A stretch of 30,905 bases of DNA from a virus: the IMG/VR virus record IMGVR_UViG_3300049893_000422, positions 1 through 30,905 of that record; one strand, 5' to 3'. Both the position numbers and the translations under genes were made by a program. Positions 1 through 30,905 of the stretch are shown in pieces. The notes under the pieces were generated by a model that ran no database searches, was not told the DNA's origin, and saw nothing but the letters and a program-made list of their open reading frames with translations. Positions within the stretch are counted from its first letter, which is position 1, and every line of letters starts with the position of its first letter.

Positions 1-12
1 ACGTTATAGATA

Positions 13-354
13 ATGACTGACTTAGAAAAAGCTTTAGACCACATAGCCCAGAACATAAAGTTATACAGGGAGCTAGCCCCGGATGATGGGGACGGGATGG
101 TGGAATGTTTACAGCAAATAACACCTACTCTTTATTATCTGGAAGGAGAGAGGGCAAAGGCACATGAGAAATACCAGGGTATAATCCAACGTCTCATCTT
201 AGATGGTAACTCAGTATCAAGGGCAGAGAATGAAGCCCACGTACAAGTACCAGAGATGTATATGTTAAGGAAGTTAATAGATTCAGCCTACACCACCACA
301 GAGGCTATTAGATCGCATCTAAGTTGGATTAAACAGGGATTAAATGGACAATAA
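13..354 (+). CDS. Hypothetical phage protein, 113 aa
   Basis: I do not recognise a family. The protein is mostly helical and rich in charged residues, with no membrane segment or metal motif. Its reading frame runs into the next gene with an 11-base overlap, so the two are probably translated together. Its place just before a NinG-like gene on the plus strand suggests the end of a replication/recombination operon whose earlier genes lie outside the window. The ATG start leaves only 12 bases before it, so a longer form starting upstream of the window cannot be excluded. Confidence 0.75.
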   Translation: MTDLEKALDHIAQNIKLYRELAPDDGDGMVECLQQITPTLYYLEGERAKAHEKYQGIIQRLILDGNSVSRAENEAHVQVPEMYMLRKLIDSAYTTTEAIRSHLSWIKQGLNGQ

Positions 355-898
355 CGAAGCACGTAAAATACTAGAAGAGATGCCTAAGCAAAAGAAGTGT
401 AAAGTATGCGGTGAATCATTTAACCAGAAGAACTCACTTCAGACTATATGTTCATATCAATGTTATGTTAAATTTACATCTAAAAAAGAAGTAGATAAGC
501 GCATAAAAGAGATGAAGAGAAACCTTCAAAAGCTATCAGATATTGAGGCTATTGCTAAAAGGGTCTTTCAGAAGTGGGTACGATTAAGAGATGAAGGCAG
601 GGGCTGTGTTTCATGTGGTGGTCAGATAAACGACGGTGGGCATTATTACGAAGCCGGAAAGTACTCAGGTCTTATATTCGATGAGGATAACGTACACGGT
701 CAATGTAGGCACTGTAATCGCTTTCTTAGTGGTAATTTAATTGAATACAGAAAAGGACTAATAAAGAGGTACGGAATGGATTTTATTTTTAACTTAGAGG
801 AAAAATCAGACAAGTTTAGAGATAAGAAATACACCAGGGAAGAACTGGAAGAGATAATAAAAGAATACAAAGAACGGATTAAATGCTTGACGAAATAG
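344..898 (+). CDS. ninG: NinG-like recombination protein (HNH/zinc type)
   Basis: 184 aa, close to the length of the lambda NinG (Rap) family, which promotes phage homologous recombination by acting on branched DNA. An N-terminal zinc-ribbon-like group has Cys19, Cys22, Cys36 and Cys40. The core has Cys88 and Cys91, then the GGHYY segment with His100, then the NVHGQCRHCN segment with Cys121 and Cys124, followed by SGN and EYR. This is the typical NinG order and resembles an HNH fold. The C-terminal 40 residues are a charged helix. The gene overlaps both neighbours. The family call comes from motif recognition; the activity in this phage is inferred. Confidence 0.85.
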   Translation: MDNNEARKILEEMPKQKKCKVCGESFNQKNSLQTICSYQCYVKFTSKKEVDKRIKEMKRNLQKLSDIEAIAKRVFQKWVRLRDEGRGCVSCGGQINDGGHYYEAGKYSGLIFDEDNVHGQCRHCNRFLSGNLIEYRKGLIKRYGMDFIFNLEEKSDKFRDKKYTREELEEIIKEYKERIKCLTK

Positions 899-1023
899 AC
901 TACGAAATGGGAGACTTTTTTAATGCAATAGCTGAGAATCCTGGCAAGGCCATAATGATCGGCATACTTATATTTTTAGTATCTTCGGTACGGATATATA
1001 TAAACTTAGGTAATAAAGAGTGA
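883..1023 (+). CDS. Small single-pass membrane protein, 46 aa
   Basis: This short ORF starts with ATG inside the last 16 bases of the NinG-like gene and ends with TGA just before the first palindrome. It has an acidic N-terminus (MLDEIDYEMGDFF), one hydrophobic helix at about residues 23-37 (AIMIGILIFLVSSV), and a short polar tail. The overlap with the gene before it supports translation. Function is unknown. It marks the last gene of the original operon before the cassette-like insertion. Confidence 0.6.
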   Translation: MLDEIDYEMGDFFNAIAENPGKAIMIGILIFLVSSVRIYINLGNKE

Positions 1024-1026
1024 GTG

Positions 1027-1112
1027 GTTATGAATATAACGTTTGCGGCTTTGTGTCAGGCTGCGAAGCGTTGGCATTGAGCGGTCGGGCAGCTTGCACA
1101 AAACCGCTGTTA
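1027..1112 (+). repeat. attC-like imperfect palindrome 1 (possible empty cassette)
   Basis: A long imperfect inverted repeat with arms at 1037-1064 and 1089-1112. The outer ends are TAAC and GTTA, the next paired block is GCGG/CCGC, then TTTGTG/CACAAA and GCTGC/GCAGC. The left arm has four unpaired bases (GTTT) where the right arm has one (T), giving the bulged hairpin expected of a site that recombines as a folded single strand. The loop has GCGTTGGCATTGAGCG. GTTATG at 1027-1032 nearly mirrors the left core ATATAAC, so 1028-1109 alone has the form of an empty integron cassette. Confidence 0.55.
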
Positions 1113-1814
1113 GCTGCTGCTGCGGTAAATTTAGTAGGAACTTAAATTGAAAACGAAATGAAAAAATATAACATTATTTACGCAGACCCACCTTGGAGCT
1201 ACGATAATAAAAGCATGAAATATTCGGCAGACGATGAAACAAACATTGCAGCCGACCAACAATATAATTTAATGACGTTAGAAGATTTAAAGGCAATGCC
1301 AATAAAAAACATAACTGAAAAAAATGCGGTTTTATTTATGTGGTGCGTAAATCCATTAATGCCAGAAGCGTTTGAACTTATGAAAGCGTGGGGATTTAAG
1401 TATAAAACTATGCTTACTTGGAAAAAATCAAGTGGGACTGGTTATTGGTTCAGGGGTGTAACTGAGCATATTTTATTTGGAGTGCGTGGAGATGTGGCAG
1501 CTTTCAGAAGTGGGAAAGACAATTTTTATGAATACAGAAGTGGTAAGCATAGCCAAAAACCGCATTTTTTTAGAACATTGATTGCCGATGTAACCAAAAC
1601 CGCATTTGAAGAACCAAAACGGCTGGAATTGTTTGCTCGAAGTCGGGAGGGTTTGTTTCCTGATTTTGAATATGAAGGATGGGATGTTTACGGTAATCAA
1701 GTAAATAATAGCATCTCTTTGGAAACGGTCAGTAGCAGTTGCAGCTAACGGTTCGCAGCTATGCGCAGTTTGTGCGTTGGCTTTGAGCGTTGGTAAAATT
1801 GCGTATAGCTGCTG
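1110..1814 (+). mobile_element. Integron-like gene cassette carrying an MT-A70 methyltransferase
   Basis: The unit begins TTAGCTGCTGCTGC just after the G of palindrome 1 and ends at the G before TTATG in palindrome 2. As in integron cassettes, its 5' end (GTTAGCTGC) is complementary to its own left core (GCAGCTAAC at 1741-1749), and the match extends further with a few mismatches. It holds one promoterless-looking ORF whose stop codon lies in the core site. It differs from a canonical attC because the core GTTAGCT breaks the GTTRRRY rule at one base. No integrase is in the window. The cassette call is an inference from structure. Confidence 0.45.
1158..1748 (+). CDS. MT-A70 family DNA N6-adenine methyltransferase
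   Basis: 196 aa, the usual length of phage MT-A70 enzymes, which transfer a methyl group from S-adenosylmethionine to adenine N6. The catalytic DPPW motif is at residues 10-13, right after the first strand (YNIIYAD). The segments LFMWC, TWKK and the GVTEHILFGVRG region follow, then HSQKP and the C-terminal ELFARS block that completes the SAM pocket, so the enzyme looks intact. No restriction partner is present, so a protective or regulatory role is likely (inference). The last residues (SSSCS) and the TAA stop are encoded by the inverted end of the cassette. Confidence 0.9.
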   Translation: MKKYNIIYADPPWSYDNKSMKYSADDETNIAADQQYNLMTLEDLKAMPIKNITEKNAVLFMWCVNPLMPEAFELMKAWGFKYKTMLTWKKSSGTGYWFRGVTEHILFGVRGDVAAFRSGKDNFYEYRSGKHSQKPHFFRTLIADVTKTAFEEPKRLELFARSREGLFPDFEYEGWDVYGNQVNNSISLETVSSSCS

Positions 1815-1817
1815 TTA
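1746..1817 (+). repeat. attC-like imperfect palindrome 2
   Basis: Arms at 1746-1771 and 1795-1817 pair as TAAC/GTTA, then GCAGCTATGCGCA against TGCGTATAGCTGC with one G·T wobble. Five bases (GGTTC) on the left face one (T) on the right, the same asymmetry as in palindrome 1. The loop GCGTTGGCTTTGAGCG is nearly the same as in palindrome 1, although the stems differ in sequence. Conserved loop and ends with a variable but self-complementary stem is the behaviour of attC sites. The next bases, GTTATG, repeat the hexamer found left of palindrome 1. Confidence 0.55.
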
Positions 1818-1894
1818 TGTATCAGTTTATTTTTTACTTTTTAGCGTTGGCTTTCAATGACTTACACATTTTAACAAAAATATTCTTGAAAGTG

Positions 1895-1925
1895 TTTGCA
1901 GAATCAAAATAAAGCCGTATCTTTA
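1895..1925 (+). promoter_or_regulatory. Bacteroidota-type promoter for the 1945-2776 genes
   Basis: TTTG at 1895-1898 and TATCTTTA at 1918-1925 are separated by 19 bases. This fits the Bacteroidota consensus TTTG, about 19 bp, TAnnTTTG, except for the last base of the -7 box. The expected transcript start is about 20 bases before the ATG at 1945. Confidence 0.6.
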
Positions 1926-1944
1926 CAGTATAAAATTAAACAAT

Positions 1945-2202
1945 ATGAAAACGAAACAATTAAATGTAAACCTAATAGAGATAATGACAAACGTAATCTC
2001 TGATCAAATTAAACACAATAGTGAACTTAAAGCGGAAGGCTGCTATAATGAAATAACAGAATTTCTTTCTCAAAAAATGTTTAAAGGGTTTGATGTAGTT
2101 AATAAGGTTTATAATCCCGATGCTATTTGTAAAACGGAAAATTTCCAGTTTGTATGCGATACTCAAAACAAAGAAGTTCAAATAATAAATAAATACTTTT
2201 AA
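1945..2202 (+). CDS. Hypothetical protein, 85 aa
   Basis: I do not recognise a family. This is a small soluble protein with two cysteines near the C-terminus (CKTENFQFVC) and no membrane segment. It is the first gene after a good promoter, with an A-rich leader and an ATG start, and ends one base before the start of the next gene. Its base composition is richer in AT than the virion genes, as for its two neighbours, which suggests a recently acquired accessory patch next to the methyltransferase cassette (inference). Confidence 0.65.
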   Translation: MKTKQLNVNLIEIMTNVISDQIKHNSELKAEGCYNEITEFLSQKMFKGFDVVNKVYNPDAICKTENFQFVCDTQNKEVQIINKYF

Positions 2203-2203
2203 T

Positions 2204-2425
2204 ATGACTAACAAGGAATTTTTAAATTCAATTAAAGAAAAAAAGCAAAAATTAGAAGCAACATACGATTGTTATACTTGGGATAAATGGCAGTCATTAG
2301 TTAATGAAATGTTAAATTTTTACGATAAACCACATAAATCAATTAAACAACAAGTTGATGATGCAATAAAAGAAGATAGACGCGGTAGTTTTATGGGTGA
2401 ATTTTTTAGAACTGATGTTGACTAA
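2204..2425 (+). CDS. Hypothetical protein, 73 aa
   Basis: No family recognised. It is a charged, helical small protein (MTNKEFLNSIKEKKQK at the N-terminus) with two tryptophans in the middle (TWDKWQ) and an acidic end. It starts one base after the preceding stop codon and ends two bases before the next ATG, so it is the second gene of a tight four-gene operon. Confidence 0.65.
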   Translation: MTNKEFLNSIKEKKQKLEATYDCYTWDKWQSLVNEMLNFYDKPHKSIKQQVDDAIKEDRRGSFMGEFFRTDVD

Positions 2426-2427
2426 TT

Positions 2428-2634
2428 ATGCATATTAAATTTGAAAAGCCAAAAGACTTCAAGCTCACAAAGCACAAAGGGTTTAGACTTATGTGTTCAG
2501 TTAAAAGTCAGAATAAGATGTACGGGGATTATGTGAAGCAAAGGAGATCACCTAAAGATAAGACTTTTGAATTATACATTAAATATTTATTGTTTTGGAA
2601 TGAAAACAGATGGATTAAAAAATACTCAAAGTAA
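2428..2634 (+). CDS. Hypothetical basic protein, 68 aa
   Basis: No family recognised. It is strongly basic, with many lysines and arginines spread along the chain (KPKDFKLTKHKGFR; VKQRRSPKDK) and aromatic residues near the C-terminus. The charge suggests nucleic-acid binding, which is only an inference. Its end overlaps the likely start of the next gene by 35 bases. Confidence 0.6.
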   Translation: MHIKFEKPKDFKLTKHKGFRLMCSVKSQNKMYGDYVKQRRSPKDKTFELYIKYLLFWNENRWIKKYSK

Positions 2635-2776
2635 ACACGGGGGCAAAAGAGCTAATGCAGGGCGTAAAAGCCAATACAAAGAAGAAACGCAAACTATTTC
2701 ATTTCGTGTACCTAAATCATTAATTGATCCGATTACTAAATACGTCAAGCGTGCGTTGGCAAAAAGTAAAAAATAA
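2600..2776 (+). CDS. Small DNA-binding protein, RHH-like
   Basis: 58 aa from the ATG at 2600. A start at 2567 is also open but adds 11 residues without the expected character. The N-terminal stretch GGKRANAGRK is the glycine/arginine-rich arm common in small phage regulators. It is followed by TISFRVPKSLIDPITKYV, the strand and first helix of a ribbon-helix-helix fold. Such proteins bind operators as dimers. It is the last gene of the plus-strand block and could regulate the nearby promoter at 1895; that target is a guess. Confidence 0.6.
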   Translation: MKTDGLKNTQSKHGGKRANAGRKSQYKEETQTISFRVPKSLIDPITKYVKRALAKSKK

Positions 2777-2794
2777 ATTGTACATAACTAGCAT

Positions 2795-2819
2795 ATAGGC
2801 ACATATTTAACACGCCTAT
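2795..2819. terminator. Weak hairpin where converging operons meet
   Basis: ATAGGC at 2795-2800 and GCCTAT at 2814-2819 form a 6-bp stem with a 13-base loop, placed between the last plus-strand gene and the last minus-strand gene. There is no clear T-run on either side, so terminator activity is uncertain. Confidence 0.3.
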
Positions 2820-3112
2820 CCCTCCTTGAAATCATCTAGCTTCTTTTTAAGCTCTTCCGGCTTAAGATTACAGTATGTTACATTCCCACTTAAAAACACC
2901 ACCTCACTAAAATGCTTCTTATTTGTCCTTCCCTTTGGGATGATACATTTAGGCTCTATCCTGGCGATGGGGTCTTGGGTTAAGTCCCAATATCCAGTAC
3001 CTATCATAAAGTCATCTTTTAACTCGTTTCTCATTCTGTCCACTTCATCCACTTCTTCATCTAATAGAGAAGAGGTAACGGGGTAAATAATTTCTACTTC
3101 AAAAAATATCAT
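2816..3112 (-). CDS. Hypothetical protein, 98 aa
   Basis: No family recognised. It is an acidic protein (LLDEEVDEVDRMRNEL) with no membrane segment, and it ends in a lysine-rich helix. Its ATG overlaps the TGA of the exonuclease gene (ATGA), so the two are translationally coupled. It is the last gene of the long leftward operon. A role as a partner of the exonuclease is possible from position only. Confidence 0.65.
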   Translation of the reverse strand: MIFFEVEIIYPVTSSLLDEEVDEVDRMRNELKDDFMIGTGYWDLTQDPIARIEPKCIIPKGRTNKKHFSEVVFLSGNVTYCNLKPEELKKKLDDFKEG

Positions 3113-4116
3113 CTTGGTGTTGAGCTTAATAGTTTACCTGATCGCTTTGTGGCCTTTCTTTTCCTTCCAGTAGCCCCACATTTACACCTGAACATCTCAT
3201 AGACATTCATAGTAGTGTGGTATAGTTTGCCCATCATTGTTAACTCTGAGCCTCCACAGGTAGGGCATCTTTCCTTATCATCTAAGATATGAAGTCCGAT
3301 ATTCGGGTGAGGTTTAATAAAAGGCCTCATGGTTAAATAGGTCTGTTCGTGTATTCTGACATCGTTAATGTTATATTTCTCCATCTTCTTTAAGGCTGAT
3401 TCATCGCCATTAAAGCACCCCCTCCATAGCTCCATGTCGGTGTGGGTTTTTTGAGGTAATTTAAGAACCTTATTTATATAGTCTAGTTTGTTAGAAGTGA
3501 AGTTAAAATGCTTCTTAGCACTCTTTAAGGTGTCTATTGATATATACGGAAGTGGAGGGTTTAAACCGTGTATTAAAGCCCTTGTATTGATTCTTGGAAG
3601 GTCGAACCTGTCCCCGTTGTGGGTTACGACTATATCAGCATCGTTGAGCATATCTAATAGTGATTTAACTATCCTTTTGTCATTATTAGACTGCGCTTCT
3701 TTAGGGGTAACTCTTGCTGAATAAACCTTAGTATCGAACAGCCATTTAGCAGCCCATGTAAGAATAAACCAATCCGATCTAATATTCTCTGTGCTTATGT
3801 TCTGATTCCATATCCCCCAAATATTAGCTAATAAAGGGGCTGTTTCAATGTCAAGAATTAGAATCCTGCCATAAACTTCTTCCTGTCTGTATTCGGCTTT
3901 TACCGTGTTGTAAGTTAGTTTCCTTAGATAGGTCTTATCCCTTAATTCTTTCCGGCTGGATTCTCCGTTGCTCCCTGTGTAATACTTCACAGAGCCTCTT
4001 GCGGAGTTTAGGTTTTTAAAATGCCCATCCTTTAAAAGGAGTTTAGCTATCTGTAATTTTGTTAGAGTATCTCCGTACTTTTCGAGATACTTTTTTGTAA
4101 TTTCATTTTTTGCCAT
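3109..4116 (-). CDS. DEDDy 3'-5' exonuclease with zinc ribbon (RNase H-like)
   Basis: 335 aa. The first 60 residues are helical, with SARGSVKYYTG, and probably bind DNA. The nuclease core follows: Exo I at LDIET (Asp89, Glu91), Exo II at HNGDRFD (Asn167, Asp172), and Exo III at YNIND (Tyr248, Asp252), which marks the DEDDy subclass shared with DNA polymerase proofreading domains and the YprB-like ribonuclease H-like group. A C-terminal zinc ribbon has Cys284, Cys287, Cys311 and Cys313, and a basic tail follows. All catalytic residues are present. No DNA polymerase domain is attached. It sits after the holin at the end of the late operon, an unusual place for a replication or repair nuclease. 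Substrate is unknown. Confidence 0.8.
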   Translation of the reverse strand: MAKNEITKKYLEKYGDTLTKLQIAKLLLKDGHFKNLNSARGSVKYYTGSNGESSRKELRDKTYLRKLTYNTVKAEYRQEEVYGRILILDIETAPLLANIWGIWNQNISTENIRSDWFILTWAAKWLFDTKVYSARVTPKEAQSNNDKRIVKSLLDMLNDADIVVTHNGDRFDLPRINTRALIHGLNPPLPYISIDTLKSAKKHFNFTSNKLDYINKVLKLPQKTHTDMELWRGCFNGDESALKKMEKYNINDVRIHEQTYLTMRPFIKPHPNIGLHILDDKERCPTCGGSELTMMGKLYHTTMNVYEMFRCKCGATGRKRKATKRSGKLLSSTPR

Positions 4117-4134
4117 GCCTTAAGGCAAATATAA

Positions 4135-4638
4135 CTATTTATCTAACATCTTCCTAATCGTTTCGCCATTAGCTTTAGAGCCAACAGAAGACCCACGATG
4201 GAAGTTGATAATAGTCATAGCCACCCCTGTAACGGCAGCGTAAAGGCCATAAATACCAGTTAAATCAACACTTGAAGTCTTTACTATCTTTAGGGCTGTG
4301 CCGATTAGATAAAGCGTTAAAACACCCCATAATAAGACTACGAACGCATCTATACAATAAGCTATGTTCTTAGATAACCAACTAGCCTTGTCCGATTCTT
4401 GGATTTTAACATTTGCATCCCTAGCCCCCTGAACGTCCTTTAATTGGCTGTCTAGTTCACTCTGAGCAATGGAGGCCATTTTCTCCTCGTGTTCGTTCTG
4501 AATCTTTAATAGGTCTGTTTTAAACTGTTCCTTCTCTTCTTTGCTTAGTGTTAAATTATCCACTAGCTTGTCTACGTTTTTAACAAGCTCAGAAGCACCC
4601 CCACTAAATACGTTCTTTATGAAATTTGGTAACGGCAT
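4135..4638 (-). CDS. 3TM-type phage holin
   Basis: 167 aa. The N-terminal half is a charged helix that reads like a coiled coil (residues about 30-75). Hydrophobic segments follow at about residues 88-113 and 125-146. The C-terminus INFHRGSSVGSKANGE is the signature of the 3TM holin family, usually FFRGSSxGSK. Holins form membrane lesions that time host lysis. Downstream of the M15 endolysin, it completes the lysis group. The family match is strong; pore formation here is inferred. Confidence 0.8.
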   Translation of the reverse strand: MPLPNFIKNVFSGGASELVKNVDKLVDNLTLSKEEKEQFKTDLLKIQNEHEEKMASIAQSELDSQLKDVQGARDANVKIQESDKASWLSKNIAYCIDAFVVLLWGVLTLYLIGTALKIVKTSSVDLTGIYGLYAAVTGVAMTIINFHRGSSVGSKANGETIRKMLDK

Positions 4639-4663
4639 AATTATTGATTATATTTGAGTGTAC

Positions 4664-4710
4664 GACATCCCCCCTTCCCATTAGAACAGGGCGCTTAGGG
4701 GTGTCTTTTT
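4664..4710 (+). terminator. Hairpin with T-run, terminator-like on the plus strand
   Basis: GACATCCCC at 4664-4672 pairs with GGGGTGTC at 4698-4705 with one bulged base. An inner CCC/GGG stem follows, and the structure ends in TTTTT at 4706-4710 on the plus strand. The flanking genes are on the minus strand, so it would stop opposing transcription. Read the other way it is only a hairpin between the endolysin and holin genes. Confidence 0.5.
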
Positions 4711-5125
4711 ATTTTATCCTTAATGTTTGGTTTCTATTTCCTGCTTTAGAGAATGAGATGTGAACCCAATCGGGGCCTGTATCATCTCCGTATTCATAAA
4801 TAAGTTGGTCAAAGATTAAATTAGCTTTAGCCCACTCGTAAAGCTTTTTATTCTCTTCTTTACTCCCTGCTGACATATCAATAGCCTCCCCCTTACAATG
4901 CTGTGAGGTTAGTGAACCTTTAACAGCTTCGTTTAAAGCTTTACCCCTAAAGAAAGAATTAATCTTTATAGGCTTACCATACCACTCTCTTAAAGGCTCA
5001 AAGCATTTCTCAGCCACTAAACGCATACTAGCTAACTCCGTTTCATTAGGTGTATTCTCTATTCCTAGCCTTTTAGCTGTAGCCGAGAACGTAGCCTCGT
5101 ATTCAGATATATGTTTACTTATCAT
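4709..5125 (-). CDS. M15-family peptidase, endolysin
   Basis: 138 aa, the size of a single-domain peptidoglycan peptidase. The zinc site shows the M15 pattern SxHxxGxAxD at residues 74-83 (His76, Asp83) and the later histidine in WVHISF (His122), with Glu111 in the position of the catalytic acid. The upstream SFFRG segment is also typical. The enzyme would cut peptide cross-links of the host wall. There is no signal peptide, so release should depend on the holin encoded next to it. It overlaps the start of its upstream neighbour by 11 bases. Confidence 0.85.
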   Translation of the reverse strand: MISKHISEYEATFSATAKRLGIENTPNETELASMRLVAEKCFEPLREWYGKPIKINSFFRGKALNEAVKGSLTSQHCKGEAIDMSAGSKEENKKLYEWAKANLIFDQLIYEYGDDTGPDWVHISFSKAGNRNQTLRIK

Positions 5126-5348
5126 CCTTTATCTTTGTTTCACTTGGTAATATAGCTAAATGCTGTTTTGGGACTTCTGCCACACCTGGATTCTCTAACT
5201 TCTTCATCCTCCACTCTAACAGAGCGTGTTCGGCTATATGAACTTTCATGTCTGATTTAAGGTCATACCACATAGCACTAATCGTTAAAGTGAATCCTAT
5301 TAACTTAACCACGTCCGTAGTAGTGAAGGTTAGCTGTTCTAATTTCAT
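5115..5348 (-). CDS. Small membrane protein of the lysis group, 77 aa
   Basis: One hydrophobic helix lies at about residues 13-27 (VVKLIGFTLTISAMW), followed by a charged region and a proline-containing polar tail. This layout could fit an inner spanin or accessory holin; no family signature settles it. It is translated just before the endolysin, with an 11-base overlap, which supports a role in lysis. Confidence 0.6.
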   Translation of the reverse strand: MKLEQLTFTTTDVVKLIGFTLTISAMWYDLKSDMKVHIAEHALLEWRMKKLENPGVAEVPKQHLAILPSETKIKDDK

Positions 5349-5374
5349 AATGTACTTGATAAATCCGCTTAAAA

Positions 5375-6475
5375 TTAAGACATTGTCTGTATAAATGGTG
5401 TTGCTATATTTGTAGCCCCTTGTTCTTTAGGATGCACCCCGTCCGAATGAGATTGATTGGTGTCATTAGGCTCGTAGTAATAATTGGTCTGAATCCTTCC
5501 AAAATTAGAATACCCCCTAAAGTATTGGAATTGTTGACTAGACCACACCGCAGCGTTTAGCGCATCTATTTTCCCGTCATTACTCTTTGAGTAGTTAGGA
5601 GAGTTTGCAGCGTACCCGTCTGGGGTTCTTAGGTGCGGAACTTCCAACCATACACAAGGTTGAGTTGAACCGACAGAAGAGTGTGGGTATAACTCTACTA
5701 AGTAGTCAAACCATGCAAAGTAACTACCCGTTCCTGCCGTGATCGTAACCAACAAAGTATGCGCCCCTGCTCCAAATCCACTTAATACAATCGTATAAGG
5801 TGAATAATATTGACTTCCACCATTAGGCTCACAGCTTATCGAATTACACAAAAGAGGTGAATAAGTATAGACTAGGTTACCATCTACATGAATAGTGAAC
5901 CCCCTACTAGCTACGTCGTGTAAAAGCGTTTTTAAAGCACAGGCATCACCGTTAAATGAGATGGAAAAAGTATCTCCTATAGTTTGAGAGGCTACAACAC
6001 TACCAGTCCTTCTTACGGGACTAGCACCACCAACAGGAATCCACGTACCAGTTTTAGAAGCCGAAGTATTAATATTGTAGTAAGTAGATGAATAATGTAA
6101 AGCGAATATATCACTTGCCCCACCTATTACTATGTTTAAATCCTCACCCAATGCGCTACTCCTTGCATCATTCAACCCCATCATTAAGCTCATACTTTCG
6201 GTGTGAGGTGTGGTAGCGAATTGATACATTTGTGAGCATCCGTAATAAATCCCATATCCTGAGAAAGCCTTGTTTAACGAAGTAATACCTTTAGCACTAA
6301 TAAACTGCCCTATATACCCGTCCGCAGGGTCGGTAGTATAGGCGTATGGATTTGTACTAATACTATCCCCTATTACTAAATGGTTATTGGTTGGCGCACC
6401 CACAGGAACTATGGTAGGCATTCCACCATAATAGTAGGAGTTAAACTTCTTTATGAGGTTCTTTTTCTTAGCCAC
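5375..6475 (-). CDS. SGNH/GDSL hydrolase, probable virion-associated esterase
   Basis: 366 aa with a GTG start that overlaps the preceding gene by 8 bases. Block I is VIGDSIS with nucleophile Ser38, block III is GLND with Asn102, and block V is DGVHP with Asp345 and His348, so the triad is complete. Between blocks III and V is a long beta-rich insert (about residues 120-260) that reads like a carbohydrate-binding or tail-type domain. SGNH enzymes on phage tails remove acetyl groups from surface polysaccharides. The position among virion genes makes that the likely role; the substrate is unknown. Confidence 0.75.
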   Translation of the reverse strand: MAKKKNLIKKFNSYYYGGMPTIVPVGAPTNNHLVIGDSISTNPYAYTTDPADGYIGQFISAKGITSLNKAFSGYGIYYGCSQMYQFATTPHTESMSLMMGLNDARSSALGEDLNIVIGGASDIFALHYSSTYYNINTSASKTGTWIPVGGASPVRRTGSVVASQTIGDTFSISFNGDACALKTLLHDVASRGFTIHVDGNLVYTYSPLLCNSISCEPNGGSQYYSPYTIVLSGFGAGAHTLLVTITAGTGSYFAWFDYLVELYPHSSVGSTQPCVWLEVPHLRTPDGYAANSPNYSKSNDGKIDALNAAVWSSQQFQYFRGYSNFGRIQTNYYYEPNDTNQSHSDGVHPKEQGATNIATPFIQTMS

Positions 6476-6935
6476 GGGTTACGTCTGCTTTTATAGTGAT
6501 AACCTCTCCTGAAGCTGGCGTATAAGCTCCGGCAGCAACCAAAACCACATACACATAAGAACCATCTGCAACTGAACCTGCTTTAATCTCGATAGGGGCT
6601 TCAGGCTTTGCAGAACTTAATTTATTACTTGTTAATGCAGTCCAAGAAGTGTGGGATACTTTACCTAAAAAGTAGTTTTTCATCTGGTCATCAGTTGGGT
6701 CAAATGCTGCATTATCTGATGCAATAGTGAATGAATCCGAAAAGAAATAAACGTCTATACTCGGAGTGCTCGAAGCATTAGAGCTAATCAGGTGCGTTAA
6801 AAGCACCCAAGGCTCTGATACATCCTCTTGAAGGTTTAATTGAATTGGGGTTGTAGCCCCATTGCCATTGATTACATCGCCTGTGGCGTATGCTGTTGTA
6901 TTGGCTGGTCTAGTTATTGTAGCTGTATTTACCAT
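6468..6935 (-). CDS. Virion structural protein, 155 aa
   Basis: A small beta-rich protein with high Ala/Thr/Ser content and no membrane segment (TATITRPANTTAYATGDVI at the N-terminus; ASGEVITIKADVTRG at the end). This composition is typical of phage decoration or small tail proteins. It lies between the neck genes and the SGNH hydrolase. I cannot assign it to capsid or tail. Confidence 0.55.
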   Translation of the reverse strand: MVNTATITRPANTTAYATGDVINGNGATTPIQLNLQEDVSEPWVLLTHLISSNASSTPSIDVYFFSDSFTIASDNAAFDPTDDQMKNYFLGKVSHTSWTALTSNKLSSAKPEAPIEIKAGSVADGSYVYVVLVAAGAYTPASGEVITIKADVTRG

Positions 6936-6945
6936 TTTTTATATA

Positions 6946-7380
6946 TTATTCACAAGTTGATCTATCGTAAAACTGTTCTATGTTTATATTCACCTCCACT
7001 CCGCTAACCTCATCATCAAACCTCTCAGTAAAAGGTGTTATACTTGATGTGGCATTAATTGTGGCCGTGTAATTATCCTCTAATTCTTTTTTAAGCTCTG
7101 CATAAAATCTATATGAAGCCCGTGTCATGTCAGACAATACTTGGCTTTCGTTACTCTCATCCTTATGAACTAAATCGCAAAAGAATAGATTTAACGAAGT
7201 GGTCATTATCTTTCCGTTAATATTGGAAGAGATTAACCTACACCCGACAAAAGGGTATTGAATCCTGTTAGAAGCTCCGAACTCCCAGGGGTCACCAAAG
7301 TAGAAACTTCCGCTACTTAGCTGACTGCTCCCCGTTTGTAGGTCTTCCAGTATTGTTATTATCTTGCTTAGACTTAGCAC
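6946..7380 (-). CDS. Neck/tail-terminator-like protein, 144 aa
   Basis: The likely start is GTG (MLSLSKIITILEDLQ). The protein begins with an amphipathic helix, followed by beta strands and two more helices. This size and pattern are common to tail-terminator and neck proteins, and the gene is second downstream of the portal. No motif proves the function. An alternate-frame small ORF (7313-7438) overlaps its first 68 bases. Confidence 0.5.
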   Translation of the reverse strand: MLSLSKIITILEDLQTGSSQLSSGSFYFGDPWEFGASNRIQYPFVGCRLISSNINGKIMTTSLNLFFCDLVHKDESNESQVLSDMTRASYRFYAELKKELEDNYTATINATSSITPFTERFDDEVSGVEVNINIEQFYDRSTCE

Positions 7381-7438
7381 GTTTTTTCTCGAACTCTAAT
7401 AGTTTTTTTAAATTCCCTTTATTTACTGAATTACTCAT
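7313..7438 (-). CDS. Small basic protein, 41 aa
   Basis: The ATG lies within the end of the upstream gene (GATGAGTAA), the close stop/start overlap seen at other gene joins in this operon. The product is basic and helical at first (NLKKLLEFEKKRAKSK) with a polar tail. It overlaps the GTG-initiated gene after it in another frame. No family recognised. If real, ribosomes would translate all three ORFs in series. Confidence 0.4.
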   Translation of the reverse strand: MSNSVNKGNLKKLLEFEKKRAKSKQDNNNTGRPTNGEQSAK

Positions 7439-7979
7439 CTATATTATCTAAACTACAATCCCTATAATTCTCATTAAAGTATAATCCGTTGGTATAGTTA
7501 TTCTTATTAGGCTGTGATTCATAACTCTCTGTATTGGCTGTATAAAGAGTATAAGTATTGGTATTAGCACATAGGTACTTAGTACACTTTTCCGCTAACT
7601 TCTCAGCCTGATTCTTCCACTTGTCCATTAAGAACTCGATCTCTTCTAAACTGGCAGGCTGACTATTCTCTGAACTCTTAACCATTACTCCCTTGTTCAT
7701 GTATCTGTACTTAAACACAGGCGTACATTCACTTAAGATATAATAGTGCATACAAGGGATTACGTAATTATCAAGTAAGGTTTGATTATTAGCACTCACC
7801 GTATTAGAGCTAATCTGACTTAGAATCTGATTATATAATTGAGTGCCTAACAAATCCTCTATGTAAGCCTGTTGAACGTATTGTATGGTAGGGGTGATTA
7901 CCTTCATGTCTGCATTATCATTGATAATAGAAACAGACTTTAGATAATTCTCACCTACTATTAAATTAATTGTAGCCAT
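7431..7979 (-). CDS. DUF6712-like head-tail connector protein
   Basis: 182 aa. The N-terminal helical part (PTIQYVQQAYIEDLLGTQLYNQILSQ, broken across residues 30-55) resembles helical head-tail adaptors and the DUF6712 family common next to portal genes in Bacteroidota phages. The C-terminal 50 residues are polar and rich in Asn/Tyr. The start directly follows the portal stop codon. The connector role is inferred from position and helical pattern. Confidence 0.55.
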   Translation of the reverse strand: MATINLIVGENYLKSVSIINDNADMKVITPTIQYVQQAYIEDLLGTQLYNQILSQISSNTVSANNQTLLDNYVIPCMHYYILSECTPVFKYRYMNKGVMVKSSENSQPASLEEIEFLMDKWKNQAEKLAEKCTKYLCANTNTYTLYTANTESYESQPNKNNYTNGLYFNENYRDCSLDNIDE

Positions 7980-10057
7980 TACTTTTTCTTCCTTCTAACT
8001 TTAGTAACTCTCTGAAATACGTGCCTGCAAAATTTAGTAGTTTCCCCATCGTCGGGATTGGTGTACCAACCACCTCTAAATGTCCAAACATCAAACCCAA
8101 ACCCATTAGATAGATTATCAATAGCCTCCCTAGTCCATCTCTTACCCTCGTTGGACATTCTTAGCATTTCCTTGCAAAAGTCCCTGCTTGACGTTTTAGT
8201 ATCTGGCACATCATTACGGGTCACATATTTATAGACTGAATAAGTCTCTACCTGGTCGAGTGGTTCTGTTGGTTTGGCTATGGCTTTAGGGGTAAGTTCT
8301 ATCAAAGCTCCCACTGCGGTTATTAATCCGGCAGTTGTTAGAGCGTTTAATATATTCTGCACCTCTTCAGGTGTCATGCCTGTTTGCTTAGCGATTTGCT
8401 CAGGAGTGGTTAATGGGTTTCCTTTTAGAATGTCTAAAACTCCATTAGCCCCGTATGGAAGCTCTGCAAAGCCATGAGACACCATTTCTTCGCTTACAGT
8501 CTCGTCTTCTGGGTCGTCATCTATTGCACAATTAGCAAACGCTAGTAAAACGTCCTTAACTAGATTTTTCTCTATTGTGAATTTAGAGAAGTTCAAATTA
8601 GGCTTAAATAATACCTCGATGTCCTGATCGGTCAAAGCGTAGCCGTTCTTTAGCATCATACTAGCTACGTCCTTAGATGTCTTGCCGTTGCTAACCTCCC
8701 TTACTAATCGCTTAATGTGTTGCCAATCCCTACCGCTTAATTTCTTAAGATTCTCATTCACCACCGCAGGTACGGAAGGGTCAGAACTTACTCCCCCTTC
8801 TTCCTCAATAATCTCAATACCGTATTTGGCAGCAAAGTATTTACGTTTAGTAGCATCATTGAATAAAGCTAGTATATTAGGGTCTGATGGTAAGTCAAGA
8901 CCCACAGGTGTAGTTTGTTTGATATAAAGACCCTCTAAATTGACCTGTTGAACAGTAGCTAGGTTCTGAATCTGTTTAACTAAATTAGCCTGTCTGTATT
9001 CGATATAAGTTTTAACGAACTTGTCCCATTCCTTTAAAATGGCCTGCCCTGATGTATCAGATAAAGAACCTTCTGTCTTTATACCAAACAACACGGGAGC
9101 TGTTAAATGGGCTGAAAATATCTTATCCTGACATTCTTTACGGGTGTCCATAAACACCTTATCTAGGTCAGACTGTGTTAATGTGGTCAGGGTCGGGGCT
9201 GTGCCCCCTTTATCGTTAAAAGAGAATATAATAGACCCTGCATTCTCAGAACCTCCATAGGTTCTATCGAACATCTTTTTAATGGCTTTCTTTTCCTTAG
9301 CATCCGGCTCACCGTTAAAGAAACTTAAAAGCGACTGCGCAAACATCCCCCACTTAGCATAATTGTATCTAAGTTTGGAAATCTCAATATCCGTCTCGAT
9401 CTGTAAGATAGCACTCTCATACTCCGGCAATGGGTACAAATCCCCATTAGGGAGTACATTAGGTACATCGTCTATATAGTAGAATATTTGTGTTCCTGTC
9501 TTTACATTAGGATTAAAGATATTAAAACACTTGTAAGATGGGTCTTTTTCGGGATGAGGATTAGGCACGTACTTACCGTTCTCTTCAATCATCCACGCAT
9601 CACAGTAATAAACTTTCCTTTTATCCTTGCTCCTTCTTAGCTTTCCAAATTCAATATGAAATACCTCAAAAGTCCTTTTGTCATTCCTCCATACTATCTG
9701 CCAAGCCCACCCATTATATAACTGATATTGTACTGTGGTCTTTTTTAAGACCTCGTCCCAGGTTTCGTATCTATTAGCACTTTCAAGGAATTTCTCTCCC
9801 TTAGCCCTGTCTAAAAATCCAGCATCCTCAGCTAAAGACAAACCCTTACCAAAGACATACGCACTCTTTCCCCTAACTATTGCCCCGTGTTCAGGGTGTT
9901 TGTTCATTAGGTTAATTAGAAAGTACGGGTACTCGTTCCACTTGCCGTAGCTTACCCAATCTTTATTTGAGTTATCTACGAACACAGGTGAAGTGTAACC
10001 GCTTAATTCTACCTTTAAAAACCTTGTATTGTTATTTTTTATATCGTCTATATCCAT
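7979..10057 (-). CDS. Portal protein with C-terminal extension
   Basis: 692 aa, longer than the usual 450-550 for portals. Residues about 1-420 carry the portal core: an N-terminal wing, a central basic region, and the clip/stem segment ending in the helix LSDTSGQAILKEWDKFVKTY. The portal is the dodecameric ring through which DNA enters the head. Residues about 538-590 read as a winged helix (LTTPEQIAKQTGMTPEEV). The last 70 residues, with Cys628, RWTREAI and FCRH at 676-679, resemble the C-terminal region of MuF-type head proteins. The extension may act inside the head or neck (inference). Confidence 0.75.
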   Translation of the reverse strand: MDIDDIKNNNTRFLKVELSGYTSPVFVDNSNKDWVSYGKWNEYPYFLINLMNKHPEHGAIVRGKSAYVFGKGLSLAEDAGFLDRAKGEKFLESANRYETWDEVLKKTTVQYQLYNGWAWQIVWRNDKRTFEVFHIEFGKLRRSKDKRKVYYCDAWMIEENGKYVPNPHPEKDPSYKCFNIFNPNVKTGTQIFYYIDDVPNVLPNGDLYPLPEYESAILQIETDIEISKLRYNYAKWGMFAQSLLSFFNGEPDAKEKKAIKKMFDRTYGGSENAGSIIFSFNDKGGTAPTLTTLTQSDLDKVFMDTRKECQDKIFSAHLTAPVLFGIKTEGSLSDTSGQAILKEWDKFVKTYIEYRQANLVKQIQNLATVQQVNLEGLYIKQTTPVGLDLPSDPNILALFNDATKRKYFAAKYGIEIIEEEGGVSSDPSVPAVVNENLKKLSGRDWQHIKRLVREVSNGKTSKDVASMMLKNGYALTDQDIEVLFKPNLNFSKFTIEKNLVKDVLLAFANCAIDDDPEDETVSEEMVSHGFAELPYGANGVLDILKGNPLTTPEQIAKQTGMTPEEVQNILNALTTAGLITAVGALIELTPKAIAKPTEPLDQVETYSVYKYVTRNDVPDTKTSSRDFCKEMLRMSNEGKRWTREAIDNLSNGFGFDVWTFRGGWYTNPDDGETTKFCRHVFQRVTKVRRKKK

Positions 10058-10485
10058 TAGTCTCCGTATGCTTTAACCGATGAAACGGTATTTTTATATA
10101 TGTTAAGTGTTGGCTGTGTGGCATCCTGATACTCCATTTTACCACAGGCCACCTCGGAAGTAAAGTATGTCGGTACATAAGTGCTGATATCGGCAGCGAT
10201 AATCGTGTTATAAACCAGACCCGTTAAATTAGCCCTTTCATAAACATAGTAATGATAGAACCCTAATTTACCCAAAGCGACTTGTCCGCTTGTCCATGTG
10301 GCAGGGTCGGTTACCGTGATGGTGAATTGCTGTAACTCATCCTCTACTGTAGTGTAAGAAGTGGTACACATATACTTCTCTCCCGTGTTATCGTTAACAA
10401 AAAGGATAATATAGACAGGGCTTGTTAAAGTGGCTTTGTCTGCCAAAATCACCCGAACTGTATTAGCCCCATCTACTAGCTTCAT
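10057..10485 (-). CDS. Virion structural protein, 142 aa
   Basis: A beta-rich protein with many Thr, Tyr and Val residues and no membrane segment; no family recognised. I place the start at the ATG at 10485. A TTG five codons upstream is in frame but belongs to an AT-rich box shared with other gene starts. The stop codon overlaps the portal ATG by one base. It is separated from the upstream gene by a good terminator, so it may need read-through or its own promoter. Confidence 0.55.
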   Translation of the reverse strand: MKLVDGANTVRVILADKATLTSPVYIILFVNDNTGEKYMCTTSYTTVEDELQQFTITVTDPATWTSGQVALGKLGFYHYYVYERANLTGLVYNTIIAADISTYVPTYFTSEVACGKMEYQDATQPTLNIYKNTVSSVKAYGD

Positions 10486-10519
10486 ACTATTATATATCAA
10501 TTCCTTAATGTTTTTAAAT

Positions 10520-10550
10520 AAAAAAGGGCAACCTTACGGGGTTACCCTCT
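10520..10550 (-). terminator. Intrinsic terminator inside the virion operon
   Basis: Read on the minus strand, GGGTAACC and GGTTGCCC form an 8-bp stem with one G·U pair and a 6-base loop, followed by six T residues. The stem occupies 10526-10547. It lies between the tube candidate and the 142-aa gene. With the TTTT on the plus strand it could work both ways. Confidence 0.7.
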
Positions 10551-10572
10551 TTTAGCAGACATGGACTATTCC

Positions 10573-11103
10573 TTATGCAGGACTAGTTAGTGTAGCAATC
10601 AGGTTAGAAGGTACTTTAAGAGCGTACAAAGTCTCCATCCCTAAGAATGTAAGATTAAAGCCGTTCATATCGGCCATTGCAGTTCCAAAAGCCCCTGTAG
10701 AGCCGTCTTGCATTTTAAGACCGTTTGAGTGTCCTAGCAACCAATAGTCTCCGTTTTGGTCTAAAACAATCGCCATTAAGTCGTTAACAGCTAAGGTCTT
10801 AATAAAGGTATTTATATTACCGCTTCTCTTTGGAATCATAAAGTTCAACGTATGCTCATAGTATAAAGAACCATTGGCAGCGTTTGGTTTAGGATTGTCA
10901 GAGGCCGTAGCGGTTGCCTGTTCCAATTCAACAGTCCAAAACTTCTTACCTGAGTTAAGGGTAAAGCTGGTAATAACTCCTGAAGAATAAACCAATGTAG
11001 CTTGGTTATATAATTCAGTTAGATATACCGTCTTAATACCCCCGATTGAATCTCGGCAGTCTTTGGTGTATGATTGGTTTATGGCACAACTTGTTAAAGC
11101 CAT
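10573..11103 (-). CDS. Probable major tail tube protein
   Basis: 176 aa, beta-rich, of the right size and pattern for a tail tube protein: long strands (VYLTELYNQATLVYSS; LYYEHTLNFMIPK), then a helix (NINTFIKTLAVNDLMAIV), then further strands. It is the gene directly after the major capsid gene and is bounded by hairpins on both sides, which would allow separate high expression. No motif is diagnostic; a capsid decoration protein is the alternative. Confidence 0.5.
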   Translation of the reverse strand: MALTSCAINQSYTKDCRDSIGGIKTVYLTELYNQATLVYSSGVITSFTLNSGKKFWTVELEQATATASDNPKPNAANGSLYYEHTLNFMIPKRSGNINTFIKTLAVNDLMAIVLDQNGDYWLLGHSNGLKMQDGSTGAFGTAMADMNGFNLTFLGMETLYALKVPSNLIATLTSPA

Positions 11104-11127
11104 TATTTAGTTTTTAAAAGGTTTATA

Positions 11128-11149
11128 AAGGGGGCTATTACACCCCCTT
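11128..11149 (-). terminator. GC-rich hairpin directly after the capsid gene
   Basis: AAGGGGG and CCCCCTT form a perfect 7-bp stem with an 8-base loop, six bases past the capsid stop codon on the minus strand. Only TTTAT follows, so it may be a leaky terminator or an mRNA-stabilising 3' end. Confidence 0.55.
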
Positions 11150-11154
11150 AATTA

Positions 11155-12081
11155 TTATACTCCTAGATACTTGTAGATACGTGAAGGGAACGCAACTTGT
11201 ACCCCACACTTCCACTTAGCAGAGAAACGAAGCTCTTGGTTATCATCAGAGAACCAAACTTTGTACTTCTCTTCTTCGTTAGCTAAGTCAGTACCGATAA
11301 CGATGTTATCTCCTTCGATAGCGTAGATGTAGTTAGTTCCGGCCAATCCTGGGTCAGCTACGATCTCAATGTTAGTACCTTCTACGAACAATTTAGCATC
11401 TTCAGCAGATGGGTTGTAGTGGTAAAGATTGTCAGATACTAATTTCCAGATGTAAGCTTGTTTAACAGCAGGAGAGCAGAAGAACTTAAGCTCTTTGTTG
11501 TTTCCACCCATCCAAACATCTTTATTAGCAACAACCAAAGCAGCTAGGCCAGTCATAACACTACGGCTGTTAGCTTGTGACCAAGCCACACCGTTATAAG
11601 TACCACCGATAGTAGCAGCATTGATAATTTTAACTAGACCGTCGAACTGTTTAAGGTTTTGATCTCCTGAAGCAGTATCACCCAACCACAAAGCCTCGTT
11701 AATTTGGGTCTTAACGTACTGCATGGTATCGTCAATGATTTGAGTGTTGTAAGTTAGAGAGGTGTAGTCTCCACCAGCCTTAAGAGCTTCAGAGGTGAAT
11801 TTAGTCTCTAAATCATCTTCGCACCACTTCATTTGTGCCCTACTCTTCCCTACCGTGATACTACGTTGGGTAAAGGTTGTGCTTCCAGAAGCATTGAATG
11901 AACAAGCCCAAGTTTGAATCTCTGGACGAGTTGATACAATATTGATTGTTTCGGCAGTCTTAATGCCTGTTTGTAACCCTGCATATTTATACAGAGGAAT
12001 TTCTTTGAATAGTTTTTCAAAGATTACTTTTGATGCGTCTTGCTTGGTATAAGCTGGTAACGCTGATACGTCGTATGCCAT
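11155..12081 (-). CDS. Major capsid protein (HK97-like)
   Basis: 308 aa, the expected size for an HK97-fold major capsid protein. The order matches: an N-terminal arm, a middle with the spine-like region (LKAGGDYTSLTYNTQIIDDT), a central domain with KTQINEALWLGD, and a C-terminal strand set ending VAFPSRIYKYL. It follows the scaffold and protease genes in transcription order, the usual head-gene sequence. The name rests on position, size and pattern rather than on a single diagnostic motif. Confidence 0.75.
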   Translation of the reverse strand: MAYDVSALPAYTKQDASKVIFEKLFKEIPLYKYAGLQTGIKTAETINIVSTRPEIQTWACSFNASGSTTFTQRSITVGKSRAQMKWCEDDLETKFTSEALKAGGDYTSLTYNTQIIDDTMQYVKTQINEALWLGDTASGDQNLKQFDGLVKIINAATIGGTYNGVAWSQANSRSVMTGLAALVVANKDVWMGGNNKELKFFCSPAVKQAYIWKLVSDNLYHYNPSAEDAKLFVEGTNIEIVADPGLAGTNYIYAIEGDNIVIGTDLANEEEKYKVWFSDDNQELRFSAKWKCGVQVAFPSRIYKYLGV

Positions 12082-12101
12082 TTTTTACTTTATTTTTTTG
12101 G

Positions 12102-12719
12102 TTATTTTAATAGTGTTCCTGTTAGGTTGTAGTATGACCTTTCAGACTTGCTTAGTTTTGAAAAGTCAATGTTTTTAGGTTCTTCCTGTGGTTCTGCGGT
12201 TGGAGCTTCCATAGCTTCGCCAAGAATAGAGAACAACTGTTTCACAGTGCCTCTTAAATTTTCGATTTCTGCTTTTAGCTCACTTACTGAATCTTCCTTC
12301 TCTTTCTTAAGAGCTGAGAACTTAGCCTCTACTTCAGCAAATTGTTTGCTCATGTCAGGCATAGCCGGAACTTCAGGCACAGCAGGGGTAACGGGTTTGA
12401 TCTCTTTAATAGCTCCACCCTCAATCATGAGGACAGTTCCATCTTCGAGAATCACCTCTCCATCAGGAGCGGGTAGGAATCCATTAGGATTGGCTGGGTC
12501 GATTACCATTAGCATAGTGCCAACGGCATAAGGCTGATCTCCCTCCCACTTAATAACAGTACCTTCCTTAGTTTTAACTTCGCCCATTTTAACAGGCTCA
12601 GGTGTAGGTGCTGGATTAGGGGTAGGGATAACGGGTTGAGGAATTACATTGAACTCTGCTAACAGAGCCTTGAACTTGCCTAAAAGTTCATCTGTAATAC
12701 CGATGTATTTATTATCCAT
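12102..12719 (-). CDS. Capsid scaffold-like protein
   Basis: 205 aa from the ATG at 12719; a TTG five codons upstream is less likely. Regions: a short helical N-terminus, a proline-rich linker (about residues 27-43), two small repeats with the pattern KEGTVIKWEG and EDGTVLMIEGG, and a coiled coil at about residues 125-168, then an acidic tail. Repeats plus coiled coil just before the major capsid gene match the scaffold proteins that guide procapsid assembly and are removed by the protease. The function is inferred. Confidence 0.6.
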   Translation of the reverse strand: MDNKYIGITDELLGKFKALLAEFNVIPQPVIPTPNPAPTPEPVKMGEVKTKEGTVIKWEGDQPYAVGTMLMVIDPANPNGFLPAPDGEVILEDGTVLMIEGGAIKEIKPVTPAVPEVPAMPDMSKQFAEVEAKFSALKKEKEDSVSELKAEIENLRGTVKQLFSILGEAMEAPTAEPQEEPKNIDFSKLSKSERSYYNLTGTLLK

Positions 12720-12751
12720 ACCTTTATATTTCAAAAGGTTGAATAATTGAC

Positions 12752-13384
12752 CTAATGGCCTAAAACTTCGCCTAATAGGTCGTTAAATAGAGCCTCTTCT
12801 TCTTTTGTTAGTACTGTGGATGGTTGCTCATAAAACTGCCCCTCTACTGAGAATCCTGTGTAAATTCCTGTCTTAATGAAGGTGTCCCACTTAGCCTTGT
12901 CGAATACTTTTATATATCCATACCATGTACCGTCTGGTAAGTCCTCACCAAATGGGGGGTTTATTCCGGCTTTCCTGTCTATGATAAAATGCTGAACAAG
13001 CGCAGCGTTAACGGGCATGTTAGCGTTGTGCATTTCATTAATAGCTGTATTGCGATTTGCAATGGCGAACTTTTCCTGAATCTTAGCGATTACTTCAGGC
13101 TTAAACCTTACCTCAAATTCTCTCTCCTTCTTTGTTTCGGGGTCTATTTCTTTGCGGTAAATCTGTTTATTTGGAATCATCAAAGCCCCTGCAAGTACTT
13201 GCTGTTCACCGTTAAAGGCTTTAAAATTACCCTTTTCCTGAGCTAACTGAATAGTGTATTTCTTAAGTCTTTGCTGAGAGTTAAACGCATTCCACCCAAC
13301 CTCAATGGCTGGGCTATCCACCAGGGCTATACCTGACACCCCACTATCATCTCCGTCTTTAACAAATAAGTCTATTAATTCCAT
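12752..13384 (-). CDS. XkdF-like prohead protease
   Basis: 210 aa from the ATG at 13384. The N-terminal VSGIALVDSPAIEVGW and the C-terminal WYGYIKVFDKAKWDTFIKTG, then YTGFSVEGQF, are characteristic of the XkdF group of putative phage serine proteases. His119 (in NEMHN) and Ser179 (in GFSVEG) are candidate catalytic residues. Such enzymes mature the capsid by cutting scaffold and capsid proteins, and the next two genes encode those substrates. The in-frame TTG at 13399 lies in the shared AT-rich pre-start box. Confidence 0.7.
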   Translation of the reverse strand: MELIDLFVKDGDDSGVSGIALVDSPAIEVGWNAFNSQQRLKKYTIQLAQEKGNFKAFNGEQQVLAGALMIPNKQIYRKEIDPETKKEREFEVRFKPEVIAKIQEKFAIANRNTAINEMHNANMPVNAALVQHFIIDRKAGINPPFGEDLPDGTWYGYIKVFDKAKWDTFIKTGIYTGFSVEGQFYEQPSTVLTKEEEALFNDLLGEVLGH

Positions 13385-13401
13385 ATTATTATATATCAAT
13401 A

Positions 13402-15045
13402 TTAACCAAATTGGGCTTGTGTCTCTAACTTAGATACTCTCTTTTGTTTGTCAGACATCTCACTCTCTACCACGTAAGCCTTAACCATTCCTGAGCCTCC
13501 TGTTACATTTCCTTCCTCATCTAGTCTTGTAAATGGTTGGGCTTGGGTTGTAGGGGCTTGGGTGGTTGGTGTTGCACCTCCCCCTCCACTACCTAAAGAA
13601 ATCTGAGGTACTGAGGTATCACCCCCTCCACCTTGTGGTTCGTATTTCTTAGAAGCGATCAAGGCAATAGAAGCTGCACTATTAGTGATTGCAGCAGCAA
13701 GACCAGCAATACCAGCAGGATTAGGAGCTGTACCAATGAATAGAGGGGCAGCAGCTAATGTCGCTGTTATGGCCTTAGCAGCATCTATTCCTGCTAAAGC
13801 TAACTGAAGGGCTTTGCCAATCTGAAACTGTCTTTTAGCCAACTTCTCTTCTTCGGCAGAGCCTTTTTTAACCCTTGCCATCCTAACAGTAAACACAGCG
13901 TTGTTTAGATTATCCATTGCTGAGGCTAGGTTACTGGCTGTGGTTAATGCCAATGTAGCCTCTTGCTGTTGCATGGCTATTTTATCATCAGATACTTTCT
14001 TCCATCTTTCGGTTTCAAGTCTTGCCCGTTCACTATCTGCTTTATCCTTGTCGGCCTGTATCTTTGCCTCTTCTTCTGCTTTCTTTTTGCGCTCGTTCTC
14101 TTCTTTTTCGGCTTCCTCCCTTTCCCACTTGGCAATCTCAAAACGTCTGGCTAGTTCATTATCTAAAGCCTGTTTAACCCTTTGACCTGCTTCTATTTCT
14201 TTCTTTACCTTCTCATCCGCACGTTTCTTATATTCCTCGTTTACTTTCTTGGTCTGCTCCTGCTCCATTACATACTCTGTAACCTTAGCATCTTTAATGG
14301 CATTCAATGAGGCTGTGAGCAGCTTCTTTTTCTCATCATCAAGTGTACCCCCTGCTCTTACAAAGGCTTCAATCTGTTTAGCTACCTGAACATTAGTATC
14401 AATTATAGCCTGTTGTTTGGCCTGTTCTAATTCTACAGTACTCTTTCCTGCTGCCTTAGCTACTTTAATTTGTCTGTCAAATTCGGCATTCTGAGCGTTT
14501 AAGGCTTCGGCTGACTTCTCGGCATTGGCCTTAATAGCATCTCCCTGCTCGTCTAGTTTAGAGTTGGTGAGGCCGATAGCATCAGTTAAGGCGTAAATCT
14601 CATCGGTTAGCTTCTCGAATATCCAAGAAACGCCTTGCAATGTTTTAGCAAGTACTCCGTTTCCTTCGCTTAATTCTTTCCAGTTCTCTATTAAATAAGA
14701 AATACCTTCAGCAACTAGGAACACAGGGATGGCAGCCATAGCCGTACCGATACCTTTGAATCCTGTCTTTATCTTATCAAAGTCAAAGTTCCTAAGACCC
14801 TCACCTAATAAGCCGAATGAATTAGAAACCTTCTCTACCCCCGAACCTTGAAGTGTTTTAGTAGCATCTTTAAGGTCGTCCATTTTATCAGTAAGTTCAG
14901 CTATGGCTTTAGCTGCCTTTCCATCACCATTTAGTGATGCTGTTTGAGCGTCTTTTAACGCTTTCTTTAGTTCGGCTACACTTGTTATAGCTCTCTGAAC
15001 TCCACCTATTTCTACGGTGAATGCTACACTTTTATTTTCTGCCAT
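13402..15045 (-). CDS. Tape measure-like tail protein
   Basis: 547 aa. Helical N-terminus, a hydrophobic segment at about residues 100-118 (IGTAMAAIPVFLVAEGISYL), a long charged coiled coil at about residues 250-370, a second hydrophobic Ala-rich region at about 410-465, then a Gly/Thr/Gln-rich linker and the C-terminal KAYVVESEMSDKQKRVSKLE segment. These are features of tape measure proteins, which set tail length and enter the host membrane. At this length the tail would be short, roughly 80 nm at 1.5 Å per residue (inference). It lies far from the chaperone gene, which is unusual. Confidence 0.65.
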   Translation of the reverse strand: MAENKSVAFTVEIGGVQRAITSVAELKKALKDAQTASLNGDGKAAKAIAELTDKMDDLKDATKTLQGSGVEKVSNSFGLLGEGLRNFDFDKIKTGFKGIGTAMAAIPVFLVAEGISYLIENWKELSEGNGVLAKTLQGVSWIFEKLTDEIYALTDAIGLTNSKLDEQGDAIKANAEKSAEALNAQNAEFDRQIKVAKAAGKSTVELEQAKQQAIIDTNVQVAKQIEAFVRAGGTLDDEKKKLLTASLNAIKDAKVTEYVMEQEQTKKVNEEYKKRADEKVKKEIEAGQRVKQALDNELARRFEIAKWEREEAEKEENERKKKAEEEAKIQADKDKADSERARLETERWKKVSDDKIAMQQQEATLALTTASNLASAMDNLNNAVFTVRMARVKKGSAEEEKLAKRQFQIGKALQLALAGIDAAKAITATLAAAPLFIGTAPNPAGIAGLAAAITNSAASIALIASKKYEPQGGGGDTSVPQISLGSGGGGATPTTQAPTTQAQPFTRLDEEGNVTGGSGMVKAYVVESEMSDKQKRVSKLETQAQFG

Positions 15046-15121
15046 TGTCTAGTTTTGTTAATTCCATCAAAGCCAAAAGAGCCTCAAAGCCCTCTGTTAA
15101 TTGTTTCTCTAATTCTATCAT
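15032..15121 (-). CDS. Very small protein, 29 aa, between fibre and tape measure genes
   Basis: The ATG overlaps the TGA of the fibre gene (ATGA) and the end overlaps the tape measure start by 14 bases. The product is an acidic amphipathic helix (MIELEKQLTEGFEALLALME). The overlaps at both ends favour a real coupled gene, but at this length it could be chance. No function can be assigned. Confidence 0.4.
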   Translation of the reverse strand: MIELEKQLTEGFEALLALMELTKLDNGRK

Positions 15122-16083
15122 GCTATTCTTATTGCTATTATGCTTGTTCCTTTATCACTGTTATCTGTTGCATGGTTGGTTGTATTATATCCAGTTCCGT
15201 CATAAACAGTATAGGTACTTGTGTGTGTTGTTAATCCCCTTGCCGCTCTTAATTTGTAGGTAGTGGTGCTTCCAGGGGTTACAATAGCACTCCATGAAAC
15301 CGCAACGGGTGAGTTTAGAGATGCTGTACCTGAAGCTGGACGGGAAAATGCAGAAGCAGCAATAACCGTATTATCTGAATGGGTTATGGCCACAAATCCC
15401 TGAATTATCAAGTTAGCAGCACCCGCCACAACATGGCCAAATATAATCCAAGTGCCAGCAGCCAAAGAAACCGAGCAACCTGTAATATCTGCATAAGTCG
15501 CTGTGCTTATTGAAGTGGTTGCTGTTGCAAAAGCAGACGCATAAGACAAACTAACAGCCTTAGTCGTAGTTCCAGTTAATCCGTACCCATTTGTAAGTGT
15601 TGCCTGTTTTCCATCTATCTGAGTTTGGATTGCGCTTGTAACTCCCTTAACATAGCTTAATTCTGTCAGTGATGGGTATGTTGAGGTGTTCAATGACCCT
15701 ATTGTACTTGTTCCAGTCATGTACGTAATCTCATTGCTTGTGCCTGTTCCTGTAACAGGGTTAGTCAATGCTGATTGCTTATTATTAAAAGTAGTCCAAT
15801 CCGTAGATGTTAAATAACCATCTGTAGAAGTGGAGGCTGTACCTAACTTTGTTTTAATTGTGGCAGTCGTCTCATCCCCCGTATTAGTTCCGCTAATAGC
15901 ATCTAATTTACTTTCCTGAGCATCAGACATGAACCTCTTATCGGTTGAATCTGTCTGGTTGGCGGTTGTGTTCAATCCTAAGTTTGTACGGGCTGTTGAG
16001 GCATTAGCCACATCGCTCAGGTTGTTTGAACTAAGCATATCGCCTGAACCTTGTCCGGCTGCGGGAGGATTATTTATAGGCAT
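15118..16083 (-). CDS. Tail fibre protein
   Basis: 321 aa. The N-terminal part carries the fibre unit LSDVANASTARTNLGL, then GTNTGDET and GYLTSTDWTTFNNKQ, motifs repeated in many phage fibres that form trimeric shafts. The C-terminal 150 residues are beta-rich, Ser/Thr-rich and probably hold the receptor-binding tip. No enzymatic motif is seen. It starts directly after a related set of virion proteins, each overlapping the next by one to four bases. Confidence 0.8.
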   Translation of the reverse strand: MPINNPPAAGQGSGDMLSSNNLSDVANASTARTNLGLNTTANQTDSTDKRFMSDAQESKLDAISGTNTGDETTATIKTKLGTASTSTDGYLTSTDWTTFNNKQSALTNPVTGTGTSNEITYMTGTSTIGSLNTSTYPSLTELSYVKGVTSAIQTQIDGKQATLTNGYGLTGTTTKAVSLSYASAFATATTSISTATYADITGCSVSLAAGTWIIFGHVVAGAANLIIQGFVAITHSDNTVIAASAFSRPASGTASLNSPVAVSWSAIVTPGSTTTYKLRAARGLTTHTSTYTVYDGTGYNTTNHATDNSDKGTSIIAIRIA

Positions 16084-16631
16084 TACTCAAATTCTTGAAT
16101 TGAAACATTAGAACTTCCAGTTGTGGTTATTCCGTTAATTGCGACATTCGTATAATTAAACTCATCCATGACCCATGATCCACCACTTGCTAAATAAATA
16201 CCTTTGCTTACAACCGCACTTTCATTTAATCCTAAATAGATAGCATTGCTTCCTGTATTAGTTAGTATCAGTCCTTTTCTCTTTTGGTTTGCAGATACTA
16301 AGGCCGTTGTGGTCGCTCCGCATGAAACGTTGGCAGATGCCTTTGGGGTTTCAGATTCACTAATAGCGGAACACAGCAAATCATAAAGATTAGAATTACT
16401 TGATGGGGTTGCTCCGTTCACCGAATCAATTATAAAGCATCCACTTGTCGCTGTATACACAACAGGCCACTCTTTTTCTCCTTCAACTATGGCAATCACT
16501 CTGTCAGATAATAAATAAAATGTCACTTTTGTTTTAGGATAAAGTCCCTTTACTTGGTCTAAGACAGAAGCGTAATCGTTAAACGTTACGTTAAAATGAT
16601 GCCTTGTACTTGTTATTACTATGTTAGCCAT
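16083..16631 (-). CDS. Minor virion protein, 182 aa
   Basis: The N-terminal 70 residues (MANIVITSTRHHFNVTFNDY) are mixed alpha/beta. The C-terminal part has NQKRKGLILTNTGSNAIYLGL and then NVAINGITTTGSSNVSIQE, a small beta-sandwich module found in many minor phage structural proteins. It is encoded between two tail or fibre genes. A fibre-attachment or adaptor role is plausible. Confidence 0.55.
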   Translation of the reverse strand: MANIVITSTRHHFNVTFNDYASVLDQVKGLYPKTKVTFYLLSDRVIAIVEGEKEWPVVYTATSGCFIIDSVNGATPSSNSNLYDLLCSAISESETPKASANVSCGATTTALVSANQKRKGLILTNTGSNAIYLGLNESAVVSKGIYLASGGSWVMDEFNYTNVAINGITTTGSSNVSIQEFE

Positions 16632-17839
16632 TATCTAATTTCCCTCCATGTTATTGATGCAAGCGTCGCTGCGCTTGTGCTTGTGGTTCTTACCGCAGCA
16701 AGTAATAAGATTCCTGATTCAGTCCCCCTTCTATACCATAAAACATTTCTTCCCAAAATACCTTTATCGCTTTTCTGTGTATTCTTACTTGTAGCGATGT
16801 ACTCTGAATGTACTATATGGCCGTTTGAATAAGAACTTGCTGATATATCGTACTCCATTACCGATTGAGCAGTGTCAACGTTTGCCCAACTTGCGCCTGT
16901 TAAAGTGCAATCATGTATTAAAACTACTTTAATCGGATTGTCAGTCTGTATACTAAATTCTATTGGAATAGCCAATGCCTGATTTTTTATTGAGTTAAAT
17001 GTTGATCTCGGTCTAATGGCAATTAAAGGAATAATACTTGCAGCGACCGTCTTAGTGGTTACTCCCATATCCGCAGTCCGATTATATCCGGGAATATCAA
17101 ATAATTCAGCACCGCCCTCACTCTTTACCGTTGCACAGATGGCGGTCATTGTAGCCGTTGCGTTCTTTGCAATCTTATAACGAATACCAATAGCATTATC
17201 AGTATTTCCGTACCCCATCTCCATATAAGTATAGGTCGCATCATTATAGATTCTCCAATATACAGGAAGGTTAGGAGTTTGCCAATAACCCGTTGATCTT
17301 ACATTATCATTTTCAATATAATGCAGCGGACAAATTACTCCGCCTCTATTCAAATAAAATCTTATCCTTCCGACCTTCAAACTTTGGAAATCCATTTCTA
17401 AGATTTGTGAGAATGCCCAATCCACATCGTTATTTGGGAAATCCCATGAAGATTGATCTGTAACGCTTTCCACAACTGAACCGCTAACCTTTGACCTTAC
17501 AAAAATCTGTGCAGTTCCCCCTCCTATATCCGTTTTATCTAATACTCCTGTGATTGCTATTAACTGAGAGTTACCCGGAGTATACGGAATATCGTAAGAA
17601 TAAAGTCCTGCATAGTCCCCCGTTCCTGTTGCTACATTTGCCAAAGTCACATGACGGGCATTAGCTGAGTGCGTTGCCGTTCCTGCTCCCCCTAAAACCT
17701 CATCAATGATTTCTTCCTGTAAGTCATAGTTAAATTCTACGTCTAAGCGATTACCGGGTTCTGATGTTCTCCATCTGCTAAATGCGTCAATGCTCGGAGA
17801 ATCCTGTGCTTTTATGTCAACGTTTCTTAAATAAGTCAT
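16631..17839 (-). CDS. Virion structural protein with DAFSRWR motif, 402 aa
   Basis: The N-terminal SPSIDAFSRWRTSEPGNRLD is a variant of the DAFGRLRVSEP motif that opens many large phage virion proteins. The rest is beta-rich, with no enzymatic motif. Such proteins are usually found in the baseplate, fibre or head surface. It lies upstream of the fibre in a run of overlapping genes, so it is most likely part of the tail tip. Confidence 0.6.
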   Translation of the reverse strand: MTYLRNVDIKAQDSPSIDAFSRWRTSEPGNRLDVEFNYDLQEEIIDEVLGGAGTATHSANARHVTLANVATGTGDYAGLYSYDIPYTPGNSQLIAITGVLDKTDIGGGTAQIFVRSKVSGSVVESVTDQSSWDFPNNDVDWAFSQILEMDFQSLKVGRIRFYLNRGGVICPLHYIENDNVRSTGYWQTPNLPVYWRIYNDATYTYMEMGYGNTDNAIGIRYKIAKNATATMTAICATVKSEGGAELFDIPGYNRTADMGVTTKTVAASIIPLIAIRPRSTFNSIKNQALAIPIEFSIQTDNPIKVVLIHDCTLTGASWANVDTAQSVMEYDISASSYSNGHIVHSEYIATSKNTQKSDKGILGRNVLWYRRGTESGILLLAAVRTTSTSAATLASITWREIR

Positions 17840-18291
17840 ATTATTTTAATGTTTCCGTCTTTAAATCCTAAAGTCAAACTTTCCCATTGAATAGGGGTGA
17901 ATGTATACGGCAATGTCTCACCGATAAATGTTCCTGCGTTATCGGTTGTGGATATGTATAGATTATTCCCTTCTGTTGGAAAATTCAACTCAACTATTTC
18001 ACCCTCTAATGCCGTTGCATCAAATGTCATGTAGCAATCCCCCACACTTGTATCAACCTCATAATATCTTCCCGATGTTCCGTCAAGTGTAAAAGGAGCT
18101 AATGCGGAGGCGTTTAAATAGTTTAATTCATTCCATTTATTACCTAATACCCTTCCATTCTCAATATAAGTACGGCCTGACATGGTGGAATTACCACTCA
18201 CCCCCGTACAGCTTATCATTGTGATGTCATGGGCTGCACCGCTAATGATACAGTCCACACTTCCTAATAATTGTATTCTTTGCGCTGGCAT
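17836..18291 (-). CDS. Small tail-associated protein, 151 aa
   Basis: A beta-rich protein with regularly spaced Gly/Thr segments (GAAHDITMISCTGVSGNST; TSGRYYEVDTSVGDC) and no recognised family. The end overlaps the next gene by four bases and the start overlaps the previous stop by one. Placed between a large baseplate-type protein and a DAFSRWR protein, it is probably a small fibre or tip component. Confidence 0.5.
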   Translation of the reverse strand: MPAQRIQLLGSVDCIISGAAHDITMISCTGVSGNSTMSGRTYIENGRVLGNKWNELNYLNASALAPFTLDGTSGRYYEVDTSVGDCYMTFDATALEGEIVELNFPTEGNNLYISTTDNAGTFIGETLPYTFTPIQWESLTLGFKDGNIKII

Positions 18292-20708
18292 TATCCTATA
18301 AAGTTTCCACTCCCTCCGATGATGTCTGAATTATTACCTAAGTTCTGATTATTATTACCCGACACCGAGCCATCCCCGTTGCTAAAGTTGTAATTAGGAT
18401 TACCAGATGGTAAAGCTATTCCAAAACTTATTCCACTACCACTCTCCCCATTTGCCCATATCTCAATTATCTCAGCTACTGGGTCATCAACAAATGCCAA
18501 CCTTAAGAACTCCACCTTACAAAGACTTGTCTCCTGTGGGTTGTAGTCCATTATCTTATTTACTATATAGTAAGAATCATGAATCCATATCCTTTTTCTA
18601 AAGCTGAAATTAGAGATATCTGAAGGGGTTAAGTACATCCACATAGTTACTAACTTGCTGTTCTTGTCAGTAATCTGCTCGATATACTTCTGATAGTTCC
18701 TTAAATACAGTCCATTAGTTGTGTAAACTATCCCAGGATAGGTATAAAACAACATCTTAGGGTTATCGAATAATAAATCTATCGTAGGGTTATACGGGTC
18801 ATCCAAATGTCCGGCATACCAATAGCTAGTTGTTACTGAATATCCAAACAAAGGGTAATACAAGTTATAAGGCTGGCAAGACTTAAGACCTCCCCAATAA
18901 AGACACCTAATAGCGCATCCCAAAGGAGCAACACCGCTTCCGCTTTCCTTCGCTAATACAGGAGCTACAATATTATTGGCAGGATTCCCGACTAAAGGAG
19001 TAGCAGCGAATATTAACTCATTCTTTTTAACATTCTTGATAAAGTCGTTTTCAACTCTTATCTGTTCCTGTCCATAGACCTCACCAAATGTGTTGTAATA
19101 GATATTGTTGAACTTATCCCCGTCTTTCTTGTAAGAGAATATGTACTCCCTTGCATCCAGCTCTCCCATTGGGTTTATCTGTGTTTCGTTCTGATAATCC
19201 CATTTAGAAGTCCAATCTAAAGTGTTTGAGGCATCCTCTAAGTAAAAGTCCTCCCTTTGTTCTATAATATAGTTGTTAGGATCCGAAGCGTCCAACTCCA
19301 TGTATAGATTTTCCCTTTTCAATACAGACATTAAAAAGTCTATCTGTTTAATGTTCTTAGGGATTGTCTGGTTCATTACTACATTATACCCTGCATTCAT
19401 AGGGAGGGAATTATCCCCAGACGTACCTGAGAACCATGAGGTAGAAAGTAATCTAACATCTACAGACCATGACCCCGTTGGAGAACCCCCAAAAGAAGTA
19501 GCCATATAGTTAGAATCATCCACCTCCAATACCATGTAAAACTGTTGCCCACCCAAAATATAAGAAGGGGGAAGGGATACCGTCACAGCAAAGTCAGTCC
19601 ATCCCGAACTATTTGGAGTTACCGACACCGAACCCGTAGCCACATCGGCAAATGAGGTTGCATCGTATAGATCGCATTTAAAAGTATAACTACCATTCAA
19701 TATTGACATAGTAGTCGCCCCCGAAGGTAGGTTAACCCTAGCCTGAAAGTTAAGCTGTGCGGTCATCTTATAGCTTCCGGCTACAGGAGTAGTGAAGGTA
19801 TAAGTACCTGCGTTATAGTTACCCCCACCGTCATAAAAAGGAGGGGTGATGTCATCGTTAAAGTTTAAAGGAGCAGCCACGGTAAAATTAGGGACTGAAG
19901 CCGTACCAATAGACCCAGACACCGTCAAACCACTCACCGTATAAGTAGTAGTGGCACTCTTTCCTGCATAGAAAGATAAAGAGTTAATCTGACTGGCCGA
20001 CATCTTTAACTGTCCCTCATTCACGTCTGGGATGATAATGTTAAGGTAGTATTGAGATGTTAAGAAAGTAGAGGTATAAGTCTTTCCTGCTGCTGAAAAA
20101 ATCCTGTCTATATATTCCTTCTCAAAGATGGCAGGCTTCATGTGTTCTAAGTACCAATTAGTACTATTCCCACCCGTTACTCCGTAATCTATCCAGGGAT
20201 AAACATACCCCACCCCCGTACCATTAGGATTATTGGCAAGGTTAGCCGTATTCAAGTAACTTACACTAAACGGATGGTCTAGGTCTGAAAAGTCTAGGTC
20301 GGTCAATAGAGAGTTCCCCAATTCTAAGAAAACCTTAGCCAGTCTTCCAATAATTGAACACTCGTAGCTAATCTCTATGTTAGGGCTAATTCCCTTTTTA
20401 TTTATCCTTAGTAGCTGTAAGTCTCCGTCAAATATCTTTTCACTCCTTACATAATACTCCACCCTAGTCTTTAGGTTGGGGTCGAAGTCTGATAGCTCGG
20501 TGGTTACGTCGAATATATGCTCAAATAACCTGTTTACCTGCTGAGTGCCCGGTATGGTTATAGTCTTGCTAAAGCTTGAATTTCTCTTATCAGGCTCTCT
20601 TACATCAGCTATGGCAATAGTGATATTAATAGGAATGTTGCTAATCATCCCCACCGAAGTCATGCCCGATGAAACGGGGCTAAGTATTTTTAACTCTGAT
20701 CCTATCAC
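18291..20708 (-). CDS. Large tail tip/baseplate protein, 805 aa
   Basis: The start is GTG, overlapping the previous stop (GTGA). The N-terminal region DVREPDKRNSSFSKTITIPG and NRLFEHIFDV is typical of a large tail protein seen in Bacteroidota phages and prophages. Residues about 230-430 are a Ser/Thr-rich beta region like an inserted carbohydrate-binding domain. The C-terminus is Gly/Asn-rich and ends in a low-complexity tail. The length and location fit a Tal-like central tip protein, but no peptidase or lysozyme motif is seen. Confidence 0.6.
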   Translation of the reverse strand: MIGSELKILSPVSSGMTSVGMISNIPINITIAIADVREPDKRNSSFSKTITIPGTQQVNRLFEHIFDVTTELSDFDPNLKTRVEYYVRSEKIFDGDLQLLRINKKGISPNIEISYECSIIGRLAKVFLELGNSLLTDLDFSDLDHPFSVSYLNTANLANNPNGTGVGYVYPWIDYGVTGGNSTNWYLEHMKPAIFEKEYIDRIFSAAGKTYTSTFLTSQYYLNIIIPDVNEGQLKMSASQINSLSFYAGKSATTTYTVSGLTVSGSIGTASVPNFTVAAPLNFNDDITPPFYDGGGNYNAGTYTFTTPVAGSYKMTAQLNFQARVNLPSGATTMSILNGSYTFKCDLYDATSFADVATGSVSVTPNSSGWTDFAVTVSLPPSYILGGQQFYMVLEVDDSNYMATSFGGSPTGSWSVDVRLLSTSWFSGTSGDNSLPMNAGYNVVMNQTIPKNIKQIDFLMSVLKRENLYMELDASDPNNYIIEQREDFYLEDASNTLDWTSKWDYQNETQINPMGELDAREYIFSYKKDGDKFNNIYYNTFGEVYGQEQIRVENDFIKNVKKNELIFAATPLVGNPANNIVAPVLAKESGSGVAPLGCAIRCLYWGGLKSCQPYNLYYPLFGYSVTTSYWYAGHLDDPYNPTIDLLFDNPKMLFYTYPGIVYTTNGLYLRNYQKYIEQITDKNSKLVTMWMYLTPSDISNFSFRKRIWIHDSYYIVNKIMDYNPQETSLCKVEFLRLAFVDDPVAEIIEIWANGESGSGISFGIALPSGNPNYNFSNGDGSVSGNNNQNLGNNSDIIGGSGNFIG

Positions 20709-21991
20709 GTTTTTTGCCTTACATTAATGTGTGCATATTCCAAATCAAAAGAAACAGACCTCAGTTGTGAGTTGTATTTCTTCTTTTCCTCATAAGTTGA
20801 GGTTATCATCTTAACAGCTATCAGTCCGTTGGCATCACCTAAATCAGCGTAAACAATAGGTGAACTAACCGCATCCTTTAACTTGGTTACCTCCCAATCC
20901 TCTAACCAATCTGTGTTAACTGTTAGTCTGTTCTTAGCCGTAGAGCTTAAGGTCTGCTCACTAGCAAAGGAATAATCGTACACTACGTTGTAGCCACTAG
21001 TATAGTAAGGCAGTTTTGAGTAGAACTTCTTATCATTATTCATTGTCCTTAATGATAGTTTAGCGCACATCTGATTATCGAATTGCCCCTGTCTACCCAA
21101 GTAATGAACCCCTATAACGTCGTATCTAGGCTCACATTCTACATATATTCTTTTGATTAGAGCAGACTGAGCGCCACCCCCAACTCCGTTGTTAACGTCT
21201 CTTATATCGTAATAAGCGAATGTCGAAACGGGTATAGGATAAGTACCACTAACTACCTGCCATGCCGGCATTCCCTCTAATCCCTCATATCCTACGTCAA
21301 TAAAGACATATTTGTTTATATAAGACCCTGCCCCCGAAGCATAGGGATTGCCTATATTAGTAGTGCTTAAAGTATTACCACTCTCGTCATATCCAACTAT
21401 CTGTATCTCTTCAAAGTTATTATAAGTACCTGGCTGAGCTGTTAAGGCATAGATATAATTAGATCTGTCTTGATAGGTTTTGTCTTGTTTCATGTAGGCT
21501 GCTGATGCTGCCGTACTTCCATAAGTGTAGCCACTAGAAGCACCCCCCGTTAAGAATCTAAGGCGTGAACTCCCCCTATCATAGACGTAATCTGTATAAT
21601 CGTAGTCTTGGAACTCTAGGTCATCTAAAGCACCATTCCATATATAATAGTCAGTATTAGACCCTGCGTAATAAGTAGGTGTTGCCCCGTACACCTCGCC
21701 TATATTTACTCTTATCTTTCTTAAAGCCCCTGTGTTCTGTTGAAATCCAAACAAGTTAGAAGGACATAATTGAGTGATATATTGCTCAGAAAATCCCCCG
21801 GCATCGAACTTACACCAACCGTTCTCGTCCTGGTCTATGTCCTTAGTAACAGATTCAGAGGTGAGGAGGTCAGTAAAAACTACCCTATATCTGAAGTTTG
21901 CCGAGCCGGTTTGGTTAGACGTAGCTGTAAACCATTGAGGGTTAAAAGCTGGTGTATATGCCTGTGGTGAAGTCCTAAGAGTTACCGCCAT
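20705..21991 (-). CDS. Distal tail-like protein, 428 aa
   Basis: A beta-rich protein with many Tyr, Asn and Gly residues and a central segment rich in YDESGN/GYEGLEG. The C-terminal strands (SVSFDLEYAHINVRQ) are of the kind found in tail-ring proteins. It lies just upstream of the 805-aa tip protein, where a distal tail (Dit) protein is expected. That call is based on order, not on a diagnostic motif. Confidence 0.5.
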   Translation of the reverse strand: MAVTLRTSPQAYTPAFNPQWFTATSNQTGSANFRYRVVFTDLLTSESVTKDIDQDENGWCKFDAGGFSEQYITQLCPSNLFGFQQNTGALRKIRVNIGEVYGATPTYYAGSNTDYYIWNGALDDLEFQDYDYTDYVYDRGSSRLRFLTGGASSGYTYGSTAASAAYMKQDKTYQDRSNYIYALTAQPGTYNNFEEIQIVGYDESGNTLSTTNIGNPYASGAGSYINKYVFIDVGYEGLEGMPAWQVVSGTYPIPVSTFAYYDIRDVNNGVGGGAQSALIKRIYVECEPRYDVIGVHYLGRQGQFDNQMCAKLSLRTMNNDKKFYSKLPYYTSGYNVVYDYSFASEQTLSSTAKNRLTVNTDWLEDWEVTKLKDAVSSPIVYADLGDANGLIAVKMITSTYEEKKKYNSQLRSVSFDLEYAHINVRQKT

Positions 21992-22578
21992 TATAAACTA
22001 AGATTAATTTTTTCATCATTAAAGTTTAGGTCTATTGTTATAGAGTTCCCTAGTAAAGTAGCCATCCTTTCAGCAAATCCCCCTATGTCCATTCTCTTAA
22101 ATGCGTTATCTATATATGGCTTAGGCTCTATTCCGTTCTTACTTATAGCCCTAGCAAAGACGTAAGATAATTGCCTTGTAGCACCATCATAGCTTAGGGA
22201 CTTCTTTAGCTTACTTAATGAAGACTTGCTAACCTCTGATAATCCCCCCTTTTTCTTTATCTTCATCTCTGTTATTATCTTCCGGCTGTCAATAGAGTTC
22301 TTTCTTATCCACCCTTCAATCATGTCGGTTGGGGGCATCTTCTTACCCTTTCCCCTTCCCTTCTCTATTACCTCCCAATAGTCCCCACTTGCTACGACCT
22401 GAACAGTATAACCACCCTGTGTTAAAATGACATTAGACGTAAAGTGTAAGTCGGCATCCTGTGGATTCCCCGAACCCTTGCTCCCCTTCTCTAAAGCGAT
22501 ATTAAGCTCCTGATTCATAAAGACAGCCAATGTCTTGGCGAACTTATCCACCTCTTTATCTATTTCCTCTTTTGCCAC
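21991..22578 (-). CDS. HK97 gp10-like protein
   Basis: 195 aa with a GTG start that lies inside the frameshifted end of the chaperone gene (23-base overlap). The segment VILTQGGYTVQVVASGDYWEVIEKGRGKGKKMP, split across residues 50-83, and the later KPYIDNAFKRMDIGGFAERM pattern resemble the HK97 gp10 family of neck/tail-completion proteins. Typical features are the small-residue beta core and the amphipathic C-terminal helix. The placement next to the chaperone instead of near the portal is unusual. Confidence 0.55.
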   Translation of the reverse strand: MAKEEIDKEVDKFAKTLAVFMNQELNIALEKGSKGSGNPQDADLHFTSNVILTQGGYTVQVVASGDYWEVIEKGRGKGKKMPPTDMIEGWIRKNSIDSRKIITEMKIKKKGGLSEVSKSSLSKLKKSLSYDGATRQLSYVFARAISKNGIEPKPYIDNAFKRMDIGGFAERMATLLGNSITIDLNFNDEKINLSL

Positions 22579-23316
22579 GCTGACTGATTATAAAGTTCTT
22601 TTCCTTCATGTAAGCTATTCTGTTCAAAAACCTGATTACAGGCCATCCATATATTTCATCCTCTTTAAACGGGTCGCCTCCTGTGAGTTCATCGATGACA
22701 CAGTACCATCCCCAATATCTTCTAAAATCTCCCTCAGGGTCTGCATTAAGGCCTCGTCCGCCTCCTTCATTTTCTCCGCCACGACCCTTCTCCCATATTC
22801 CTCCATACGCTTTATCGAGTTCCTGTAACTGTTGGCATAAAAAAAAACCATCGGGTAAACCTTGCTGACAGGGACGTTTAAAAACATCTTAGCCTTCTCG
22901 TCGTGGTCTTTCTTCCCAAACACAGGATGATAAATAGTAGCTAATAGATAGTGCATTTCGCTAATAACATTACTCCTGCCTAAAAAGGTCTTATATTCTA
23001 CGTATTGAGCTGTATTAAATTGCTTGGCCTCAGATGTGGCCTTATAAAGCATTCCGTTAATAAACAGATATTTACGTTTAGGATGGGGAAGGTGTTTGTC
23101 ATTAAGCCATGAAAGGGACTTAACTATCTTATTTACCTTTTCTAAGGATAAAGCCTCCACCTCTTCAGTCTGGCAGTCTGCTAGTATAGCTATGATATTA
23201 GCCCATAGACTAAGCCATTTAACAGAATCCTCTTCCGTCTGTACTTTCTTGTAAATGGGTAAAAGCTCCTGAAATTGAGCTACCGTAACCTGATGCCATC
23301 CTTTAGCTACCTTCAT
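22556..23316 (-). CDS. Tail assembly chaperone, -1 frameshift product (about 253 aa)
   Basis: The short frame (22636-23316, 226 aa) ends in a TAA. At residues 157-159 the minus strand has nine T residues (plus-strand A-run 22839-22847) read as GTT TTT TTT, a T-TTT-TTT slippery site. In the -1 frame there is no stop for 94 codons until 22556. The hidden extension has RYWGWYCVIDELTGGDPF and EIYGWPVIRFLNRIAYMKE, protein-like and rich in aromatic residues. Lambda G/GT-type chaperones use the same trick to make a small share of fusion protein. The next gene starts within the extension. The function is by analogy; the open frame is seen directly. Confidence 0.75.
22636..23316 (-). CDS. Tail assembly chaperone, unshifted form, 226 aa
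   Basis: The unshifted product shares residues 1-159 with the fusion. It is helical and soluble, with KVAKGWHQVTVAQFQEL at the N-terminus, as in other G-type chaperones. The C-terminus after the slip site is a charged helix (EYGRRVVAEKMKEADEALMQ). Chaperones of this kind coat the tape measure protein during tail assembly. A perfect 7-bp inverted repeat lies directly before the ATG. It follows the large terminase gene at once. Confidence 0.7.
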   Translation of the reverse strand: MKVAKGWHQVTVAQFQELLPIYKKVQTEEDSVKWLSLWANIIAILADCQTEEVEALSLEKVNKIVKSLSWLNDKHLPHPKRKYLFINGMLYKATSEAKQFNTAQYVEYKTFLGRSNVISEMHYLLATIYHPVFGKKDHDEKAKMFLNVPVSKVYPMVFFYANSYRNSIKRMEEYGRRVVAEKMKEADEALMQTLREILEDIGDGTVSSMNSQEATRLKRMKYMDGL

Positions 23317-23317
23317 A

Positions 23318-23337
23318 CCCTAATATATCAATTAGGG
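23318..23337. promoter_or_regulatory. Perfect inverted repeat before the chaperone gene
   Basis: CCCTAAT and ATTAGGG (7 bp) flank a 6-base centre. It lies two bases from the chaperone ATG and 11 bases past the terminase stop. It may be an operator or a start-site hairpin; nothing else in the sequence distinguishes them. Confidence 0.4.
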
Positions 23338-23348
23338 AAGGTTTGGGG

Positions 23349-24542
23349 TCACATAAAAGAATATTTGCCTGAATGTTTAAGTGTCTTAAAGGCGTGGTAA
23401 GCCATAGCACAGGACATCACCCCGTCATCGTGAAACCCTGGAGGGGCTGAATATTTAACCGATCTGGTCTTATGGGAATACTCAAAGGTAAAAACCTCAA
23501 ACTCTTTCCTGAGCCAATCTATGTCTAGGGCTGTAAATTCTTTATTCTGAACAGCCACCTGTAAGGATTCGATAATATCCTGCTTAGACTTAGAAGTGGT
23601 CACAAAAGGCTCTATATCCTTGTATAATGGTTTAATCTGCTCAAAGATAGCATCCCCTACCGAGTTGACCTCTATATAGGCTTTAACATTCCATTTACGC
23701 ATAATGGCCACCATTGAATCTATTATTGACCTCCATTCCTGATGCCTCCACCTTTCACATTGAACCATCTGTCCCTTATCATTAAGAACTGTTAAAACTG
23801 AATAGTCATCAGCCCTACCTAAGTCTATACCACCGTAGTATCTTTCTGCCCCCGATGGATTATTATTAAATGTAAGCTCTTTAAATACCCCTGCTCCCCC
23901 GTCTATGAACTCGGCTAAGTACTCCTGTCTAAATACATTGTCGGGTAGTGTTAACCTAGCCCCGTCTATCTCTGAAGGCTCGATGATAGGGTTATCATAA
24001 GAGGTCATCTTAAAGCTCTTATACTGATTATTTACCCCGTCTAAATTAAATAGGTTGTAAAAGTGATTCTTACCCTTTGGGGTGCTGATTAAAAGAACTT
24101 TCTTACCCTTTACTAATACTGTAGCTCTTAACACCTCAGTCCATGCCTGTTCAGCCATGAATGCGAACTCATCACATACCAGGTAGTCAAAGGTAAACCC
24201 CCTTATATTATCGTACCTCTCTGCGCTAAAGAATTGAATAGTAGAGCCATTTGGACACTCTATCTGTAACTTCTGACCATTGGATTTAATTAGCTGAGTT
24301 CCGGCAAAAGCCCTTACCATCTCATCAAATACCTTCTCAGCTTGTTTATAGATGGGGGACACCCATGCCACCTGACATTTAGAGTTAAAAGCCCAATAAT
24401 AGATTTGATTCATGGCCATTAGGGACTTCCCCCATTGCCGGCCTATGTTTAGAATGTAGTATTTATATGATTCATTATTGATCGAATCATGTATAAACCT
24501 CTGATTATCATGTGGTATATAAAGTGTTACCGGGCGCTTCAT
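23349..24542 (-). CDS. terL: Terminase large subunit
   Basis: 397 aa. The ATPase domain has Walker A GRQWGKS (residues 34-40), Walker B LVCDE (121-125) and coupling motif LISTP (151-155). The RNase H-like nuclease domain has Asp240 in GGIDLGRADDYS, a second acid in AYIEVNS, and the final acids in GFHDDGV. All motor and nuclease residues are present. The motor cuts concatemeric DNA and pumps it through the portal. It overlaps the small subunit by 4 bases. Confidence 0.95.
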   Translation of the reverse strand: MKRPVTLYIPHDNQRFIHDSINNESYKYYILNIGRQWGKSLMAMNQIYYWAFNSKCQVAWVSPIYKQAEKVFDEMVRAFAGTQLIKSNGQKLQIECPNGSTIQFFSAERYDNIRGFTFDYLVCDEFAFMAEQAWTEVLRATVLVKGKKVLLISTPKGKNHFYNLFNLDGVNNQYKSFKMTSYDNPIIEPSEIDGARLTLPDNVFRQEYLAEFIDGGAGVFKELTFNNNPSGAERYYGGIDLGRADDYSVLTVLNDKGQMVQCERWRHQEWRSIIDSMVAIMRKWNVKAYIEVNSVGDAIFEQIKPLYKDIEPFVTTSKSKQDIIESLQVAVQNKEFTALDIDWLRKEFEVFTFEYSHKTRSVKYSAPPGFHDDGVMSCAMAYHAFKTLKHSGKYSFM

Positions 24543-24967
24543 TCATCTTTCTTAACCCCAAAGTCTGCTTTATATTCAATGTTTATATTCTCATTCTTGT
24601 TCTCAGTCTTCTCGGTTAGGCCGTTAAGTCTCTGAGTAATAGAGGTATTGAACTGACCAAGCATACCGCCTGTAATCTGTTGGTCTCTGATTTCTTCCTT
24701 AATACGTGAACAGATTTCCCCGAACTCAGTAAAGTACCCTTCCTTATTATCGAAGTAATGATGCACAGTACCGTGATTATCAAAGCAATAGATTTTAAAG
24801 CCATCATAGGTTAAAGGAAGCACTGGATAGTCTTCTACTCTATATCCGTCCTTACCTACGTATTGGACTTTAGGCCATTCTTTAGCGTCCTCTTTGCGTT
24901 TGGCTTTGTAGGCTAACCAAGCGTTCCAAAGCTCTTCCGGTGTCTTAAATATCCTTGTTGGGTGCAT
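24539..24967 (-). CDS. terS: Terminase small subunit
   Basis: 142 aa. The N-terminal half has the conserved form FKTPEELWNAWLAYK, then YDGFKIYC, a helix-turn-helix-like DNA-binding region. The middle, ICSRIKEEIRDQQITGGMLG, followed by FNTSITQRLNGL, is typical of the gp3-like small terminases of Bacteroidota phages. The C-terminus is polar (NENINIEYK). It recognises phage DNA and recruits the large subunit, whose gene follows with a 4-base overlap. Confidence 0.85.
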   Translation of the reverse strand: MHPTRIFKTPEELWNAWLAYKAKRKEDAKEWPKVQYVGKDGYRVEDYPVLPLTYDGFKIYCFDNHGTVHHYFDNKEGYFTEFGEICSRIKEEIRDQQITGGMLGQFNTSITQRLNGLTEKTENKNENINIEYKADFGVKKDE

Positions 24968-25250
24968 TTGTTTGTATTGTTGGACAGTTTATTGGTTCTC
25001 CATGCTTTGTGCAATAAATAGGGGTGTGATCTCCGTTAAATGCAATACAGCATGAATCTTTCATTCTTTCTAATGCTTCTTTATATGCTTTAATTTCTGC
25101 CTTTGACTCTCTTTTAAGATTAAAGGTTATTGTGTGTACTGGCTCACTAGCACTCTTCTGGTTTAAATCAATTTCAATCGGGTTGAATGGGTTTGTAATG
25201 TCCGTTACTGAAATAGATTTTATGCCTCCGTATTGATTACACTTACCCAT
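24945..25250 (-). CDS. Hypothetical protein with five cysteines, 101 aa
   Basis: I place the start at the ATG at 25250; a TTG three codons upstream is possible. The protein has a beta-like first half and a helix (ESKAEIKAYKEALERMKDSC), and the cysteines at the end (DSCCIAF; PIYCTKHGEPINC) could bind a metal. No family recognised. It overlaps the small terminase start by 23 bases. Confidence 0.6.
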   Translation of the reverse strand: MGKCNQYGGIKSISVTDITNPFNPIEIDLNQKSASEPVHTITFNLKRESKAEIKAYKEALERMKDSCCIAFNGDHTPIYCTKHGEPINCPTIQTNAPNKDI

Positions 25251-25284
25251 CACTTCCAAAAGTTAATCATTTGATACTCTTCGT

Positions 25285-25491
25285 TCATAGGCAATAAACA
25301 GGTAATCCGTTATGATAATAGTCTGGCTTCCTTTTAATTATTGTACCCTCAATGTCTAGGTCTTTAATTATACGGTCAGCTATAACACTAGCTAATGACT
25401 TGTATTGATCGTCTATGAAGTTAGACTCCTTTACCTCCCCCGCCTTAGCGTTGGGTTTGGGGTCTTTCTTTTTAGGTGCTTTTGGTTTCAT
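25285..25491 (-). CDS. Hypothetical protein, 68 aa
   Basis: The first 20 residues are strongly basic and proline-rich (PKAPKKKDPKPNAK), followed by a helix (YKSLASVIADRIIKDLDI) and a short basic tail. No family recognised. The ATG overlaps the stop of the AP2-like gene (ATGA). The tail-like N-terminus could bind DNA (inference). Confidence 0.55.
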   Translation of the reverse strand: MKPKAPKKKDPKPNAKAGEVKESNFIDDQYKSLASVIADRIIKDLDIEGTIIKRKPDYYHNGLPVYCL

Positions 25492-25670
25492 TTCCTTTTC
25501 AATATGTTAATAGGTTCTTTACCTGCTTTAATTAACTGAATGTCATACCATTTAGCTGCTGCCTCCGGCGTGGAATGATAAGACCTCCGACCCTTATAGG
25601 TGGCCTGAAACTTAGGCTTTGAATTTGTAGATCGCCTCATCTTTATCTCACTTACACCTTTGTACTTCAT
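25488..25670 (-). CDS. Stand-alone AP2/ERF-like DNA-binding protein
   Basis: 60 aa, no more than one domain. YKGV near the start, then KFQATYKGRRSYHSTPEAAA and KWYDIQLIKAGKEPINIL, match the AP2 pattern: three strands, then the AA-Y-D helix, then a closing N-(I/F). In plants this fold is a transcription factor. In phages it is usually attached to HNH endonucleases, but no nuclease is present here. It is the second ORF after the main promoter, which makes a regulatory or architectural role likely (inference). Confidence 0.65.
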   Translation of the reverse strand: MKYKGVSEIKMRRSTNSKPKFQATYKGRRSYHSTPEAAAKWYDIQLIKAGKEPINILKRK

Positions 25671-25671
25671 A

Positions 25672-25773
25672 CTAATTCAGGTATATTTCAAATAAAAGCG
25701 TGTCCTTTATTACATCAGTTGGAATGATGGTGTATTCATCAACCCTCCCAAAAATTATATATAAATCGTTCAT
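25672..25773 (-). CDS. First short ORF after the late promoter, 33 aa
   Basis: ATG at 25773, about seven bases past the predicted transcript start; the stop codon TAG is two bases before the AP2-like ATG. The product (MNDLYIIFGRVDEYTIIPTD at the start) is acidic and beta-like. It could be a leader peptide or a small protein. The near-leaderless position argues that ribosomes do load here. Confidence 0.45.
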   Translation of the reverse strand: MNDLYIIFGRVDEYTIIPTDVIKDTLLFEIYLN

Positions 25774-25786
25774 AATCTTTATTTTG

Positions 25787-25818
25787 CAAATATAAATCTT
25801 TTTCCTGTAATAACCAAA
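25787..25818 (-). promoter_or_regulatory. Main leftward promoter for packaging, virion and lysis genes
   Basis: On the minus strand TTTG (25815-25818), 20 bases, then TATATTTG (25787-25794), a perfect Bacteroidota -7 box. It drives the genes from 25773 leftward. No other match this good was noticed within the virion block, so it probably serves all or most of it. Confidence 0.75.
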
Positions 25819-25851
25819 AATCATTCAATAAAAGTGCGACTAACTCCCAAT

Positions 25852-26580
25852 TCATACTCCTAATATATCGTACATGAACTGAGCCTCTGTTGGGTTTTTA
25901 ATCCCGTTATTATGAACGAACACAGGCTTAGTCCTTGTCAGGTTATTAACTAGTCTATTGTTGTAAACAGCGAACTCTTCAGGGCTTCCATGATTAGACC
26001 CCGAATGGCTTAAGGTTTGGAATAACTTACAGTCAAAGTCTAATACTAACCTACCCTGATTATGGAGGGCGTAGTACTCATTCCCCCACCCCTGATTATT
26101 ACGGTGCTTAGGGGCGTTCTCATACCACCACATCAAAGCATCTACACTACCCCCATACTGACCACCGTTAACGTATCTCCATCTATGCTCAGGGGTTAAG
26201 GCTTTAACTGCCGGAAGCTCATTAAAAGCCCTGTGTGCCTCCTCCCATCCTTGTTCATGCGGAAACCAATGTTTCTCTACTGAATAAACCATACGGTCTA
26301 AATCCTCCCCCAACACCTCAGTTAGTGCCTGTTCTGCATCCTTCTGATTACCAAGTGCTAAGGTGTCGAACCCATCCGTATAAATGATATGGGTATATCC
26401 TAATGTCTTAGCCTCATCTCTTAAAAATCTGTACATATTATCCCATCCTCCCCAATCCCAGCCGATAGAAGGGTTGTGGATTATCTTATAGTCAAACTCC
26501 CCCAACTTAAGAGAATGCTCTAACTTGGCTAATAACGGATGCTGGTTGTTAGAAACCGTTGTAACTACCTTTAACTTCAT
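25852..26580 (-). CDS. Glycosyltransferase, PLOD/collagen galactosyltransferase-like (GT-A)
   Basis: 242 aa. The DxxD motif YTDGFDTL (Asp69, Asp72) follows a helix, then YVNGGQYGG, then NEYYAL, LDFDCKLFQ and, near the end, VFVHNNG. This set is typical of the PLOD-type glycosyltransferase domain, which uses UDP-sugars with a metal ion. It has no signal peptide or membrane segment, so it acts in the host cytoplasm. It overlaps the next glycosyltransferase gene by 4 bases. Acceptor unknown: DNA bases, virion proteins or host glycans. Confidence 0.75.
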   Translation of the reverse strand: MKLKVVTTVSNNQHPLLAKLEHSLKLGEFDYKIIHNPSIGWDWGGWDNMYRFLRDEAKTLGYTHIIYTDGFDTLALGNQKDAEQALTEVLGEDLDRMVYSVEKHWFPHEQGWEEAHRAFNELPAVKALTPEHRWRYVNGGQYGGSVDALMWWYENAPKHRNNQGWGNEYYALHNQGRLVLDFDCKLFQTLSHSGSNHGSPEEFAVYNNRLVNNLTRTKPVFVHNNGIKNPTEAQFMYDILGV

Positions 26581-27359
26581 TTAAATGGATTGTAATATAT
26601 TGAACGTTCACCACTCATGTACTGGTCTTTAATCCTTATAACCTCCATCGTTACCTCTCCGCTATGCCTGTGCTTCCAATCTTGATAAGGAGTATTCCCT
26701 GGGTCTATATGATGAATAGATGTATAAGGATAGAAACAGGTAATCATTCCGGCTTTAAAGGCTCTCCATGATGCCAGTACGTCGTCATATCCGTACTTAC
26801 TAGGCTGATAAAGGTAACCGATCTTATCTAAAAAGGCTGAGTTATAAAGCTGACAAGTACCTATAACGTGCCTAACCTTTTCGATTAATAGCCATTCCTG
26901 ACCAGGTTCGTGTGGTAAGTGCATAAACTCACTTCTGTAATAGGGGTCTTCGTGCCTGTCATGCTCCCATACATCAGTTCTTTTAAGTCCGATTATCCCT
27001 ATATTTGGCTCTCTTTCTATACACCTAACCATTCTATCTAACCATCCAACCTCCTCTACTATGAAGTCATCATCAGCCTTTACGCAATGCTGCCCCTCTT
27101 CCCTCTCCTTCCATACTAAGTTAATGGCCTCAGCTGTTCCTAAGTTGGTATCATTCCAAAAAACCTTACTAATAATATCTCTATGATAGTGAAGTATCTC
27201 CTTAGTCTCCTGAGTGGAGGCATTAACAGATAGCATTAACTTATGCTTAGTGAAGTCAACGGTTCTATCTAAAGATTCTAAAGTCCTGCGTAAGCATTCG
27301 TCTTTCTTGTTTTCTTCTGTCGAGTAGACAGCCATTCCAATTAATACTCCTTTACTCAT
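26577..27359 (-). CDS. Glycosyltransferase family 2-like (GT-A)
   Basis: 260 aa. The N-terminal strand and helix GVLIGMAVYSTEENK, then NLGTAEAINLVWK and KADDDFI with the metal-binding acids at residues 96-98, match family 2 glycosyltransferases. The following WLDRMV, then IGIIGLKR and the later GYDDVLASWRAFKAGM (residues about 205-220), provide the acceptor-side segment. It is soluble. Its own start is separated from the upstream glycosyltransferase by a folded spacer of about 120 bases. Confidence 0.8.
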   Translation of the reverse strand: MSKGVLIGMAVYSTEENKKDECLRRTLESLDRTVDFTKHKLMLSVNASTQETKEILHYHRDIISKVFWNDTNLGTAEAINLVWKEREEGQHCVKADDDFIVEEVGWLDRMVRCIEREPNIGIIGLKRTDVWEHDRHEDPYYRSEFMHLPHEPGQEWLLIEKVRHVIGTCQLYNSAFLDKIGYLYQPSKYGYDDVLASWRAFKAGMITCFYPYTSIHHIDPGNTPYQDWKHRHSGEVTMEVIRIKDQYMSGERSIYYNPFK

Positions 27360-27372
27360 ATTATTTAATTAA

Positions 27373-27480
27373 GTGTACGCACCTGGGTTAACAGGGTGAT
27401 GAACAAACACCCACGCTGAGGATTTACAGCCCTTCTTGGGTTAAACTTCCCGCACCGACTTAATAAGTCAGGACGCACAC
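27373..27480 (-). ncRNA. Multi-branched structured RNA candidate between two glycosyltransferase genes
   Basis: On the minus strand, GTGTGCG (27480-27474) pairs with CGTACAC (27379-27373), 7 bp with one G·U, closing a junction. Inside are a hairpin CTGACTT-ATT-AAGTCGG (27471-27455), a short CCC-AAGAA-GGG hairpin (27440-27430) and GGGTG with CACCC over a 9-base loop (27412-27394). TTAACCCA occurs twice, allowing TGGGT to pair with ACCCA instead. It begins in the stop codon of the upstream gene and ends 14 bases before the next ATG. It is richer in GC than the flanks. It is not a tRNA. Confidence 0.45.
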
Positions 27481-28604
27481 TATTTCTTATATTTTTGATA
27501 TAGTTCGTGTCTCTTTTTGTTTAAGTGTTTAAGGTCATATCTCTCTACGTCTAATCTTAACTGTGCCTTTTTATCGGCTACTAAGTTAGGATTATTTATG
27601 ATAAGTCGTGCTATTTCCCTAAAAGAATTTTTATTTAAATTAAAACTATTCCCATCATTCGCCAGTAAAGTATAAGGTTCATTGTGATTTACTATAACCG
27701 CACAGTCCATGAATCCGGCCTCCAACATTTTAAGCTCTGACTTACACCTATTAAACTCCCCATTTAATAGGGGGGCAACCAACACATCAAACTCATTATA
27801 CACCTGTCCGAATAAATCCACATCTAAACTCCATATCCTTCTATAAGGCATATTAGTACCGTCTGGGTGTTCTAATCTAACCAGACTTAACAAGTAGTCT
27901 TTTTCGTGTTTAATGCACTTATGATTATTAGTTAGCATAAGTTCATAGGCCTGTTCGTAGGTCATTTTCTTCCATGTCTTATCCTCGGCATCGAACCCAC
28001 ATAAAACAACCTGAGCCTTTTTATAGAATCCAATATCGTTAAAGGAATCCACTACACTCTTAGCGATACTTTTAATATCATGGTAGTGAGAATTTCCCTG
28101 TGTAAAGCCAAAGCGAACCCTATCACTCGGCACTTTATTGGGTGTCCAGATAGGGTCTTCGCTGTCGATGCCGTTCTCAATCACAAAAACATTAGAGTTT
28201 ATTGGCTGAATCTTCTCGGCAAGTATAGGGGTGGTACAGATTATAAAATGAGCCTCACGTATTGATCGTAGTGTGTGAGTGGGTATGTCGTGCTTCATAT
28301 AATCCTCATAGGCTATATGATTCTCAGGTAATATCCACCAATCGTCCAAGTCTAGGCCGAAAGGAATCCCCATCTCATTAAGAAGCTCCGCAGCACCCTC
28401 ATGGATGGTACGGGAGAAAATCACTAAGTCGGTCTGCTTTAACTGTGGCAACTCATCACTCACACCGATTGTCATTAACAAATCATACTCAGGGTAATGC
28501 CTTCTAAGGACTTGATTTGGTTTAGCCATTCGGTGATACTCCACCCCCCCGACCATTGCTTTCTCACCTGACTTCCAAAGATTATTTACTAATAGTATGT
28601 TCAT
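27480..28604 (-). CDS. Glycosyltransferase, GT-B fold (GT4-like)
   Basis: 374 aa. The N-terminal domain starts with NILLVNNLW and GGVEYHRM and includes DLVIFSR and DLDDWW. The linker IENGID (about residue 143) and the C-terminal domain strand RVRFGFTQGN open the second Rossmann half; VLVAPLLNGEFNRCKSELKM is the sugar-nucleotide binding helix, with the Glu of the KSELKMLE segment in the usual position. This is the family 4 retaining type. It is cytoplasmic. Its ATG overlaps the upstream small membrane gene by 4 bases. Confidence 0.8.
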   Translation of the reverse strand: MNILLVNNLWKSGEKAMVGGVEYHRMAKPNQVLRRHYPEYDLLMTIGVSDELPQLKQTDLVIFSRTIHEGAAELLNEMGIPFGLDLDDWWILPENHIAYEDYMKHDIPTHTLRSIREAHFIICTTPILAEKIQPINSNVFVIENGIDSEDPIWTPNKVPSDRVRFGFTQGNSHYHDIKSIAKSVVDSFNDIGFYKKAQVVLCGFDAEDKTWKKMTYEQAYELMLTNNHKCIKHEKDYLLSLVRLEHPDGTNMPYRRIWSLDVDLFGQVYNEFDVLVAPLLNGEFNRCKSELKMLEAGFMDCAVIVNHNEPYTLLANDGNSFNLNKNSFREIARLIINNPNLVADKKAQLRLDVERYDLKHLNKKRHELYQKYKK

Positions 28605-28864
28605 AGAATTGATCTTACAAAAAGCATTAAGCTAATTATAGCAGTAATACCCAACACAGTAAAAAAACAAACCATTGACATATCGCTAAACATATCTAAA
28701 AAGTACTTTTTTCTAATTCTGTTTATAAAATACAATACTGTACCTGGAAGTGATAATGATACAAAAACGATTAGCATTGATAATAAGTCTTTATTATCTA
28801 ATCTTCCATGATGAGAAGGATGTGTTATTACCGGAATAATTATATTAATTATATTATTTATCAT
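28601..28864 (-). CDS. Membrane protein, 87 aa
   Basis: Hydrophobic helices lie at about residues 30-47 (LSMLIVFVSLSLPGTVLYF, with a Pro) and 62-85 (MSMVCFFTVLGITAIISLML), and the first 12 residues are also hydrophobic. No family recognised. The gene overlaps both neighbours by 4 bases and sits just before the glycosyltransferases; an anchoring role is only a possibility. Confidence 0.6.
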   Translation of the reverse strand: MINNIINIIIPVITHPSHHGRLDNKDLLSMLIVFVSLSLPGTVLYFINRIRKKYFLDMFSDMSMVCFFTVLGITAIISLMLFVRSIL

Positions 28865-29121
28865 TGTTTAGGGAATTTATATTCTTTAGTCTCTTTATAT
28901 GTTTCATTTAGTGATAACCTGATGGAGTTGGCATCCTCCATTAACCGCATCAAACAAGAACCGCAAGTCATGTCTATATTCCTATTAGGTTCGTAGTGTT
29001 TAACTACTGAGGCGATCTCATTAATGGCTGAATTAGCACTCGGTACTTCTCTGTTCTGTAAAGCAAAGTTAAACAGTAAAGCGTGTTTATTCAGTATATA
29101 TTTAGCTTCTATGTCAGTCAT
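28861..29121 (-). CDS. Hypothetical protein with CGSC motif, 86 aa
   Basis: A soluble, mostly helical protein. The CGSCLMRL segment at about residues 53-60 could bind a metal or be redox active, but there are no other cysteines to complete a site. No family recognised. It overlaps the genes on both sides (8 and 4 bases). Confidence 0.6.
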   Translation of the reverse strand: MTDIEAKYILNKHALLFNFALQNREVPSANSAINEIASVVKHYEPNRNIDMTCGSCLMRLMEDANSIRLSLNETYKETKEYKFPKQ

Positions 29122-29377
29122 TAATAGGAATGTTTAGTTTCTTAAATAGGACATATATTAAGTATCCGGCAAGACTTGACAGCGCACACCAAATAAAAGA
29201 ATAAGGAGTGAAGCCTATATAAATCTGATAGGCTAACATCATCCAAAAGGATAGACACTTAACACAGTCGAAAGGCTTTAATCCCCGTAGCTGAAAAGCC
29301 CTCCTGAATGCTTGTGGTATTCCTGTTACGTTGGTAAACCAAAAGCTAACTATCGGTATTAGTATTAGTTCATTCAT
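29114..29377 (-). CDS. DUF1360-like small membrane protein, 87 aa
   Basis: Three hydrophobic stretches: residues 2-14, 44-57 (LSFWMMLAYQIYIGF) and 61-77 (IWCALSSLAGYLIYVLF). The FDCVKCLSFWMML segment recalls the short CxxC membrane proteins of the DUF1360 type. Function unknown. It overlaps the end of the sigma-like gene by 8 bases. Confidence 0.6.
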   Translation of the reverse strand: MNELILIPIVSFWFTNVTGIPQAFRRAFQLRGLKPFDCVKCLSFWMMLAYQIYIGFTPYSFIWCALSSLAGYLIYVLFKKLNIPIND

Positions 29378-29951
29378 CTTTTAAAAATTTAACTGCCCTT
29401 TCTTTAAATTGTTTTATCGCCTTTCTAATAGCATAGTAATTAATGTCTGAAGCTTTGGCGAACTCTGAAACGTTCTTAGATTCACAAACAGCATATTTAA
29501 ATATCCTGGCTTTATACATTCGGTTCTTATCATCGTGTTCACATTCACTGTCTATAAAGTCCTTAGCCCTTTTGTACTCGTAGTCAATCTTAATATCGTA
29601 GTCGGGTTCTGGTCGGCTGAAAATCTCCTCAAACACCCTACACTCCCCATCCTCAGTATATTGGACTGGTATCTCATAAGTCGATGAGTATTGAAATAAA
29701 GGGGAGGTACGCCCATTCTCATATCTCTTATGCCTGTTTCGAGTGTTCCAAATGTTATGGATGATACCCACGCAATAAACATCGACAAACATATTATCCC
29801 GATATTCAATAGGGTCTTTAGTTTCAAGTAAAGCCTTGATAAATTCGCTATGTAAGTCCTCTGCAAGTGCCTTGTTATTAGTTAATTTCAGGCATAATTG
29901 CATATACTTACCATTCCTAAAAACCTGCTCAGCTAGTCTATGATTGTCCAA
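29370..29951 (-). CDS. Sigma-70 family (ECF-like) protein
   Basis: 193 aa from a TTG start at 29951; an ATG at 29903 would remove the first 16 residues. The region CLKLTNNKALAEDLHSEFIK is the sigma-2 form AEDLxQE, and the C-terminus VSEFAKASDINYYAIRKAIK resembles the sigma-4 helix-turn-helix that reads the -33 box. The spacer between them is longer than in standard ECF factors and includes an acidic stretch (EDGECRVFEEIFSRPEPDYD). It may redirect host polymerase to phage genes (inference). Confidence 0.65.
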   Translation of the reverse strand: MDNHRLAEQVFRNGKYMQLCLKLTNNKALAEDLHSEFIKALLETKDPIEYRDNMFVDVYCVGIIHNIWNTRNRHKRYENGRTSPLFQYSSTYEIPVQYTEDGECRVFEEIFSRPEPDYDIKIDYEYKRAKDFIDSECEHDDKNRMYKARIFKYAVCESKNVSEFAKASDINYYAIRKAIKQFKERAVKFLKDE

Positions 29952-29967
29952 TCTGCCTTTGTTTTGT

Positions 29968-29975
29968 CAAATTTA
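29968..29975 (-). promoter_or_regulatory. -7 box for the sigma/glycosyltransferase operon
   Basis: TAAATTTG on the minus strand fits TAnnTTTG. The expected TTTG 19 bases upstream is not clear (TCAA-like). The start of transcription would be about 10 bases before the TTG start of the sigma-like gene. Confidence 0.45.
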
Positions 29976-30047
29976 ACAATTTAACCCTATTTAATTGATT
30001 ATAAACTATTAACATATTATACTAACTATTTATGTTAATAACTTAAT

Positions 30048-30078
30048 TTTGTAGTCAGGGATTAATGTAGTTACTTTG
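30048..30078 (+). promoter_or_regulatory. Rightward promoter for the replication gene
   Basis: TTTG at 30048-30051, 19 bases, then TTACTTTG at 30071-30078 (one mismatch to TAnnTTTG). An alternative perfect -7 box, TAATTTTG, is at 30044-30051 but lacks a -33 partner. The region 29952-30244 otherwise holds no gene: it is AT-rich with the divergent promoter, the leader structure at 30090-30187 and a short AT-rich leader to the ATG. Confidence 0.5.
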
Positions 30079-30089
30079 ATGCCATCATG

Positions 30090-30187
30090 CGCCAAGACAC
30101 AATTAATAAACTTATTTAGATATTACCCCTGATGTACGTCTCTGTGGCTTGGCGGTCAAATTACGTACTGATGGGGTATAATTTTTT
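30090..30187 (+). ncRNA. Structured leader: hairpin with pseudoknot and T-run
   Basis: TACCCC (30124-30129) pairs with GGGGTA (30173-30178), and GTACGT (30134-30139) with ACGTAC (30163-30168). Between the two stems TGAT faces TGAT, which allows tandem G·A pairs. The 23-base loop contains GTGGCTTGGCG (30144-30154), which pairs with upstream CGCCAAGACAC (30090-30100) at 10 of 11 positions, giving a pseudoknot. TTTTTT follows at 30182. It fits a regulatory leader or attenuator before the replication gene. Confidence 0.55.
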
Positions 30188-30244
30188 ATTTAGAAAGAGA
30201 ATATATAAGAGAACATAAACCTTATTTTAATAATACTATTTATC

Positions 30245-30905
30245 ATGAAGAAAGATACTTACTATTTTTCCCACGATGCCAACGCTAAGGATGACCCTAA
30301 ATGTATGCACCTTATAGATGACCTCGGTATGGAGGGTTACGGTATTTTTTGGGTACTTATTGAAACATTAAGAAACCAACCAGACTATAAATGTCCTTTA
30401 TCAATCCTTAAAAGCATAGCAAGACAGTACAACACCACGTTACCAAAAGTAGAAGTAGTTGTTAAAAATTACGGATTATTCACGATTGATGATGAAACAT
30501 TCTTTTTCTCTGAAAGCCTGTTAAGAAGGATGCAAATAGCTGATTCTAAAAGGAATATGTTAAGTGATGCTGGTAAAAAGGGTAACACTAAACGGTGGAA
30601 TTTATCGCCACCCGATCGCCACCCGATCGCCACCCAATCGCAATTAAAGGAAAGGAAAGTAAAGGAAATTAAATTAAAAGAAAATAAAATAAATGAAAAT
30701 AAAGAAGAACAAAGGTTACCCCTCCCTTTTTCATCTATCGAGTTTAGTAATATTTGGGATATACTGTTAAAACAACCAAAGTGGAAGAACAAGACACACC
30801 ACGCATTACAGCTAAACCTAAAGAAGTTAGCCGAACACGATGAGCTAACAGCCATTAAAATGATTGAGAACACAATTTCCGGCGGCTGGCAGGGAATATT
30901 CCAAT
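30245..30905 (+). CDS. DUF4373-type replication protein, partial at right end
   Basis: 220 codons are present and the frame is open to the edge. The N-terminus YYFSHDANAKDDPKCMHLID, then GMEGYGIFWVLIETLR and YKCPLSILKSIARQ, matches the DUF4373 (Lin1244/Lin1753 N-terminal) domain found in phage replication initiator-like proteins, with a winged-helix pattern to about residue 100. A charged, Lys/Glu-rich linker follows, then a second domain (IWDILLKQPKWKNKTHHAL; MIENTISGGWQGIF) of the type seen at the end of DnaD-like proteins. It is probably the first gene of the replication operon. Confidence 0.8.
   Translation, partial: MKKDTYYFSHDANAKDDPKCMHLIDDLGMEGYGIFWVLIETLRNQPDYKCPLSILKSIARQYNTTLPKVEVVVKNYGLFTIDDETFFFSESLLRRMQIADSKRNMLSDAGKKGNTKRWNLSPPDRHPIATQSQLKERKVKEIKLKENKINENKEEQRLPLPFSSIEFSNIWDILLKQPKWKNKTHHALQLNLKKLAEHDELTAIKMIENTISGGWQGIFQ

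Follow-up and report, generated by a model that had tools for sequence, protein, structure and literature searches.

A terminator-like leader with a loop-held hairpin, predicted to control replication genes in uncultivated Bacteroidota-type phages

Introduction

What role does a terminator-like hairpin play between a promoter and the gene that initiates viral DNA replication? The question arises at one end of the genome of an uncultivated Bacteroidota-type virus, for which the whole IMG/VR record (IMGVR_UViG_3300049893_000422, 30,905 bases) was analysed and is referred to here as the window. A hairpin and T-run placed between a promoter and a gene are the typical appearance of an attenuator. 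A preliminary description of this locus had proposed a switch in which an upstream segment holds or releases the fold or, equally, folded DNA within a replication origin. The analysis presented here describes the element in the window, its counterparts in related phages and the modes of control that its architecture may serve.

Results

Architecture of the leader in the window

All parts of the element are present in the window, in the order promoter-like boxes, upstream segment, two-part hairpin, T6 and replication-initiation gene:

30048..30051, + strand: -33-like promoter box TTTG, 19 nt before the -7-like element
30071..30078, + strand: -7-like promoter element TTACTTTG, of the Bacteroidota TAnnTTTG type, 7/8 matched
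30090..30101, + strand: upstream pairing segment a, CGCCAAGACACA, with 11/12 Watson-Crick pairs to 30143-30154
30108..30117, + strand: linker AAACTTATTT, resembling the AAACTTATT linker of class A relatives
30124..30129, + strand: outer stem P2a, 5' arm TACCCC, partner 30173-30178
30130..30133, + strand: internal loop TGAT, 5' side, tandem G.A possible
30134..30139, + strand: inner stem P2b, 5' arm GTACGT, partner 30163-30168
30143..30154, + strand: loop segment a', TGTGGCTTGGCG, partner 30090-30101
30163..30168, + strand: inner stem P2b, 3' arm ACGTAC, partner 30134-30139
30169..30172, + strand: internal loop TGAT, 3' side
30173..30178, + strand: outer stem P2a, 3' arm GGGGTA, partner 30124-30129
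30182..30187, + strand: T-run TTTTTT, terminator-like tail
30245..30905, + strand: gene for a replication initiation protein (Lin1244_N, PF14297; phrog_2562), truncated at the record end

TTTG and TTACTTTG have the spacing and form of the Bacteroidota promoter consensus, and the predicted transcript start lies at about 30083-30086. The complete hairpin spans 30124-30178. Its two-part 6 + 6 bp stem, split by TGAT/TGAT and followed by TTTTTT, lies where the preliminary description had placed it, and the pairing of the loop with the upstream segment is slightly better than the 10 of 11 positions first reported. CUGAUG occurs on both sides of the internal loop of this hairpin.

The initiator frame runs on in sense from the record end into window position 1. 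When the two ends are joined, it reaches a sensible stop at 226 aa, overlapping the ATG of the next gene at 13, which makes a complete, circularly permuted genome probable. After joining, the early operon comprises rep, a 113-aa protein, NinG, an MT-A70 methyltransferase and small genes. Divergent from the leader, 29370-29951 on the minus strand encodes a 193-aa protein without a Pfam or PHROG match; its C-terminus is HTH-like by eye, and it is perhaps a candidate regulator.

Taken by itself, the pattern in the window is moderately unlikely. The stem-loop fold has a z of -2.6 (3/200 shuffles), while the stability of the whole leader is not unusual (z -0.59). The combined pattern score is attained in 25/5000 dinucleotide shuffles, and the 11/12 loop match in 36/10,000. 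A simple terminator scan missed the hairpin because its loop is long. The decisive evidence for the proposed element is sequence comparison with related phages.

Recurrence of the architecture in related phages

For this comparison, 356 loci encoding Lin1244_N relatives were gathered. The detector sought a hairpin followed by a T-run, which was a requirement, and pairing of the hairpin loop with an upstream segment; it was positive on 73/174 clustered leaders, mostly at 0-3/100 shuffles. The same architecture is present in 79/203 distinct leaders of related genes, compared with 26/2018 control upstreams taken from other open frames, and the best control matches include more examples of the same element before other genes. 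The 79 leaders hold 35 distinct 7-base loop pairings, in which 6.74 of 7 positions match between a segment and its own partner, compared with 2.35 when the partner comes from another leader. In 52 of the 61 leaders with at most 3/100 shuffles, a TAn(1-3)TTTG promoter is found directly upstream, and the start codon follows the hairpin by 7-15 nt in 85/89 relatives. Of the comparison of linker length with helix length, only these stem-to-AUG distances are used, since promoter bases had entered the predicted 5' hairpin. Related viruses by the hundreds keep the design and change the letters, and it is therefore probable that the element is a widespread and so far undescribed means of controlling viral DNA replication.

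Each phage contig carries about one copy of the element (20 contigs, 26-37 kb), and this copy lies where the replication operon begins, at its first gene. That gene is the initiator itself or encodes a primase, a ParB-like or KilA-N-like protein or a methyltransferase (names partly from N-terminal sequence). Among the wider set of relatives, the element precedes initiators of the Lin1244_N, HTH_36, DUF1376-like, DUF6291, DnaD-like and DnaA-like families. Since one RNA is common to several initiator families, autoregulation by the Rep protein, as a common regulator of the element, is unlikely. HNH and homing endonuclease genes are also found among the downstream genes.

Several loci depart from this arrangement. 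At L481 and L407, which carry the class A pattern described below, homing (GIY-YIG) and HNH endonuclease genes lie directly behind the element, as if mobile genes insert at the leader or carry it. L196 has a second copy at 3951-4015, before an HNH-type gene, with another copy at rep; L207 has a second copy at about 4640-4699 besides the one at rep. The pairing in these second copies (GTGAGAT/ATCTCAC) differs from that in the rep copy. L329 has, in one contig and away from the initiator, two hairpin-plus-loop pairings that score strongly (47.5 and 60.5), one with its T-run near 475 and one before an ORF at 2004.

Covariation and strand of action

In the largest class, class A, a short hairpin at the 5' end carries a loop of 7 nt. 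The linker behind it ends in AAACTTATT or in similar AT-rich sequence and leads to a terminator-like hairpin, in which two stems enclose an internal region rich in purines. The 7-nt loop of this second hairpin is wholly complementary to the first loop. A DNA pattern of the class A frame matched at least 120 contigs; among the matches listed, element length is 63-67 only, loop pairing reaches at least 6 bp in 119/120, and 0-2 nt separate the pattern from the gene start.

Covariation was assessed in 22 class A leaders using a MAFFT alignment that was not fitted to structure. In this alignment, 98.1% of cells are paired, and the covariation score is 0.763, against 0.18 for shuffled and at most 0.19 for slid alignments; none of 500 shuffles attained any of five measures. 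Two-sided changes occur at 18/22 base pairs. Covariation among related phages, the check that the preliminary description had put forward, is seen in both the stems and the long-range pairing.

Among standard and near-standard cells of the stems, G·U occurs 18 times and A·C once. Function as double-stranded DNA, or on either strand, predicts equal numbers of the two, and the element therefore acts as RNA of the coding (plus, sense) strand. This imbalance and the constant position after the promoter disfavour folded origin DNA, the second of the two functions first suggested. Separately, in class A leaders such as L255 and L266, RUGAUGA faces CUGA across the internal region of the terminator hairpin. 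Judged by these motifs, this region resembles parts of a box C/D kink-turn, which is a candidate only.

Placement of the window within the group

Its architecture, promoter, order, linker and gene place the window, on sequence grounds, among the kissing-terminator leaders. It is a divergent member and not a class A one. The class A covariance model R1 does not match at the element (best score in the window 6.9 bits, elsewhere), and the same model mostly fails on other classes, with three weak matches outside the window. The class A 5' hairpin is absent: by inspection, no stem flanks 30090-30101 in the transcribed part. Compared with class A, the window has a longer pairing (11/12), the TGAT/TGAT internal loop and a larger loop. 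Its hairpin also lies 66 nt from the start codon, in contrast to the short gap in nearly all relatives.

An exact DNA pattern with both window stems gave no match. The pattern derived from the window was limited to the outer stem, TGAT/TGAT and the T-run, and it found one contig in the IMG/VR collection, L519. Here CCCCTGAT..TGATGGGG recurs 12 nt before an initiator gene of another family (phrog_5810), and the apical loop GUUGCA is complementary to an upstream AUGCAAC. The score of L519 alone is weak (113/2000), so its position before an initiator is the telling part.

Searches beyond the phage contigs

The tyrosine integrase PF00589 was found in none of 31 contigs. The class A model, run on genomes from the phylum of one Bacteroidota MAG (1/395) and from the family of the same MAG (1/396), matched in both cases the starting MAG itself; about 790 Bacteroidota-phylum genomes thus hold no class A element beyond it. 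Given these two results, the element-bearing phages are apparently non-integrating. Among isolated phages and plasmids, no close relatives of the initiators were found, only distant ones in Firmicutes and Porphyromonas, and the leader DNA gave only short AT-rich matches to phage records. No Rfam 15 family matches at its gathering score, and nothing credible appears at relaxed thresholds.

Discussion

Observations on the relatives cover sequence, structure, covariation, RNA strand, position and gene context; from these, termination by the hairpin, an effect of the pairing on read-through and the direction of that effect are predicted. On balance, we lean towards a loop-paired, promoter-proximal intrinsic terminator that heads the replication operon, with the loop pairing setting read-through. 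RNA polymerase would start near 30083-30086 and transcribe segment a, then the hairpin with its T-run. Acting as an intrinsic terminator close to the promoter, the hairpin would release a transcript of about 100 nt, and the replication genes would stay untranscribed. Because loop a' is complementary to segment a, the emerging loop could engage the 5' end of its own transcript while the terminator stem is still incomplete; in class A relatives, this pairing would be a 7-bp kissing contact between two hairpin loops. Capture of the loop may alter the speed or stability of terminator closing and so set the share of polymerases that read through, the favoured direction being a delayed terminator and more read-through.

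This mechanism differs from that of a classical attenuator, which was rejected: the upstream segment pairs with the loop and not with the arms, and an antisense promoter is not conserved. The upstream sequence pairs with the two terminator arms at the level of chance (4.07 vs 4.10 and 4.37 vs 4.20 bp), whereas its pairing with the loop exceeds chance (7.4 vs 5.3 bp). The arms thus have no upstream partner beyond chance, so there is no classical antiterminator, and the loop pairing is sterically compatible with a closed hairpin. Both points also weigh against the favoured reading, as do, in the window, the wide gap before the start codon, the missing class A 5' hairpin and the unmatched class A model, and the modest scores of the window and L519 taken singly. 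Antisense promoters are depleted, with 3/94 against 9.7 expected and none in the window. The preliminary description is therefore supported where it sees an RNA leader that lies before a replication gene and combines a terminator-like hairpin with long-range pairing of the pseudoknot type; a classical switch, with the upstream segment competing for the stem, is not supported, and origin DNA is disfavoured.

The same features could instead serve control of translation, as in the repZ leader of plasmid ColIb-P9; the loop-held hairpin would mask the site where ribosomes land on the initiator mRNA, and its opening would admit ribosomes. The placement of the AUG 7-15 nt behind the stem in most relatives fits such a role, but the stem in the window, 66 nt from the AUG, is too far away to cover it. 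Nor does translational control need a T-run, yet all accepted members have one (the detector required it), and an antisense RNA signal is absent; we hold this reading to be a minor possibility. Somewhat more doubtful is action in trans, in which segment a of a terminated leader would pair with loop a' of leaders from other genomes and raise termination, so that the initiator falls as copies accumulate, in the manner of the cI RNA of satellite phage P4 or the c4 RNA of P1/P7. Several features are consistent with it: self-complementary segments on the same strand ahead of replication genes, a single element in each genome, and fully paired 7-nt loops like those of plasmid kissing antisense RNAs. 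The 35 genome-specific pairings on a conserved architecture are what a specificity determinant would show. Intramolecular pairing should, however, outcompete pairing in trans, and the Rfam c4 model finds no match in the window or the tested leaders. The lack of an integrase in the 31 contigs and of class A elements in the roughly 790 genomes also makes prophage immunity unlikely. A one-RNA circuit that senses copy number or superinfection through a genome-specific kissing code, with no antisense gene or protein, is doubtful to the same degree; in it, the loop of each terminated leader would pair with leaders from other genome copies and switch off initiator production.

A stable small RNA or 5' protective structure that acts elsewhere, for which the place before the initiator is merely convenient, seems improbable. 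The element does have its own promoter and a terminator-like end, and it is highly structured with a start codon right behind it. Its tight link to the first replication-operon genes of several families nevertheless argues for control of the downstream gene, and it has no long conserved unpaired stretch usable as a target seed. That the hairpin in the window is a functionless product of chance is highly improbable. The shuffle result for the window alone (25/5000) and the ordinary stability of the whole leader would allow it, but the pattern is common at homologous leaders (79/203), the promoter, order and linker agree with those of relatives, and the window-derived pattern finds another initiator gene.

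Among known systems, the P4 cI and P1-P7 c4 RNAs (RF01695) share a same-strand leader with self-complementary segments that ends transcription before replication or antirepressor genes. Termination in P4 is Rho-dependent and serves lysogenic immunity. In contrast, the leaders described here have an intrinsic-terminator-like hairpin with loop-loop pairing, occur in phages without a detected integrase and have no Rfam match. P4 cI RNA work is cited in passages of PMC10362022 and PMC4825925, and c4 RNA is listed in a passage of PMC2864571. Attenuators of the pT181/pIP501 type share attenuation of a rep initiator by a terminator in its leader. Such attenuators depend on an antisense RNA and on pairing between an upstream segment and one arm of the terminator, whereas here antisense promoters are under-represented and the arms lack an upstream partner.

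The ColIb-P9 repZ leader shares loop-upstream pairing before a replication initiator, and in this pseudoknot leader translation is under the control of an antisense RNA (PMC8383071 and the works it cites). The present element differs in the T-run after its hairpin and in the absence of an antisense signal; a pseudoknot adjoining the ribosome binding site is not found in the window, where the hairpin lies 66 nt from the start codon, while most relatives have 7-15 nt. ColE1 RNA I/RNA II share with class A relatives two 7-nt loops paired over their full length, but there a sense RNA meets an antisense RNA, whereas here the pairing lies inside one RNA. The Rfam trpB motif (RF04312) also has two hairpins plus a terminator tail. 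Its match at L053 reached 36 bits against a cut-off of 59, and it is absent from the other tested leaders; the likeness is one of overall shape only, and this candidate was rejected. The element is not described in the open literature searched, a body that leaves most subscription journals outside its reach. It is best regarded as a new family within a known kind of RNA, the promoter-proximal structured leaders, with an unusual grip on the terminator.

These leaders appear to form an undescribed RNA family that is common in uncultivated Bacteroidota-type phages and lies between the promoter and initiators of several families. If the favoured mechanism is true, these phages would share a portable RNA device that times DNA replication independently of the initiator protein, and a terminator would be open to regulation through its loop rather than its stem.
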